Source: Pirellulaceae bacterium
Lineage (GTDB): Bacteria; Planctomycetota; Planctomycetia; Pirellulales; Pirellulaceae
Length of the DNA: 64,000 nucleotides
Direction of reading: 5' to 3'
Assembly: GCA_026004795.1 (NCBI GenBank)
Contig: BPJV01000006.1
Coordinates: 62,001-126,000, forward strand
The position numbers were made by a program, and so were the translations under genes. Below the pieces are notes generated by a model. That model searched no databases and was not told the origin of the DNA. It saw only the letters and a list, made by a program, of their open reading frames with translations. Shown piece after piece: positions 1 to 64,000 of this stretch (the stretch's first letter is position 1; every line of letters begins with the position of its first letter).

Positions 1-2
1 AC

Positions 3-455
3 AAGCTGGCCGCTGCCATACCGGGTTATGGCGCTTATCGGGATCAAGAGTCCCGTCGCCGAGATGATGCCCGCACGCGCGATTATCTCGCGGACCGTCT
101 GGCCGAGGTGCGTCATCGTCTGACCGAGTGGATGGCTTCGGCGGCCACCGCTGGCGACCTGAAGGTGCCAGCCCAGGTCGAACCGTTGGCACGCCGTCTA
201 GAGCTGGCCGAGAATCGTCTGCGTGCGGCGGTTGAAGGGTATGCTTCCTGGTTCGACGAGCGCGAGGTGGATGCCGATCGCCTGCAGCGAGTGCTCGAAC
301 ATGACCAGAATCTGATCGCCCTGGTCGATCAGATCGATCAGGAGGTGGCGCGCATGGTGGCACAACAGGAGCTGCCAGCCGCGTCGTCGGTTACCGACCA
401 TGTCGCCCTCTTGGAAGAGCGAGTCGGACGACGCAGCGATTTATTAAGAAACTAG
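3..455 (+). CDS. Hypothetical helical protein, 5' end cut by window
   Basis: The reading frame is open from the window edge, so the gene starts upstream; about 150 codons are visible. The visible part begins with PGYGAYRDQESRR and continues as charged, helix-forming sequence rich in Arg, Glu, Asp, Leu and Ala, with a likely coiled-coil character and no cysteines, transmembrane segments or catalytic motif. It ends at a TAG. I do not recognise the family and assign no function. It converges with the caspase-like gene beginning at 762. Confidence 0.7.
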   Translation, partial: KLAAAIPGYGAYRDQESRRRDDARTRDYLADRLAEVRHRLTEWMASAATAGDLKVPAQVEPLARRLELAENRLRAAVEGYASWFDEREVDADRLQRVLEHDQNLIALVDQIDQEVARMVAQQELPAASSVTDHVALLEERVGRRSDLLRN

Positions 456-761
456 GGAAACGGTAGGGTAATCGGTGGCGGCGACATCCGTGGGGGAAGT
501 GGTCGATGGTGCCCAGCCCGCGCCGAAGTCTCGCGGCCTCTCTACCGAAGCTGTCGATCGGGGAGGTTCGTGAGGGTGTGCGGCTGGACGGGGCGCTGGC
601 AGTTCGTGTCCTGGAGACTCTGCCGGCTGCGGGCTAGTTTACTGCCAATCGAGTTCGACGACGGACGAGCAGTCGCGTTTACGGTCGGCGAGAGGGCCGG
701 CAAGCGTGGGGCAGTCGTGGCCAATCGATGGCGGGCGGGATGATGGTGGAGCGAACAGACA
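456..761. other. Intergenic gap between convergent genes
   Basis: About 306 bases between two converging genes. I see no U-tract terminator. Two tiny frames (GTG 475 to TGA 573, and GTG 570 to about 740) overlap as GTGA and the second has a GGGAGG-like site before it, but both peptides are short, unrecognised and compositionally unremarkable, so I do not call them genes. Confidence 0.4.
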
Positions 762-2048
762 TTATTGCGCCGTGACCGCCTGTTCGTTTTCCGCTTGTTC
801 GTACAACGCGGCCATCTGCAGCATGATCTTCTCGAGCGCATCCAAGTAGGCTTCTTCGCTGAGGTCAGGACGTTTTCCGCGCAAGCGATCGAGCTCTATC
901 TCGAGCTGCTGTCGCTGGGCGGCCAATGCGGAGGAGAGGACGATGGCCTGGGGACCATTGAACAGAATCACTCGGGCTGCCGCACTGCCATCGATGGGGC
1001 GATCGGCCTGTGCATGACGGACAATCTGGACACCGCGATAAAAATCCGCCGATGTACCGACGCGGTCGCCATTGTCGTCCAACAGGGCATGCTCGGTCGC
1101 CAAACGTGCTGCTTGTGCATAAAACTGTTCAGTCCGTCGGCTGCCGGCGAGGAAGGCTTCGAGCAGCGACACGGCCCCGTCATGGTCCAGATCGTTCTTG
1201 GTATCCTCGATGGCAGCGGCGAGGAACGTGCCGAAACGTGCATAATTGAACTCCCCTCCGGATCGCGTGGCCGTGACAATTATCCGGCCGGGACGCGACA
1301 GCTCGACAAGAAACGGTGCCGAGCTGGAGGAGGTGTTGATCATGATGACACGATCGATGGGATCGAGCCATGTGGCGAGCTCCTTTGCCTCCACGTCGGG
1401 GCCAATCAAGTTGAATTTTGCTGCGCCCTGCGCGTACGTACCATGTCCAATGAAGACTAACCACAACTCGTTCGCTCTGTTTTCATCGGCGAGGTGAGCG
1501 ATGGTTTGTTGCAATTGTTCTTTAGCGGATGGAGGGTCAGTGACGGTTTGCGCCTCTTGTGGTGAGCGAAGGAACGGCCAGAATGCCGATGCAGCAGCTT
1601 TTTGATGCCTGGGGGAAAAAATGCGGTGGACGTGCCAGCGGTTCTTACTGGCCAAGCGTTCCCACGCTTGAGCTGCTTGGGTAAAGTCTTGTTCGAATTC
1701 CTGCGCCCCCGGCGCCCCCACTACGAGTAGCAAGTGCACTTCGGGGCGAGGCGCCTCTGCTGGGCGGCTGCTCCGACCGCCGCTTGCCGCATCCTGCGGT
1801 GCAGTATCCGGTTCGGCAGCAGATTGCTGCGCGGCAAGTTGGGGACCTGCGGTTTCGCCGTCCTGCGTCTCGTTCTGGGCACCGAAGATCGTGGAGACCA
1901 GCAGCGGGGATCGGTTACCGGAGTTTGGTCCAATCGATGCACCAGCAATCAGCAGCACGATGGTGGTCAGCGTCACGGTGAGATCGAATGGCCACGCGTT
2001 GCCTGGAAGAACAAATCGATGCGTCCAACGTGCTAATGAGATCATCAT
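762..2048 (-). CDS. Caspase/C13-fold protein, membrane anchored, catalytic Cys replaced
   Basis: Protein of 428 aa. ATG at 2048 overlaps the stop of the upstream gene as ATGA, so it is preferred to the longer frame. One transmembrane helix lies at about residues 21-39, then an Ala/Gln/Pro-rich linker, then a caspase-like domain from about residue 103. That domain has strand LLLVVGAP, a histidine-containing LVFIGHGTY (His about 202) and strand RVIMINTSSSSAPF, followed by a strand of the RIIVTATRSG type. In active C13/caspase-fold peptidases the second motif holds the nucleophilic cysteine; here it is a run of serines (about 240-243), so peptidase activity is doubtful. An aspartate-rich DLDHDG segment follows. 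It is the last gene of the MoxR/VWA operon and probably a structural or scaffold partner in that envelope system (inference). Confidence 0.75.
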   Translation of the reverse strand: MMISLARWTHRFVLPGNAWPFDLTVTLTTIVLLIAGASIGPNSGNRSPLLVSTIFGAQNETQDGETAGPQLAAQQSAAEPDTAPQDAASGGRSSRPAEAPRPEVHLLLVVGAPGAQEFEQDFTQAAQAWERLASKNRWHVHRIFSPRHQKAAASAFWPFLRSPQEAQTVTDPPSAKEQLQQTIAHLADENRANELWLVFIGHGTYAQGAAKFNLIGPDVEAKELATWLDPIDRVIMINTSSSSAPFLVELSRPGRIIVTATRSGGEFNYARFGTFLAAAIEDTKNDLDHDGAVSLLEAFLAGSRRTEQFYAQAARLATEHALLDDNGDRVGTSADFYRGVQIVRHAQADRPIDGSAAARVILFNGPQAIVLSSALAAQRQQLEIELDRLRGKRPDLSEEAYLDALEKIMLQMAALYEQAENEQAVTAQ

Positions 2049-4402
2049 GGTAAACCTTTCCAGCGACGCAGTCCCCATTCCCCGCACAAACAAAGGACGG
2101 CGATCAGCAACATCCAGGGCTGGTGCCATAGCGGTTCCTCGCGCAGTTCCGACTGTGGCACTCGACGATTGGGCAGCTCGGCCACAAAGGACTCGAGATC
2201 CTCGAGCGCAACCACTTGCCCGCCGCTTTGCTTGGCCAACGTGTGCAGGGTTTGCATGTCGGGAACGACGCGAGCAAACTCGACTGAGGAGGGTTGCGCA
2301 GTCCAGCCGGTGTGCACGGGATCGAGTGGTTCACCGTCCGGCGCAGTGCAGGCGACGACACAGCGGTAGGAGCCATCGTGCTGGCACCAATACTCCAGGG
2401 CATAGACCCCCGGTTGGGTCGCATCGGGAGTTGCTTGAGCGGTAAGCGGGGCACCGTCAGGGGGAGTAATCTCGATCGAGACCGTCGCATTATCTAGTGG
2501 CTGGAAGTTCTCATCTCGAACTTGGACGATGATTCGATGGGCGTTCACAGGGCTGGGGGGGGCCTGGACGTCCACTTCGACCCGCCGCGGCACGTCGTTG
2601 GTCAACCAGCGCGCGATCTGCCGCCAAGCCTGGGCCAGGTCATCGACGTCCGCATCCGGGCGATGCATGCTCCACCGCCAGTAGTCCCCGACGGTCAGCG
2701 CCAGGGTGCGTCCCTTGCCGAACCGTTGGACGACGATCCCTGGCTGTCGTTCGGCTGCCAACTGCAACTCCGCCAAGGTTTGGGCTCCTGGCTTTACCTC
2801 GGCAATCGCATTCCAGGTATAAAACTCCGGTACGAATGCTTGCCGCGAATTCTCATCCTGTTGGTTCGACCGCAATCGCAGCCACGGCTCCAACTGGCCT
2901 TCGCGCGTCAAAAGCATGCGTGCGGGCTGGTGCTTATCCGTAGGGCGCGGACGCAGGTAGAGGGGAAGGAGTTCGGCGACGGGGGTGTCCTCGTAGCCTC
3001 CATGGAAGAACGATTCCGCGCCGCCGAGCATCATCAAGCCGCCACCGCGGTGGGCAACGAACTGGCGAAGCAAGAGCATCTGGTGTTGCGAGAAGAAAGA
3101 AGCTTCCACATCGTCGAGAATCACCGCATCGTAGCGGAACAGGTCTTCACTACTCGTGGGAAACCCAGCTACCAATTCGCCTTCAGACACACCGATGCGC
3201 AACAACACCGGTTCGTCGTATTGTTCGGCCGTATCGTCCGATTCATCGAATCCGGCCCGCAAGGGATTGGCCGATGGTACCCCGCGATCGCGGAAGCTGA
3301 ATTTCGGCTGTTGCTTGGCAATACGGATCAACGCCGACAGTCGTAGCTCTACGTCGCTTTCCAAAGCGCGCCGCAGAAACTTGAACTCCCAATTCGGTCG
3401 TCCTGAAACGTAGAGGAGGCGATAGGGACCGCTGCCCCGGTCGACGGCGATCAGCAGCGTGTTGTTCGCCAGCGTGACCTCGGTGCGAGAGCGCACCGGG
3501 CCGCTTTCCCGGTCATCCCGTCGCAGGGAGGCACGCAGCGCTACCGATTGAAAACCAGGTTCCCGCGGGCGAAAGGTGAAGCGGACGCGGTGGTGAAAAT
3601 CGTCGCTGTTACAAGCGATCGATTGCCGTGCGATCGTATCGCCGGCGGCATCGATCAATCGTACGATCAATTCCTCGCCGGCCAACCCTACCGCCTCCAC
3701 CCAGGCTTCGATGCCCACGGGAGCTAGTTCGAAAGAGGAAACCTGCACCACGGGGTCGTGCAATCGAAGATCGCGTACTTCTCCCTCCTGGGTATCGACT
3801 ATCGGATAGATGGGAAAAGCGAACTCGCGGCTGGCGATCCATTCGTTGAGCCCGTCGGTGGCCAGCCCATCGGTTAGCAGCAGCATGCCGGCCACCGGCC
3901 GATTCGCAAAACGTTTCATCAGCGTGTCGATGGCAGTGGCCAGGGAGGTTGCCGTACCGCGGAAGTCGAGCTGGCTGAGGTCAGCCACCGCGTGCAAGCG
4001 GTTATCGATCGCGTACCGACGCACGTCGAAATCTTGTGCCAACCGCGTTTGCCACGCGGAGTCCGACGGCAGCCACGGGGCGAGTCGTTGCCGACGCGAC
4101 GCCGCTTTTCCTGCCGGAGCGATTTCCATACTCCGGCTGTTATCGACCACCACGGCCATAACGTTGGCTCCTGGACGCGGGCGTTCCACGCGGCGTTTGG
4201 GCTCCAGAAGACAAAACCCCAAAGCGAGCAGGGCGGTCAACTTCAGGCTCATGGCCAGAGCGCGCAAACCGGAATTGCCACCCCGCATGTAGTAGCTCCA
4301 CGCCACCAATAGGCTAACCGCAGCCACCAACATGCCGACGAAGAGCCACCAATCCTGTGCTCCCAGAACGATTTCTGCCAAGACGATTGGAGGTGCTGTC
4401 AC
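2045..4402 (-). CDS. VWA and glutamine-amidotransferase-like membrane protein
   Basis: 785 aa with a GTG start overlapping the preceding stop as GTGA. Two N-terminal transmembrane helices (about 20-38 and 48-65) precede a von Willebrand A-like domain with the MIDAS-type motif DNSRS at residues 87-91 and a downstream LLLTDG. The central part (about 400-520) resembles the class I GATase-like fold of large planctomycete membrane proteins (YDAVILDDVEASFF and GGGLMMLGG) without an obvious catalytic Cys. A C-terminal hydrophobic segment (PWMLLIAVLCLCG) forms the last helix. Such proteins accompany MoxR, DUF58 and BatA genes. The molecular role is unproven; a surface-exposed, metal-dependent adhesion or assembly function is plausible. 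Confidence 0.85.
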   Translation of the reverse strand: MTAPPIVLAEIVLGAQDWWLFVGMLVAAVSLLVAWSYYMRGGNSGLRALAMSLKLTALLALGFCLLEPKRRVERPRPGANVMAVVVDNSRSMEIAPAGKAASRRQRLAPWLPSDSAWQTRLAQDFDVRRYAIDNRLHAVADLSQLDFRGTATSLATAIDTLMKRFANRPVAGMLLLTDGLATDGLNEWIASREFAFPIYPIVDTQEGEVRDLRLHDPVVQVSSFELAPVGIEAWVEAVGLAGEELIVRLIDAAGDTIARQSIACNSDDFHHRVRFTFRPREPGFQSVALRASLRRDDRESGPVRSRTEVTLANNTLLIAVDRGSGPYRLLYVSGRPNWEFKFLRRALESDVELRLSALIRIAKQQPKFSFRDRGVPSANPLRAGFDESDDTAEQYDEPVLLRIGVSEGELVAGFPTSSEDLFRYDAVILDDVEASFFSQHQMLLLRQFVAHRGGGLMMLGGAESFFHGGYEDTPVAELLPLYLRPRPTDKHQPARMLLTREGQLEPWLRLRSNQQDENSRQAFVPEFYTWNAIAEVKPGAQTLAELQLAAERQPGIVVQRFGKGRTLALTVGDYWRWSMHRPDADVDDLAQAWRQIARWLTNDVPRRVEVDVQAPPSPVNAHRIIVQVRDENFQPLDNATVSIEITPPDGAPLTAQATPDATQPGVYALEYWCQHDGSYRCVVACTAPDGEPLDPVHTGWTAQPSSVEFARVVPDMQTLHTLAKQSGGQVVALEDLESFVAELPNRRVPQSELREEPLWHQPWMLLIAVLCLCGEWGLRRWKGLP

Positions 4403-7400
4403 TGCCTGCCGCTCCCCAGATTTTCGTAGTACTCCTGAACACTGCGGCTGAACTCAGGTGGCACCGGATCGCGATCAATGGGGACGATCTCCGTCCGCTC
4501 AGCGGCGCGACGGATCAGCTCGTCGGCCACCTTCCGTTTCAAGTCACGCAAGGGGCGGGCCACCAGTTCCTCGACCTCCGACCACTGGGGGGCGCGGGCG
4601 TGTTTGCGGTATTGACGGCGCAGCTCTCGTGCTGTTTGACGTACTTGAGTTGCCTCCCAACGCAGTTCTGGATCAACCACCAACTCCTCAACGTCGCGGA
4701 GCCGGTCGGACCATTCCTGGAACGAGTCGCCGGTGATCGGATTTCCTCCTCCGGTGGTCCAGGTACCACCGCCCGTCGTCCGCCCGTCGGTCGGTCGAGT
4801 AGGCTGGGGGGAAGAAGGCCGAATTCCTGGTTGTGGTTGCGATTCCGAGGGGCGTCCCCGTCGGTTTTCCGGCCCCGAGGTTGGTCCCTCGCCCGACTGA
4901 CGACCAACGTTTCCACCTTCCGCCGCCGATGGCTGGTTTCTTGACGACGGTTGCTCCTCCTGGGCATTGGGCGACTCCGAGGCACCGGTTTGCTCTGCGG
5001 GGCGCTGGGCGGCAGATTGCCGTTGGTCGGATGAGGCGGTTTGGGAGGCAGGTCGTTGATCCTCCGCTTGAGGCCCCAAACGTTGCTGGGCATTGTTCTC
5101 ATTGCCCGACGAGCTGGTTGCGGAGGAAGTCCGTTGGTCAGACGGCTGGGTTGCTGGCCCTGGTGAGGCTGGTGGAGATTCGGCGGCCGGTTCCGCGGCA
5201 TCCTCGGGAGGACGCGTGCGGCCGTCGTTCGATCGCTCCCCGCCCGCCTCTTCCGACGCCTCGTCCAGCGCGCGATCGAGCTGTTCGCTGGCTTGTTCGA
5301 GCTGGTTCAAGGCCATGCGGAGCGATTCGACCTCGCTTCCCAAAACGGCCTCTGCCGCCTGTTCGACCCCTTGGCGGAGTCGTTCCAAGTCGACGATCGA
5401 CTCGCGGGCCAGCTCCCGTCCTTGCTCTTGCAGATTTCGTTCCAGCAGTTGTCGGCTGACCTCGAGTCGTTCGCCAGCGCGCTGCTGCTCTGCCTGCTGA
5501 TAGGTCTCGTAAAGTCGTTCGGCCAATAGCGGCTCGGCTTCCTCCGCCTGCAGGACGGTCTCCTGAATCTGTTGCAGCAAATGGTTCAGCGTGGACTGCT
5601 GCTGTTCCAGCATTTCGGTAGCCTCGCGATATTGGTCCGGCCCCCGCAAGCCGGTAGGATTCTGCGTGTTCGACGCTTCCAGTTTTTCGACGATATCACG
5701 TTGCCGCTGCTCCAGTTCGGCAGCCTGTTGTCGCAGAGATTCCATCCTATCGGCGAATTGAGTGGCCGCTTGTTGGCGAACCTCATCCTGCAACCTTTCC
5801 AACTGCTCCTCGGCTCGAGTGCCTGCTGCCAGTGCGTCGGACGTGTCACCTTGGGCCAGCGCTTGGCTCGATCGCTGCAGGTTCTGTCGTGTTTGTTCCA
5901 TTGCTTCGCGGGCCTGTTGGATCGACTCGCTAGAGCTGGTTTCCATGCGCTCCTGCAGTTCGTCGCTGTCGCGCAACATCTCCTGTTGCTGTTGACGCAA
6001 ACGCTCGAGTTGTTCGGCCAGCTGTTGACGTTCGTCCTCGTTCTGGGCCATCTGCAATGCGGCTTCGAGCTCTCGCAAGCGTTCATTAAGATCTTCTTGG
6101 CGAGCGGCGAGTTCGCGAAGACGACTGAGGATCTGACGCAGTTCGGCTTGCTCGCGCTCTTGCTGATCCTGGGCCAGCCGTTGGTTCTCGTAGCGATTCT
6201 CTTGATTATCCAACTGCAATTGATCGATCTGTTGTTGACGGGCCTGAGCGCGCTGCGAGCGACTTTGGGCATTGCGTTGCTGAGAGCGTACGACTTCATG
6301 CTCGCGACTTTGCATTTGCAACAACGCCTGATACGCAGCCTGTTCGTGTCCCAGCGCCGCAGTCAAACTCGCTTTCTCGGAATTGGCGATTGCATCTTCC
6401 AGGGATGTCACCGCTGCCTGCATGCTGTGCCGCGCTCGTTTGATCAACGCCTCGATCTCCGGTGTCGCCTCGGCGGCTTTCTCTTCCAACAGCGTCATCG
6501 CCTCGGTTTGGGAGGTCAGAATCTGCTGCACATCGCGGTGCATCGGCGCGGACAACGTGGTTCGAGCCTGGCGCAGAACATTCCATGTGGCGGCGACAAT
6601 CTGCTTCTGCAGTTCCAAGAGTTCTTCGGTTTGTTCGTTCCCCTGTTGGCCTTGCTGGTTCTGCGACGACGACTGCTGATCGGCGGACGGCTGCTGCCCT
6701 TGGCGGTAGATCTCGTCGAACGGCCGCACCTCGAGGAAGAATATGTCGCTGACATCCCGCCGCGGCTGTCCGGTCGAATCAAGGTCTTCGACCCACACAT
6801 AGTAGGAGATCAATTGCCCTGGTTGTGCAGCAAGTTGCTCCAGAGGCAACACATGGTGTAGGGCCAGTTCGCGGACTGGCGCTCCTTCGACGGGCACATC
6901 GATCTCTAGGGCAGACTCCCCTGCCAATTGGTAACCGATGCCGGCTGCCGTGATGGCGAAGTCGTCCGTGGCTTGTGCCGTGATGGAAAACTCCTGCAGC
7001 GGTGATACCACAGCATCGCCGCCACTGGTCAATCGTACTGCGGCCGATCGATTGGGTAACACGCGCATGCTCAAGATCGTCTCCGCCGGATTCTCTCGCC
7101 CTTGAGCATCGACCAACCGCAGCTTCCACTGCACATCGGTCGCCGCGGTGAAGGTGGTCGACCACTTCTGCGGATCGGCGGCATCCTGGCGCAATGGCGG
7201 CATACCATGGTCGCCTTCCGTACCATGATCGCCATTCGTACCGATGGGCACTAGTTCTGCCTGTGCCACTGGTTTGTTCAAATGAAGTTGCCAGGTCACC
7301 TTCGTCCCCTCGGCGACAGTGATGCGACGCGTGTCGACCACGGTCTTGGGTTCCTGGTGCGTATACGAAGGGAACTCGAGCACGGCATCGGCACGCACTA

Positions 7401-8229
7401 AGGCAGGATATTCAAAGACGTCGATGCGAAATCGACGCGTCTCCTGGCGATCGTACTCGACGTCGTAAGTCACAGGAGCCTCGACTTCCTCCAGGTAGGC
7501 GGCAAAGACAGGGTCATCGAGCGACTGTCGCATACGGATACGATCCCGAATCGGTTGGCCGTCAGCGGAAAGCGATGTGTAGCGCAACCACACTTCACTG
7601 GGGAGACGATCGGAAAAGTGAGCCGTGACGATGACGTTGCTACCACGTTCGACCTGCGTGTCTCCCGGATCGATGGTGGGGGGCGAAAGGCGGTTGCCGC
7701 GCATGGGGATGTTCGCCGACGTGGAAGGCTCAGCAGGAAGGCGATGCCAGTCGACCAGAATCCAGGCGACCAGCAGTACGGCGGGCACATTGAGCAGCCA
7801 TGACAACAGTACTTTCCAGCCGCTGACCATCGATTTCCAGCGATGAATCACATCATGTCGAATTGCTTCGGCGATGACATGACGCTGCAGGTACCCTAGA
7901 GAGCCGTCCGGACGTGCCTGCAGTTCGGTGGCCGTCAGTAGCGTTTGATTCAAATCAGGAAACTGCCGCTCTAGCCGATGCACGACGCGTCGGGCGTTGG
8001 CGTAGCGGCGGCCGACCAACCAGGCTGCCAATAGGATGAGCACGGCGGTTGTTCCCAACCACCACCAGACGGCGGAGTGGGCCACCCATCCCTGTCGCCG
8101 TCCTTGTAGGAGCAGCCAGCCGACTAGGGAGGACAAGCCGAGAACGCCGCACCACCCCACGGCGATGTAGATGGCTTGTAGTCGCCGGGCAACGATCCGT
8201 AATCGTCGATGCAGTCGTTGGTCCATCAT
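4399..8229 (-). CDS. Giant coiled-coil membrane protein of the MoxR/VWA operon (DUF4175-like)
   Basis: About 1276 aa from the ATG at 8229, chosen because GGAGG lies five bases before it; the open frame runs 30 codons further up without such a site. Two N-terminal transmembrane helices (around residues 20-40 and 55-75) and a third near 150 are followed by a beta-rich periplasmic region. Then comes a very long Gln/Glu/Arg/Ala coiled coil (roughly residues 520-990), a Pro/Ser/Gln/Asn-rich low-complexity stretch, and a conserved helical C-terminus (EWSDRLRDVEELVVDPELRW). The architecture matches the DUF4175-like proteins found beside BatA and DUF58 genes in planctomycetes and other Gram-negatives. 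No enzyme motif is visible. It probably spans the envelope as a structural partner of the VWA proteins (inference). Confidence 0.8.
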   Translation of the reverse strand: MMDQRLHRRLRIVARRLQAIYIAVGWCGVLGLSSLVGWLLLQGRRQGWVAHSAVWWWLGTTAVLILLAAWLVGRRYANARRVVHRLERQFPDLNQTLLTATELQARPDGSLGYLQRHVIAEAIRHDVIHRWKSMVSGWKVLLSWLLNVPAVLLVAWILVDWHRLPAEPSTSANIPMRGNRLSPPTIDPGDTQVERGSNVIVTAHFSDRLPSEVWLRYTSLSADGQPIRDRIRMRQSLDDPVFAAYLEEVEAPVTYDVEYDRQETRRFRIDVFEYPALVRADAVLEFPSYTHQEPKTVVDTRRITVAEGTKVTWQLHLNKPVAQAELVPIGTNGDHGTEGDHGMPPLRQDAADPQKWSTTFTAATDVQWKLRLVDAQGRENPAETILSMRVLPNRSAAVRLTSGGDAVVSPLQEFSITAQATDDFAITAAGIGYQLAGESALEIDVPVEGAPVRELALHHVLPLEQLAAQPGQLISYYVWVEDLDSTGQPRRDVSDIFFLEVRPFDEIYRQGQQPSADQQSSSQNQQGQQGNEQTEELLELQKQIVAATWNVLRQARTTLSAPMHRDVQQILTSQTEAMTLLEEKAAEATPEIEALIKRARHSMQAAVTSLEDAIANSEKASLTAALGHEQAAYQALLQMQSREHEVVRSQQRNAQSRSQRAQARQQQIDQLQLDNQENRYENQRLAQDQQEREQAELRQILSRLRELAARQEDLNERLRELEAALQMAQNEDERQQLAEQLERLRQQQQEMLRDSDELQERMETSSSESIQQAREAMEQTRQNLQRSSQALAQGDTSDALAAGTRAEEQLERLQDEVRQQAATQFADRMESLRQQAAELEQRQRDIVEKLEASNTQNPTGLRGPDQYREATEMLEQQQSTLNHLLQQIQETVLQAEEAEPLLAERLYETYQQAEQQRAGERLEVSRQLLERNLQEQGRELARESIVDLERLRQGVEQAAEAVLGSEVESLRMALNQLEQASEQLDRALDEASEEAGGERSNDGRTRPPEDAAEPAAESPPASPGPATQPSDQRTSSATSSSGNENNAQQRLGPQAEDQRPASQTASSDQRQSAAQRPAEQTGASESPNAQEEQPSSRNQPSAAEGGNVGRQSGEGPTSGPENRRGRPSESQPQPGIRPSSPQPTRPTDGRTTGGGTWTTGGGNPITGDSFQEWSDRLRDVEELVVDPELRWEATQVRQTARELRRQYRKHARAPQWSEVEELVARPLRDLKRKVADELIRRAAERTEIVPIDRDPVPPEFSRSVQEYYENLGSGRQ

Positions 8230-8428
8230 GCTTGCCTCCACGGAATGGAATTCGCTACTCGCCGAACAAGGTGGCAGCGATGCGGACTTCTCGGTCGTTC
8301 TTCGTCCCAGCCGCAACACGCGGCCTGGGCCTCACGACTCGAGCGTCCCTGTTCAACTTAGGTTCCCAGTGTCCAGCGTGTGTCGACAACGGTCCCTTGC
8401 CTCATCATGGCGCTCGCCTCCTTTCGAG

Positions 8429-10552
8429 TCATTCGGTTGCCCGTCGCCGCTGAGCCAAACAGCCGCCGATGGCTGTCTCACCACCGAGGACGATCATGCC
8501 GGCAACGAGCAGCCACCGCCACAACCTCTGTCGCTGTTCCAGCTCACCGATTTGCAATTGCCGTGCGGTCTCTAAACGCTCACGAGCCGAGCGGACTCGT
8601 CCCAAGGGGACGCCGTATTGCTCGAAGACGTCCGGGTCCAGCGGCGTGAGTCGGCTTTCCGACAAGGGAACAACCACGGCGCAGGTGCTGGTGTGGGCAC
8701 CTTGTTGAATTGTATACCTGCCAGGCCGATGGAAAACGATCACCTCCTCCTCCAGGTGGACGTCTGCCTCGCCGACTGGTTGGCCATCGTCTGCTCGCAC
8801 CTGCAGCTCCGCCGCACGCGCCGCTTCCCCATCCGGGGATTCGCTCCACAGCGCGGTACGGCGCAGTGGTTGTCCCACTTCGATGGTCGTGTGGTGAGGT
8901 GCGCGGTTGTCGTCAGGAGCGAGCATTCGGAGCACGATAGGGACGAACTTGCTGGACAAGGCAAAAGTGCTCCCTGTCGGCTGCGGGCCCGCGGTGAGGA
9001 TCCACACATGACCGGCGCCTACACGCTGATGGACGATCCATGGATCGCCACTATCCAGCCGGGCCACGACCGATGCCACCTCCGCTTCCGGCACGTGCAG
9101 CCGTCGGTAACGCCACAGACGGATCTTGCTGAAATCGTTGAAACGGGGATCAGCAAACGGCTGGAACAGTGGATGGCGGTAGTTGATGGCGCCGATCAAG
9201 GCGTAACCATCGACCGCGGCTTCCTCGATGGCTACCGGCGGCCAACCCAACAGCTCGCTCAAACCTCTACTTACCGGCTCGGGGGTCTCCAACGTGTGAG
9301 CGAGGACGACGACGACGACGCCACCTTGGCGGACAAACTGCGCCAACACTGCTCCGGGAAACATCGTCTGGCCATGTGGTTCGACAAGGATCGCCTTGGT
9401 CTTGGTACCGATAGCACTCGTCAGTTCATGGAGAGAGACGCGCTGCACACGGCGTTGAAACCAGGGAGTATCCAGCGGCATTTTCTCGATGAAGTAGCCG
9501 AAGTCGTCTTCCTGTGATGCTACCGGCGGCGCGGCAACCAACACTTCAGCCTCTTGCAATTGCGGTACCAGGAAGAATTCCACGTTGTCCCCCGACCAGG
9601 CATCCCCGGTCAAAACGATGCAATCGCCTGACGGGGGGCGGGGCGGCATCGGGACAACCCGGACTTGACCAGGAGGGACTTGGACCACGGTGCCGTCACC
9701 GGGCAGCGGATGGCCGTCGTGCCCCCATGTCAGTCGCAGGTTCTGCTGCACCGAGTCCATGTTGTTCTCGACCCGTACGCGCACGCGTTCACGCGGTACA
9801 TTGACGTCGGGAGGAAGAATCGTGAGGCGGGCATTGCCAGGTTGCCGTGGTTGGACTTGACGTACATCGAGGCGCACGGTCGCGGGCCACGGATATCCCT
9901 GCAACTGTTCCAGGCCGCTATCTTGGTGCAAATCGCTGATCAAGACGATGCGGGCATCGGTGGTGGCAGGACCTTCCTTGTCGCTCGGGATCGCTAATAA
10001 ATCGGCTACGGCCATCAAGCCGTCGGCGAGGTGCGTACCATGCCAGCTGGGGGTGATCTGGTCGAACTCCGCACGCACCGCCTGCTGCATGGCTGATGGT
10101 GTCCACGTCGGTACCGTGTCCCAGGGAACGATGGGCCGCAGGCGGGAATCGATCGCGTACAGCCCCACGTAGTCGTGGGCTCCGCAGGAGGCAAGCAGTT
10201 GATCCACTTCCCGTTGGGCCTGCTCCCACACGCCCGGACGTCGCATGCTGGCACTGGTATCGACGAGCACCACGACGCGCTCCCCGGCCGCTGAGATGGC
10301 GGCGAAATCCTGCTCCCGGAGGTAGGGGCGAGCGAAAGCGAGGGCAATCAATACCAGGGCCAGCACGCGGAGCATCAGCAGCAACCAGTGCTCGACCCGG
10401 CTGCGCCGCGTCAACCGCGGTGGAGAGGGCTGCAGAAACATCAAAGAGCTGAACTCTGCCTGCCCCTGAGGCTGGCGACGGATCAGGTGAAACACGATGG
10501 GCCCCACAACGGCCAGGGTGGCCAGGGCGTAGAGAGGAGCTAGTAATCCCAT
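8429..10552 (-). CDS. BatA/VWA-domain membrane protein
   Basis: 707 aa. The N-terminus is the BatA-type membrane module: a helix at about 5-25, the phrase FHLIRRQPQGQAEFSSLMFL, and a second helix around 56-73 ending in FARPYLRE. A von Willebrand A domain follows with MIDAS motif DTSAS (98-102). The middle is periplasmic and beta-rich, and a C-terminal helix (LWRWLLVAGMIVLGGETAIG) re-enters the membrane. The stop is 199 bases before the start of the giant coiled-coil gene, and the start is three bases after the DUF58 stop. In the Bat/MoxR systems known from Bacteroides and Francisella these proteins contribute to envelope stress resistance; the role here is inferred from that family. Confidence 0.88.
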   Translation of the reverse strand: MGLLAPLYALATLAVVGPIVFHLIRRQPQGQAEFSSLMFLQPSPPRLTRRSRVEHWLLLMLRVLALVLIALAFARPYLREQDFAAISAAGERVVVLVDTSASMRRPGVWEQAQREVDQLLASCGAHDYVGLYAIDSRLRPIVPWDTVPTWTPSAMQQAVRAEFDQITPSWHGTHLADGLMAVADLLAIPSDKEGPATTDARIVLISDLHQDSGLEQLQGYPWPATVRLDVRQVQPRQPGNARLTILPPDVNVPRERVRVRVENNMDSVQQNLRLTWGHDGHPLPGDGTVVQVPPGQVRVVPMPPRPPSGDCIVLTGDAWSGDNVEFFLVPQLQEAEVLVAAPPVASQEDDFGYFIEKMPLDTPWFQRRVQRVSLHELTSAIGTKTKAILVEPHGQTMFPGAVLAQFVRQGGVVVVVLAHTLETPEPVSRGLSELLGWPPVAIEEAAVDGYALIGAINYRHPLFQPFADPRFNDFSKIRLWRYRRLHVPEAEVASVVARLDSGDPWIVHQRVGAGHVWILTAGPQPTGSTFALSSKFVPIVLRMLAPDDNRAPHHTTIEVGQPLRRTALWSESPDGEAARAAELQVRADDGQPVGEADVHLEEEVIVFHRPGRYTIQQGAHTSTCAVVVPLSESRLTPLDPDVFEQYGVPLGRVRSARERLETARQLQIGELEQRQRLWRWLLVAGMIVLGGETAIGGCLAQRRRATE

Positions 10553-10555
10553 ACG

Positions 10556-11554
10556 TTACCCCACCTCCTTTACCGCACGCTGGTTGCCCAACCGCTTGGT
10601 GGCTCCGGGCACATGTCCCGCCAGCATCCCCGTGTTGGCGATCAATTCCAGGAGGGCCAGCTCCAGAGGTTCGTCGGTCGTCACCCGGACCAATCTTGCT
10701 CCCCGACGGTGACACAACTCCACCAATTGCTTCTCATGCGCGGCAAAGCGTTGGCGGTACTGCGTGGCCACCGTACGGGGATCGACATAAATCTGGCGAC
10801 CGGTCTCCATGTCGCGCACCATGGCACTTTGCGGCAGCCGGAAATCGACCTCCGTCGGATCGAGGATACGGATGACCAGCACTTCGTGCCCCCGACCGCG
10901 CAGGTATCCCAGCGGCTGAAACAAGGTATCGGGATCAACCAGCAGATCGGACAGCAGCACCACCAGACCACGCCGATGCGAAAAACCGGCCAAACGAGTC
11001 AGTGCCCCACTGAAATCGGACTCCGTCCCCTCGCTGTCCAGTGCGAGCACATGCATCAGTTGTGACAGGTGGCCGTGGCGGTGGCGCGGAGGCATGTACT
11101 GAGCATGTTGCACTCCACAGGTCATCAGGCCAACGGCATCGCGCTGCAAGTGCAAGTAATAGGCCAAGGTGGCCGCCAGCGTGCGCGCGTACTCGGCCTT
11201 GTTGTAAGCTAGCGAGCCATAGGCCATCGAGCGGCTTTGATCGACGGCCAGGTAGCAGCGGCGGTTGGTCTCATCCTCAAACTGCTTGACGTAATAGCGG
11301 TCGGTCCGGGCGAGCAGCTTCCAGTCGAGAGTGCGTGGATCGTCCCCCTCCACGTAGGGCCGGTACTGAGAGAATTCGACGGAAAAGCCCAGCATCGTAC
11401 TGCGGTGCAGGCCAGTCATGAAGCCTTCGACGACCGACTTGGCGCGCATCGCCAGATTGCGGATCTGCATGATCGCTGCCGGATCGACGAACCAGCGGCG
11501 GTCGGAGCTGACCTGTGGCCGGTGGGCCTCCGGCGGTTTCTTGTTTTGCATCAT
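10556..11554 (-). CDS. DUF58 domain protein
   Basis: 332 aa, soluble. The hallmark DUF58 segment FSQYRPYVEGDDPRTLDWKL lies at 61-80, followed by a VWA-like strand AVDQSRSM (metal-site pattern DxSxS at 105-109). The C-terminal part (LVVLLSDLLVD) continues a Rossmann-like VWA fold. The family sits almost invariably next to MoxR ATPases and BatA, and is thought to be a partner or substrate of the ATPase. It starts 24 bases after the MoxR stop, within the same transcription unit. Confidence 0.92.
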   Translation of the reverse strand: MMQNKKPPEAHRPQVSSDRRWFVDPAAIMQIRNLAMRAKSVVEGFMTGLHRSTMLGFSVEFSQYRPYVEGDDPRTLDWKLLARTDRYYVKQFEDETNRRCYLAVDQSRSMAYGSLAYNKAEYARTLAATLAYYLHLQRDAVGLMTCGVQHAQYMPPRHRHGHLSQLMHVLALDSEGTESDFSGALTRLAGFSHRRGLVVLLSDLLVDPDTLFQPLGYLRGRGHEVLVIRILDPTEVDFRLPQSAMVRDMETGRQIYVDPRTVATQYRQRFAAHEKQLVELCHRRGARLVRVTTDEPLELALLELIANTGMLAGHVPGATKRLGNQRAVKEVG

Positions 11555-11578
11555 GATGCACCCGCGTTCGTGAAAGTC

Positions 11579-12592
11579 CTATGCCAGAGCAGTAGGGATT
11601 CGTTGGATCAGGTCGGCGACACAATCCTCTACGGTGACGTTTTCGGCTTCCGCTTTGTAGTTGAGCAGGATGCGATGTCGCAGCGTGGGGGCGGCCAATG
11701 CCTGGATGTCGTCGAACGTGGCGTGCATGCGACCGGCCAACAAGGCCCGCGCCTTGGCGCCTAGCACCAGCGTTTGCGCGGCGCGCAGGCCGGCCCCCCA
11801 ACTGACCCACTGATTGACCATGGGCGTCGCTTGAGGCCGCCCCGGACGACTGGCCTCGACCAGGCGGACGGCATAATCGGCGACTTCCCGCGCAATCGGC
11901 ACCCGTCGTACGACCTCTTGGAATTGCAACACGTCGTCGCCGCTGAACAGCCGATTGATCCTCTCGGGCCGCGCGGAAGTAGTACGCAGCACGACCTCCA
12001 ATTCTTCCTCATGCGGCAGGTAATCGATGAGTACGTTGAACATGAAGCGGTCGAGCTGAGCTTCGGGAAGCGGGTAGGTTCCTTCCATCTCGATCGGGTT
12101 TTGCGTGGCCAGGACGAAAAACGGTTCCTCCAGGACGTAGCGTTTGCCGGCCACGGTCACCTGGTGTTCCTGCATGGCCTCCAACAGTGCGGCCTGCGTC
12201 TTCGGAGGCGTGCGATTGATCTCGTCGGCGAGAATCACGTGGGCGAAGATGGGACCGCGGACGAATTGCATTTCCCGTCGCCCATCCTCTCGCTGTTCCA
12301 GAATCTCGGTACCCGTGATGTCCGAGGGCATCAAATCGGGGGTGAATTGAATGCGCTGGAAATCCAAGTCGAACACTTGCGCGACACTGCGCACCAACAG
12401 CGTCTTGGCCAGTCCCGGAGCGCCGGTGATCAGGCAGTGGCCGCCGGCCAACAGGCTGATCATCAACTGCTGGACGACTTCCTGCTGGCCAACGATCGTC
12501 TTGGCCAGTTCCGCTTCGATGGCATCACGCCCGGCGCGCAAGCGCTCGACGGCGGCCTGCTCTTGCTCGTCGCTCAGTATTTCAAGGCTCAC
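11579..12592 (-). CDS. MoxR-family AAA+ ATPase
   Basis: 337 aa with a GTG start preceded by AAGGA six bases away. Walker A is GAPGLAKT (57-64), Walker B is VILADEINR (Asp123, Glu124), and sensor 1 is FVLATQNPIEMEGTYPLPEA, as in MoxR proteins. The C-terminal lid helices are present. MoxR ATPases act as chaperone-like AAA+ machines that mature VWA proteins or their targets; the neighbouring DUF58 and VWA genes fit that role. The ATPase appears fully intact, unlike the operon's caspase-like member. Confidence 0.95.
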   Translation of the reverse strand: MSLEILSDEQEQAAVERLRAGRDAIEAELAKTIVGQQEVVQQLMISLLAGGHCLITGAPGLAKTLLVRSVAQVFDLDFQRIQFTPDLMPSDITGTEILEQREDGRREMQFVRGPIFAHVILADEINRTPPKTQAALLEAMQEHQVTVAGKRYVLEEPFFVLATQNPIEMEGTYPLPEAQLDRFMFNVLIDYLPHEEELEVVLRTTSARPERINRLFSGDDVLQFQEVVRRVPIAREVADYAVRLVEASRPGRPQATPMVNQWVSWGAGLRAAQTLVLGAKARALLAGRMHATFDDIQALAAPTLRHRILLNYKAEAENVTVEDCVADLIQRIPTALA

Positions 12593-12640
12593 GGCATTCC
12601 TTTCTTGCTGAATCTCGCTGAAATTGTCGCTGTGGATGCT

Positions 12641-13495
12641 TCAGTGCGTCATGGCATAGGTGACGATGTTGATCCCCAGCGGGTACGATTTCTTCACTGC
12701 ATAGAGTTCGAAATACTCGTGGTTTTCTCCCTCGCGTTCCCAGCCGTCCCCCAAGTCGGTATTGTGGCAGATGAACACCATGATGCGACCGGAGTCATCG
12801 TAGATGGCTCGGTAATTCGCCTGGCTCGTGTCACTGCCCCACCGCCCTTCCCAGCGAGCACCACCGTAGAAGGCATGGATGGAGGGCACCTGCGGCTTCT
12901 CGTCCAACGGATAGACACACTGAAAGATCTCATGCTCCAGAGGCACTTCCTCCGGTTCGCGATCCGGGAACACCCGCTTGATCTGGAGATAAAAATTCAT
13001 CCACTCTTCATCGCCCCAAAAGTCGTCCACCATGAGGAATCCACCGTTGAGCAAATACTTGCGCAGAGCGGCTACCTCCGCCTCATCGAACAACAGGTTT
13101 CCAGGTTCGATCATGTACAGGAAGGGGTAGTCGAACAGCCGGGGGTCGGTCAGTTCCAATACGATGGGGTCCGGATTCACTTTCAGCGACGTCAATTGTT
13201 GCAGGCGCAGCGAAAAATTCAGGTCGCTATCCGGATAATCGGTGGCCCATTTTCCTCCGCCACGCCAACCTCGGCCGTAGCCATCGCTGTAACGGACTCG
13301 CACAAAAGTGAACACATCGCGGGGAAACTGCGGATCTACATCCCACCGAGGCACGCCACCGCGATCATTGGGGTCCCAGTAGCCGCCACCTCGACGGCCG
13401 CGCTGCACGGCCCAGGCAGCCAAGGTTCCCGCCAGTACCACTGCCGCCACCAACAACATGCTCCATCGTCTGATCGCTTGTACCATTCGATTCAT
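12641..13495 (-). CDS. DUF4159 domain protein, exported
   Basis: 284 aa. A basic N-terminus and a hydrophobic stretch (about residues 13-29) form a signal peptide or anchor. A Gly/Arg-rich tract and then the DUF4159 region follow: FTFVRVRYSDGYGRGW, strand LFDYPFLYMIEPGNL, and GGFLMVDDFWGDEEW, which resembles a GATase-like fold. It lies 48 bases upstream of moxR and 27 bases downstream of the TPR gene. DUF4159 proteins commonly appear with DUF58/VWA genes in planctomycetes; the biochemical role is unknown. Confidence 0.88.
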   Translation of the reverse strand: MNRMVQAIRRWSMLLVAAVVLAGTLAAWAVQRGRRGGGYWDPNDRGGVPRWDVDPQFPRDVFTFVRVRYSDGYGRGWRGGGKWATDYPDSDLNFSLRLQQLTSLKVNPDPIVLELTDPRLFDYPFLYMIEPGNLLFDEAEVAALRKYLLNGGFLMVDDFWGDEEWMNFYLQIKRVFPDREPEEVPLEHEIFQCVYPLDEKPQVPSIHAFYGGARWEGRWGSDTSQANYRAIYDDSGRIMVFICHNTDLGDGWEREGENHEYFELYAVKKSYPLGINIVTYAMTH

Positions 13496-13522
13496 CGGAC
13501 ATTACCCTCGCATGTTCCCAGG

Positions 13523-13680
13523 TTACCTTGCCGGTTCAGGTGCCGGCGGCTGTTCGACACTCGGCGGTTCGGGAGCCGGTGGCTGTTCGTCTGCAGGTGG
13601 CACGGGAGCCGGTGGCTGTTCGTTTGCAGGTGGCACAGGGGCCGGTGGCTGTTCGACCGGCGCTGGTGGGGGGGATGGCG
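13523..13680 (-). repeat. 33-bp in-frame tandem repeats, proline-rich tail
   Basis: The 3' end of the TPR/metallopeptidase gene consists of near-identical units of 33 bases encoding EQPPAPVPPAN-like 11-mers, about four copies. Perfect multiples of three keep the frame, so copy number can vary without disrupting the protein. Such tails often span peptidoglycan or bind to cell-wall partners; that role is inferred. Confidence 0.75.
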
Positions 13681-16447
13681 AGCGGGGGGATTGCGTGGCC
13701 GCCCCAGGCATTGGCTCTGCATCCTTCGCCTCGGCCGATGGCGGTAGCGAATCGGTCTGCCCGGCGGCAGGGGCACTGGCGGCGGGTACAGGCCGGGCGG
13801 AGGCCGGCTCGTGGGGGTCTTCGTCGTCGACCGTCAGCGTCCTCTGCTGCTGGTCGGTGGCAACGTGCCGACGCTCATGAAGGCGAACCAGCAGCTTTTG
13901 CGCTTCGCGGTAACGCGGAGCCATCTCCAGGGCATAGAGAACCTCGCGGCGGGCACTTTGCCAATCCCCGGTAGCCGCCAACGCCTCCGCCAACTGGAAC
14001 TGGATTTCCGCCGGATCGATCGGATCGAGTTCCAGCAGTGCACGCAAGGGCTCGATCGTGTGCGACAACTCCCCGTTGCGCCGCGCCACCGTAACCAGCG
14101 CCTCGTGGCCGACAGGGATCAACGGTTGGACCGCCAACAATCGTTGGGCATGCCGCTGCGCCGCTGCCCAGTCTTCTGCGGCCAGCTCCAATTCGATCAA
14201 CCGCGTCAGTGCAGCGACATGATCGCTACGATGCGTGGTCAACTCGACCAGAGCGTCGCGCTCGCGCTGAACATCACCTTGTTGTCGCGCGATGCGGGCG
14301 ATCATTTCCAAAGCGCCATCCGTAGAGGTGTCGTGCGGGTAAAGTTCCCGCATCCGCTGGGCCGCCTCCAGCGCCCCCTCCCAGTCCTGCTGGGCGAACA
14401 ATTGACGGCACAATTGCCGCCACCCCGGATAGTTCTGCGGGTGTTCAGCAAGCCAATCGCGCAGGGCGTCGATGCCTTCCATTTCCGCCAGTTCGTCGGT
14501 GCGGAAATCGGTGTGTGGAAGGAACGCCTCAGCTTTGGCCCGGGCGAAGGCGGCGAACTCCTGATCGAGAATCTCCACCGCTCCGTACCGTCGGTGAAAG
14601 GCTTCGTCGATCGTCTGTCCCAGGCCGAGATCTTCCAGCAATTTGAGCAGACGAGGCAGTCCGTGCATCTCGATCAAATACTCGACAGCCAAGGCCGATT
14701 CGAAATAGGCGAATTCGATGTGCAGCGGTGTTCGCGGATGGAGAAAGGCCCCGCTAAGTTGCGACAGGGGGACGAAGTCGTCGCTCAGAAGCATCTGCTT
14801 GTAACGCGGGTTCATCGGTTGTCCCCAACTGGGGTCGCGCTGCATCTCCTCGTACACCGAAATGCCTTCGCTCAACCACCGGGGCATGCGATTGTTCGTC
14901 TTCTGCAGCGTGATCACATGGCAGTACTCGTGCCACAAGACGCTTTCCCAGTTCGCCGGATGATTGCCCTGCGTGGCTGGACTATTGGCGGTAATCAAGC
15001 TACCGAAGCAGACGCCGAGGTAACCGGCCCCACCGGGCAGGCCGAAGGTGCGGATAGCAAAGTCGCTTTGTTGATCGAAAATCTCCACCGTCACCGGATC
15101 GGTCGGAGTGTACTCGTAGCGCGCCGAGAGCACGTCGCGCGCCTCGGTTAGCAGTCGCAACACCCGTGGGCCATACAGCACGGCCTCCTGCGCATCCATG
15201 CGTACAATGAACCCCGGAGCTTCGAGGGTGGTGAATTGCTCGAGTCGCTGGCGGAGCGTCTTCAAGTTGTAAGCCACCACATGGTACTTGTCGGTAGCAG
15301 CGACGTGATCGACGAGCGACCAGCCTTCCTCCTCCTGCCCGATGCGCAGCAAGTCTTGCGCAAGCTGGAATCGAGCGGCCATGTAATTCGGCTCCATCTT
15401 CAGTGCCCGCCGCTGATACTGCACACTTTCCTGGAATCGATAATGCTTGGACAATACCCGACCGATGCGGTAGTCGACCTCCGGGTTCAGCGGCCAGTGT
15501 TTCAAGGCCTCCCGGCGAAACTCACCTTCCTGCGCATACTCTCCCTGCAAGTGCGCGATGGCGGCCTTCAGCGCCCATGCCAGCGGTTGCGACGGATTGA
15601 TCCTGAGGATCGTGGCGATCGTCTTCTCGGCCGCCAGGTATTCCTCCGCATCGACGGCCTGTTCGGCCTGGAAGAGGAGACTGGGCAGATGACGAGGATT
15701 GCGATTCAATGCCGCTTGCAAATGCTCGGCGGCGGCGACGGGGTCGGATGGCTGCCAGGCAACGGCCAACAGGAAATGAACGTGGGGATCTTGGGGACGC
15801 AATTCGGCGGCTCGGGTGAGCGATTTTACCGCCTCCTGGTAGTCCGCCTTTTCGATCGCCAGCTCGGCGATGGCCAGATGCGCATCGACATATTCCCCGT
15901 CGAACTGCAACACACGATCGTAGAAACCCGTCAAAATGTCCCGCGGATCGGCACCGGCGGATAATAAATACTTGCCAATGGCCAACAGATTCTCGCGATC
16001 GGAATACCGCCACGGTGCGCTGCGCACCAGGTCCGGAATGGCATCGAGAAGACGCTGGGCCTGGTCCGCTTGACCACAGTAGCGATAGGCCTCCGCCCCT
16101 AACACCCGCAGAGGGATGCTGTTGGTGAACTTTTCCTGCAGCGATTCGTAAACCCGCAGCGCCTCCTCGTAGCGCCCCGTGTCGAGATAGCACCGGATGA
16201 GCAATCGCGCCCAGGCGTCGTTCCAGATGCCTCGCTCGACCTCTGCACGTGCGGCCTCGATGCAACCGTCGTAGTCTCCCTGATAATACAGGTCGCGGAT
16301 CGCGGTGAACTCGGCCGTGCTGGCTATCGGACTGGCAAGGATCGTGGTCAGGAACGTAAGCAATCCGCAAGCGAGGCAAGCCCCTCGCGGAAGTGGAGGG
16401 GAAAAAGCCTCCCTTGTCATGCTAACCTTGTCAACTCGTCGCGGCAT
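13523..16447 (-). CDS. TPR protein with gluzincin metallopeptidase (MA-like) domain
   Basis: 974 aa from the ATG at 16447, preceded by AGGAG six bases away; the longest frame would run into the upstream gene. A signal peptide (LACGLLTFLTTILASPIAS) is followed by N-terminal tetratricopeptide repeats. A zinc peptidase domain carries HEYCH at about 506-510 and a likely third ligand in WLSEG (Glu about 527), the arrangement of the peptidase MA-like family. More TPR repeats follow. The C-terminus is four copies of an 11-residue proline-rich unit (EQPPAPVPPA type), encoded by 33-bp DNA repeats. The protein is probably periplasmic. It is the first gene of the compact run ending at 762. Confidence 0.87.
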   Translation of the reverse strand: MPRRVDKVSMTREAFSPPLPRGACLACGLLTFLTTILASPIASTAEFTAIRDLYYQGDYDGCIEAARAEVERGIWNDAWARLLIRCYLDTGRYEEALRVYESLQEKFTNSIPLRVLGAEAYRYCGQADQAQRLLDAIPDLVRSAPWRYSDRENLLAIGKYLLSAGADPRDILTGFYDRVLQFDGEYVDAHLAIAELAIEKADYQEAVKSLTRAAELRPQDPHVHFLLAVAWQPSDPVAAAEHLQAALNRNPRHLPSLLFQAEQAVDAEEYLAAEKTIATILRINPSQPLAWALKAAIAHLQGEYAQEGEFRREALKHWPLNPEVDYRIGRVLSKHYRFQESVQYQRRALKMEPNYMAARFQLAQDLLRIGQEEEGWSLVDHVAATDKYHVVAYNLKTLRQRLEQFTTLEAPGFIVRMDAQEAVLYGPRVLRLLTEARDVLSARYEYTPTDPVTVEIFDQQSDFAIRTFGLPGGAGYLGVCFGSLITANSPATQGNHPANWESVLWHEYCHVITLQKTNNRMPRWLSEGISVYEEMQRDPSWGQPMNPRYKQMLLSDDFVPLSQLSGAFLHPRTPLHIEFAYFESALAVEYLIEMHGLPRLLKLLEDLGLGQTIDEAFHRRYGAVEILDQEFAAFARAKAEAFLPHTDFRTDELAEMEGIDALRDWLAEHPQNYPGWRQLCRQLFAQQDWEGALEAAQRMRELYPHDTSTDGALEMIARIARQQGDVQRERDALVELTTHRSDHVAALTRLIELELAAEDWAAAQRHAQRLLAVQPLIPVGHEALVTVARRNGELSHTIEPLRALLELDPIDPAEIQFQLAEALAATGDWQSARREVLYALEMAPRYREAQKLLVRLHERRHVATDQQQRTLTVDDEDPHEPASARPVPAASAPAAGQTDSLPPSAEAKDAEPMPGAATQSPRSPSPPPAPVEQPPAPVPPANEQPPAPVPPADEQPPAPEPPSVEQPPAPEPAR

Positions 16448-16557
16448 CGTTTCTCCTGCTTGCCTAGCGCCTCGATCGGCTGTTCTAACCCCCAACCGAG
16501 GCGAAAGTGTTCCTGGTCGGCCGGCAGAATGGTGACAATTCCTGCAGCCGCCCGTGG

Positions 16558-18177
16558 TCAGGGGATCATGGCGAATTCGGTCGAATTCAATAACGCCCAC
16601 AGCAAATCGGAAAGCCATTGGTCGGCTGCCTCCTCGCCGTGCTCGGCCTGCTGCATCGCTTCACTCACCAGCAACTGCATTTCCTCCACACTGGGTGGGC
16701 GGTTGAGCGTGGCCAAGAACAGCCAACGCAGTTGTTGGGGCAAGTCCATGTGGGGGGCGGTGAGCGCGATCAGCAGGGGGCTGCGGTGCTCTCGCGAGAG
16801 CAGGTCGACGTCCGGTCCGTGCAGGGTCACCAAGGCAGTTACGATTCCCAGTTTGGCTTCCGACGCATCGCCACGTAAAACACCGAGGCGGTCGGCCCAT
16901 AAGGCTATCTGCTCGGAATCGGCGGCAGGGATCTGTCGCCCTACCTGCAGCAGGCTGGCCGCCATCTGCCGACGGCTCAATGGCTTGATGGGCATCACGG
17001 CGTAGCTCTCGACCGGCGCTGAGCCACTGGGGTGACGATGGCTGCGACGATACAACTCGGTCTTGGCCAGCGCGCGCAACAGATTGCGCAAATCATATTC
17101 GCTGGCGACGAAGTAGTCGGTCAGCTCCTGGAGCAACTGTGGATGCGAGGCCTGTTCGTAGGAGCGGATATCATCAAGCGGCTCGACCAGGCCGCGGCCA
17201 AACAGCAGTGCCCACACCCGGTTGACGGCGGTTCGAGCCAGCAGGGGGTTCTCTGGAGCGCAGAGCCACAAGGTCAGTTGTTGCCGGCGGGTACCCGTTG
17301 GCAATCCACTGGTGCCCACGTCGAGCAAGGGTTTAGGGAAAACCACCTCATCGGTGCCCTGCAGACGCACCTCCCCTTGCGAAAGCTCGATCAGCTCGCC
17401 ACCGCCCATTCCCATACCCGGTTGCCCATTGGCGATCTGCGCGAAGTAGGCAGCCAATCCCCAGAAGTCACGTTGCGTCCAGTGGCTGAACGGATGGTCA
17501 TGACATTCGGCACAATCCAGCTGCACCCCAAGGAATACACGCGAGGTGCGAGCCGCGATCTTTTCCGGCTGCGTCTCCAGGGCCAAGAAGAACGCGGTCG
17601 GTCCGGTCTCGATGGGCCCGGAGGCGGTCAACAGATCGGCGACCAAGCGATCGTAGCGAAGATTGCCCGCAAAGCGTTCGTGCAACCATCGCTGCAGGCC
17701 CGCACGACCAGTGACCCGTAACGGCGTGTCTGCTTCCGGAATCAAATAGTCAGTCCACACGGCCGCCAAGTGTTCGGCATGCTCAGGACTATCCACCAGG
17801 CGATCCACCAGCCGCTCTCGCTTGGCCGGGTGCTGGTCCGCGAGGAAATCTGCCACCTCACTGGCGGATGGAGGCCGACCCGTCAAATCGAGGCAGGCAC
17901 GGCGCATGAACTCCGCATCACTGCACGGACCGGCCGGTGCCCAGCCGATTTGCTGCAAGTGATCGGCAATCAACTCGTCGACTCGCGCGGTGAGGCGATC
18001 GGGCGAAAGAGTGATCGAATCGTTCTCTCTACCGTGGGCGGTCGAGATCACCAAGGCGGCGACGATGATCCCCGGCGGCAGCCATGGTCGGCCGATGTCA
18101 GCCGTTGGTTTTCCCCGCCGACGCCGCGTCGCCGCGTGCCGCGCGCTGCGGAAGAATCTGTGAAGGCGTCGAATCAT
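16558..18177 (-). CDS. DUF1549/DUF1553 planctomycete protein
   Basis: 539 aa from the ATG at 18177, which has GAGG/AGGTG upstream; the longer frame would begin with TTG at 18198. An Arg-rich N-terminus and hydrophobic segment (IIVAALVISTAHG) suggest export. The DUF1549 part carries CLDLTGRPPSASEVADFLAD and a CAECHDHPF motif, which has a CxxCH haem-like spacing seen in this family. The DUF1553 part carries NPLLARTAVNRVWALLFGRG. These proteins form a large expansion in planctomycetes and usually pair with DUF1501; no such partner is adjacent here. It is shorter than many family members and lacks a separate cytochrome or concanavalin domain. Function unknown. Confidence 0.9.
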   Translation of the reverse strand: MIRRLHRFFRSARHAATRRRRGKPTADIGRPWLPPGIIVAALVISTAHGRENDSITLSPDRLTARVDELIADHLQQIGWAPAGPCSDAEFMRRACLDLTGRPPSASEVADFLADQHPAKRERLVDRLVDSPEHAEHLAAVWTDYLIPEADTPLRVTGRAGLQRWLHERFAGNLRYDRLVADLLTASGPIETGPTAFFLALETQPEKIAARTSRVFLGVQLDCAECHDHPFSHWTQRDFWGLAAYFAQIANGQPGMGMGGGELIELSQGEVRLQGTDEVVFPKPLLDVGTSGLPTGTRRQQLTLWLCAPENPLLARTAVNRVWALLFGRGLVEPLDDIRSYEQASHPQLLQELTDYFVASEYDLRNLLRALAKTELYRRSHRHPSGSAPVESYAVMPIKPLSRRQMAASLLQVGRQIPAADSEQIALWADRLGVLRGDASEAKLGIVTALVTLHGPDVDLLSREHRSPLLIALTAPHMDLPQQLRWLFLATLNRPPSVEEMQLLVSEAMQQAEHGEEAADQWLSDLLWALLNSTEFAMIP

Positions 18178-18540
18178 GGCACCTGCCTCGATTTTCAATC
18201 AATTGCACAACCCGTGTAGGTGCGACGGTATGGCGTGTGGTTCCTCTACCCATCGCCACAGCGACGCCGACCACCAACGTATTGCGCACGTGGATCGGCT
18301 CGCCTGGTGCCTCCACCAACCTCTTTTCCTATTGTAGACGTTTCACCCGTCGCCATGGTCAACGGCAGCAACGGATGCCGCACCGAGGGACCACAGGTGG
18401 CCAAGAGCTTGGCGGGCTGGTACCCAGCACGGCGAGGATCGATTATTCTGAGGCGTCACCAAGCGGATGGGTTGGCCGTAGGCTTGCTCGGACCCGCACT
18501 CAGCCCACCTTGTCACTCGCCATGCTTGTTGCTCGCACTC
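18178..18540. other. Divergent intergenic region
   Basis: About 360 bases between the DUF1549/DUF1553 gene (minus) and the GlcF-like gene (plus). The plus-strand open frame continues upstream to 18220, but that part has no family resemblance and the Fe-S protein clearly begins at 18541. No promoter pair close to consensus stands out. Confidence 0.4.
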
Positions 18541-19814
<1,274 letters not shown>

Positions 19815-19815
<1 letters not shown>

Positions 19816-19883
19816 CGCAAATTACCTAGCTTGCGCAGCTAATGTGTCGCCTGGTATTGGCCGATATGTTGCTTGTCGGCCAA
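19815..19883 (+). terminator. Two hairpins after the glcF-like gene
   Basis: A 6-bp stem (19815-19820 with 19831-19836) begins at the stop codon, and a perfect 8-bp stem TTGGCCGA/TCGGCCAA (19857-19864 with 19876-19883, 11-base loop) follows. Neither has a clear T-run, so rho-independent termination is only possible; they could equally act in the leader of the next operon. Confidence 0.35.
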
Positions 19884-19960
19884 GCGGGTGAGGGCGAGTA
19901 ATCGAGCCCGTTCCCGCTTCTGCTATCCATTCTTGCACCTGTTAAGGAATGTCAGCGGGT

Positions 19961-20245
19961 ATGACGCGCACAGAATTCTTCCAGTCCCACAACATTGATG
20001 CCGTACGCGAATTCGTCCGCCAAGAGCTTTGCGAAAAGAACCATTTGGAAAAAGACGCTTTTCATATGGCCGAGCGTCTGCTGACCCGACGAGGGGAGCC
20101 GTGTGGTTTGTACTTCTGCATCTACGGGCCGCGTAGTGTACGGTTAACCGCGGTGTGGGATTTGGCTCGACGCTCCGTTTTCTTTTACGATTCGTTGGGA
20201 CGTCGAATTGGCTGCGCCCCACCGCCGAGCCTGGTGGACGGTTGA
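19961..20245 (+). CDS. Small conserved-looking protein upstream of csrA
   Basis: 94 aa from the ATG at 19961; an in-frame ATG at 19949 is possible but abuts the AAGGA sequence directly. The protein begins MTRTEFFQSHNIDAVREFV, is mixed alpha/beta and ends with a basic, aromatic-rich strand segment (LYFCIYGPRSVRLTAVWD and SVFFYDSLG). It is too short for FliW and lacks its motifs. It lies 61 bases before csrA in the same direction, which suggests co-transcription. Function unknown; codon use and operon position support it being real. Confidence 0.65.
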   Translation: MTRTEFFQSHNIDAVREFVRQELCEKNHLEKDAFHMAERLLTRRGEPCGLYFCIYGPRSVRLTAVWDLARRSVFFYDSLGRRIGCAPPPSLVDG

Positions 20246-20306
20246 GCCACGTCGAGGCGATGTCCCTCATCTGCCTACACGAGTACGCTTCAAGGAGATT
20301 GAACCG

Positions 20307-20573
20307 GTGTTGATATTGTCTAGAAAGCGGGCCCAACAGATCTGTTTGGGCGATGATATTGTGGTGACCGTCGTTTCCGTCGGTCAGGAACGTGTTCGAT
20401 TGTGCATCTCCGCTCCGGACCAGGTGCGGATACTGCGCGCGGAACTGAAGGACAAACCAATGCTTCCGCCGGCCTCTGGCGAGGGGAAGTCCAGTGAAGT
20501 CTTGCCCCAGTCGCTTCCCGCGCGGTCATCAGCAACGCCTGATGAGGAGATGCTCAGCCGCCGCGCTGCTTGA
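20307..20573 (+). CDS. csrA: Carbon storage regulator CsrA with C-terminal extension
   Basis: 88 aa. GTG start with a strong AAGGAG at 20292-20297, nine bases upstream. Residues 1 to about 50 are CsrA: VLILSRKRAQQICLGDD, then IVVTVVSVGQERVRLCIS and a helix APDQVRILRAEL. CsrA binds GGA motifs in mRNA leaders and controls translation and stability. The usual length is about 60 residues; here there is an additional Pro/Ser-rich tail of roughly 35. The AAGGAG of this gene contains a GGA, so autoregulation is possible. Confidence 0.93.
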   Translation: MLILSRKRAQQICLGDDIVVTVVSVGQERVRLCISAPDQVRILRAELKDKPMLPPASGEGKSSEVLPQSLPARSSATPDEEMLSRRAA

Positions 20574-20593
20574 CTCAAGATCTTGAGGAGTCA
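20571..20593 (+). terminator. Palindromic hairpin at the csrA stop codon
   Basis: TGACTC and GAGTCA bracket a perfect 14-bp palindrome, CTCAAGATCTTGAG (20574-20587), starting at the csrA TGA. No T-run follows. It may stabilise the csrA mRNA 3' end or act between the converging csrA and parvulin genes. Confidence 0.3.
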
Positions 20594-20811
20594 CCTCGAG
20601 CGAAGGTTCCGCGGAGTTGCACCGCACCATCGGTGCTTCTCCGTGGGGCCAAAGGTCGACCGCGACCCGGGGCGTGACAGCGGTGGACCGACCTGGCCGG
20701 TGCGCAGCAATCGCGGCATGTGCCGTGGAATGCCACTTCGATGTTCGCTTGCGCCGCTCCTGCCGATGTTCGCTGGCGGTGCCGGTGGTCAATGCGGTGG
20801 CAGCGATTCGT

Positions 20812-22389
20812 TCATTTGCCCAGGGCGGCATCGAGCGGGCGAACTTGTGGACAAAGATCGCGCAAATCCTCAGGCCACTTCGACCACACGGGCGTTCGTG
20901 AGAGGATTCGGCGGTGCAGTTCGCTGATGGCCTCTTCACGCTTTTGCTCGGAGATCTTCTGGCGAATCTCCGCCTGAGCTTCCTCAAAGCTCTTCTCGTG
21001 TTCGGGCACTCGTTCGAGCACTTCGATGATATGCATGCCGATATCGTCTTCGATCACCTGGCTCAAGCGTTGCAAGGGCAAGCTGAAAATGGCTTCGTCC
21101 AGCGGCGTGGAGCGCAAACTTCCTTTGGTGGTCCAATCGTAGACACCTCCGTCGGACGCGGTATACCCCTCCGAGGACTGCCGAGCGACTGCTTCGAACG
21201 GTGCGCCGCCGAGGTACACCTGATTGCCGAGATCCTTGATCAGCCGTTCTACCTCCGCGCGCGATTCATGGCGGTCGAAACGAACCGTCAATTGTCGCCA
21301 GCGGGCTTTGGCCGGGACGTGCCACTGGGATGCGTGTTCTTGATAGTACTGCCACAATTCGTCGAGGCTCACCTCGAACTTGTCGGGTACGTACTTTCTC
21401 TCCAGCTCCGACGCGATGGCTTGTTTAATGAACTGATTCTTCATCGTAATCAGTGACATCGACTTCTCGCGCAGTTTTTGTTCCAGTTCGCGCAGGTCCT
21501 TCGCTTCGTAGTTCTTCATCAGCGCGGGGACTTGTTTTTCGTAGAAGACCTGAGCGGCGCGGCGTCCTACCTCCTGACGCATCTTGGCCATTTCGTCCGG
21601 CGATGCATTGCCCGCCATCTCGCGAAAGAACTCTTGTGCCAACGCGGTGATGACCACGTACTGTTTGAGCACTTGTCGCGTCAGTTGCTTGCGGACCTGA
21701 TCCTCCGTTCGTTGGTCGGGAATGCGCTCTCGGTTGGCCTCGATTACCGGTTCGACGAAACCGCTCAGATCTCCAGCCAAAACGTGATCCGTTCCCACCA
21801 CGGCAATCAGCTCCCCCACATCGAACTGGTGCTCCTCCTGCGTGGGAGGATGGACAGAATGGGGGACGTGCATGACGCCAGCAGCGGTTCCAGGACCGAC
21901 GGCTTGCGCGCTGACCATGGTCAACGGCTGCCCGGCTCCCGCCACCTGCGTACTTGGCTGGGGTGCCGTGTGGAATTGCGGGATGGGGGGGAGCTGCGGC
22001 ATCGGCGCCACCGGCGGGACCGGTACGCTAGCAGTTGGTTGGTCGAAGCTGGGGATGGGAGGCAGTGGGGGCATCGCGGATGCCGGTGCCGAGGCGGTGC
22101 CAACCGACGGACCGCTCAAGGGGGCAGTGGCACGCGGCGGCGGTGTGGTGGTGGAGGCTGGACCACCGCTCGTCGTGGTGGCAGGCGCGTTAGCGTCGCT
22201 CCTCGACTCCTGATCGGCCAGTTCCGGTGGAGGGGGCAACGAGCGGACTTGCGGTGGTCGGCTGAGCGAGCCAGGGGCCTGCCCTGGAGGAGGTGCGGTC
22301 ATCCAATAGGTCTGCGGGATAGCCTTCCCCCCCAAGCATGCGGAGATCAGGAGTGCCCCGATGGCTGATGCGGGTCTCCAAAATGTCAT
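20812..22389 (-). CDS. Parvulin-type peptidyl-prolyl isomerase lipoprotein (SurA/PpiC-like)
   Basis: 525 aa from the ATG at 22389 (AGGA upstream); an alternative ATG lies at 22404. The N-terminus has a hydrophobic stretch ending in LLISAC, a good lipobox. A long Pro/Ala/Thr/Ser-rich linker occupies roughly residues 20-170. A SurA-like N-terminal helical region follows, then a parvulin domain: ARWRQLTVRF, FEAVARQSSEGYTASDGG and GMHIIEVLER. It probably assists folding of outer-membrane proteins such as the LptD-like and BBP7 proteins encoded nearby. A lipid anchor on a SurA-like chaperone with such a long linker is unusual compared with the soluble E. coli enzyme. Confidence 0.88.
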   Translation of the reverse strand: MTFWRPASAIGALLISACLGGKAIPQTYWMTAPPPGQAPGSLSRPPQVRSLPPPPELADQESRSDANAPATTTSGGPASTTTPPPRATAPLSGPSVGTASAPASAMPPLPPIPSFDQPTASVPVPPVAPMPQLPPIPQFHTAPQPSTQVAGAGQPLTMVSAQAVGPGTAAGVMHVPHSVHPPTQEEHQFDVGELIAVVGTDHVLAGDLSGFVEPVIEANRERIPDQRTEDQVRKQLTRQVLKQYVVITALAQEFFREMAGNASPDEMAKMRQEVGRRAAQVFYEKQVPALMKNYEAKDLRELEQKLREKSMSLITMKNQFIKQAIASELERKYVPDKFEVSLDELWQYYQEHASQWHVPAKARWRQLTVRFDRHESRAEVERLIKDLGNQVYLGGAPFEAVARQSSEGYTASDGGVYDWTTKGSLRSTPLDEAIFSLPLQRLSQVIEDDIGMHIIEVLERVPEHEKSFEEAQAEIRQKISEQKREEAISELHRRILSRTPVWSKWPEDLRDLCPQVRPLDAALGK

Positions 22390-22959
22390 AGTAGCATCCT
22401 GCATGGTATCGGTTTCGCTGCTTCCGGCTCTCTCCTGGTCGCCGCGCTGAGTTCCCTCTGCTTCAGGCCCGAGTTATTTCTCTTGCCAATAGAAATAAAA
22501 CTGTAGGGCAGCCACACCACCAAAAGGCGGCATTTGCAGAGAAGAGGCTTATCCCTTTCTTAGCTGCTGCGGTGCTATTGGATCAAGAGCCAAATTCGGG
22601 GTTTTCGCATCGCCGCATACCCTTCCGTAAGGTGGTCGGGAGAAAACCGCGGTCGTTCCAACTCACCACCATGACGAACGACCGAGGCCGATAGAAGTCA
22701 GCAAGGAGTACCAACCCACACGGTCGTCCCCCCTCGGCGACGCTGGTGACTGCCGGCTAAGCGCCCGAGGGCACACTTTGCCGCGGGCACGTTCGGTGTT
22801 TTCTCTGTTTGGCTGGCCTGACGATCTATTGGGCTGCGCGACGACGTGTACGGTGAGAGGAACGATGGCCACCGCCGCGCCGGGGGGCCGGTCCTGCCTG
22901 CTTAAGGACATGAAGCCGATTGGTTCTTACGCCCCCTCAGTGGACAGCACCACTGCAGG
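22390..22959. other. Intergenic region upstream of the parvulin gene
   Basis: About 570 bases between the LptD-like stop and the parvulin start, both on the minus strand. It holds an AT-rich perfect inverted repeat, TTATTTCT/AGAAATAA (22474-22481 with 22491-22498), 85-110 bases before the parvulin start, which could be an operator or hairpin. A minus frame at 22663-22911 has no recognisable features and is not called. Confidence 0.4.
22474..22498. promoter_or_regulatory. 8-bp inverted repeat upstream of parvulin gene
   Basis: Perfect arms TTATTTCT and AGAAATAA around a nine-base loop (CTTGCCAAT), in an otherwise GC-rich region. The AT-rich dyad is a plausible regulator site or hairpin; which one cannot be told from sequence. 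Confidence 0.35.
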
Positions 22960-25900
22960 TCATTCCACGCCAAAGGCGCCTGCCGGCGGTATCAGCTCAC
23001 CCCCCAGGGAGCCCAAACGGACGGTGGGGAGAAATCTCGGTTCGATATTGAAGTTGAACGACACGTTATCTCGACCGTGGTCGATGTTCATCCCCACGCG
23101 TACTAGAGCGGATTCACCGATCCGCGTCAGGGCCAAGGATTGGCCGATGCTACCGGTGGGGCCGAAGTCGAAGGCAGCGCCGCCGCTGAAGATCCATTTT
23201 TCATTCATGCGGTAGTTGGCGTAACCGTTGAGCACATTAGCGCTGATCGGTCCTTCGATCGACAGCATGCCGACGTACGCATCACCGCGCCCCGGGCGGC
23301 TGATCTGAAAACCGGCCGAAACCGTTTTCAGACCCTGCGAGAAGACATCGGCGTAGCCATCGGACAGCAGCGTGACGCGGTCCCCCAAGTGGTAACGGAA
23401 ATCGTAATGAAACGCGCCCACATCCTCGCCGAAGTTGTCCCGCTGTGCACGCGGAAAGTAGCTCATGCCGGCGTTGAAGCTGACCAGGTCGACGATCCTC
23501 TCTCGCCCCGGGAGACCGCGTTTGGTTTGCAATCGGTTGTTCAAGTTGATCTTCAATAGCATCAGATCCTCAACGACCTCCGGTGATCCGGAGGTGATCC
23601 AACGTTGGAGGCCGCTGCGGATGGCGTAACCTCGCTCATCGAACTCCGGAGGCAAACTCCCGCTGAACGTGTTGAAAATGAAACGGCGGCGAAAATGCTC
23701 TTGAGCATTATCGTCCAGGGGATCGAACAAGGGGAAACGGCTGAGATCTTGGCTGGAATCGGCATAGAAGAAATCCGTCTCCAGCGACAATTTGTGGGCG
23801 AGACCGCGCAGATCGAACAGCCGGTTCTCCACGTTCGGATAAACGCGCCACAACGGCAACGAACTGCGAATCCCCGCTTGCCCGGTCACACGTGCAACAT
23901 CTTGTTGATTGATGTCCTCCTTCCAAAAACCCGCTTCACCGGAGATATACGGGACGACTTTCGTCGGTCCCAGATTCATGGGCACGCTGATTTCTTGCCG
24001 GGTGAGCGCGCGGATTCCTTCGCTGTCCGATTCCCACGGCAACAGGGCGAACTTTCCCGCGTCGACCGGGTCGAGCGGAGTGGTGGCGAAACGTTGGTGC
24101 ACGTAGCCGATGCTCCACCGAGAGTTCCACGTACCGCGGCCGCCGAGAACTTCCTGCCCTAGCTGGTAGAGGTCGAGCTGCGGAACGCGCTCGGTCTCGG
24201 TGAAGAATTCATTGACTCGTAGTTGCCCGCGCAATTCGAAATAGCGATGACCACGGTAGGCACTTAACCAAGCCGCCGTGGAAAGGTCCTTCTCCTGCTC
24301 CCACTCATTCTCAAAGTATTGCTCGAGAAAGTTCCGGTCGCTTATCCAACCGGTTTCCACGTTGACCGTGGTGTCTGGCGAGAAGAACAGGCGTTGGCGG
24401 GAGAGGATTCGGCCACGCGTCCGCTCTTCGGGGGTCAGGGCGGCGCGATCGGAACCGAGATTGTCGATGCCCTGGTCGCGGATGAACCAGCCATCACTGA
24501 ATCCGATCGCTGGCACGCCGATCAATGGCAGGGCCATGTTGTAATCGGAACGAAAGCCAACGGCCGCGCCGCGATCGGACAGGTAGTCGGTCGACAGCCG
24601 CAGTTTCGTGCCTTCCGGCCCGCGGATGCCAAGCAGTTGATAGACGTCCCACTCCGCGAAGACCTGAGCACCGAAAATCGTGTCGTTCTTTACCTTGACG
24701 CTGGTCAGATAGAAACTCGGTTCCTGGAAGTCGGTTTCGATCGTGGGCCAATAGAATATGGGGATTCCGGCGACGTACAGATGATTGCTACGTGCCGAGG
24801 CACTCATTTGAGTCCGCCGGTTATCTTGCCAGGGGGAGAACACGGTCAGGTTGTCCTCCGCGCGGTAGTCCTCGAACGTCACCTCGTTGGCTTGCAGCCA
24901 GTAACGAGGTACCCCCAGGCGACTGCTCGTCACCGCCGCCCCGTAGGCGCGCAGGTGCTGCTTGTCCAACTGTTGAATGACGTCCGCTTTCAACCGCAGC
25001 AGCCCCTGGTACTGGGGAACCGGAGTGAGAACTTCTGCCGACAAGACCATGCCGTAGGCGCTGGCCACGTTGTAATACATGCGGTCAGCGTAGATTACTC
25101 GGTTGCCTTGACTGAAGACGATGTTCCCTTCCAGGTATAACTCCAGCGGCCGATCGGGGGTCGACTGAAATCCCTCCTCCAGGCGCAGGGGACTGTCGGA
25201 GCGCAGCCAGGCGACCGCGTTGTCCGCTTCCAAGGTGATCGCCTGTCCGGAATCGAGCCACGGTGTGGTGGTGCTGGAACTGGATGGTTGAATCACCAAC
25301 TTGAAACCACCACGAATGGTGCCAATCGATTCACCTCGTGATGCATCGTATTGAAAGTTGATTTCCGGCGGCACACTTCCGCGCGGCAAGAACTGAATCG
25401 ACTGGATCATCGCCATCGTCGATGGACCAGCCGAAGGCGAACGTGGTGGCACCTGCGCGGTACGCCAGGAAGCCGACGTTGTGGTACTGGCCAGAGCTGC
25501 CACAGGAGCAGAGGCACCGTTGGGCGTCGGGCTGACCGACGGTGGCGAAGGAGCGGTGCGTGGGGTACCAGGAGAATCGCCAGTAGGCGGGGAGTTCCAT
25601 GGCAGCGCCCCAGCAAGTGGCGGGATATTGGACGTCGGGACGCCTGGGTGAGCGCTGTGGGGTGCCAAGAATGCTTGCTCTCCCGGGTACGGCGGAGCGC
25701 CGACTGGCGGCAGGCCCCCGGCAACCGCACCGGCACCCCGGACAGAGGAGCTGACCGAGGAGCCGTCCGGCGCCGACATCGCCGCCACCGCTGGCCGGGC
25801 AACCGAATCGGCCGCTTGCGACTCCACATGTTCCCATTCCCAGTAGGGGATGTCGTATCGCGTCACTTGTTGATCGAAGGCGTACTCGACCTGATGCAGG

Positions 25901-26277
25901 GTGAAAAGCCGCCCTTTCCAGGCGGTATCTTCCAGCCAGGCGCCATGGTGCTCCACACGAACCGCACCGCGCGCCAACACCAGCAGCTTGGCGGCCTCGC
26001 TCAGCACTCCCTCGCTCAGGTCGTCATCCACCCACACGATGAGGTCCGATGCGGTGATGCGCAAGGCGCCCTGTTGCAGCACGCAATCGCCTTCGAATGC
26101 CAGGATCTCGTAATGGCCCCGCTGCATCTTGGCCATTCGATCACCACGGAGAAACACCCGGTGGTTGGGATCGATGGCGGGAAGATCGATTTCGGCGGCA
26201 CCCAGGCGGGCAACCTGGGTGAGGGCTGGCATGAAGCAGGTGATTCCGACGCAGGCCAGCAGCAGGAGCCGTAGCAT
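22960..26277 (-). CDS. lptD: LptD/OstA-like outer-membrane assembly protein
   Basis: About 1105 aa from the ATG at 26277, chosen because a signal peptide (MLRLLLLACVGITCFMPAL) begins there; the frame is open for 89 more codons of Arg/Thr-rich, non-conserved sequence. After the signal peptide comes an OstA-like segment (HRVFLRGDRMAKMQRGHYEI, ASDLIVWVDDD). The C-terminal half is a beta-barrel with LptD-like features (LYVAGIPIFYWPTIETDFQE, LSTDYLSDRGAAVGFRSDYN) and ends in alternating barrel strands. Between them lies a Pro/Ser/Ala-rich low-complexity insertion of about 150 residues (about 25400-25850). LptD inserts lipopolysaccharide into the outer leaflet; the planctomycete cargo is not established. 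Confidence 0.85.
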   Translation of the reverse strand: MLRLLLLACVGITCFMPALTQVARLGAAEIDLPAIDPNHRVFLRGDRMAKMQRGHYEILAFEGDCVLQQGALRITASDLIVWVDDDLSEGVLSEAAKLLVLARGAVRVEHHGAWLEDTAWKGRLFTLHQVEYAFDQQVTRYDIPYWEWEHVESQAADSVARPAVAAMSAPDGSSVSSSVRGAGAVAGGLPPVGAPPYPGEQAFLAPHSAHPGVPTSNIPPLAGALPWNSPPTGDSPGTPRTAPSPPSVSPTPNGASAPVAALASTTTSASWRTAQVPPRSPSAGPSTMAMIQSIQFLPRGSVPPEINFQYDASRGESIGTIRGGFKLVIQPSSSSTTTPWLDSGQAITLEADNAVAWLRSDSPLRLEEGFQSTPDRPLELYLEGNIVFSQGNRVIYADRMYYNVASAYGMVLSAEVLTPVPQYQGLLRLKADVIQQLDKQHLRAYGAAVTSSRLGVPRYWLQANEVTFEDYRAEDNLTVFSPWQDNRRTQMSASARSNHLYVAGIPIFYWPTIETDFQEPSFYLTSVKVKNDTIFGAQVFAEWDVYQLLGIRGPEGTKLRLSTDYLSDRGAAVGFRSDYNMALPLIGVPAIGFSDGWFIRDQGIDNLGSDRAALTPEERTRGRILSRQRLFFSPDTTVNVETGWISDRNFLEQYFENEWEQEKDLSTAAWLSAYRGHRYFELRGQLRVNEFFTETERVPQLDLYQLGQEVLGGRGTWNSRWSIGYVHQRFATTPLDPVDAGKFALLPWESDSEGIRALTRQEISVPMNLGPTKVVPYISGEAGFWKEDINQQDVARVTGQAGIRSSLPLWRVYPNVENRLFDLRGLAHKLSLETDFFYADSSQDLSRFPLFDPLDDNAQEHFRRRFIFNTFSGSLPPEFDERGYAIRSGLQRWITSGSPEVVEDLMLLKINLNNRLQTKRGLPGRERIVDLVSFNAGMSYFPRAQRDNFGEDVGAFHYDFRYHLGDRVTLLSDGYADVFSQGLKTVSAGFQISRPGRGDAYVGMLSIEGPISANVLNGYANYRMNEKWIFSGGAAFDFGPTGSIGQSLALTRIGESALVRVGMNIDHGRDNVSFNFNIEPRFLPTVRLGSLGGELIPPAGAFGVE

Positions 26278-26982
26278 GCCGCGACGAGGGGATGACCGAG
26301 GCCGTCGTGCACCTTGCGGCGTCGTCCGCTGGTTTTCTTCCGCCGCGGACCCGCAGCGAAGTGTGGCGGTGGTCGGCAGGTCTTGCTCCTTGGCGTCTAT
26401 CCTCAGAGACCTCGTGGGCTGCTCAGCGGTGGCCGCTTCGCGGTGCCGCGAGGGAAGGGCGTAGGTCCGCGCGCACCGGTAGCCCTGTCGAGCGATACCG
26501 TTTTCATTCATTCGGCAGAACTTGCGCCGCATCCTTGCTTCCAACCGCTACGTCCGACTCCATCCTCCCGCCCGAGACTCCCTTTTTCAGGTCGATGCCA
26601 GTCTCACCGCTTATAGAAAATCCCCCTTCGACTTGCCCACCCCAATCTGCAACGAACATTGGCACTGGCACTCGGCCGTGGGGCAGTCCTACCCTCGATC
26701 CTCGCCGACCGATGGGCCCCTGATGCGGCCTGGTGCAAAGGCACGGACTCAATGGATAGCTTGCGATGAGCTTGCGCGTCATCCCGGATGGTCGCTCGAG
26801 CAGGTGGTGGGCGTGGGGCCCAAGAACCGCTGGTTCAACCAGTTACGGCGAGAGCGGCGCCTTTTCCAAAAACGCCTCCCCTTTGTCCGCATAAGCTAAC
26901 TAAACTGGTATGGCGACGTTACGGCTAGCCGGTGCCCACGAATGATGAATTCTGGTGCATCACCTCATCAGGAGAATGCTTG
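26278..26982. other. Long divergent intergenic region
   Basis: About 700 bases between the LptD-like gene (minus) and the ABC-like gene (plus). The upstream part of the LptD frame (26278-26544) is open but not conserved-looking. A minus frame at 26504-26782 is unrecognised. A small AT-rich stretch around 26890-26920 could contain the plus-strand promoter, but no clear hexamer pair is seen. Confidence 0.4.
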
Positions 26983-28791
26983 GTGAAAGACCATCGTACG
27001 ATTCGGCAGTTGATGGCTGCTAGTGCCTCACCCTTGTTTCCGCTGGGAGGATTGCTCGTCGGCGGAGTGCTGGGCATCCTGTTGCCTGCGGCCATCATCG
27101 CCCTAGCGAATGTTGTCCAGTTGTACGAAACGACGATCGTGTGGTCGTCTACCGAGGGGACTTCCCACGCATCGCGTCCTTTCGATGTGACTTCCCTCTT
27201 GCCAACTCCGGTACCTCAACAACAGCTGTTGCTCCTGTGCGGGGGAGTGGTGGCCATCGTCGTGTTGGTGATTCTTTTCCGGTGGGCGTTGGGAAGGTTG
27301 GTCGCCGGATGGGCGATCCGATTTCACGTAGCGGCGATTGAAAAGGTCTACGCGCAGAGCAAAGGTTTAGCCCGGAGGCGGACGTTATCCACGCACCGCG
27401 AATTGGAGCGGGATTGTCTGGAGGTGCATTTGCCCCAAATGCATGAGACGCTCAGTCTTTGGTGGCGTACCGTGCCCCGCGCTCCGGTCACCCTGGGAAT
27501 CTGTCTGGCGCTGATGTTCGTCGTCGATTCGGTGATGGCGGCTACCGTGGTGGTAGCCATCGCCCTGGGAGCGGCCAGTCTGCGGGCGATATCCACGACG
27601 ATCCAAAGATCTCGATCGGTATGGGAGCAGCGTGGTAAGCAGGCGGCGGCGGAGATGGAACGACTGGTTATCCAAGCGCCGTTGATCGAGCTGGCGCATC
27701 CCCACGAAGTGGTTCAGCAGCACGTTCATGAAGCCGTACAACGGTTTGCCAAGGCCACGCGGCACCGGTTGTTGGTTCCCGAGCGTCGACGCCTGGCCCT
27801 ATTGGCCATCGGCGGCCTGCTTGGCTGCTTACTGCTCATCGTTGGCGTCCTGCGAGGATTGAATGCGGAAAACCCGACGAGTGTAGCCGGATGTTTGTTG
27901 TTTTTGGCAGCCGCTGGAGGGGCTTGGCAAGCGCTGTGGCGGGTGCGGAAGCTGATTCGACGCACCGATGCCAGCCTGTCGGCTGCCGAACAACTGCTCC
28001 GTTTCCTCGATTTGCCATCAGCAGACGTTCGCCGGGGGCCGGTCCAGTTGGAGGATGTTGCCCCAGGGGTGGTCCTGGACCACGTCACGTTACAGGACAT
28101 TCACGGGCGTACCTTGTTGAACGAAGTGACGGCCGAATTGTCGATGGGCAAGCTGATCGGCGTCATGTCGCGCGATCCGAATGAAGCGCGGGCTTTGTGG
28201 GAGTTGGCCTTGGGGTTCGGGCTTCCCAGCAGTGGCAAAGTGACCATCGGTGGACAGCATTTGGAGGCCATCTCAACCGAGTGTCTGGATCGACTCGGAC
28301 ACTGGGTGGCTCCCGATGGTGCCTTGTTGACGGGAACGTTGCGCGAGAACCTCGCTGACGGAAGCCGCCTGTCGGACCTGGAACTGACGGACTTGGTTCG
28401 TGACATGGGGTTGGAGGAGCTGTTGCAAGTCTTGGATGAAGGGTTGGCTACGGTCATCTCGGTCGACGACGACCGGATCCATCGCGAATGGTGCTTCCGG
28501 ATCGGATTGGCGCGCGCCCTGGCGAAGAAACCGAAGTTGTGTGTCATCGAGGAACCGGTCCGGACCGGCGATGCCGACGAAGAGACGGAGACCTGGCATG
28601 CCGAACGAAAGTTAGTTGATCCGGGCCGAGTGACGCTCGTATTGCCGCGCCGCTTGGTCACCTTGCGAAACTGCGCCGAGGTGCTGGTCTTAGATGGCGG
28701 CCGTCTAGTAGATCGCGGTCCGCACGTGGATCTGCTGAAGCGTTCGGAGCTGTACCGGCACTTGAACTACGTCACGTTCAACGCGTTTTGA
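26983..28791 (+). CDS. ABC exporter-like protein with degenerate nucleotide-binding domain
   Basis: 602 aa from a GTG at 26983 with AGGAG at 26970-26974, eight bases away; the frame opens at 26932. The N-terminal half has the membrane-domain pattern of type I exporters, with hydrophobic segments near residues 20-45, 85-110, 160-195 and 270-320. The C-terminal half keeps the overall order of an ABC domain, but each catalytic motif is altered. The Walker A position reads GVMSRDPNEARALWE without the GKS/T core (about residues 392-406). LSGGQ is replaced around IHREWCFRIGLARA. Walker B is LCVIEEP. The H-loop position reads LPRRL. ATP hydrolysis is therefore unlikely unless a partner supplies it. 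A scaffold or regulatory pseudo-transporter is the simplest reading. Confidence 0.8.
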   Translation: MKDHRTIRQLMAASASPLFPLGGLLVGGVLGILLPAAIIALANVVQLYETTIVWSSTEGTSHASRPFDVTSLLPTPVPQQQLLLLCGGVVAIVVLVILFRWALGRLVAGWAIRFHVAAIEKVYAQSKGLARRRTLSTHRELERDCLEVHLPQMHETLSLWWRTVPRAPVTLGICLALMFVVDSVMAATVVVAIALGAASLRAISTTIQRSRSVWEQRGKQAAAEMERLVIQAPLIELAHPHEVVQQHVHEAVQRFAKATRHRLLVPERRRLALLAIGGLLGCLLLIVGVLRGLNAENPTSVAGCLLFLAAAGGAWQALWRVRKLIRRTDASLSAAEQLLRFLDLPSADVRRGPVQLEDVAPGVVLDHVTLQDIHGRTLLNEVTAELSMGKLIGVMSRDPNEARALWELALGFGLPSSGKVTIGGQHLEAISTECLDRLGHWVAPDGALLTGTLRENLADGSRLSDLELTDLVRDMGLEELLQVLDEGLATVISVDDDRIHREWCFRIGLARALAKKPKLCVIEEPVRTGDADEETETWHAERKLVDPGRVTLVLPRRLVTLRNCAEVLVLDGGRLVDRGPHVDLLKRSELYRHLNYVTFNAF

Positions 28792-28813
28792 CCGAGTCGT
28801 CGATTGCCGCCAG

Positions 28814-30301
28814 CTATGAGGTCGCATGCCCGCGTACCGTTGCCAGCAGATTGCGGTAACGCGTCAGCAGCTTTTTCATCAAGAATCCCAAGTAGACGTT
28901 GGCCAGCAAGGAGATCAAGAAAAACATCTGTAGCAACACCAAGCCGGTGGTGCTGGTATTCTGCGTCGTCGGGCCCACGTTCGTCGGGCCCACGTTCGCC
29001 GATGGGCTGACCGGTTCGGCCGCAGCAGGGCTGGAGCTGGCAATCGGACTGGTCGAGGGAAGCGGCGGCGAGGGAGACGTGGACGGCGGTTGATGCGGAG
29101 GGACATAGCCATTGGCTGGCGGTGCCGGCGTTGCTGCCGGCGGCAGAGTTGCCATCCGCGCATCGGGAGCTTCATAGCCCGGGGGATAAGGGTTCGTGTT
29201 CGGGTAGGCATTCATGTAGTTGCCGTTACCGGTGGAAGTACGCGGATCGGTGGGGCCCTGAGCGCCCGACCATCGATTCGAGTAGTCGCCGTTGGGGTTA
29301 CCGTAAGCGTTGCCAGTCGCGGGCTCCTGAGCCGGGATCCCGCGATCCTGGCCCTGATAGGTTGGGGGCAAGGACGAGGCTGAGTTGCCCGCCATGTAGT
29401 TTGGGGAGGGCGTTGCCGGAGCCTCGTATTCGCCATTGCTCCGCCAGTTCCCCAAGCTTCCGGGCGTGGACCCAAAACCGCTGGCCGGAGTCCGCTGCGC
29501 TGGAATGCCACTGGCCGCACCGCTCGCATCACGAGGAGCGGTATCGGCAAACTTCGTCGAGGACGCGTAGGGAGAAACCGAGTTGAGGTTGCCCGGCATC
29601 GTACTGCCGGTGGTCGGAGCATTTCCCGCAGTAGAGTTGGCAGAGGGAGACGAGCCACGACTCGGATTGCGAGCGCTTTCCAGAAACTGATTTCCGGGGG
29701 GCGAAGTCGCATTGGTGGTGGGCGAAGTCGGCGGGATCAAGCTGGGGACATCGCTGTTGGTCGTCGCTTGTTGTCCTCCGGCATACGGGGGCGCCAGGTC
29801 AGCGAATTTGCTCCCGCCGCCGTTAACCGCGGAGGGAGAGGGCGAGGTAGAGGGCACTGTCTGCGCCGAGCCGATCGATGGGAGTTGCGGCAAACCATTC
29901 TGTACATCGACAACTTGGCCCCCCTCCAATTCGGCAATGCGACCGGGGCCCAACGCGGCGGTCACATCGGCTGGATCGGTTTGTCGTGGTATCGTGCGTT
30001 TGATCTCCTCCAGCGAAGGGGCCCGGGGCAAAGGTTCGGTGCCGATGCGCACCACGATGCGACGGGCGCGGCCCACCAGCTCATCGGGCAGGGCGCTGAG
30101 ATTCTCCAAGTGGTTGGCTTGCATCTGTGCCGCCTGCGATGGTGAGATCTGAATGATGTATTCCAAAACTCCATCGTCAGCGATCTGCCAACCGAAATCA
30201 CGTTCCGTGTTGTCTGCCCCCAAGGCCATCGGTAGGACACCGCAAATCATGATGGCCCATAGTAAGCAAGTCAGTGGCAGTCGCATCCAGTTTCCTGACA
30301 T
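28814..30301 (-). CDS. Exported Pro/Ser/Asn-rich protein with C-terminal membrane anchor
   Basis: 495 aa; ATG at 30301 with AGGA upstream. A signal peptide (LTCLLWAIMICGVLPMALG) is followed by a short conserved-looking domain (EYIIQISPSQAAQMQANHLE, RARRIVVRIGTEPLPRAPSL). About 300 residues of low-complexity Pro/Ser/Thr/Asn/Gly sequence follow, and then one transmembrane helix (TTGLVLLQMFFLISLLANVYLGF region) with a basic tail. The topology implies a large extracytoplasmic disordered region fixed in the inner membrane. Family unknown to me. The gene faces away from the OmpA-like lipoprotein. Confidence 0.75.
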   Translation of the reverse strand: MSGNWMRLPLTCLLWAIMICGVLPMALGADNTERDFGWQIADDGVLEYIIQISPSQAAQMQANHLENLSALPDELVGRARRIVVRIGTEPLPRAPSLEEIKRTIPRQTDPADVTAALGPGRIAELEGGQVVDVQNGLPQLPSIGSAQTVPSTSPSPSAVNGGGSKFADLAPPYAGGQQATTNSDVPSLIPPTSPTTNATSPPGNQFLESARNPSRGSSPSANSTAGNAPTTGSTMPGNLNSVSPYASSTKFADTAPRDASGAASGIPAQRTPASGFGSTPGSLGNWRSNGEYEAPATPSPNYMAGNSASSLPPTYQGQDRGIPAQEPATGNAYGNPNGDYSNRWSGAQGPTDPRTSTGNGNYMNAYPNTNPYPPGYEAPDARMATLPPAATPAPPANGYVPPHQPPSTSPSPPLPSTSPIASSSPAAAEPVSPSANVGPTNVGPTTQNTSTTGLVLLQMFFLISLLANVYLGFLMKKLLTRYRNLLATVRGHATS

Positions 30302-30771
30302 TGTTCCTATCTCCGCTCCAATGCGCTTTTGGCTCGCTGGCGTTTCATCCCCTCATGCACGGCAATGCTTGGCGCGCACGGCATTGCCCGAAATGCGGAT
30401 CGGCCTGCAACTTACTCCATTTTCCTGCAAGAAGTAAAGGGAGGAAAACTTCTTGGCGTCGCGAAGTTGGGGGAGAAGTCGGAACTGGGGCAGCGCGGGT
30501 GGGAGCGCGGGTGCTGTGGTCAAAGTGGTCTTGCTACTGCCTCGGCTCCTTTCCTACGCTCCCCAAAGGATCGAGCGCCGACGGTGGCGCGAGCAGAGCG
30601 CATCGATCATCGAGGTTGCATCGGCGACCGTCTTTCCGCATGGAAAAGCGACCGCCGGAGGGTCATTCAAAAAGTACTCGAGGAGCGCTGCCTCCTCCTA
30701 TAACCAAAAGCGTACGATTCGACGTCGAGAAAATTCGCCGCGGAGTGAACAGGCAGTTGGGCAGGTTAGCC
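30302..30771. other. Divergent intergenic region with hairpin
   Basis: About 470 bases between two divergent envelope genes. It contains a perfect 8-bp hairpin CAAGAAGT/ACTTCTTG (30428-30435 with 30448-30455) whose loop holds a purine-rich GGGAGG. Open plus frames here are extensions without recognisable protein. The hairpin could sit in the leader of the OmpA-like gene. Confidence 0.4.
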
Positions 30772-31707
30772 ATGCAGATCTGGCGCACACAGCTTGCATC
30801 GGCCCACCCGGACGGGGTCGCGCCCACTTGGTCGTTGGGGACTGAGTGCCGGTCGCTGCTCGCGCTGGCGGCGCTCGCGGTGCTCGCCGTCGGCTGCACC
30901 CGCGCGCCGTATTCTGGCGGCTATCCTATGGCCGGGGGATACCCGTCCGGTCTGCCAGCCGGGGCGGCTGCACAACCTCCCATCGCTCAAGGCCCCGCGT
31001 CTGTATTCGCTCAACAGCAAACCCATCCCCAGTTGCTGGAATTGCAGCGCCGGTTGCGCGAACTGGACGAGAACAACCGCCAGTTGACCACGCAGATCGC
31101 TCAACTGCAACAGCAGGCACAAGCCTACCGCGAGCGTGCCGATTTGCTCGCCAAGCAGCTTCAAGATGCCACCGAACAAAACAAACAATTGCTAGCAACC
31201 AGCCAGCAGTATGCTCAGCAAATGCAGCAACTGCAACAAGCAATGACGGCTCGCGGCGGTGCCCGCTTGACGGCGAACAACTCGTTGGCCGCCGCCGCTG
31301 GCAATGTGCGCATTCAAGGTGCTACGGTCGTTCCCGATGGCGACTTGATCCGTATTCGCGTGCCGACTGATCAACTGTTCGTTCCCGGGACACAACAGGT
31401 GAGTCCCTCCGGAGCGATGGTGTTAGATCAGATCGCCACCACGTTGCTAAGACAGTTTCCGCGGCAACGGGTGGCCATCGAGGGGCATACCGACAACGCC
31501 ACCGTGGGGCCGGTCACGCCTTATCAAGTCGCCACGGCTCAAGCTCAAGCGGTGCTCGACTACCTTGTCCGCCGTAACGGCGTGCCTGCGCAGCAGTTAT
31601 TCGTCGTCGCGCACGGCCCCAATTACCCGATCGCCGATAACGGTACCCCGGCGGGGCGTGCCGAGAATCGTCGCATCGAAGTCGTGATTTACCCAGAAAC
31701 CTTTTGA
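30772..31707 (+). CDS. OmpA-like peptidoglycan-associated lipoprotein
   Basis: 311 aa from the ATG at 30772. The signal peptide ends in LAVLAVGC, a lipobox, so the mature protein starts with a lipidated cysteine. A Gly/Pro/Ala-rich linker precedes a coiled coil (LLELQRRLRELDENNRQL onward, about 60 residues). The C-terminal OmpA/MotB domain carries VAIEGHTDNATVGP and AENRRIEVVIYP, the peptidoglycan-binding signature. It probably ties the outer membrane to peptidoglycan, in keeping with evidence for a wall in planctomycetes. It resembles Pal but with a coiled-coil spacer that Pal lacks. Confidence 0.92.
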   Translation: MQIWRTQLASAHPDGVAPTWSLGTECRSLLALAALAVLAVGCTRAPYSGGYPMAGGYPSGLPAGAAAQPPIAQGPASVFAQQQTHPQLLELQRRLRELDENNRQLTTQIAQLQQQAQAYRERADLLAKQLQDATEQNKQLLATSQQYAQQMQQLQQAMTARGGARLTANNSLAAAAGNVRIQGATVVPDGDLIRIRVPTDQLFVPGTQQVSPSGAMVLDQIATTLLRQFPRQRVAIEGHTDNATVGPVTPYQVATAQAQAVLDYLVRRNGVPAQQLFVVAHGPNYPIADNGTPAGRAENRRIEVVIYPETF

Positions 31708-31729
31708 CCACCGCTGCGGTGAGCGGTGG
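31708..31729 (+). terminator. Hairpin directly after the OmpA-like gene
   Basis: Perfect 8-bp stem CCACCGCT/AGCGGTGG (31708-31715 with 31722-31729) with a six-base loop, starting at the base after the TGA. No T-run follows, so it may protect the 3' end rather than terminate on its own. Confidence 0.45.
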
Positions 31730-32156
31730 CCACCGCAACGCACCGTGGCGCGCAGGAGGTTAGCACCCAGCAGCTGCAGAGTCGGTGTGCCCAGCGGTCG
31801 GTCGGTTGAGCGCTCAAAAGGGGCCTTTTGCCTCGTCGCTTGGCGGCATCGTTCGTCTGCCGCACGGGAAAAGGCCGGTCACCATGGAGGCGCTCCGTTT
31901 GCTCTGCCGATCGTTGCATCCCTAGCGTGCGACCTGGGGAGAGGCTTCCTATCTTTCCTAGGCGGCCCATTTGCTTGTGATGCGCTCTTGCATCCGCGAT
32001 GAAATGGTATTTTCGGAAAGGTTTGCCTAGTGCAACTCAACTATTTTCAACCGAGCATCCGATACTACCGGCACAACCATGATTTTGTGCGTGTGTCCGG
32101 TTCCATGGTGGGCCGGAGCATGGGGGCGATTCTGTTTGCTACGGTGGAAGGTAGTT
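31730..32156. other. Intergenic region before the BBP7 gene
   Basis: About 430 bases without a supportable gene. The last 150 bases are more AT-rich (around 32005-32060) and probably contain the promoter and leader of the barrel gene. The BBP7 frame is open from 32079 but that extension lacks a signal-peptide start. Confidence 0.4.
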
Positions 32157-33296
32157 ATGTCGTTGCACAAATTTGCACTGCGATTCATTGCCACGGTTGC
32201 GGTATTCGCGGCCGGCCATGTCGCCTGGGGCCAGGGGACTTATCATCCCTTCGCCGAGCCGATCAGTATGGGCACCGATTGGCAATACTTTGCGCCATTG
32301 GATGTCAATACACTGACCGAGATCGCGCCGCGGAAGCGCCCCAACACGGGGTGGTTCGGCACCTACGATCGAACCTACTTGTGGGTCTCTCGTCCACAGA
32401 CGGAACAGTCGGCGGACACGGGAGATTTCGGATGGGGGAATCTCTACAGCATCGGATTCATGACCGAGGAGGACAAAGGGTGGTTCGCCAGTTTCCGCAG
32501 CATTGGCGGCCCCAACGTGTACGATCGCGTGTTGCAGGAGCGGGTGAATCGGTTGAACGAAGACGACGTCTTCGATCCCAACGATCCGGTGATGCCACCG
32601 ACTGACCGCAACGATCCTCAATTAGGTTTTCGCGCCTACGTGTTGGGCGATAGTCTGAACGTATTCGGCATGACCAACTTCGAATTGAACCGTACCTGGC
32701 GTCGGGAGCCACTGCGTTACGGTGGGATCTTCGAACCGATGATTGGATTTCGGTACAACACGATCAACGATACGGCGCTCAACGAGACCTATTTCCGTGA
32801 TGGCGTGTTGATTTCCGAGCCGGGAACGATCGATACGGAAGCGCGCGTCGAGCATTACATCACGCACACCACGACCACGAAGAACCAAATGGTGGGTGGG
32901 CAACTCGGCTTCCGTTACTACGGGCACCTGGAGCGGTGGACGTTGGCGACGGAGTTTCGCGCCTTCGGCATGCAGAACTTCCAAACCAACCGTTACTCCC
33001 TGCGTACCATCAACACCGAGTATGACGGGGTGGATTTGGGGGCCGAGGTTGTCACGGAAGCTGAGACCAATAACTTCATCTACCAGAACAATTCGGAATT
33101 CGTGTTCGGTTTCGAGTCCCGATCGGAGATGGCCTATCGCGTCACGCAGGCGTTCAACTTGAGGTTCGGCGTTGAGGTCATGCACTACGCCCAGGGGATC
33201 TGGCGAGGAGCGAACCCCGGGTTCGGTCCCACTGGAGTGCAAGATCAGGACGTTACCCTGGCAGGCTTCTACTTTGGAGCCAATATCAACCGCTGA
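32157..33296 (+). CDS. BBP7-type outer-membrane beta-barrel protein
   Basis: 379 aa from the ATG at 32157, preceded by GGAAGG. The signal peptide is MSLHKFALRFIATVAVFAAG with cleavage near AWGQG. The body is rich in Tyr, Phe, Asn, Arg and Asp, with alternating amphipathic strands (GWFGTYDRTYLWVSRP, LGFRYYGHLERWTLATEFRA). The last residues are strand-like (DVTLAGFYFGANINR), as in barrel C-termini. This matches the BBP7-like barrels widely expanded in Pirellulales. Transport or adhesion function is not known. A strong terminator follows. Confidence 0.87.
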   Translation: MSLHKFALRFIATVAVFAAGHVAWGQGTYHPFAEPISMGTDWQYFAPLDVNTLTEIAPRKRPNTGWFGTYDRTYLWVSRPQTEQSADTGDFGWGNLYSIGFMTEEDKGWFASFRSIGGPNVYDRVLQERVNRLNEDDVFDPNDPVMPPTDRNDPQLGFRAYVLGDSLNVFGMTNFELNRTWRREPLRYGGIFEPMIGFRYNTINDTALNETYFRDGVLISEPGTIDTEARVEHYITHTTTTKNQMVGGQLGFRYYGHLERWTLATEFRAFGMQNFQTNRYSLRTINTEYDGVDLGAEVVTEAETNNFIYQNNSEFVFGFESRSEMAYRVTQAFNLRFGVEVMHYAQGIWRGANPGFGPTGVQDQDVTLAGFYFGANINR

Positions 33297-33339
33297 TTGC
33301 GGGCCGCGAGACCGACACCTTCCACCGAAAGCCTGATTC

Positions 33340-33380
33340 AAAGGGGCTGGCGACATCGTCAGCCCCTTTGGTCGTTTATA
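33340..33380 (+). terminator. Rho-independent-like terminator after BBP7 gene
   Basis: A perfect 10-bp stem AAAGGGGCTG/CAGCCCCTTT (33340-33349 with 33360-33369), extendable through the loop, is followed by a weakly T-rich tail ending in TTTAT. It lies 44 bases after the barrel gene stop. Confidence 0.75.
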
Positions 33381-33461
33381 ATCGCCGCTCGTGGCCGCGC
33401 GTCCGCGGGTGGGCAGCGCGGCCGTTTTCAGAATTCACGACGCATCGGCGAGAGGTTGAGA

Positions 33462-34655
33462 ATGCGATTGTTGATCTGCCTTCATGCAATGCGGCGAGCA
33501 CTGGTTCTCCTGCCGCTCGTTTGGTGTGGCAACGCGTTGGCCCAGGCCGAACCGCATTTCGAGGCGGAGTTGATCTTCCGACTTGATGACCAGCACAATC
33601 ATGCTCCCTCGATTGTTGAGTTGCCCAGTGGCGACTTGTTGGTGAGCTGGTATCGCGGATCGGGGGAGCGAAAAGCGGATGATGTTGCCGTGTGGGGAGC
33701 CGTGCGACGCGCGGCCACGTCGCAGTGGAGTGAACCTTTCCTCATGGCCGACACGCCCGGGTTTCCCGACTGCAATACGGCGATGATGGTTGATGCTCGT
33801 GGTCGAGTATGGCTGTTCTGGCCCGTCATCATTGCCAACAGCTGGGAATCTTGCTTGACGTGCTACCGCGTGGGAGAGGTCGCCGCCGAGTCGGCGTCCG
33901 TTCAATGGCATTGGCAGGGGAATATCCTGTTGAAACCGGAGGATTTCTCAGCCCCCGCGGCGGCACAGCTCGATGCGCTGGAGGAACGTTTTGCCGGGCA
34001 GTTGACCGACGCGCTGCGCGATGAGATTACCACCCTGCGCCAGCGTTTGCCCGACAAGCTGTACCAGCGCCTGGGATGGCAACCGCGGTGCAAACCGACC
34101 GTATTACCCAGCGGACGCATCCTGCTCCCTCTGTACACCGATACGTTTTCCATCTCCATCATGGCCATCAGTGACGACCAAGGGCGGACCTGGCACGCCA
34201 GCTCACCACTGCTCGGCTTCGGCGCCATTCAGCCAACCGTATTGCGGCGCCGGGATGGAACCTTGGTGGCCTACATGCGGGAGAATGGCGTAACTGGGCG
34301 AATCCGGGTAGCCGAATCGGTCGACGACGGTCAAACGTGGGGGCCGGTGGGGACTACCGATTTGCCGAATCCCGGTTCGGGGCTGGACGGAGTGCGTTTG
34401 CGCGATGGGCGATGGGTGCTGGTTTACAACGACACTACCGAGGGACGTCACAGCTTGGCGATTTCCCTATCGCCGGACGAAGGACGCACCTGGGGACCGA
34501 CACGGCATCTGGAACGGCACGATGGCGGGGCGTTTCACTACCCGGCGGTGATTGAGGCCGCCGATGGCACGCTGCATGTGGTCTACAGTTACTTCGTCGA
34601 CGGCGGCAAGAGCATCAAGCACGTACGGTTGGATCCCGCGTGGATCACCCACTAG
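33462..34655 (+). CDS. Exported sialidase/BNR-repeat hydrolase
   Basis: 397 aa from the ATG at 33462 with GAGAGG upstream. The signal peptide is MRLLICLHAMRRALVLLPLV with cleavage near NALAQA. The body is a six-bladed propeller of the sialidase superfamily. An early HNHAPSIVELPSGDLLVSW is typical of the family, and Asp-box motifs SDDQGRTW, SVDDGQTW and SPDEGRTW recur. Planctomycetes use many such secreted hydrolases on host or algal glycans; the sugar cleaved cannot be told from sequence. The stop overlaps the convergent queE stop by four bases. Confidence 0.9.
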   Translation: MRLLICLHAMRRALVLLPLVWCGNALAQAEPHFEAELIFRLDDQHNHAPSIVELPSGDLLVSWYRGSGERKADDVAVWGAVRRAATSQWSEPFLMADTPGFPDCNTAMMVDARGRVWLFWPVIIANSWESCLTCYRVGEVAAESASVQWHWQGNILLKPEDFSAPAAAQLDALEERFAGQLTDALRDEITTLRQRLPDKLYQRLGWQPRCKPTVLPSGRILLPLYTDTFSISIMAISDDQGRTWHASSPLLGFGAIQPTVLRRRDGTLVAYMRENGVTGRIRVAESVDDGQTWGPVGTTDLPNPGSGLDGVRLRDGRWVLVYNDTTEGRHSLAISLSPDEGRTWGPTRHLERHDGGAFHYPAVIEAADGTLHVVYSYFVDGGKSIKHVRLDPAWITH

Positions 34656-35437
34656 GTCTGACGACGATTGCCGAACCAAGCGATGTGAGCGCGTGGGCAG
34701 AAGCGCACTCCATGTTCTTGACACCACGGCAACAGCCATTGGGCTTGCCGGTCCAACTCCGCTTGACTGGTCCCTTGAGGCATCATGAGCACGCGATGTC
34801 GATCGAAGCGGCCCAATTGGTGCAGATAGTCGAGCACTTCTTCGGCATCGGATGGACAATCGACCACGAATTTCAGTTGATACTCGAACCGCTCCATCAT
34901 TTTCCGGACGACGTCCAGCCGCTGACGACGGGCATGGTGAGCGGCGATCCACGTGTCGGACGCCTGACGCGGCGCGGAACTGGGGAGCTTAGGACTGATC
35001 GACATCAGGTCACAATACACCTCTCGCCACATCGTTCCTGCGGTTTCGATCGTCAGGTGAAAGCCGGCCGCGAGCAACTGCCGCGTCAATTCGGTAATGG
35101 CGCCGAAGAGCATGGGTTCTCCGCCGGTCAACACCACGTGCTGGATTCCCAAACGCTGGCACTGCTCGACAATTTCGCCAGGTGCGTAATAATCTCCCTC
35201 GGGTTTCCAAGAGGCGAAGGGAGTGTCGCAGAACCAGCAACGCAGGTTGCATCCGCTGGTGCGTACGAACGTGCTGGGCATTCCGGTCAGCAATCCCTCG
35301 CCCTGGACACTGGCATACAGTTCACAGATGCGCAGCAGGCCCTGATGCTGACGGCTGGATCGTGGCTTGGTGGCCTCCTGCGGGTCGAACATGCGCGTGT
35401 CCGGATGGTTTGGATTCGACAAGATAATCGGGAGCAT
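34652..35437 (-). CDS. queE: 7-carboxy-7-deazaguanine synthase QueE
   Basis: About 261 aa from the ATG at 35437. The radical-SAM cluster motif CNLRCWFC (Cys about 63, 67, 70) follows LRICELYASVQGEG, the QueE signature; VVLTGGEPML and a C-terminal CPRAHIAWFGNRRQ complete the fold. QueE converts 6-carboxytetrahydropterin to 7-carboxy-7-deazaguanine on the path to preQ0 and queuosine. The start is uncertain: in-frame ATG codons occur at 35443, 35437 and 35392. The last leaves a 50-bp gap to divergent queF, while the first two overlap its leader. Confidence 0.93.
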   Translation of the reverse strand: MLPIILSNPNHPDTRMFDPQEATKPRSSRQHQGLLRICELYASVQGEGLLTGMPSTFVRTSGCNLRCWFCDTPFASWKPEGDYYAPGEIVEQCQRLGIQHVVLTGGEPMLFGAITELTRQLLAAGFHLTIETAGTMWREVYCDLMSISPKLPSSAPRQASDTWIAAHHARRQRLDVVRKMMERFEYQLKFVVDCPSDAEEVLDYLHQLGRFDRHRVLMMPQGTSQAELDRQAQWLLPWCQEHGVRFCPRAHIAWFGNRRQT

Positions 35438-35442
35438 TTCCA

Positions 35443-35835
35443 TTGGTTGGTACACCGTTCCAAGATCAACTCGAAACGTTCGAGAACAGCTTTCCCCAGC
35501 GCGATTATGAGATCGAAATCACGTGCCCGGAGTTCACGTCGATCTGCCCCAAAACCGGTCAGCCCGATTTCGGCACGCTGATTTTCCGCTACGTGCCCGA
35601 CCAAAAGTGCGTGGAGCTGAAGAGTTTAAAACTCTATCTGCAGCGGTTTCGCAACGAAGGGATTTTTTACGAGAACGTGACCAATCGCATCTTGGAGGAT
35701 TTCGTCGCCGCCTGCCAGCCGCGCCGAGCAACGCTCGAGAGCCGATGGAGTCCTCGAGGTGGCATCACGTCTGTCATTCGCGTCCATTATACTGCTTCGA
35801 CGTCGACGACCAGTCCTAATCCCGCCACGGCGTAG
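35443..35835 (+). CDS. queF: NADPH-dependent 7-cyano-7-deazaguanine reductase QueF
   Basis: 130 aa with a TTG start and CGGGAG at 35429-35434, eight bases before it. The catalytic site is in TCPEFTSICPKTGQPDFG (nucleophilic Cys35, Asp42). The QueF motif ELKSLKLY (58-65) and FYENVTNRILEDF follow. It is a type I, unfused QueF that reduces preQ0 to preQ1. The C-terminal dozen residues are Thr/Ser/Pro-rich and not conserved. Pairing with divergent queE indicates a small queuosine locus; queC and queD are not in the window. Confidence 0.93.
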   Translation: MVGTPFQDQLETFENSFPQRDYEIEITCPEFTSICPKTGQPDFGTLIFRYVPDQKCVELKSLKLYLQRFRNEGIFYENVTNRILEDFVAACQPRRATLESRWSPRGGITSVIRVHYTASTSTTSPNPATA

Positions 35836-35978
35836 CGGCGGTGATGCTCGCTTTCCTCGGTTCCCGTGTCTGCCGACGTGGGGTGGCGCAACAGACATCT
35901 CGATGGGGCGAGCATTATGGGGGCGTCGCTTTCGTGCCAGGATAGACGTTTTTCTTTCGTAGCTAGGAGCTTTATTTC

Positions 35979-36992
35979 ATGCCTTCTCCCACCGTGATCC
36001 TCAGTGGTTTTGCCGATGAAGCGGCCAACGAGAAGACGGCAGTGCAGCAGTTCGCCGCGCTGTCGGCCGTCGGTTTGCAGTACTATTCCATTCGCTTCAT
36101 CGACGTGGGCAACGGCATCAAGAACGTGATGGAGTTGACCAAAACGGAATTGAAGCAGATTGTCAAACTTCAGGCAGACTACGGCTTGCAAGTCGCCACC
36201 GTAGGATCCCCCATCGGCAAAGTGAAGCTGCTCGACGTCGACGATGGCACCTCCAATCGCTACGTGCCTTTTGCTCAATACCTGAAGAACGACGTACAAC
36301 GTGCCTGCGAGGTCGCTGCCGCCTTGGGAACGCGTCTGGTGCGCGGTTTCTCCTTCTATCACCCCAAAGGCACTGATCCGGCGGAGCATATTCCGCAGGT
36401 GGTCGATCAACTGGGGCAGATTGCGGAAAAGTGCCACGAGCATGGGTTGGTTTTCGGTTTGGAAGTCGAAGCAAACCTGGTCGGCCAGACCGGACAACTC
36501 CTGGCACAGATTCATCGCCAAGTCAATCATCCCGCCTTGGTGCTGATCTTCGATGGAGCGAATCTGGTGTGCCAAGGGTTGACTCCCGATGAGGTATTCG
36601 CGGAATACTTGGCCATGAAACCTGGCTTGGGTTGGGTGCATATCAAGGACTACCGGCACCCTTCCGCCGTGCAAAGATTGCAGCACGTTGATGAGGCCAG
36701 TCTCAAAAACTTCGTGCCAGCCGACATGGGGGATTCGGGACACGAAGCCATCTTCCGTGATTTGCGCCAGTCGCTTCCCAAACTGGACCGCAAAATGCGG
36801 AAGTTGGGGGCTCCCGGTGTCGTCTTCGATTTGGAACCTCACGTCAAAGGGGGAGGACAATTCGGCGGCTTCAGCGGTCCGGACGGGTTCGGCGTGGCGC
36901 TGCGCGGACTGTGCCGCTTGCTCGACTACGTGCGCATCGACTACCACTTGACCGATTTCGATGACATCTTGCAGCGACGGGAAGTGAACTAG
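35979..36992 (+). CDS. Sugar phosphate isomerase/epimerase family TIM barrel
   Basis: 337 aa; ATG at 35979 with AGGAG about ten bases upstream. The protein begins VILSGFADEAANEKTAVQQF and has the xylose-isomerase-like barrel pattern. Metal-site candidates are Glu in VFGLEVEANL, Asp in LIFDGANL, His in GWVHIKDYRHP and Glu in FDLEPH. The substrate is unknown; such enzymes act on keto-sugars or inositol derivatives. It is followed after three bases by the methyltransferase gene, so they are likely co-transcribed. Confidence 0.88.
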   Translation: MPSPTVILSGFADEAANEKTAVQQFAALSAVGLQYYSIRFIDVGNGIKNVMELTKTELKQIVKLQADYGLQVATVGSPIGKVKLLDVDDGTSNRYVPFAQYLKNDVQRACEVAAALGTRLVRGFSFYHPKGTDPAEHIPQVVDQLGQIAEKCHEHGLVFGLEVEANLVGQTGQLLAQIHRQVNHPALVLIFDGANLVCQGLTPDEVFAEYLAMKPGLGWVHIKDYRHPSAVQRLQHVDEASLKNFVPADMGDSGHEAIFRDLRQSLPKLDRKMRKLGAPGVVFDLEPHVKGGGQFGGFSGPDGFGVALRGLCRLLDYVRIDYHLTDFDDILQRREVN

Positions 36993-36995
36993 TCG

Positions 36996-37703
36996 GTGGA
37001 CACCATTGATCAAAGTGGGGAGGTCGATCGCGAAACTTGGGACGCGTTGCGGCGGCGCATCGAGGAGCACGTCGCATTGCGGCGGTCACAAGTCACCTGT
37101 GGCGGACGCACCTTTCCCTGGTACGAAGTGATCGACGGAGAACCGCTATTGGAGCGGGCGGCGCGGGCCGCATCGATCGAGGAGCAGCGGCGATTGGATC
37201 CCTTCTGGGCTGCCACCTGGCGCGCGGCGGAAGGACTGTCGCGGTTTCTTGAGCGACTGCCTTTGCGCGGCAGGCGGGTGCTCGAACTGGGGTGCGGATC
37301 GGGCCGCGTCGGTCTGGCGGCCGCTGCCCTCGGTGCCCACGTCGTGCTCACCGATGTGGTGGAACTCGCTCTGGAGGTCGCTCGCCTGAATACCTGGCAG
37401 GTGCGAGAATCTGTCCAGATTCTGCCGTTGCTCTGGGGGGAACAAGTGCTGAGTGCAGAGGCACCGTTCCCGATCATCGTCGCCTCGGATGTGGTGTACG
37501 ATCCGGCGTTGTTCGAGCCGCTGGAGAAATGCGCCCGCGCTCATCTGGCACCTGGCGGGACGCTGTTGGTCAGTGAACCCTATCGCCATACGGGCGACCA
37601 TTTCGCGCAGTGGATTGTTCGCCGCGGTTGGCAGTTGCGCACCGCAGCAGTGACCACCGCCGGGAAGGAGGATCCCATCCGAGTGTTCCAACTCACGTTG
37701 TAG
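36996..37703 (+). CDS. Class I SAM methyltransferase (Methyltransf_16-like)
   Basis: 235 aa with a GTG start three bases after the preceding stop. The SAM-binding motif VLELGCGSGRVGLAAAALGA lies at about residues 92-111, and the post-I acidic strand VVLTDVVE follows. The later IVASDVVYDPALFEPL fits the lysine methyltransferase group (ETFB/METTL type), whose members carry a similar SDVVYD segment. A protein target is therefore likely but not shown. It converges with and overlaps the TIGR01777 gene by 11 bases. Confidence 0.85.
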   Translation: MDTIDQSGEVDRETWDALRRRIEEHVALRRSQVTCGGRTFPWYEVIDGEPLLERAARAASIEEQRRLDPFWAATWRAAEGLSRFLERLPLRGRRVLELGCGSGRVGLAAAALGAHVVLTDVVELALEVARLNTWQVRESVQILPLLWGEQVLSAEAPFPIIVASDVVYDPALFEPLEKCARAHLAPGGTLLVSEPYRHTGDHFAQWIVRRGWQLRTAAVTTAGKEDPIRVFQLTL

Positions 37704-38586
37704 GCCGTAGCAGATAACCGAGGGCCGATGGCAGATCCGGGAATCGGAACTGGAAGCCGCTGCCATGCAGCTTGGTGCAGGCAACTCGCGTGCTGGCCAG
37801 AAGCAGCTCATCGGCCATGTCACCTAAGAGCGTGCGCAGGGCGAAGGCAGGAGCGGGGAGCAACGCGGGGCGGTGTACCGTGGCTGCTAACACACGGGTG
37901 AATTCCCGATTGCGAACCGGTTGGGGACTAACAAAGTTGACTGGCCCCCGCAGCTCCTCATGCTGCAAACAGTGGTCCAGAGCGGCGACACAATCGTTGA
38001 TGGCCATCCAGCTCCAGAACTGCTGGCCGCTGCCCAGCCGCCCCCCACATCCCCAGCGGAATAGCGGTAACATGGTCTTCAAAGCCCCGCCTGCTGCGCT
38101 CAAGATCATTCCAAAACGGCAGTTGCAAACACGAATGCCCGCCTCCGTGGCGGCGGTAGTCGCCCTTTCCCAATCGACTGCCACGCTCGCCAAAAAACCT
38201 TGTCCCGGTGCACTGGTTTCATCGACCCAGTCCTCCTGGCGATGGCCATAATAGCCGATCGCGGAGGCGCACAGCATTGTTTTCGGCGGGGCGGAGAGCT
38301 TCAACAGATGATGGCACAGGTTTTGCGTCGCCTCGACTCGACTGCGGCGAATTCGCTGCCTCTTGGATGCCGTCCACCGGCCAACGATGCTCTCTCCTGC
38401 CAGATGGACCAACGCATCGATGCCTTCCAGCGGCGAGGCATCGAAGGATTCGTAGGGCGACCACAGCACCTCACCGGGCTGCGGGTTACTACGCACCATG
38501 GGAAGCACTTCCACCGAACGTTCGTTCTGGTACTGCACCAAAGCCTTTCCCACCAGTCCACTGGCACCAGTAATCGCAATCCGCAC
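37693..38586 (-). CDS. TIGR01777 family NAD-dependent epimerase
   Basis: 297 aa. The N-terminus MRIAITGASGLVGKALVQY contains the Rossmann GxxGxxG. The family-specific segment LVHLAGESIVGRWTASKRQR and LCASAIGYYGHR follow, with a Tyr-containing active-site region, and a C-terminal DUF1731-like part LLGDMADELLLASTRV. These YfcH-type proteins are atypical short-chain reductases; the substrate is undefined and a role near cell division or nucleotide sugars has been suggested. The protein seems complete. Confidence 0.93.
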   Translation of the reverse strand: MRIAITGASGLVGKALVQYQNERSVEVLPMVRSNPQPGEVLWSPYESFDASPLEGIDALVHLAGESIVGRWTASKRQRIRRSRVEATQNLCHHLLKLSAPPKTMLCASAIGYYGHRQEDWVDETSAPGQGFLASVAVDWERATTAATEAGIRVCNCRFGMILSAAGGALKTMLPLFRWGCGGRLGSGQQFWSWMAINDCVAALDHCLQHEELRGPVNFVSPQPVRNREFTRVLAATVHRPALLPAPAFALRTLLGDMADELLLASTRVACTKLHGSGFQFRFPDLPSALGYLLRPTT

Positions 38587-38988
38587 CGTAGGTCACTCCT
38601 CTAAAAAAGGATCGAGTCCACTGGAGAGGGCGCGTTCGCTACGCACCGATCACTGCCCCCATGTCCGATAGCATCAGGCACGCATCTTCGTGGCGTCTCT
38701 GTGGCCTGGCCGAGCCTTCCACAATCGTCTCTTCATTGTTGATTGGATGAAAAGCCCGGAGGTGGCCAAACCAACATAAGTGGGGTATTTCGCAATCTGG
38801 AAGCTTGGAATGGCCCGCGCGATTGATTACCATGGTTAGTTGCAACTCGTAGTCGGCTGTTTCCTGCGCAATGATCATTGGACGTGGACTAGGCCCGTGT
38901 TTGAGGCGCATGGGCTTGATCGACGGCAGCAACAACCGGTTCTTGTCTTTTACGGAACAGAGGGTTTTTGAGCAAGCTGAGGGATGCA
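38587..38988. other. Divergent intergenic region
   Basis: About 400 bases between the epimerase gene (minus) and the Gly/Met-rich protein gene (plus). No gene is supported on either strand. The plus frame starts with TTG at 38968 but the ATG at 38989 has GAGGGA before it and starts the signal peptide. Confidence 0.4.
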
Positions 38989-39870
38989 ATGAAAACGAAA
39001 CTGTGGTGGTGCGCAAGCGTAGTGGTAGCGGTCTGTGCGGGTCGTGGGGTCGTAGCCGCCGAGCCGACGAAAGGAATCGCCAGTGCGGAAGCGGCTGGGG
39101 AAAACGTTGAGGCGGTTGAGCTGTTTCAAGGAATTCAAGAGGGAAAGATCGAAGTCAACTTTATCCCCAAAAATGCGGCCGAGGCGACAGTAGTCATCAA
39201 GAACAAGACGGACAAGCCTGTCGATGTTGAACTTCCAAGAACCTTTGGTGCGGTTCATGTGCTTGGCCAGCTCGGCATGGGTGGCATGGGCGGCATGGGT
39301 ATGGGAGGTATGGGCGGCATGGGTATGGGAGGTATGGGCGGCATGGGAGGCATGGGCGGCGGCCAAGGCCTAGGCGGTGGCATGGGAGGCATGGGCATGG
39401 GCGGAATGGGTATGGGCGGCATGGGCGGCATGGGAGGTATGGGCGGCATGGGAGGCATGGGCGGAATGTTCCGTGTCGAGCCCGATAAGTCGCGGAAGTT
39501 GAAAGTCCCCTGCGTGTGTCTGGAACATGGCAAGCCGGATCCGAATCCTCGTATGAAGTACCAAATCGTTCCGATTGAACAAGTGAATGCCGATCCACGT
39601 GTGGCGAAGCTGTGTGAGTTGTTGGGCGAAGGCAAAATTGCTCAAAACACTGCCCAAGCTGCGGCGTGGCACCTTGCCAATGGGGTGAGTTGGGAGGAGT
39701 TGGCCCGCATGAATCGTGTCGAATCGAAGTACACCGGCAACATTCGGTTCTTCAATCCGATGGAATTGCGCCATGCCTTCCAGCTTAGCGCTGCCCTGAA
39801 CTCCGAGTACCAAGACTCCCTGGCCGGGGAGGCTTCGCCTGGTGAAACCGACGTTTCGTTGGCAGACTGA
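38989..39870 (+). CDS. Exported protein with Gly/Met-rich repeat insertion
   Basis: 293 aa from the ATG at 38989. A signal peptide (MKTKLWWCASVVVAVCAG) is followed by a domain containing IEVNFIPKNAAEATVVIKN and VELPRTFGAVHVLGQL. It is interrupted at about residues 97-164 by GGM/GM units with 21 methionines. The domain then resumes with LKVPCVCLEHGKPDPNPR and a helical tail (QAAAWHLANGVSWEEL). The second half resembles a recurrent planctomycete secreted domain, and the repeat looks like an expanded surface loop rather than a terminal tail. The Met residues could bind soft metals, but that is speculation. A terminator follows. Confidence 0.82.
   Translation: MKTKLWWCASVVVAVCAGRGVVAAEPTKGIASAEAAGENVEAVELFQGIQEGKIEVNFIPKNAAEATVVIKNKTDKPVDVELPRTFGAVHVLGQLGMGGMGGMGMGGMGGMGMGGMGGMGGMGGGQGLGGGMGGMGMGGMGMGGMGGMGGMGGMGGMGGMFRVEPDKSRKLKVPCVCLEHGKPDPNPRMKYQIVPIEQVNADPRVAKLCELLGEGKIAQNTAQAAAWHLANGVSWEELARMNRVESKYTGNIRFFNPMELRHAFQLSAALNSEYQDSLAGEASPGETDVSLAD
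39278..39466 (+). repeat. GGC-ATG low-complexity repeats within coding sequence
   Basis: Tandem 9-bp and 6-bp units based on GGCATGGGAGGTATG encode (Gly-Gly-Met)n and Gly-Met. A single break around GGGQGLGGG divides two blocks. Slippage between the units would change the loop length without a frameshift. Confidence 0.8.
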
Positions 39871-39980
39871 CTTCCCCTGGCGTGTGCCGTGGCGCGACGT
39901 GTCGCCGTGATGCAAAGAATTGGCTAGCGTTCGCGGTCAGGCGGCGGTGAACTCGGTTCCTTCTTGCTTTCCGGCTACGG

Positions 39981-40023
39981 GGCCGGTCGGTTGCTCCTGG
40001 CATCGACCGGCCTGATCATTTTT
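39981..40023 (+). terminator. Rho-independent terminator
   Basis: Perfect 9-bp GC-rich stem GGCCGGTCG/CGACCGGCC (39981-39989 with 40004-40012), 14-base loop, then a TTTTT run at 40019-40023. It ends transcription of the Gly/Met-rich protein gene 110 bases after its stop and isolates it from the tRNA gene. Confidence 0.8.
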
Positions 40024-40281
40024 GTTGAAGCGAGCGGCATCCGTTGCTCCTGACCGGTAAAGGCTACGGCTGGTTCTGCCGCAAGGCCCGACTTTCTCCA
40101 CGGTCTATGTTTCGGCACCTGGCGGCGGCATTGGTCGCTGCCTGTGTGGTGCTCGTTGATCAAAGCATTGCGCCGTGAGCGACGGCGGAAACCAGGTGTC
40201 CGCGACGAAGGAGAAGCTCGCCGAACCCGTCTCCTGCGTCGGTTTGCGGTCGTGCCCCAACGATGGGGCCGCGGCGGATTC
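40024..40281. other. Region between terminator and tRNA-Sec
   Basis: About 260 bases with no supportable protein gene. A long minus-strand frame crosses it and the tRNA, but that is an antisense artefact. The tRNA promoter probably lies here; no consensus pair is obvious. Confidence 0.35.
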
Positions 40282-40374
40282 GGAAGCGTTCGTAGTCTGG
40301 TGACTGCCCCGGTCTTCAAAACCGGTGAGGCATCATCCATGGTGCCTGGTGGGTTCGATTCCCATCCGCTTCCG
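40282..40374 (+). tRNA. selC: tRNA-Sec (anticodon TCA), selenocysteine tRNA
   Basis: 93 nt without an encoded CCA. The acceptor GGAAGCG pairs with CGCTTCC (7 bp). The T arm is 6 bp (GGTGGG/CCCATC with one G-T pair) around TTCGATT, so acceptor plus T arm make the 13-bp stack expected of tRNA-Sec. The D stem has 6 bp (GTAGTC/GACTGC) with a TGGT loop, longer than in normal tRNAs. The anticodon stem CCGGT/ACCGG carries the loop CTTCAAA, giving anticodon TCA, which reads UGA. The variable arm has 7 bp (AGGCATC/GGTGCCT). The discriminator is G. All of this fits bacterial tRNA-Sec and excludes tRNA-Ser. No selA, selB or selD is in the window. Confidence 0.93.
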
Positions 40375-40386
40375 CTTTGTTGACGG

Positions 40387-41211
40387 CTAGGCAACAAGGA
40401 GTTGGGTCCACCCAGCGCTGCTCTCGTGCAGCAGATGAATATTTCCGGGGGAGCGATCCGCAATCGCTAGAGAGGTCGGATAGGGCCCGTGGGGGAAGAT
40501 CCGCAGACGCCATTGCGAGGCATCGATCCAGTGGTTGAAACGGCAGCTCGCATCATCCTCGATCTGTAGCAAGAGGTCGGGGGCAATGCGGGTGGGGGCG
40601 AACCATCGATCGACGGGCATGGGGACAGGGAGTTGAATCTGGTGCATGGTACCTCCAATGCCGATGCCCAAACCTTTTAGTAGCGCCTCTTTGCAAAGCC
40701 ACAACAAGACCATGTCCGTCCCTGCCGAGTGCTTGCGATCAGTGTCGACTCGCGCGTCGTTTGCGGCGGTTTCTTCTGGAGCGAGGATCCGGGATTGCAG
40801 GCGAGCGATCTGCTGAGCCTCTGCCGCTTCCATGTCGACTCCCACCGGAGCGTCGGCGCACAGCAGCACCGCCCAAGCGGCGGTATGCGAGAGGTTGAAA
40901 TGCAGTGGCGATCCCTTGGTGGGGTTGGCGATGGCTGGTTTGCCGCGACGACCATAAGAAAACGTCAGGTCGCGGGCGTCGAGCTTGAGATAGGCGCTGA
41001 GGATGCGCCGCATCTTTCCACGTGCTACCCACCAGCGTCGCCGCAGATGCTCGGTGGCCAGACGTTGTCCGCGCGCCAATTCTGCGGGCGTCAACACGGT
41101 TTGCCAGTATCGCGTCTCCTCGGCAGAGACATCCAACCGGTAAAACCACACGTCCAGCCGCTTGACTGGCCACTCCCGCGACGGAATCTGCCACAACTCC
41201 ACATCAACCAT
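40387..41211 (-). CDS. Sfp-type 4'-phosphopantetheinyl transferase
   Basis: 274 aa from the ATG at 41211, which overlaps the mntR stop by eight bases; the longest frame would begin inside mntR. Catalytic motifs are GVDMEAA (the GxDxE magnesium site) and LWLCKEALLKGLGIGI (the WxxKEAxxK type). The N-terminal half has RWWVARGKMRRIL and FSYGRRGKPAI of the Sfp group. It transfers phosphopantetheine to carrier proteins of fatty acid, polyketide or peptide synthesis; no carrier is nearby. Translation is probably coupled to mntR. Confidence 0.92.
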   Translation of the reverse strand: MVDVELWQIPSREWPVKRLDVWFYRLDVSAEETRYWQTVLTPAELARGQRLATEHLRRRWWVARGKMRRILSAYLKLDARDLTFSYGRRGKPAIANPTKGSPLHFNLSHTAAWAVLLCADAPVGVDMEAAEAQQIARLQSRILAPEETAANDARVDTDRKHSAGTDMVLLWLCKEALLKGLGIGIGGTMHQIQLPVPMPVDRWFAPTRIAPDLLLQIEDDASCRFNHWIDASQWRLRIFPHGPYPTSLAIADRSPGNIHLLHESSAGWTQLLVA

Positions 41212-41659
41212 CGGATGGCCGCGCCGTGTGATCGATAAACCGCTGCATGGCATGAAGGGTTTCTCGGCTGACATGGTGCTCGATACCCTCGCTGTCGACC
41301 GACGCTGTTTTTTCCGACACTCCCAATGATAACAGAAATCGGTAGACGATCTGGTGGCGGGCGCGCGCGTGCTCGGCTACCCGCTTACCTTTGGGCGTCA
41401 ATTCGATCGGCCCATACGGTTCTGTCTGCGCATAACCATCCCGCACCAGGCGGCTGACCGTGCGCGTTACCGTTACGTTGCTGACGCCGAACCGGCGTGC
41501 CAAGTCGACCGCGCGACACGAGCCGCTCTCGCGGCAAATGTCGTCGATCGCTTCTACGTAGTCCTCGGCCAGTTCCGTGGCATGATCCGCGCGAACACGG
41601 CGATGCGACTGAGAATGATCGTGCGATTTCACCATTGTGTACTCGATTCCTTGGCCCAT
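41204..41659 (-). CDS. mntR: MntR/DtxR-family metal-dependent regulator
   Basis: 151 aa; an in-frame ATG at 41635 is an alternative start. The winged helix is AVDLARRFGVSNVTVTRTVS, and the dimerisation part is EHARARHQIVYRFLLSLGVS. Metal-ligand positions match MntR: Asp and Glu in AEDYVEAI, His in ARHQIV, and Glu/Glu/His in DSEGIEHHVS. A 27-residue basic, His-rich N-terminal extension is unusual. Such proteins repress manganese uptake when metal is bound. The tandem palindromes at 41852-41893 lie in its divergent promoter region and are the obvious candidate operators. Confidence 0.92.
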   Translation of the reverse strand: MGQGIEYTMVKSHDHSQSHRRVRADHATELAEDYVEAIDDICRESGSCRAVDLARRFGVSNVTVTRTVSRLVRDGYAQTEPYGPIELTPKGKRVAEHARARHQIVYRFLLSLGVSEKTASVDSEGIEHHVSRETLHAMQRFIDHTARPSDG

Positions 41660-41851
41660 GAGGCATGCTAGGCGAGACGTGAGCGGTAAGCCGCTGCAGC
41701 CTCCGATCCTCCGGAGCGGCGCCAGCCACGCGTGACCACCTATCCTCCTTGCTCGCCAACGTCCCCGGGCATCGCTCGTCGAGGCGGTCGTACCATCGCG
41801 ATTCCCATCGCTTGCCCCAAGCGCCTGATCATTTTTCCTCTTGCGAGGATT

Positions 41852-41893
41852 TTTAGCCCACGCTAAACTGGTCGATGTTTAGCCCATGCTAAA
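41852..41893. promoter_or_regulatory. Tandem 16-bp palindromes, candidate MntR operators
   Basis: TTTAGC-CCAC-GCTAAA at 41852-41867 and TTTAGC-CCAT-GCTAAA at 41878-41893, ten bases apart (26 bp centre to centre). The arms are identical in both copies. They lie about 195-235 bases from the mntR start and 74-115 bases from the DUF1559 start. DtxR/MntR-type regulators bind such dyads as dimers, and two sites 26 bp apart (about 2.5 helical turns) could be bound side by side. Confidence 0.7.
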
Positions 41894-41966
41894 TTTGCGG
41901 CGTATGCGGGAACCGAGCGAGGCATGTCCACCGTTTCTCAACTTGTACGTGGTTAGGAGTAGTTCG

Positions 41967-43049
41967 ATGAACGACCATCGTGTGGTAATTCGCCCCGCTT
42001 TCACGCTAGTGGAACTGCTGGTGGTGATCGCCATCATTGGTCTGCTGATGGGGGTACTGTTGCCCGCCGTTCAGCAAGCCCGTGAGTCGGCGCGGCGCGT
42101 GCAGTGCTCCAACAACCTTCGGCAGCTCGTGTTGGCCATGCACCTGTACGAGTCGGCCCATCGTCGTTTTCCTGCTGGTTATTGTACGTATGCGACAGCG
42201 GATGGACGAGGGCCATCGTGGGCTGCGGTGGATCCCGTGACCTGGGATGCGGCGCCCGGATGGGGTTGGGGCGCCTTGATCCTTCCCATGCTGGAGCAGG
42301 GAAACCTGGCCGCCGGTTTGCGGTATGAGGAGCCGATATGGGCGGCGGAGAATCGACAGGCCATCACCACCACCATGCCGGTTTTTCTTTGCCCGTCGTC
42401 CAGTGGGGATCGCCTGCCGTTTCCTCTATTGAATCAACAGGGCCATCCCCTGATCGTCGCGGGCCATGAGATCGTCGTGGGCCGATCCCACTACGTTGCC
42501 AGCCATGGGCAGGAGTCGTGTTGGGGAGAGTGTGGTGCCGCCCGCACCGGCACGGTGTTTACCAACATCTATACGGGTCAGACGCGCACGGTGATCATTG
42601 ATGGCGATGTCAGTCGCGTCGCCGATGGGCCTTTTTTTCGCAATTCTGGCACCCGTGCTGCCCAAGTAACCGATGGGCTTAGTCATACGATCTTCCTTGG
42701 AGAACATTCTTCACGGCTGAGCGACAAGACTTGGGTGGGAGTGGTTCCCGGTGCCTTTACCATGCCGCGGTTTCATACGCCGGAGAATGGCCCCGATGCC
42801 GCAGCCACCTTGGTGCTCGTGCATGGTGGCCCCAGCGGCGGAGAGCTGGACATCACCGGACATCCGATCATTCACCCGGTCAATTATCCCACCCTTCATG
42901 TCGGGCAGATGTTCGCCGAGCACCTCAGTGGCGGCAACATCGCTTTTGGGGACGGAGCCACGCGTTTTGTTTCCGATTACATCGATTTGATTTTGTGGGC
43001 GGAGCTGTCCAGCATGAACGAGGGGGAAGTGATCGACTGGGGCGAATGA
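41967..43049 (+). CDS. DUF1559 type II/IV pilin-like protein
   Basis: 360 aa from the ATG at 41967 with AGGAG seven bases upstream. The N-terminus has the prepilin pattern, a short basic leader then [20 protein letters not shown], with cleavage expected before Phe. The DUF1559 domain follows ([20 protein letters not shown]), with a C-terminal [18 protein letters not shown] characteristic of the family. It is a member of the large planctomycete DUF1559 expansion, probably a minor pseudopilin or surface protein. Its position downstream of two candidate MntR sites raises metal-responsive control, not shown for this family to my knowledge. Confidence 0.92.
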
Positions 43050-43332
43050 CCGGTGTAACCGTTCACGCCTCGAGCCACTCGCTGGCGCTTGGGCTGGTAA
43101 GCCCGCGCGTCGCCGTGGACGGCTTACCCAACGGTCACGGCTTACCCAACGGCTCGCGATTGTGGTAGGGCGAGGCTTCGGCTGAGCCGCACTGGACCAG
43201 TGGCTGCGGTACCGGCTCGGGAGCAGCCTCGCCCTTGCGCCCGAGCCGTGAGCGGTTGCATGACCGGTTCGTCCTCCTGGTAAACGAATCCGTACCAGCA
43301 GAGATCACAAGCGCCAAATAGGGGAAATGCGG

Positions 43333-43680
43333 ATGCACTGGAATGCCAAGACAATCCTGGCGGCGGGAGGTGGCGTCGCCGTGCTATTGCTGGTGGTTTG
43401 GGCGTGGCGTCGTCCGTACCCGCCGATGAGCAGCCAGGCTTATCAGTACGCCAATGCGCTGTATTCCATCTGCAATCGCCATGATGAGGAGCGATTGGAG
43501 AAGATCGCCACCATGCTGGCCGAACGGGCAGCCGATGGCGAGTTGACGAAGACCGAAACGCAGTTCATGTATCGGATTATCCGCACGGCCCGAAGTGGCC
43601 GATGGGAGAAGGCGGTCCGTGAAGTTCGTCGCTGGATGGTCGACCAGGCACACGAGGTTGCCGTACCGGCCCTACGTTGA
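43333..43680 (+). CDS. Small membrane-anchored protein
   Basis: 115 aa from the ATG at 43333, with GGGGA nine bases upstream; an ATG at 43327 is also in frame. A single N-terminal helix (TILAAGGGVAVLLLVVWAWR) is followed by a charged helical domain (YANALYSICNRHDEERLEKI, TKTETQFMYRIIRTARSGRW). It faces the periplasm or cytoplasm as a single-pass protein. I do not recognise the family. The gap before it (43050-43332) holds two direct copies of CGGCTTACCCAACGG. Confidence 0.7.
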   Translation: MHWNAKTILAAGGGVAVLLLVVWAWRRPYPPMSSQAYQYANALYSICNRHDEERLEKIATMLAERAADGELTKTETQFMYRIIRTARSGRWEKAVREVRRWMVDQAHEVAVPALR

Positions 43681-44009
43681 CCATGCAGGGGCGAAAGTGT
43701 TGCCTCCCGTCACCATCGGGCAGCACCAGTGTGCTAAAACGCACGGTGGTTCCTGACGAATTGGCACGATGTCACGCCGCGATTTCTCCCATGCGAATCA
43801 GAATTCCTGAGCGGATCCGCTGCGGACGCTGGCGGCACCACATTACAATTTCCCGGCACGCCAATTGCAAAGTAGCCTGGCCGAAGGTGCTACCGTCGAC
43901 CGGTACCGTTCCGCTATGATCGCTGTTGCAGCGAGCCGAGGCGTGCCAGAGCAAGGGCTTGCCGGGGCATGGATTGTTCGTCGACTTTATTTTTAGGGAG
44001 AGTTTCCTG
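43681..44009. other. Intergenic region before the universal stress protein
   Basis: About 330 bases with no gene. A TATGAT-like -10 at about 43915-43920 has no good -35 partner. The universal stress protein frame opens at 43926 but its family start is at 44010. Confidence 0.35.
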
Positions 44010-44900
44010 ATGCGCGTCGTGATTGCCCATGATGGTTCCCAAGATAGCAAGGCGGCTGTCAGCGCCGTTTCTCGCTTGCCGTTCGAAGTACCTCCGGAGA
44101 TCACCCTGGTCTCCGCCATCGTCGAGCCGACCTTCGATCTACCGCAGTCGACGGGAGCGGCGGCAGCGGAACGCAAGGCGATGACGATGGCCGAGGAGCG
44201 TCTGGAACAGGCGGCGCAGCAGTTGCGCTCGATGGCCTCCGGTTTGCAAATTGTGGTGCGAACAGGTCATCCCAGTCATATCGTTCTGGAAGCTGCCGAG
44301 GAGGTGAAAGCCGACGTGATCGTGGTGGGAGCGCGCGGACATTCGACCATTGCACGATTGCTGTTGGGTAGCACGGCGGATTACATCGCCAACCACGCCA
44401 AATGCAGCGTGTTGGTCGTGCGGCCTCGTGCCGATCTCACTGGAGAGTTGCCGGTGCCGCAGCGGCCGCCGAGCGTCTGTTTGGCCTATGACGGACATCC
44501 GCCGTCCAAGATCGCGTTCGAGCAGATGCTGTGGTTCAATTGGCCACCCCAGACGAGGGTCCATATCGCCACGATGCTCGAACGCCCCTCGATGTTGCCT
44601 GACGATGTGATCTATGACGAAGAGTTGCTCGAACAGAGTCGCCAAGATCAGAACGATCTGGTCTCTATGGCCAATGAAAAACTGCGCCATGTCGAACTGA
44701 CGTACACCGTGCGGGAAACGACGCATGTGGGCGCCGCGTTGCGCAACGTCGCGTTAAGGGTGGAGGCCGACTACCTGTTTATCGGTGACACCGGCAAGAC
44801 CGCCTTGGGCCGCATTCTCCTCGGCTCCACCTCCCGCTATCTCCTCCACCATGCCGAATGCTCCATCTGGCTCGCCCGCCGCAACGGCTATGCGGCGTGA
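44010..44900 (+). CDS. Tandem universal stress protein (two UspA domains)
   Basis: 296 aa from the ATG at 44010 with AGGGAG nine bases upstream. Domain 1 starts MRVVIAHDGSQDSKAAV and contains the nucleotide loop GARGHSTIARLLLGSTADY; domain 2 (after VCLAYDGHPPSKIAF) has GDTGKTALGRILLGSTSRY. Both loops keep the G-2X-G-9X-G(S/T) pattern, so ATP binding by both halves is expected. The two-domain form resembles E. coli UspE and mycobacterial proteins. It converges with the KaiC/RecA-like gene. Confidence 0.93.
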   Translation: MRVVIAHDGSQDSKAAVSAVSRLPFEVPPEITLVSAIVEPTFDLPQSTGAAAAERKAMTMAEERLEQAAQQLRSMASGLQIVVRTGHPSHIVLEAAEEVKADVIVVGARGHSTIARLLLGSTADYIANHAKCSVLVVRPRADLTGELPVPQRPPSVCLAYDGHPPSKIAFEQMLWFNWPPQTRVHIATMLERPSMLPDDVIYDEELLEQSRQDQNDLVSMANEKLRHVELTYTVRETTHVGAALRNVALRVEADYLFIGDTGKTALGRILLGSTSRYLLHHAECSIWLARRNGYAA

Positions 44901-44947
44901 TGTGGCGGCGGTCAGGTCGGCGGTGAGGTTCCACCGAATGTCAGTTG

Positions 44948-45808
44948 TTATTGGCAAAAGGTAACGCCTTCAGCGGTGATGTCGAAAGAAAGGATGTGGG
45001 GATCGGCGAAGCTGCCGCGGTGCTTGGCGATGAACAAGCCGCGGCGCATGGAGCCGTCTTCGATTCGCCGTCCCATGAGCATCACCGTGTTGGCTCCCGC
45101 CGCCAGGTCGCCGTCGGCCAGCGGCTGGCTCATCAACTGATCCAGCAGAGACTGCGGCGTGGTCACCAACACGATGGCCACGGCGCGCCGATGGTCATAG
45201 GCGTGCTGAGCGACGCGGTCCGCCTGCGCAGCGAATTGCTCGCGGAGCACCTCGCGGGCCAGCCAATCATGCTCTTTCCTGAGCATCCGGTGGTAAATCA
45301 GCTCCGTCAGCTCCAGTTGTAATGAATCGCTCTGCTCCTGCAACGGCTCGATGCCGTCGATCAGAAAGCGTTGGCAGCCATGCACCAGATGGCTGTAGAT
45401 GAAGCGGTACAACAGCGGTAAACGACGGTTCAGCTCCGATTGCCAGGCGTGCCATTGGTCGACATCCATTTGACTGCGGAGTACGCGCCGTCCGTGGTAA
45501 CCGAGAAAGGGGAGCACAGAAGCAGGTGGCGCTGCGAACGGGTCGGTGATCATTTCCCGCGGATCGTGTGCGTCCAGCGGCCGTCCAAGCAAACGTTGAG
45601 CGTAGTCGTGATGGTTCTGGGAATCACCACGGCTGGACAGGTCGATCACCGCCCCGATGCGGTCGGAATCGGCACCGAGCATTTGCACCCCCAATTGGGT
45701 TTTGCCGATGCCCGTAGCGCCGCAAATCATCACCAGGCTGCCGGGGAGTAAGCCGCCGCCGAGAGCCTGGTCCAGTCGTTGGATGCCGGTAGAAACGCGA
45801 TCGCTCAT
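44948..45808 (-). CDS. KaiC/RecA-superfamily ATPase
   Basis: 286 aa. The N-terminus STGIQRLDQALGGGLLPGSL resembles the KaiC/RadA entry sequence, followed by Walker A GATGIGKT (30-37) and a Walker B-like strand RFLIDGIEPL. The middle is a helical insertion not found in KaiC or RecA. The start overlaps the Prc-type protease stop as ATGA, so the two genes are translationally coupled. The ATPase appears intact, but the substrate is unknown; recombination and signalling are both possible. The coupling with a periplasmic protease is unexplained. Confidence 0.8.
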   Translation of the reverse strand: MSDRVSTGIQRLDQALGGGLLPGSLVMICGATGIGKTQLGVQMLGADSDRIGAVIDLSSRGDSQNHHDYAQRLLGRPLDAHDPREMITDPFAAPPASVLPFLGYHGRRVLRSQMDVDQWHAWQSELNRRLPLLYRFIYSHLVHGCQRFLIDGIEPLQEQSDSLQLELTELIYHRMLRKEHDWLAREVLREQFAAQADRVAQHAYDHRRAVAIVLVTTPQSLLDQLMSQPLADGDLAAGANTVMLMGRRIEDGSMRRGLFIAKHRGSFADPHILSFDITAEGVTFCQ

Positions 45809-47949
45809 CCTGCCCGCGCCAACTCCAATTCGCGAAGCGCTTCCACGTAATCACGGACGATGTTCAACACCTCACGGTTGTAGAAGTCCTGACGAAAGAC
45901 TTCCTTCTTGGGCAACTCGGAGTTCAAGAGCAATTCCTCTTCTTCCTGCTGAGCGTCCAGCTCGGCGCGGCGTTTCAAGAACTCGTCCCGCTGTAGTGAC
46001 ACGAACTCCTCGTTCTTCTGTTGTTCATACAGCTCGATGCGCTGGAGGAGTCGAGCGAACTCGTCCGACGTAGCCACACGCTGCTCGCTGGCCGTCCGCA
46101 GACGCGACAGGATGGCCTGGTTGATCATGCGGTAATCCACATGATCGGCACGCTGGATCTTGTCGTCCGGCAAGGCGTAGTCCAAATCGGCTTCGGCATT
46201 ATCGATGTGCGCCGTGATGGCCGGCAAAACGATGTCGCTCATCACGCCGCGGCGCTGAGTGCTGAAGCCATCGGGCAGGTAGAATTGCTGGATGGTGATC
46301 TTGATGGCCCCCATCTCTCCGGCACCGCCGAACAGCTGCTGGCCAAGATCGACCAGGCTTTGCACCGTCCCCTTTCCATGCGTTTGAGGATCACCGATGA
46401 TCAAACCGCGGCGATAGTCCTGGATGGCGCCGGCGAAAATTTCGCTAGCGCTGGCACTCCCCTTGCTGATCATGACCACCAACGGACCTTCCCAAGCCAC
46501 GCCGGCCGCTTCGTCGTCGTAGACTTCGATGTTCCCGGTCAAATCCTTGACCTGCACCACCGGACCGCGGTCGATGAACAAGCCGGTCAGGTTGATCGCT
46601 TCGGTCAACGACCCACCCCCATTGCGGCTGAGGTCCAACAGAACCGCGTCGACGCCCTCCCGCTTGAAGTCGGCCAAGATCCGGCTGACGTCGCGAGTCG
46701 TGCTGCGGAAGCCTTCCTGATTGTTCCGGGCGGCTTCCATGTCCATGTAGAAGCTGGGCAGATCGATGTAGCCAACTTTCAATGGCGTTTGTCCGTTCTC
46801 AGTGGCTCCCACCGTTACCACTTCGCTCCGCGCCGCGCTGTCCTCCAAATTGATCTTCGCCCGCACGATGTCGATGATTTTCATGTCGCCGCCCCCGGCC
46901 GGTAGCACTCCCAAACGCACGATGGTGCCTGCCGGGCCACGGATCAGCTTAACGACGTCGTCGAGCTTCATATCGACGACGTCCTCCATCTCCCCCTCCT
47001 TGCCTTGTCCCACGGCCACGATGCGGTCACCGGGCTTCAGCCGTCCGTCCTTGTCGGCCGCCCCACCGGGAACGATGCTGGTAAGCTTCGTGTAGCCATC
47101 CTCGCTGGTCAGCTGAGCGCCGATCCCCTCCAGGTTCAGGCTCATCATGATCCGGAAGTTCTCCAACGTATCCTTGGACATGTAGGACGTGTGCGGATCG
47201 AAGCTTGTGGTGATCGCCGACACGTAGAGTTCCAGCAGTTCATCGGCATCGGTCTGATGCCACCGCCGTTTCACATTCCGATAGCGGCGATGAAGCGTTT
47301 CCCGCGGGTCTTCGAACGGATTGCCGTTGAGCAGGTCGAGCGACTCGTCACGCTCCTTGCCGGAGGCGCGTTCCTTTTCGGCACGAATGCGGTCGCTTTC
47401 GAGGACCAACAAGCTGTACTTGATTTGCCGCCGCATGCGATCTTCCGCTTCCTGTTCATTGGCCGGAAAATCGATCTTGTCGCGATCGATGGCCAGTTTC
47501 TCGTCCACCGTAAAATCATGCTCCATGTCGATGAAACGGTGGGCCATCTCGACGCGTTCATCGACGCGCTGCAAGAAGCGTTTGAAGACCTTGCGGGCGA
47601 AATCCATGTTGCCGGCTTTGGCAAAGTCGTCGAGCTGTCGTTTGTCCTTAGCAAATTCCTCGATATCCGATTGGAGGAAGTACAACTTCAGCGGGTCGAG
47701 CGACCGCAGGAATTGGTGGAACGCCCGTTCGGAAATCTCGTCGTCCAACGGGTGCTTGGAAAAGTGCTGGCGATCCATCAGTTGCGCCACCGTCTTGACG
47801 ATGATCCGATCCAACGGACGGCTGTGCGTCATCTCTTCGACCAGCGGATTGTCCGGGTCGACGGCCAGGGTGACCGACGTGGCAGACAGCCAACCGGTCA
47901 GCAACAGGAGCAACAAGCAGGGCAGACGGGTAAGGCGAGACGCATGCAT
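45805..47949 (-). CDS. prc: Prc/Tsp-type carboxy-terminal processing protease
   Basis: 714 aa. The signal peptide is MHASRLTRLPCLLLLLLTGW. An N-terminal helical Prc-specific region (RAFHQFLRSLDPLKLYF) is followed by a PDZ domain (GIGAQLTSEDGYTKLTSIVP). The S41 peptidase core follows, with GSASASEIFAGAIQDYRRG (the catalytic Ser is in this segment) and HGKGTVQS (catalytic Lys). A C-terminal coiled-coil domain of the DUF3340 type ends in EALRELELARAG. The length fits E. coli Prc. It cleaves periplasmic proteins at their C-termini and trims murein hydrolases. A 260-bp gap separates it from cbiX. Confidence 0.95.
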   Translation of the reverse strand: MHASRLTRLPCLLLLLLTGWLSATSVTLAVDPDNPLVEEMTHSRPLDRIIVKTVAQLMDRQHFSKHPLDDEISERAFHQFLRSLDPLKLYFLQSDIEEFAKDKRQLDDFAKAGNMDFARKVFKRFLQRVDERVEMAHRFIDMEHDFTVDEKLAIDRDKIDFPANEQEAEDRMRRQIKYSLLVLESDRIRAEKERASGKERDESLDLLNGNPFEDPRETLHRRYRNVKRRWHQTDADELLELYVSAITTSFDPHTSYMSKDTLENFRIMMSLNLEGIGAQLTSEDGYTKLTSIVPGGAADKDGRLKPGDRIVAVGQGKEGEMEDVVDMKLDDVVKLIRGPAGTIVRLGVLPAGGGDMKIIDIVRAKINLEDSAARSEVVTVGATENGQTPLKVGYIDLPSFYMDMEAARNNQEGFRSTTRDVSRILADFKREGVDAVLLDLSRNGGGSLTEAINLTGLFIDRGPVVQVKDLTGNIEVYDDEAAGVAWEGPLVVMISKGSASASEIFAGAIQDYRRGLIIGDPQTHGKGTVQSLVDLGQQLFGGAGEMGAIKITIQQFYLPDGFSTQRRGVMSDIVLPAITAHIDNAEADLDYALPDDKIQRADHVDYRMINQAILSRLRTASEQRVATSDEFARLLQRIELYEQQKNEEFVSLQRDEFLKRRAELDAQQEEEELLLNSELPKKEVFRQDFYNREVLNIVRDYVEALRELELARAG

Positions 47950-48212
47950 AGACGTACCTTTGATTCTTGTACCGATGGGAAGGAAGTACTCAATCTTTGA
48001 GGATGGTGCAGTGTCGGTGGAGGAGCGGTTGATGTCGCAGCGATCTCCACCTGCCGCAGGACACCGCTCGACCCCCTCGATCGCAGCCTACACAGGGATC
48101 TATACAGGAATAGAGTACCCTACGGCAACGGAAACCGCAGGGTAGGGCGGTCAAGCTGCGATATTTTACCCAGTTTTGTCCGTCGGCGGCTACCTTTGGT
48201 GTTCTGCGGTAA

Positions 48213-49139
48213 TCAAGCGCCGCTGACGGCGTTGGTGGCCAGGGCCTCGTCGATCAGGTCGGTAAACGCCTGAGCCAAGGCGGGATGGGGGCCCAAGGGT
48301 GGCGCCACCAGCCATTGTTTTTCGGGATATTGCCGCGATGCGTCGCGCAACTGTTGCGTGATCTGTTCGATCAACTGACCATGGAAAAGCAGGTGAGGCT
48401 GAACGACGGCCAGCGGCCCAGGCTGGGCAGCCAACCACTCCAGCCCTTCTTGCCAATCGGGACGGCCACCGTGCAAGAAAGCGATTTGCCAACGGTCGAC
48501 GTGTTGCGCGGCCGCTCGAGCTTCGGCCCACCGGCGAAAGGTTGCTCGTGCCGCTGCGTGGCTGCTGCCCCGTCCGACCAGGAGCAATGGTGGAACCGGG
48601 CCAGAACGAGCGGCAGTATGTGGCTCGTGCGCCGCGTCTCCATCGCCAACATCCACGTTGAGACGCGCGGCAGAGTCTCCTAGCGACTGTTCGCTTGCTC
48701 TTCCCGCCGACTCACCAGCCGCTGCGGACCGTGCGGGGGCAGTTGCCGCCCACCCGCTCCGTTGCTTCACCGCTTGGGCCGCGTGCCAACACTCGATGGA
48801 GGCCAAAATGGTGGAACGATGGAATTCCAACGGGCGCGTGGCCCCGATCATCTCGAGGCCGTACCGTCCGGCTGCCTCCTCGACCGCACAGGGAATATCG
48901 CGCAGCGCATGGCCTGCAGTAAACAGCAAGGCGGGGACCACCAAGACGCGATGGACGCCGGCACCTGCCAGAGCCTCCATCGCGCGCGGAATATCGGGCT
49001 GTGCCAGCTCCAGGAACGCCGGTTGTAGCGGTCGCGGGGCTACCCGCTCTGCCACCGCGGTTGCCAATCGACGGAACTGCTCTTGCCCCGTGGCACTACG
49101 CGTCCCGTGGCCGACCAAGAGAATCCCGATAGTTGCCAT
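48213..49139 (-). CDS. cbiX: CbiX/SirB-type chelatase, duplicated domain
   Basis: 308 aa. The N-terminal half is a complete CbiX domain: ILLVGHGTRSATGQEQF, LVVPALLFTAGHALRDIP, with the two metal/porphyrin histidines. The C-terminal half repeats the fold (LLLVGRGSSHAAARATFRRW, VVQPHLLFHGQLIEQI), but the first histidine is replaced by Arg. An Ala/Arg-rich insert joins the halves. The family inserts Co or Fe into sirohydrochlorin on the route to cobalamin or sirohaem. Only the first half seems catalytic. No other tetrapyrrole gene is close. Confidence 0.87.
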   Translation of the reverse strand: MATIGILLVGHGTRSATGQEQFRRLATAVAERVAPRPLQPAFLELAQPDIPRAMEALAGAGVHRVLVVPALLFTAGHALRDIPCAVEEAAGRYGLEMIGATRPLEFHRSTILASIECWHAAQAVKQRSGWAATAPARSAAAGESAGRASEQSLGDSAARLNVDVGDGDAAHEPHTAARSGPVPPLLLVGRGSSHAAARATFRRWAEARAAAQHVDRWQIAFLHGGRPDWQEGLEWLAAQPGPLAVVQPHLLFHGQLIEQITQQLRDASRQYPEKQWLVAPPLGPHPALAQAFTDLIDEALATNAVSGA

Positions 49140-49458
49140 AAACTGCCTCGATGGACGAGGTTAACGGATGACGGAAAGCCGCTAACGATGTCGTGGATTG
49201 ACGCATCGTTCCGTCGGCATTACACTCGCCGACTTAATTGAAAGCAAGAGTAGCAAGAGTTACGCCCCTCGGTGCGCCCCAGCTGCACTGGCACGGCGAT
49301 TGAGCGTGCGGCCACTTGGATCACCCGATTGGGGCGGTCGAGCCGCCAACGCTCTGCTGGCTCGGAAAGGGGGGCCTGCGTGTGCCCTGCTTCGGTTGCA
49401 AGTTTCTTAACGTTATAAGTCTACACGATCTCGATCTACCGGAGGCTGGAGAGGCCAA
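49140..49458. other. Divergent region upstream of ppdK
   Basis: About 320 bases between cbiX (minus) and ppdK (plus). It contains the candidate promoter at 49198-49226 and a leader of about 230 bases with no other gene. The ribosome binding site GGAGG lies about 15 bases before the ppdK ATG, and a closer AGAGG is also present. Confidence 0.5.
49198..49226 (+). promoter_or_regulatory. Candidate sigma70-type promoter of ppdK
   Basis: TTGACG (49198-49203) and TACACT (49221-49226) are separated by exactly 17 bases. The match to consensus is five of six and four of six. It would give a leader of about 225 bases. Confidence 0.4.
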
Positions 49459-52098
49459 ATGTCACCAAAAAAGATGATCTATTATTTCGGCAAGACACGT
49501 TGTGAAGGCACAGGAGTTGGTAAGGACATCCTTGGGGGCAAAGGTGCCAACCTTGCCGAAATGACGTCGATCGGATTGCCGGTTCCCCCCGGTTTTACGA
49601 TCACCACGGAGGTGTGCGACTTGTACTACAAGGCGGGGCAGAAGCTTCCGGACGGCCTGATGGACGAGGTGCGTGCCAATGTGGCCACGCTGGAGGAGGA
49701 ATTGGGCAAAAAGTTCGGTGACGATACCAATCCCTTGTTGGTGTCGGTGCGCTCGGGGGCGGCCATCTCCATGCCCGGTATGATGAACACGATTCTCAAC
49801 CTGGGGCTCAACGATGTGTCCACCGCAGGGTTGGCCAAGGCGACCAACAACGAGCGGTTTGCCTACGACGCTTACCGTCGGTTGATCAACATGTTCGGTG
49901 ATGTGGTCATGGGGGTCGAGCACGAGCACTTCGAAAAAGCGTTCGATGAGATCAAGGCGAAGTACAACGCCGCCAAAGATACCGATGTCCCGGCCGAAGG
50001 ATTGAAGGAGCTGTGTGAATCGTACAAGGCCGTCTACAAATCCCACACCGGCGAAGATTTTCCACAGGACCCGCTGGGGCAGTTGGAGAAGGCCATCGAA
50101 GCGGTCTTCAAGAGCTGGATGACCGACAAGGCGGTCAAGTACCGTGAGATCGAAGGGATTCGCGGACTGTTGGGAACCGCCGTCAATGTGCAGTCGATGG
50201 TTTTCGGCAATATGGGCGAAGACTCCGGGACGGGCGTCGCATTCACCCGCAATCCGAACACGGGCGAGAACAAGTTCTTTGGCGAGTTCCTCATCAATGC
50301 GCAAGGGGAAGACGTCGTTGCCGGTATCCGCACGCCCCAGCCGGTCGAGGAAATGGTCCATTGGAATGAGCCGGTTTACAATCAGCTGCTCGAAATCAAG
50401 GACAAGCTCGAGTCCCATTACAAAGATATGCAGGATATCGAGTTCACCATCGAGCGTGGTACGCTGTACATGCTGCAGACGCGGACTGGTAAGCGGACCG
50501 CGCAGGCGGCGGTGAAGATCGCTTGCGACATGGTCCGCGAGGGGCTGATCGACGAGAAGACGGCGGTCTTGCGCGTCCCGGCGTCCGACTTGACGCAGTT
50601 GCTGCTTCCCAGTTTTGACCCCGATGCCTGGGCGAAGGCAGAGAAGATCGCCAAGGGGCTTCCGGCGTCGCCGGGTGCTGCCGTAGGGAAGCTGGCCTTC
50701 ACCGCCGCCGACGCCAAGGCCCGGGCTGAAAAGGGTGAGAGCGTGATCCTGATCCGCAAGGAGACCAGTCCCGAGGATGTCGACGGCATGCATGCCGCCG
50801 CTGGGATCTTGACCAGCACCGGCGGGATGACCAGCCACGCGGCGGTCGTCGCTCGCGGTTGGGGCCGTTGCTGCGTCGCTGGAGCCGGCGAGATCAAGAT
50901 CGATGCTGCCAACCAGGTCGCCGAAATCAAAGGTAAGAAATACGGTCCGAATGATACGTTGAGCATCAACGGTACGACGGGCGAAGTGGCTGCCGGGGAA
51001 GTTCCCACCGTTCCGGCCCAGCTATCGGGCGATTTTGCCCAGTTGATGGAGTGGGCCGACAAATTCCGTAAGCTCCGCGTGCGCACCAATGCCGATTCGC
51101 CGGAAGACAGCCAGAGGGCACGCCAGTTCGGTGCGGAAGGGATCGGTTTGTGCCGTACCGAGCACATGTTCTTCGGAGGGGAGCGTACGTTGGCCATCCG
51201 CCAAATGATCGTGGCCAAGGATGAGCAGGCGCGTCGCGCAGCGCTGGCCAAGCTGTTGCCCTATCAGCGCGACGACTTTATCGGCATCTTCAAAGCGATG
51301 GATGGGCTGCCAGTAACGATCCGGTTGCTGGATCCACCGTTGCACGAATTCGTGCCCCACGACGAACAAGGGCAACAGGAGTTGGCCAAGGAACTCGGTG
51401 TTCCGGTCGAAGAGATCAAAGCGCGCGTCAATGCCTTGCATGAATTCAATCCCATGCTCGGTCACCGCGGTTGCCGTCTGAGCATCACCTACCCGGAAAT
51501 CCTGGAAATGCAGGTCACTGCGATCGTCGAAGCGACGATCGAGTGCCGCAAGCAAGGGGTTGATGCCAAGCCGGAAATCATGATACCCCTTGTCGGGCTG
51601 GAAGCCGAATTGAAGCTGCTGCGTCAAAAGACGCTGGAGACCATCGAGAAGGTGAAGAAGGATAAGCAGGTCGCCGAAGACCTCAATATCCTCATCGGCA
51701 CCATGATTGAGGTTCCCCGCGCCGCGTTGACCGCCGACGAAATCGCGCGGCAAGCCGATTTCTTCAGCTTCGGTACCAACGACCTGACGCAGATGACGTT
51801 TGGTTTCAGTCGCGATGATATCAACAGCTTCTTGCCTCACTATTTGGCCAAGGAGATCCTCCTGGTCGATCCGTTCCAATCGCTCGACACCCGCGGCGTC
51901 GGGCAACTAGTCGACATGGCCGTGAAGAAGGGGCGGGCAACACGCGACAATATCAAATTGGGTATCTGTGGCGAACACGGTGGCGATCCGGCCTCCATTC
52001 AGTTCTGTCACCAGGTGGGACTGGATTATGTAAGCTGCTCGCCATTCCGCGTGCCGATCGCGCGTTTGGCCGCTGCGCAGGCTGCCCTCCGCGGCTGA
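49459..52098 (+). CDS. ppdK: Pyruvate, phosphate dikinase
   Basis: 879 aa, the usual length. The nucleotide-binding domain begins YYFGKTRCEGTGVGKDILGG. The phosphohistidine domain has TGGMTSHAAVVARGWGRCC with catalytic His about 460. The PEP/pyruvate TIM barrel ends with FFSFGTNDLTQMTFGFSRDD and the GICGEHGGDP cysteine at about 837. It reversibly converts pyruvate, ATP and phosphate to PEP, AMP and pyrophosphate, serving glycolysis or gluconeogenesis. The gene is monocistronic and codon usage looks optimised. Confidence 0.97.
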   Translation: MSPKKMIYYFGKTRCEGTGVGKDILGGKGANLAEMTSIGLPVPPGFTITTEVCDLYYKAGQKLPDGLMDEVRANVATLEEELGKKFGDDTNPLLVSVRSGAAISMPGMMNTILNLGLNDVSTAGLAKATNNERFAYDAYRRLINMFGDVVMGVEHEHFEKAFDEIKAKYNAAKDTDVPAEGLKELCESYKAVYKSHTGEDFPQDPLGQLEKAIEAVFKSWMTDKAVKYREIEGIRGLLGTAVNVQSMVFGNMGEDSGTGVAFTRNPNTGENKFFGEFLINAQGEDVVAGIRTPQPVEEMVHWNEPVYNQLLEIKDKLESHYKDMQDIEFTIERGTLYMLQTRTGKRTAQAAVKIACDMVREGLIDEKTAVLRVPASDLTQLLLPSFDPDAWAKAEKIAKGLPASPGAAVGKLAFTAADAKARAEKGESVILIRKETSPEDVDGMHAAAGILTSTGGMTSHAAVVARGWGRCCVAGAGEIKIDAANQVAEIKGKKYGPNDTLSINGTTGEVAAGEVPTVPAQLSGDFAQLMEWADKFRKLRVRTNADSPEDSQRARQFGAEGIGLCRTEHMFFGGERTLAIRQMIVAKDEQARRAALAKLLPYQRDDFIGIFKAMDGLPVTIRLLDPPLHEFVPHDEQGQQELAKELGVPVEEIKARVNALHEFNPMLGHRGCRLSITYPEILEMQVTAIVEATIECRKQGVDAKPEIMIPLVGLEAELKLLRQKTLETIEKVKKDKQVAEDLNILIGTMIEVPRAALTADEIARQADFFSFGTNDLTQMTFGFSRDDINSFLPHYLAKEILLVDPFQSLDTRGVGQLVDMAVKKGRATRDNIKLGICGEHGGDPASIQFCHQVGLDYVSCSPFRVPIARLAAAQAALRG

Positions 52099-52823
52099 GC
52101 GGGCGACACGTTGGAAACCGAAAGCCGAAAGTCTCCTTTGGCGGTGCCTTCGCGTACCGCCGAGTGGCCTCGGTACATCGGTGACGGCAGTTCTTGCCAC
52201 GGCGAAATGCTCTCGTTCCCAGGCTCCGCCTTCCAGTATTTCTCGTTCCCAGGCTCCGCCTTCCAGTATTTCTCGTTCCCAGGCTCCGCCTGGGAACGCT
52301 CCGCAATAGAGGCTCCGCCTCGCAAAGTTGCAGGCGGAGTCTGCACGGTACTAACTTCCTAAGCACCCTAAGCAGAGCCTGAGCAACAGAAAGCGGGGTA
52401 AGCGGTGCTGCCTGAGTTTTCTCGTTCCCAGGCTTTGCCTGGGAACGCTGTGCAATAGAGGCTCCGCCTCCCCGTAGTGCAGGCGGACCCTGCACGGCAC
52501 CGGCTTCACTAGACTGGGGCTGAGCACTAGATCGAGCAGATGAGTGCAATCAGAAGCAAATCGAACGCCGTGCAATGGCCAACCGTAGTCTCGGGTCCAG
52601 ATCGAGAGTTCTCGCGCGGAACCCGGGATCCAATTGCCTGCCAAGAACTGGTTTTTGCGCAAGACATTGTCGGTTGAACTGTGGTGGTCGCTGGAAGCCA
52701 ACCGGTCTTTGCGGAAGTTGCATCAGGAATAGCTATTGAATGATCGGTGGCCAGAGGCGATAGGGTTATTACTCACCGCGTCCGGTCGGCTTGATCACGT
52801 TGGTGGTCGTAGGAAACTAGCGA
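52099..52823. repeat. Intergenic region with 'GTTCCCAGGC' repeat modules
   Basis: About 725 bases without a gene between ppdK and the esterase. It holds two modules of the palindrome GTTCCCAGGC-TCC-GCCTGGGAAC type. The first (52211-52350) starts with a perfect 30-bp unit repeated at 52211 and 52241 and a third, partial copy at 52271 that completes the palindrome; the conserved tail AGGCTCCGCCTC and GCAGGCGGA follows. The second is at 52418-52505. Related modules recur at about 55535, 60535, 62345 and 62553. Confidence 0.8.
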
Positions 52824-53708
52824 CTACTTGAGAGCCGACTCGGTTTCCGCTTCCACGTGGGGAGTCGCTAAATGCTCATCGAACCACTCCAGCCAGGCAG
52901 CAAGTGCTCTGTCGGCCGCTTCGCCAGCGAAGCCGTGGCCTGCGCCTGCGATTACCAACAGCCTGGTCTCCACGCCGGCTGTTTCGAGTGCCTTCACCAT
53001 CTTTTCGCTGTGCCACAAAGGAACCAGCGTATCCTGATCTCCGTGAATGAGTAGGGCGGGAGCATCATCGGCGGAGACCTGAAGCAGTGGGGAGAAGTCC
53101 GGTGCTTTTTCCACCTCGAACTTTAAGGCGGGAAATCGCCTGGGGAATTCGTCGTCCTGAACGTAAGGACGCAGGTCGGTGGGGGGGAAGTAGGCTACCA
53201 CGGCCTGCACGCGGCTGCTGGTGCCCTCTACCGGATCCGTACTGTTTGGATCGCCATCGTCGCCCGTGGTGCCAAGCATCAACGCGAGATGGCCTCCGGC
53301 ACTCCAGCCACTGGCTCCCAACCGATTCGGATCGACACCCCACTGCTGGGCATGCAGGCGAATGAAGCGTACCGCACGGCGCACGTCGGGTACGATTTCC
53401 GGAATGACGAACTTGGGGCTGCTGCCGTGCCGCACCGCAAACACCGTGTAGCCTCGATCCAACAGCGGGCGCAAAAAGTCAATCTCTTGCTCCGGCGGCA
53501 TCCAGCGCGATACCCATCCGCCGCTGACGATGAACAGCACGCCTGCTCCGTTGGCATCATCGGGCTGCAGCACGTCGAACGTCAGCGCCATGCCCGCCTT
53601 GTGGCCGTAGACGACATCTGCTTGCACGGTGGTCTGGGCGCGGCCGCGCAGTTGGACGCAGCACAGGATGGTACTCAGTGCGACGAGGACTGTCCCTCGA
53701 ATGTTCAT
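52824..53708 (-). CDS. Exported alpha/beta hydrolase (esterase/lipase)
   Basis: 294 aa from the ATG at 53708 with GAGGAG seven bases upstream; the frame is open 36 codons further. The signal peptide is MNIRGTVLVALSTILCCVQL. The fold is an alpha/beta hydrolase of the BD-FAE/acetyl-esterase group: GVLFIVSGGWVSRWMPPEQE, the nucleophile elbow GASGWSAGGHLALML (Ser in GWSAGG), an acid in LIHGDQDTLVPLW, and His in GAGHGFAG. It probably removes acyl groups from polysaccharides or small esters in the periplasm. It lies at the edge of the repeat-rich region. Confidence 0.88.
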   Translation of the reverse strand: MNIRGTVLVALSTILCCVQLRGRAQTTVQADVVYGHKAGMALTFDVLQPDDANGAGVLFIVSGGWVSRWMPPEQEIDFLRPLLDRGYTVFAVRHGSSPKFVIPEIVPDVRRAVRFIRLHAQQWGVDPNRLGASGWSAGGHLALMLGTTGDDGDPNSTDPVEGTSSRVQAVVAYFPPTDLRPYVQDDEFPRRFPALKFEVEKAPDFSPLLQVSADDAPALLIHGDQDTLVPLWHSEKMVKALETAGVETRLLVIAGAGHGFAGEAADRALAAWLEWFDEHLATPHVEAETESALK

Positions 53709-54069
53709 CGCGATCTCCTCAACAATCGATGCGTTCAGCCGAACACTGGTAAACAAAGCCCATGGTGAGCAGCGCTGGAAATCCTCGGGGGCGCTAGCTG
53801 GCTTGCCAACCGCCAATAGGAGAACGGAGCGGAGTCTGAGACGGTACTGTAGCAGTTATTGTAACTCGATTCTAACGGACCTATTGGACCATCCGCCTGA
53901 AATCGCTTCTCCGTCTTCCCGCCATTGGGGTTTTCCATCGAGGGGTGAGAACCGGTGTGGCTACGCCGCTCCTTTTTCTCTCTTCACACACCGCGCAACT
54001 TCGCTTCCTGGGGAAATCTCAAAACTCTTCCAGCACCACCGGCGAAATCGTGCGACGTTTCAAGTCGAC

Positions 54070-54543
54070 CTGCATGGCCCTATGGAGGCACAGCTGTGGT
54101 TCGTTTGTTGCTTACTCAAAGAGGTTGGACAGCGCGAATGTTCTCCGAACTGATCAGGGCGGGACGTCCGCAGCGCCATCTGTGTGTGATTGTTGATGGT
54201 GTTTTCGGGATTCTGAGAAAGGGGGCACCGTGGCGCGACCTTTCTAAAAAGCTGGTGTCCTGGTCAACCGTTCGGAGGCTATTTGATAAATGGAATTCGG
54301 ACGGCATGCTCGACGAATTCCTAGGGCTTCTGCGACAGGCGTTGATCGATAGCAGCAAGATCGAGGACGATTTGGGGTGAATCGACGGAATTATTGATCA
54401 CGCTTATCAAGGTGTTGGTGACGGAGGAAAAAAGGGCCCCGGAGGAACCGCCCGATTCGGCGCAAGACCGCTCTTACGCGGGACGCCGAGACCCACATTC
54501 TCTGTGACGGCCAAGGCCATTCCACCACCACTGCGCGTTTTTG
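54070..54543 (+). pseudogene. Decayed IS5-type transposase (DUF4096 N-terminal part)
   Basis: The first part is in one frame to 54380: AGRPQRHLCVIVDGVFGILR and GAPWRDLSKKLVSWSTVRRL, matching the DUF4096 N-terminal half of IS5-group transposases. A stop follows. Similarity then continues in a second frame (DHAYQGVGDGGKKGP) and a third (THILCDGQGHSTTTARF), which correspond to the GGKKG and KIHLLCDGQGHP segments around the first catalytic Asp. The remaining DDE region is absent, replaced by the repeat array starting near 54548. Terminal inverted repeats were not found. Confidence 0.75.
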
Positions 54544-54547
54544 TACC

Positions 54548-55445
54548 CACCTCCCCCGTGAGGATCACACCATCACGGACCTAATCCGCGCTGATCCATC
54601 AACGCCTTCTTCCCCACCTCCCCCGTGAGGCTCACACCATCACGGACCTAATCCGCGCTGATCCATCAACGCCTTCTTCCTCACCTCCCCCGTGAGGCGA
54701 ATACCAACACAGGCATTTCCTCCACCCCACCTTCCCGACTCACGGGGAGGTCGGCTCGGGAATTACCACTACACGATCCAAGCGAGCCGGCGCAGAGACC
54801 ACCACCAAGCGATGCTTCACCAACGATTCCCGAGCCGGGAGGGGGCCACATGGCGCAGCGGTTCCCGAGCCGGGAGGGGGCCTAACGACGCAGTTTCGCC
54901 CGAAAGCCTTGCCGAAGAGCCCTCCCCCGGCTCCGCCGACCCCTCCCGTTGGAAAAGTCTGGTTATTGAGTAGCTTTGCAAGCCGTGGTTTTTCCAACGG
55001 GAGGGGTGGGAAGACTTGGAATGCTCACCTCGTGCGTTGCCTTATGCTAGGGCGTCTCACAGCTGTCGCCTTCTTCCCCACCTCCCCCGTGAGGCGAACA
55101 CCAACATAGCCATTTCCTCCAACCCACCTTCCCGCCTCACGGGGGAGGTCGGCTCGGGAATTACCACCACAGGATCCAAGCGAGCCGGCGCTGAAACCAC
55201 CACCAACCGATGCCTCACCAATATTCCCGAGCCGGGAGGGGGCCACAAAACTCCGTTTTGCCCGAAAGTCGTGCCGAAGAGCCCTCCCCCGGCTGCGCCG
55301 ACCCCTCCCGTTGGAAAAGTCCGGTTATTGAGTAGCTCCCCGATTCACGGTTTTTCCAACGGGAGGGGTAAGGGTGATTTTGGAACTGCGTCGCCCCCTC
55401 CCGTCCTTCTTCGATGTTTTCTATTAGCGCGGGTTTACTCATAAG
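54548..55445. repeat. Composite palindromic repeat array, block 1
   Basis: Begins with two 67-bp tandem copies (starts 54548, 54615, third start 54682) based on CACCTCCCCCGTGAGG. Two composite units follow, each made of a B hairpin, a linker, one or two C modules (CCGAGCCGGGAGGGGGCC) and a D hairpin. B is a perfect 17-bp inverted repeat in the second unit (55080-55096 with 55133-55149). D is a perfect 18-bp inverted repeat (54939-54956 with 54990-55007; 55301-55318 with 55352-55369). Both use the linker type with GAATTACCAC. No gene is supported inside; frames that cross it are translations of the repeats. Confidence 0.88.
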
Positions 55446-55534
55446 TTGTGATGGAACCACGACGGAGGGGTGGGGAGTTTGGGAGCTGTGTCGAGGACTT
55501 CCGTTGCACAAGTTTGCTGCCTCGTTTGCCTCGT

Positions 55535-55760
55535 TCCCTCGTTCCTAGGCTCTGCCTGGGAACGCGCTGCATCAGAGGCTCTGCCTCGCGATCCCTTGCG
55601 ACCGCATAAAGCCCCGCCATGGGTGACTCCAACTGGCGATGCGCAGGCGGAGCCTGCCAGCAACATCTGGTTCCCAGGCAGAGCCAGGGAACCAGAGATA
55701 TTGAGTAGCTTCGCCATTCGCGGTTTTTTCCCACGGGAGGGATGGGGAATAAAAAACTCG
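55535..55760. repeat. GTTCCCAGGC-type repeat module with partial D element
   Basis: Two facing copies of the GTTCC(C/T)AGGCTC-GCCTGGGAAC palindrome, with the conserved AGAGGCTCTGCCTCGCGATC arm and a GCAGGCGGAGCCTGC arm between them. A remnant of the D hairpin follows (ATTGAGTAGCTTCGCCATTC near 55690-55720). Nothing coding is seen from 55446 to 55915. Confidence 0.75.
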
Positions 55761-55915
55761 GCCATCCCCCGTCCTTCGAACTGCCCGTTTCACGTTAGTT
55801 CACGCACAAGCTTCAATGGAACCACGATGGGAGGAGTAGAATACGGTTCTGATGCCACGGACGATCTCGAAAAGGAAATGCCAATCGAAGAGGAAGGACG
55901 GTAGGCAGGCGAGGC

Positions 55916-57676
55916 TCAATCGGCAAGCGTCGCCGCCCGTAGGTAGGGAACCATGGCGTGAGCGGCGTCGACAACCAACGTGCGATAGCGTTCCGCCTCT
56001 GCATCGCTCAACCGCTCCCCCGTAACCACTACCTGCACACGGAACACCGCCGGTTGCAATTTCACCAGTCCCAGCAACTTCGCCCCCCCCCTCCGCTCGG
56101 CAGCGTGCACACGCCAGGCATCTTGGCCGGTCGCATCCATGCTGACATACCACAAGTACGTGGGCCCATGGACCGCATCTTGCCACATCACTTCGTCCAC
56201 CAGCATTTCCCCGCCGTCGGTCCCTGGCGACGGTTCGACGCGCTGAGTCTCCCGCCGTACCAAGGTTCTGCCGGGGCCCATCAAGGCCCATTCCGCGGGC
56301 ACGTAACGGGCAAATGGAAACTCCACCGCCACTTGCACGGGAAACTCCTCCGCCCGATAGGTCCACCCGGCGGCGAAGCCGGGATGGACCAACGTCGCCA
56401 CCGGATGGCGGATCAGCCGGAAATCGACGCGCTGCATCCCCGACCAGGGCGTGGGCAACCGCGACTCGGTAAAAACGCTTGCCGCCGTGGACGGATCCAA
56501 CTGCAGATGCGGTAGCGTGCGAGCGCGCGTCGGATCGCTGGCCAACCGCCATCCCCCGCCGATCAACACCCCCGTGGCGACCACCAGGCTGGCCCAGAAT
56601 CCCCCGCGTCGCCACGCCTGCGGCAATTCCGCTGGCCGCGCCTCGTGCTCGGTGCGGGACGATCGACTGCGGCGACCGGAATCGGCCGGGTCGGCGCCCG
56701 GCCAGCACGCAACGCGATTAAAAAACGTGTGCCAACCGCCACTGGTAACCGTACGAATCGGAAACGGCTTGAACACCTCACGCAGCCCTACGTAGGTCAA
56801 CGCCAGAGCAGCGCATTGAAGCCCCATCACCCCCACGTGCAGGACCATCAGCCGTCCGCCGTGCGACAGATCCACCTCGAGCCACTCCAACCCGAGGCTC
56901 ACCACCATCAATCGCGCCACGTCTCCCCACCACTGCCACAGGGGCACCGAGCCCATCAACAGCACGGCCGTAATCAAACTCACGCGGCCAACGACGGCCA
57001 TCCCCGCGGCGATTCCCAGCAACACGACCAGGCCGCCCATCGAATTGGTCAGCACTTGATCGACCAACAGCCGCTTGGCGGCCAATTCCCACACGATCCC
57101 ATCCAAGGCGTGAGGCACTCCTACGGCATCCAGCATGGCGCTGGCCGCGCTCGCCCCCCACCGTTGCAACCAGAACTCCCACCGCTCGGCGCCCCCCAGC
57201 GTCGGAAGCGTGATCGCCGTCAACGTGATCCAGGCAACCACTTGATGCCACGGATTGCCCCGCCAACGGACGAGCGCCCAGGCCGCGAACATTCCCAGGG
57301 CACTGACCTGAGCCAGCCAGGGAGAAACAATCGCGGCTGCCGCCACCCCCAACGCGACGGTCACTACAGCCACCCCCAACGCGGCCCTCCACCGGCGCGC
57401 CACCATCGCTCCGTCCCGTTTCCCGTGACGCCACACCTGCCAGGCGACCAAGCCCAGGGCCAGCGGCGCCCAGCGGTATTGCCGATCGATGGCCAGTTGC
57501 CTTACTTGCTCGACCAGCAACGGTGATAAGCCGATCAGGCCGGCCATCAGCAACACATCTTCGGCACGCCACCGCCGCGGCACGGAGATCGCCGGCTCCG
57601 GCAACGATCCACAGGCATCGGCGGCAGGGGACTGGCTGGCGGTCGAAGTAACTTCCACGGACACGTTGGAATTCAT
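55916..57676 (-). CDS. Exosortase-like membrane protein lacking the catalytic cysteine, with EpsI-like domain
   Basis: 586 aa from the ATG at 57676. Residues about 45-300 form eight or so transmembrane helices with exosortase layout: GVPHALDGIVWELAAKRLLV resembles the GVxxxxxGxxIE lead-in, VARLM (Arg255) matches the conserved Arg, and DLSHGG (His272) the conserved His. Where exosortases have the nucleophilic Cys (AEACSG), this protein has LTNSMGGL (210-216), with no Cys within 60 residues. The C-terminal half (about 330-586) is an exported EpsI-like domain (FPVQVAVEFPFARYVPAEW). Exosortases sort PEP-CTERM-type proteins alongside exopolysaccharide genes; the neighbouring gmd fits, but this copy is probably inactive or mechanistically different. 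Confidence 0.75.
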   Translation of the reverse strand: MNSNVSVEVTSTASQSPAADACGSLPEPAISVPRRWRAEDVLLMAGLIGLSPLLVEQVRQLAIDRQYRWAPLALGLVAWQVWRHGKRDGAMVARRWRAALGVAVVTVALGVAAAAIVSPWLAQVSALGMFAAWALVRWRGNPWHQVVAWITLTAITLPTLGGAERWEFWLQRWGASAASAMLDAVGVPHALDGIVWELAAKRLLVDQVLTNSMGGLVVLLGIAAGMAVVGRVSLITAVLLMGSVPLWQWWGDVARLMVVSLGLEWLEVDLSHGGRLMVLHVGVMGLQCAALALTYVGLREVFKPFPIRTVTSGGWHTFFNRVACWPGADPADSGRRSRSSRTEHEARPAELPQAWRRGGFWASLVVATGVLIGGGWRLASDPTRARTLPHLQLDPSTAASVFTESRLPTPWSGMQRVDFRLIRHPVATLVHPGFAAGWTYRAEEFPVQVAVEFPFARYVPAEWALMGPGRTLVRRETQRVEPSPGTDGGEMLVDEVMWQDAVHGPTYLWYVSMDATGQDAWRVHAAERRGGAKLLGLVKLQPAVFRVQVVVTGERLSDAEAERYRTLVVDAAHAMVPYLRAATLAD

Positions 57677-57762
57677 CGTCGATAGGGCAAATCGTATTAT
57701 GAGAGCCAAAAACCTGGGGCGTGACAAACCAATCAACCTTGGGCGGCAAGCACGCCAGTCAC

Positions 57763-58785
57763 TCAACGGCCTGGCAGCGACCGTACCAACTCGCGCTGCA
57801 CCGCCATATCGTGCTCGACCATCTCCACGACCATCGCTTCGAACGACTTTTCGGGCTGCCATCCCAGCAACCGGCGGGCTTTTCCTGCGTCCCCCACCAA
57901 ACGGGCCGGGTCGGCCTTGCGCTGGAATCGGGAATCGAAGACGACATACTCCGTCCAGTCTAAATCCAAATGGCCGAAGGCAATCTCCAACCAATCGCGC
58001 ACGCGATGCAGCGTACCAGTAGCGAACACGCAGTCCGTCGGCGCGTCCGCTTGCAACAGCGCGAAAAAGCCGCGCACATAATCGGGTGCGTACCCCCAAT
58101 CGCGCTGGGCATCGATGTTCCCCAGCGGCAGTTCCGTTTGCAGCCCCAACTTGATCCGCGCCGCCGACTGCGTGATCTTCCGCGTCACGAACGATTCCCC
58201 CCGTCGCGGCGATTCATGGTTGAAGCAAATTGCGTTGCACGCGAACAGTTCGAACGCTTCACGATAGATGCGCACCATGTTGGTGGCGAACGACTTGGCC
58301 GCGCCGTACGGCGTGATCGGCACATGCGGCGTCTCCTCGTGCTGAGGAACGACCGTCGGATGCCCAAAGATCTCGCTACTGCTGGTATGAAGAAATCGTG
58401 GCGAGGGACGCAGGTCACGCATCACTTCTAACAGTCGCAACGTCCCCATAGCGGTGAAGTCGCACGTCGATTCGGGGATCTCGAAACTCACCCCCACGTG
58501 ACTTTGGCCCGCCAGGTGATAGACCTCGTGCGGTTGGATGTCGACCAACAATCGTCGGAGGGTGGTTAAATCCTCCAAGTCGGCGTAGTGGAGAAACAGC
58601 CGCTGGCGATAAACACTGTCATCACAGGTCAAATGATCCAACCGCGGCCGCACCGTCCGACTACTTCGCCGCACGATTCCATGCACCAGGTAGCCTTCGG
58701 CCAGCAGCAATTCGGCCAGGTAGCTTCCATCCTGCCCCGTGATGCCCGTGATCACCGCCCGCTTGGAGTTGTTTTTGCTGCCCAT
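57763..58785 (-). CDS. gmd: GDP-mannose 4,6-dehydratase
   Basis: 340 aa from the ATG at 58785; the longer frame would begin with a TTG. The NADP-binding start is AVITGITGQDGSYLAELLL, with FLHTSSSEIFG and the YGAAKSF active-site YxxxK. NHESPRRGESFVTRKI is the GMD signature. It makes GDP-4-keto-6-deoxymannose for fucose, rhamnose or perosamine. It is 86 bases upstream of the exosortase-like gene on the same strand, so the two are likely transcribed together and tie the sorting protein to polysaccharide. Confidence 0.95.
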   Translation of the reverse strand: MGSKNNSKRAVITGITGQDGSYLAELLLAEGYLVHGIVRRSSRTVRPRLDHLTCDDSVYRQRLFLHYADLEDLTTLRRLLVDIQPHEVYHLAGQSHVGVSFEIPESTCDFTAMGTLRLLEVMRDLRPSPRFLHTSSSEIFGHPTVVPQHEETPHVPITPYGAAKSFATNMVRIYREAFELFACNAICFNHESPRRGESFVTRKITQSAARIKLGLQTELPLGNIDAQRDWGYAPDYVRGFFALLQADAPTDCVFATGTLHRVRDWLEIAFGHLDLDWTEYVVFDSRFQRKADPARLVGDAGKARRLLGWQPEKSFEAMVVEMVEHDMAVQRELVRSLPGR

Positions 58786-58969
58786 CCGCTGCCGTACCAA
58801 CCAATGCTGAATCGCCGCACCTTTCCCATCACCAATATCCAATTATTGCTCGCGATTTCCCTCCGCGATACCCTTTTCGGCCCATTCTCGCTCTTCCTTC
58901 CCCATCCATTCTTGCTCTCCCTTCCCCGTCCATTCTTGGTCTCCCTTCCCCAAAGACACTCAAATCCCA

Positions 58970-59830
58970 GCGCCCCACCTCCCCTGGGAGGCGAGAACCC
59001 GCACCCAGCTCACCACGGTGTTATCGTGCGCGTCAAAAAAGCGCCCCACCGCCCCCCTGTGAGGCGAGAACCAGCACCGTCGTTTCCTACTCTGAACCAT
59101 CGCGGCCCTCTTCCCCACCTCTCCGCGGAGGCTCACACCATCACGGACCTAATCCGCGCTGATCCATCAACGCCTTCTTCCTCACCTCCCCCGTGAGGCG
59201 AATACCAACACGGAGATAATCCGCGCTGAATCATCAACGCCTTCTTCCTCACCTCCCCCGTGAGGCGAATACCAACACGGGCATTTCCACCACCCGACCT
59301 TCCCGCCTCACGGGGGAGGTCGGCTCGGAAGCAGCAAGTCCATCGGACCATCTACCTGGTCGCTGGCCAAAGCTTTGCAGCTACCATCCCTTTGGTCCCC
59401 GAGCCGGGAGGGGGCCACACGACGCAGCGGTCCGCGAGCCGAGAGGGGGGCCTAACGACGCAGTTTCGCCCAAAAGCCTTGCCGAAGAGCCCTCCCCCGG
59501 CTGCGCCGACCCCTCCCGTTGGAAAAGTCTGGTTATTGAGTAGCTTTGCAAGTCGTGGTTTTTCCAACGGGAGGGGTGGGAAGACTTGGAATGCTCACCT
59601 CGTGCGTTGCTTTATGCTATGGCGTCTCACAGCTGTCGCCTTCTTCCTCACCTCCCCCGTGAGGCGAATACCAACTCAGGCATTTCCTCCACCCAACCTT
59701 CCCGCCTCACGGGGGAGGTCGGCTCGGATGCAGCAAGTTCATCGGACCATCTACCTGGTCGCTGGCCAAAGCTTTGCAGCTACCATTCCTTTGGTCCCCG
59801 AGCCGGGAGGGGGCCACTGTTAGATAGGTC
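58970..59830. repeat. Composite palindromic repeat array, block 2
   Basis: Several CACCTCCCCCGTGAGG half-elements (from 58976) lead to two composite units. The first has B arms at 59251-59267 and 59304-59320, the GCAGCAAGT linker, C modules near 59400-59455 and D arms at 59509-59526 and 59560-59577. The second has B arms at 59650-59666 and 59703-59719 and the same linker, but ends after one C module near 59820, next to the DUF559 gene. Directly upstream (58850-58965) is a triple of near-identical CTTCCCCATCCATTCTTG phrases. No gene is supported in 58786-59876. Confidence 0.88.
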
Positions 59831-59876
59831 CGGACGTCCGCCCAATTTCGTGCGGCCAAACGTCTTACTGGATCGA

Positions 59877-60293
59877 CTACTTGTCCTTTCGCTTCACCCG
59901 TATCCCCGATGGTCTCGGCGCGCGGCGATGGTAGGAGTAATCGAGGCCAAGATGAGCGGCAATAGCATGTCCAACAGCATCGACATTCTCCAACACGTCG
60001 CTGTTGTGGAATCTTAATACCTTCCACCCAAGGCCCTCTAACACCGCTTGACGGCAAACGTCGTTTTCGATCGTGTTGTCATGGTAATCGCCGTCCAGCT
60101 CAATAATCAGTTTTCTCCCTACGCACGCGAAGTCGGCGAAGAACCGGTCGACTGGGTGTTGCCGGCGAAATCTTAAGCCGCACAGCTGTTCATTGCGCAG
60201 GTAAGCCCAAAGTAGCGTCTCTGCCGGTGTCGCTTGGCGGCGAAGCTTGCGAGCTACTGCCTTCGTCCGGCTATTGCGTGGAGCGTCGCGCAT
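59877..60293 (-). CDS. DUF559 endonuclease-domain protein
   Basis: 138 aa from the ATG at 60293; the frame is open 27 codons further. Family features occur in order: KLRRQATPAETLLWAYLRNE, GLRFRRQHPVDRFFADFACV, the catalytic-like LIIELDGDYH (Glu, Asp, His of the PD-(D/E)XK/Vsr-type core) and GWKVLRFHNSDVLENVDAV. DUF559 proteins are Vsr-like nucleases, common in single copy near mobile or repetitive DNA. All key residues are present. It lies in the middle of the repeat blocks, with repeats within 60 bases of its 3' end. Confidence 0.88.
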   Translation of the reverse strand: MRDAPRNSRTKAVARKLRRQATPAETLLWAYLRNEQLCGLRFRRQHPVDRFFADFACVGRKLIIELDGDYHDNTIENDVCRQAVLEGLGWKVLRFHNSDVLENVDAVGHAIAAHLGLDYSYHRRAPRPSGIRVKRKDK

Positions 60294-60534
60294 GGAACAC
60301 TGCGGCAGCCAAGCCGCCCCTCCTGGTGAATAGGTTTTCCCAAATTGCAATATAGAGTCACCAGCATTTCTCACGGGAGGAGTAGCGGATACCGCGGCCG
60401 CTGCCCCTTTTCCGGTGAAACAGCCTGGACATTGTCTGGCTTCACGGTTTGCTGACTATTTTAACCGGAGCGGTAAAATGTTTGGTAGCGTCGTCCACCC
60501 TCTATGGAAACGTTGGAGCATGGGATGGCTTCAT
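60294..60534. other. Non-repeat stretch upstream of the DUF559 gene
   Basis: About 240 bases without recognisable repeats or genes, probably containing the DUF559 promoter; the AT-rich part (60330-60365) is the likeliest site. Confidence 0.35.
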
Positions 60535-60970
60535 TGCCTCGTTCCCAGGTAGAGCCTGGGAACCAGAGAATTGGCTTTCAGCCAACGATGATCATTCTGC
60601 CGTCCCTCACCTCGTGCGTTGATTCAGGCGTCGCCGCCACGAGCTTCCCACCCTTCCCCACCTCCCCCGTGAGGCGAATACCAACACGGGCATTTCGACC
60701 ACCCCACCTTCCCGCCTCACGGGGGAGGTCGGCTCGGGAATTACCACTACGGCATCCAAGCGAGCAGATGCAGAAACCACCACCAAGCGATGCCTCACCA
60801 ACGATTCCCGAGCCGGGAGGGGGCCACATGGCGCAACGATTCCCGAGCCGGGAGGGGGCCACATGGCGCAACGATTCCCGAGCCGGGAGGGGGCCACATG
60901 GCGCAACGGTCCCCGAGCCGGGAGGGGGCCACATGGCGCAGCGGTCCCCGAGCCGGGAGGGGGGCCTAAC
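60535..60970. repeat. Composite palindromic repeat array, block 3, with 35-bp tandem
   Basis: A short GTTCCCAGG module (60538-60570) is followed by a B hairpin (perfect 17-bp arms 60660-60676 and 60713-60729), the GAATTACCAC linker, and then the C module in five tandem copies of exactly 35 bp, starting at 60807, 60842, 60877, 60912 and 60947. Each copy has CCCGAGCCGGGAGGGGGCC followed by ACATGGCGCA; copies differ by a few bases. No D hairpin follows. Confidence 0.88.
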
Positions 60971-61227
60971 GACACGACCAGCCACACAATACGCACGGCC
61001 AGCTTGATCGGCAAAGCTTGACAGGCAAGCCGACGTGAAATATCCATGAATACAGGGAAACCGTCTTCCCACCCCTGTTCATCGATTACAATTGGGCAGA
61101 CGCGAGGGGTGACGATTTCGTCACGTCTTCGCAAGATGGCAATCGCGTTGGTATGCAGCCCCGAGTTTTCGCAGCGTGTGAGACCTATGCCCCATCTTGG
61201 ATAAGTGACGGCCGCCAAGGTTGACAT
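60607..61227 (-). CDS. Possible remnant gene running into repeats
   Basis: Low-confidence frame of 206 codons starting with ATG at 61227. The first 77 residues read like a normal protein (RWGIGLTRCENSGLHTNAIA, TPRVCPIVIDEQGWEDGFPV). After about 60995 the frame is simply the translation of the C and B repeats (LPARES, PPPGSG). One explanation is a gene truncated by the repeat array. I do not recognise the domain. It may not be expressed. Confidence 0.3.
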   Translation of the reverse strand: MSTLAAVTYPRWGIGLTRCENSGLHTNAIAILRRRDEIVTPRVCPIVIDEQGWEDGFPVFMDISRRLACQALPIKLAVRIVWLVVSLGPPPGSGTAAPCGPLPARGPLRHVAPSRLGNRCAMWPPPGSGIVAPCGPLPARESLVRHRLVVVSASARLDAVVVIPEPTSPVRREGGVVEMPVLVFASRGRWGRVGSSWRRRLNQRTR

Positions 61228-61714
61228 TCGGCGTGGTAGAGGCGGCCTCTCGTCTGGAGTCCCCGCCCATCACCCCCACCTTGGAGTCCTTCCCTATCCA
61301 CCAAATGGGACTATGCTATGCTGCAGTACTCGGCGGATGGACGCCAAACGCCGATAGTCGCCCAAGGCCGTCGCAACCGATGAGACACTCCGCCAAGGAG
61401 CCGCGTGCGATCGGTCGGGAGGCCGCCATCCAACGCCGCTTGGCGATCAATAACCATTACCAATATCCGGTCTTCCCAGCACCTGTAGGTCATTCTCGCC
61501 CTGCAGATCGCACGATCGGCCGGGTGGACCGAAACGAACACGAGATTACCACCGCGTGGTATCCTAGTGACGCCACCGCGTCGAAGTAGGACACGTTCCC
61601 ATGGGAGGCACCTCAAGTGTCACCCACGGGAACGAAGTACGCGCCGACCCAGCCAATTTTCCGTGGCATTTTTCGCATTTATTCCAATCCGTGGTAACGC
61701 AGAGGCCTCGCCCT
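61228..61714. other. Non-coding stretch between repeat blocks
   Basis: Nearly 490 bases with frames on both strands (61221-61589 plus; 61311-61616 minus) that lack any recognisable motif or ribosome binding site. It contains a CGTTCCCATGGGAG/GGGAACG dyad near 61590-61632. I see nothing supportable as a gene. Confidence 0.35.
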
Positions 61715-62230
61715 TTCCCCACATCCCCCGTGAAGCGATTATCAACGCTGGGATAGCGCGATCCATTGCTGGCTCAGACGCTGCTGCCTCTTTCCCCACC
61801 TCCCCCGTGAGGCTCACACCATCACGGACCTAATCCGCGCTGATCCATCAACGCCTTCTTCCTCACCTCCCCCATGAGGCGAATACCAACTCAGGCATTT
61901 CCTCCACCCCACGTTCCCGCCTCACGGGGGAGGTCGGCTCGGATGCAGCAAGTTCATCGGACCATCAACCTGGTCGCTGGCCAAAGCTTTGCAGCTACCA
62001 TCCCTTTGGTCCCCGAGCCGGGAGGGGGCCACATGACGCAGCGGTCCCCCGAGCCGCGAGGCGGGCCACACGACGCAGCTTCACCGGAGAGCCTTGCTGA
62101 AAAACCCTCCCCCGGCTGCGCCGACCCCTCCCGTGGGAAAAGTCCGGTTATTGAGTAGCTTTGCAAGTCGTGGTTTTTCCAACGGGAGGGGTAGGGGTGA
62201 TTTCGGAACTGCGCCGACCTCTCCCGTCCT
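61715..62230. repeat. Composite palindromic repeat array, block 4
   Basis: Half-elements at 61720 and 61798, then a unit with B arms at 61865-61881 and 61918-61934 (one mismatch), the ATGCAGCAAGT linker, two C modules (about 62012-62070) and D arms at 62124-62141 and 62175-62192 (one mismatch). The same order B, linker, C, D as in blocks 1 and 2. Confidence 0.88.
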
Positions 62231-62339
62231 TCAAAATGCTCGATTTACGCAAGTTCACCCACAAGCTTCAATGTCACCACGACGGGAGGGGTGAGGAGAT
62301 TGGGAGCTGTGTCGAGGACTTCCGTTGCAGAAGCTTGTT

Positions 62340-62610
62340 GCCTCGTTGCCTCGTTCCCAGGCTCCGCCTGGGAACGCCCTGCACCAGAGGCTCCGCCTCA
62401 CAATCGCTCTTTCATTCGCGTAAAGCCCTACACCAGTAACTCCGCCTCGCGATGTGCAGGCGGAGCCTGCGAGGCATTGGGTTCCCAGGCAGAGCCTGGG
62501 AACCAGAGAACCATGAAGCGCTCGAGCCACTGCTTTTTCCTTTCCTCGTTCCCAGGCTCCGCCTGGGAACGCCCTGCATCAGAGACTCTGCCTCACGATC
62601 GCCCCTGTCC
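62340..62610. repeat. GTTCCCAGGC-type repeat modules
   Basis: Three palindromic cores GTTCCCAGGC...GCCTGGGAAC at about 62353, 62480 and 62558, with the associated AGAGGCTCCGCCTCACAATC and GCAGGCGGAGCCTGC arms. They form the 3' border of the repetitive region just before the rfbB start. Confidence 0.8.
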
Positions 62611-62668
62611 GCACGCCGTACCAACCGTGCGCCCGCTCGCTGGACATTCCCTACTCGCTAACTAACCG

Positions 62669-63776
62669 ATGACTTCGAACACTCCACAACGCCGCATCCT
62701 GGTCACCGGGGGAGCCGGTTTTATCGGCTCGAACCTGGTCCGCTACTTGATCGACCAAGGCCACACGGTCCTGAACGTCGACAAGCTGACCTATGCCGGC
62801 AACTTGAACTCGCTGGCCGACATCGCCGATCATCCGCAGTACCAGTTCGCTCAGCGTCGACATCACCGACGAAGCGGCCATCCGCGAGCTGTTTACGGAG
62901 TTTCGGCCCGACGCGGTGATGCACCTGGCCGCCGAAAGCCACGTCGACCGGTCGATCGATGGCCCCGACATCTTCATCCACACCAACGTCGTCGGCACGC
63001 TGACCATGCTCAAGGAAGCCCTGCGGTACTGGCAAGGGCTGGACGCCGACGCCCGCGAGGCTTTCCGCTTCCTGCACGTGTCGACCGACGAGGTGTACGG
63101 ATCGCTCAGCGACGATGGCTACTTCACCGAGCAGACCGCCTACGACCCGCACTCGCCCTACTCGGCCAGCAAAGCCGCCTCGGATCACCTGGCCCGAGCC
63201 TGGTTCCACACCTACGGTTTGCCGGTGATGGTCTCCAACTGCTCGAACAACTACGGCCCGTACCAGTTTCCCGAGAAGCTGATTCCGGTGGTGATCCTCA
63301 AGTGCTTGCGCGAGGAGCCGATTCCGGTGTACGGCCGCGGCGAGAACGTTCGCGATTGGCTGTTCGTTGAAGACCACTGCCACGCCTTGGCCACGATCAT
63401 CGACCGCGGGAGTCCCGGCGAGACGTACAACATCGGCGGCAACAACGAGATGCGGAACATCGACCTGGTGCGGCTGCTGTGCCAGTTGCTCGACGAGCTC
63501 TCGCCGCGCCCCAGCGCCGGCGGCACTTCGCCCCCCAGCTACGCCGACCTGATCACCTTCGTCGCCGACCGTCCCGGGCACGACTGGCGGTACGCCATCG
63601 ACGCCAGCAAGATCCGTCGCCAGCTCGGTTGGTCCCCCCGCCACGACCGCCACACCGGATTCCGCAAGACCGTCCAATGGTACCTCGACAACCAATCCTG
63701 GTGGCAACCCATCCTCGACGGAACCTACCGATTGGAACGTCAAGGAACTGGGTTGGCCAAGGGAGGTGAGTCGTGA
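62669..63776 (+). CDS. rfbB: dTDP-glucose 4,6-dehydratase, with one frameshift
   Basis: The first frame encodes [20 protein letters not shown] and YQFAQ; the second continues [41 protein letters not shown] (Thr-Asp-Glu active site), [13 protein letters not shown] (YxxxK) and [17 protein letters not shown]. Joining needs removal of one base, an extra C at 62855 between the codons for Gln and Val. The whole would be about 368 residues, a normal length. It makes dTDP-4-keto-6-deoxyglucose for rhamnose. The overlap GTGA with the next gene indicates an intact operon, so either a recent mutation or a sequencing error is likely. Confidence 0.9.
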
Positions 63777-64000
63777 TCGTTTTGCTAGGTGGCAGCGGGT
63801 ACGTGGGGACAGCCTTTCGTCGCTTTCTCAAGGCGCAGGAGATTCCCTTTGAAAGCTGGTCTCGGGTCGAAATCGACTACTACGATCCACGGGCCCTTCG
63901 CCAGGCGCTTGAGCGCGTCGGGGCGGAGTTCCTGATCAACTGTGCCGGCTACACGGGCAAACCCAACGTCGACGCGTGCGAGATTCACAAGACCGAATGC
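63773..64000 (+). CDS. dTDP-4-dehydrorhamnose reductase-like protein, 3' end cut by window
   Basis: 76 codons visible, from a GTG that overlaps the rfbB stop as GTGA, with GGGAGG seven bases upstream. The N-terminus [18 protein letters not shown] is a Rossmann GxxGxxG start; [18 protein letters not shown] resembles the RmlD INCAAYTxVDxAE segment, although it has GKPN in place of the usual residues. A sugar-nucleotide reductase of the RmlD/SDR type is likely. The enzyme after rfbB fits dTDP-rhamnose synthesis. Confidence 0.8.

Follow-up and report, generated by a model that had tools for sequence, protein, structure and literature searches.

A selenocysteine tRNA gene with a predicted 7/6 acceptor/T stack in a Pirellulaceae bacterium, and the position of the stem junction among planctomycetes

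The window, a stretch of 64,000 nucleotides on contig C6 of a Pirellulaceae genome (BPJV01000006.1), contains a tRNA-Sec(tca) gene called by ARAGORN at positions 40282-40375. This gene matches the Rfam model RF01852 (tRNA-Sec) over its full length, with a score of 77.9 bits and an E-value of 2.6e-14, and is the sole match above the gathering score in the window. The runner-up in the genome reaches 44.0 bits, for a curated cut-off of 47. The stems span positions 40282 to 40373 and are closed by the discriminator G73, directly followed by CTT; the CCA end is not encoded in the gene. The hallmarks of tRNA-Sec are all present (anticodon UCA, a D stem of 6 bp, a long variable arm and G73), and the locus is a genuine selenocysteine tRNA gene. 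Downstream, the minus strand carries two genes, one 4'-phosphopantetheinyl transferase-like and one iron-dependent-repressor-like, with no evident link to selenium. Elsewhere in the window, a plus-strand frame with a Gly-Met repeat (38968-39870; TRF array 39273-39468) has no Pfam match, and dispersed and tandem repeats are scattered over about 8 kb (54486-62232); their units measure about 67 bases and their copies 85-282 bases.

Table 1. Coordinates of the tRNA-Sec gene, of its parts and of the selenocysteine genes located elsewhere in the genome. Positions without prefix are those of the window.
Feature	Location	Strand	Basis
tRNA-Sec(UCA) gene, including discriminator G73	40282..40374	+	ARAGORN, RF01852 77.9 bits, fold z -5.56
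5' acceptor strand GGAAGCG, 7 bp with 40367-40373	40282..40288	+	MFE fold
U8, unpaired in the window tRNA-Sec	40289..40289	+	Fold and comparison
D arm, 6-bp stem, UGGU loop	40292..40307	+	MFE fold
Anticodon loop CTTCAAA, anticodon TCA 40316-40318	40314..40320	+	Sequence, ARAGORN
Variable arm, 8-bp stem, 4-nt loop	40328..40347	+	MFE fold
T arm, 6 bp; predicted outermost pair G48 (40348)-C66 (40366)	40348..40366	+	P(48-66) 0.94, comparative counts
3' acceptor strand CGCTTCC	40367..40373	+	MFE fold
selA	C8:123477-124859		503.9 bits (cut-off 267.9)
selB	C1:407498-409357		332.4 bits (cut-off 242.25)
selD	C8:121279-122157		238.9 bits (cut-off 125)
SelD/oxidoreductase fusion frame	L074:9154-11472	-	Domain and profile matches

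The unconstrained minimum free energy (MFE) fold of the tRNA reaches -44.0 kcal/mol, compared with a mean of -27.65 for shuffled sequences (z -5.56), and none of the 200 shuffles was as stable as the native sequence. It is composed of a 7-bp acceptor stem, a 3-nt connector (UUC), a 6-bp D stem with the loop UGGU, a 5-bp anticodon stem, an 8-bp variable stem and a 6-bp T stem. The 8/5 arrangement does not apply here: U8 and C66 form neither a Watson-Crick nor a wobble pair, and the pairing probability is 0.94 between residues 48 and 66 and 0.00 between residues 8 and 66. From this model we infer that G48 pairs with C66. In most 8/5 relatives, residue 8 is a C or a U paired to G66 or A66. A preliminary description, made from the sequence alone, had placed a tRNA-Sec at 40282-40374 and proposed a covariance model as a check; the limits of the stems and G73 agree with these coordinates, and the identity is borne out by ARAGORN, by RF01852 and by the fold. 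The anticodon TCA in the loop CTTCAAA was correctly read, and the 6-bp D stem with a TGGT loop and the 7+6 acceptor/T stack are reproduced by the unconstrained fold. Only the variable arm, described as 7 bp, has to be corrected to an 8-bp stem.

The window tRNA shares with the selC product of Escherichia coli, which is of the 8/5 form, the UCA anticodon, the 6-bp D stem with its 4-nt loop, the long variable arm, G73 and the 13 layers of the acceptor/T helix. The two differ at the eighth layer: C8 faces G66 in E. coli, whereas U8 faces C66 in the window tRNA, where G48 can take C66 to give a 7/6 form. The 7-bp acceptor stem is also found in the 7/5 tRNA-Secs described for Epsilonproteobacteria, Cloacimonetes and other bacteria (PMC4607533, PMC5330540), but these have a 5-bp T stem and a stack of 12 bp, bulged in some cases, whereas the window tRNA keeps 13 layers with a T stem predicted at 6 bp. 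The tRNA-Sec forms named in the accessible text of four papers are 8/5, 9/4, 7/5, 8/4 and 9/3 (PMC5330540, PMC7609411, PMC4607533, PMC8450103). In the accessible text of the open literature searched, including with phrases such as '6 bp T-stem', a 7/6 tRNA-Sec was not found. None of the stem terms sought is present in PMC8124441, and planctomycetes are unmentioned in the accessible sections of a 2026 review (PMC13188914).

At the curated cut-offs the window contains no selA, selB or selD, as the preliminary description had stated. That description had proposed a search of the whole genome, where the lack of all three genes was to count against it; all three were detected above their cut-offs on contigs C8 and C1 (Table 1), and the set selA, selB, selC and selD is thus complete in a single genome. 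Both the core and the N-terminal domains of SelA are present, as are the GTPase domain and the last winged-helix domain of SelB. SelD forms the C-terminal portion of a protein in which it is fused to a pyridine-nucleotide oxidoreductase domain. This fusion exceeds the cut-off of the selD family TIGR00476 and scores 428.9 bits, below the cut-off of 700, with TIGR04369 ('oxidoreductase/SelD-related fusion protein', fusion_not_SelD). It retains the motif CRGCGCK, which we take to be the counterpart of the Cys17/Lys20 motif of E. coli SelD. Planctomycete Sec genes and putative selenoproteins have already been published (PMC4807772). The systems described there have selA, selB, selD and putative selenoproteins in common with the window genome, and in isolate P1 the Sec genes are not co-localised, as here; the accessible text of that paper does not deal with the fold of tRNA-Sec.

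In a set of 60 genomes, 29 contain a tRNA-Sec (counted as present when a match exceeds 60 bits). It was detected in 28 of the 32 genomes with selB over the cut-off and in one of the 28 without selB, against 28/36 with selA and 28/31 with selD over the cut-off; selA and selD are looser markers of tRNA-Sec than selB. Among picked tRNA-Sec-bearing genomes elsewhere in the class and in the phylum, selB passes the cut-off in 27/28 and 43/44, respectively. A tRNA-Sec occurs in 228 of the 392 genomes of the phylum and in 105 of the 218 genomes of the class. Its presence is ordinary for the phylum, and the weight that the preliminary description gave to mere presence was overrated. Several genomes show other arrangements. 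In G012, selD, tRNA-Sec, selA and selB follow each other in that order on one strand (L084, C490:1628-6049). G014, G019, G028 and G039 (L342, L043, L037 and L042) have selA and selB over the cut-off and no tRNA-Sec above 60 bits; their tRNA-Sec may be divergent or lost to assembly gaps (G014 is 73% complete). G016 has a tRNA-Sec with mismatched G8/A66 (L066, G016:C42:8901-8996) and a TGA-containing selD (L059, G016:C23), with neither selA nor selB over the cut-off, which suggests either a decaying system or an assembly gap.

This last genome suggests that relics may occur nearby, and the window gene could itself be a tRNA-Sec gene outliving its system, a pseudogene or an odd tRNA-Ser. It is solitary and located away from selA, selB and selD, and a scan of positions 39870-40500 revealed no promoter-like or terminator-like site. 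Against this stand the intact stems, G73 and the covariance score, the presence in the same genome of selA, selB, selD and a conserved UGA-containing gene, and a near copy of the tRNA (91% identical) in the congener G002. A relic is, on this evidence, hardly credible.

The UGA-containing gene encodes a SelL-related peroxiredoxin (C3:111664-111972), with an in-frame TGA at the active site (HRHLGUPTCR). It passes the cut-off of the family NF040769 (SelL-related redox protein) with 169.3 bits for a threshold of 120, and in the congeners G007, G008 and G010 a U occupies the matching site (HRHLGULPCR). Eight genomes were searched for PF00578 genes whose domain contains a single TGA; such genes were found in the window genome (G000), G001, G002, G007, G008 and G010, and none was seen among the matches listed for G012 and G022. 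In the four SelL-related genes, synonymous differences amount to 5/33 in the stretch from codon +6 to codon +13 downstream of the UGA and to 303/468 elsewhere, these counts being non-independent same-residue comparisons. The reduction is as expected if a hairpin such as GACGC-AGUU-GCGUC is needed at this place. This hairpin is present in the predicted fold of three of the four family members, and the z-scores against shuffled sequences, which range from +0.1 to -2.3, are weak; those of the gene in the window genome are -0.75 and -1.0. The reading of UGA as selenocysteine, claimed in the preliminary description, is strongly supported at the level of sequence by selA, selB, selD and this conserved gene. 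Of the in-frame UGA with a SECIS hairpin that it had proposed to look for, the UGA is conserved and the synonymous sites following it are constrained, while the z-scores of the hairpin are weak.

Concerning other candidate selenoproteins, a second family of TGA-containing peroxiredoxins shows no such constraint (28/49 synonymous differences vs 401/655), and a further peroxiredoxin has a Cys in G000 and G012 and a U in G002 and G010. A TGA-containing peroxiredoxin-like frame of G002 (L076:173-979, C593) ends about 170 bases from a convergent tRNA-Sec gene. Isolate P1 has a selenoprotein fdhA according to PMC4807772, whereas none of the five PF00384 (molybdopterin enzyme) matches of the window genome contains an in-frame TGA. 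A codon-usage scan of the window and six loci gave TGA frames in three of the seven that resemble neighbouring genes sharing the frame or antisense frames, none of them convincing. Comparing the TGA contexts of 128 sequences all against all recovered, among the matches listed, the Sec-type SelD of relatives and frames antisense to tRNA-Sec; a sequence search against solved structures gave two weak matches.

To place the eighth layer in context, residues 8, 48 and 66 were compared in 175 planctomycete tRNA-Secs. This census is a non-random sample: it comprises all 29 matches above 60 bits of the 60-genome set, 89 sequences from the phylum scan (29 automatic loci and 60 rows picked for family spread, from 228 positive genomes) and 57 from the class scan (27 automatic loci and 30 picked rows, from 105 positive genomes). 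Residue 66 can pair only with residue 8 in 69 sequences (8/5), only with residue 48 in 30 (7/6), with either in 14 and with neither in 62; in 51 of these 62, G8 and G66 occur with G48. In the 60-genome set, the 29 sequences consist of 17 C8/G66, nine U8/C66/G48 (one of which is the window tRNA), two U8/A66/A48 and one G8/A66. The same-family relatives of the window genome include clean 8/5 tRNA-Secs, and the remark on the 7/6 split in the preliminary description was worth pursuing. Among the U8 sequences of the census, G48 accompanies C66 in 28/28 and A66 in 19/36, an association with a Fisher probability of 7e-6 in which kinship is uncontrolled. G48 is common in general (158/175), so C66 may meet it by chance. 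A kinship-controlled test of 48 against 66 was non-significant with five independent pairs on starred branches, which are too few; residue 48 follows residue 66 in one to three of these pairs and never goes against it. The clearest cases are two tRNA-Secs of the family f118 (the family codes are the tool's own labels), which have G48/C66 and differ at both positions from their A48/A66 kin; the other ten f118 and f121 rows of the SelB tree have U8/A66, nine of them without G48.

These counts bear on a simpler reading, according to which the tRNA is functional, U8 and C66 form an unpaired mismatch, G48 and C66 do not pair and the stack is of 12 bp (7/5), leaving a single nucleotide over on either side. 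The 62 sequences where residue 66 pairs with neither partner, mostly G8/G66, suggest that an unpaired eighth layer is tolerated and that the pair may be dispensable, and 12-bp acceptor/T stacks have been published for other bacteria (PMC5330540, PMC4607533). However, the 48-66 pair is predicted with a probability of 0.93-0.96 in ten of the 12 folded 7/6 sequences, including the window tRNA (it is low in G372, 0.03, and G056, 0.57), and the combination U8/C66 without G48 was found in 0/28. Moreover, seven residues separate the T stem from G73 in the 12-bp forms of PMC5330540, whereas the window tRNA with a 5-bp T stem would have eight. We consider the mismatch unlikely and retain the predicted G48-C66 pair.

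A pattern scan of genome contigs for tRNA-Secs with C66 and G48 recovered at least 120 loci; both residues were required by the pattern, and these counts are therefore no test of the pairing. Among the 120 loci listed, 79 have U8, 11 have A8, 22 have G8, seven lack a recognisable acceptor and one is incomplete. Among the 80 listed with labels, the U8 and A8 loci are labelled Planctomycetota or Chloroflexi/Dormiibacter, apart from single loci under the labels Acidobacteria, Vicinamibacteraceae and unidentified. Still among these 80, the G8 loci carry the labels Tissierellia, Clostridia, Halanaerobium, Lentibacillus, Deltaproteobacteria, Zixiibacteriota and Thermoflexus, with one labelled bacterium only and three Planctomycetota. 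Four loci on contigs labelled Chloroflexi or Dormiibacter (L265, L267, L279 and L286) are tRNA-Sec 3' halves without a matching 5' acceptor half and look like partial copies; L265 and L267 each share a contig with an intact tRNA-Sec.

Phylogenetic trees of SelB and SelA were compared with the tRNA forms. In the SelB tree of 82 rows (including four of the 21 rows found outside the class), the 7/6 form occurs in 24/24 classified rows outside a starred clade of 57 rows and in 6/54 classified rows inside it, among 8/5 kin. The fold label switches seven times on this tree, at least five of these switches being forced by starred branches, for a mean of 24.0 with shuffled labels (quick search). A careful SelB tree of 56 rows agrees with it on the common rows, and the SelA tree (quick search, G528 left out for insufficient columns) shows the same grouping. 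Positions in the 56-row SelB tree suggested beforehand that G323 (f21) would be 7/6 and G410 (f1) 8/5, and both turned out so; G433, located near the 7/6 genome G056 in the 56-row tree, turned out to be 8/5. One could propose that a 7/6 tRNA needs a specially adapted SelB and that both must travel together, as the lineage with 24/24 rows, which spans two families with SelA concordant, might suggest. This proposal is improbable in our view: the 7/6 form is also found within the other SelB clade, so a special SelB seems unnecessary, and the uniform pattern of the first lineage is explained by shared descent.

The genus of the window genome and two other f1 genera fall in a SelB group that otherwise consists of family f21, and the f21 rows G364, G573 and G605 adjoin the f1 row G012. 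As this genus has its SelA and SelB from a lineage otherwise found in f21, in which every classified tRNA-Sec is 7/6, the Sec machinery of this genus was probably acquired by horizontal transfer; from the trees we infer both the transfer and its direction. Joint transfer of selA, selB and selC has been published for another bacterium (PMC1273633).

Taken together, it is likely that the locus is the working selC of a Sec-decoding bacterium, with G48-C66 as the eighth layer (7/6) and a machinery probably obtained by horizontal transfer. By analogy with established bacterial biochemistry, the tRNA would be charged with serine by SerRS, SelA would convert Ser to Sec with selenophosphate from the oxidoreductase-fused SelD domain, and SelB would deliver Sec-tRNA to a UGA followed by a hairpin, for example in the SelL-related gene on C3. 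The 13-layer acceptor/T helix would be retained, its eighth layer lying in the T arm (48-66) instead of between residues 8 and 66. In the class, A66 occurs mostly beside U8, as does G66 beside C8 (8/5), and C66 next to U8 or A8 is accompanied by G48 (7/6); a few tRNAs fit neither. A sequence with U8, A66 and G48 needs a single base change to flip, which makes the 8/5 and 7/6 forms neighbours in sequence, and related bacteria seem to make the switch easily. We give about even chances to the broader idea that base 66 sets a movable junction (8/5 or 7/6), with repeated flips without a change in SelB type, and with a G/G mismatch in many planctomycetes.

The predicted shift of the junction would be a modest novelty among bacterial tRNA-Secs. 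If a movable junction is the right reading, SelA and SelB would read the length of the 13 layers and not an 8-bp acceptor stem. The planctomycetes, a single phylum, naturally comprise 8/5, 7/6 and mismatched forms, and with their SelA and SelB sequences it becomes testable whether the two proteins sense the acceptor stem or the stacked helix as a whole. Models based on the 8/5 fold would cover only part of the planctomycete diversity.
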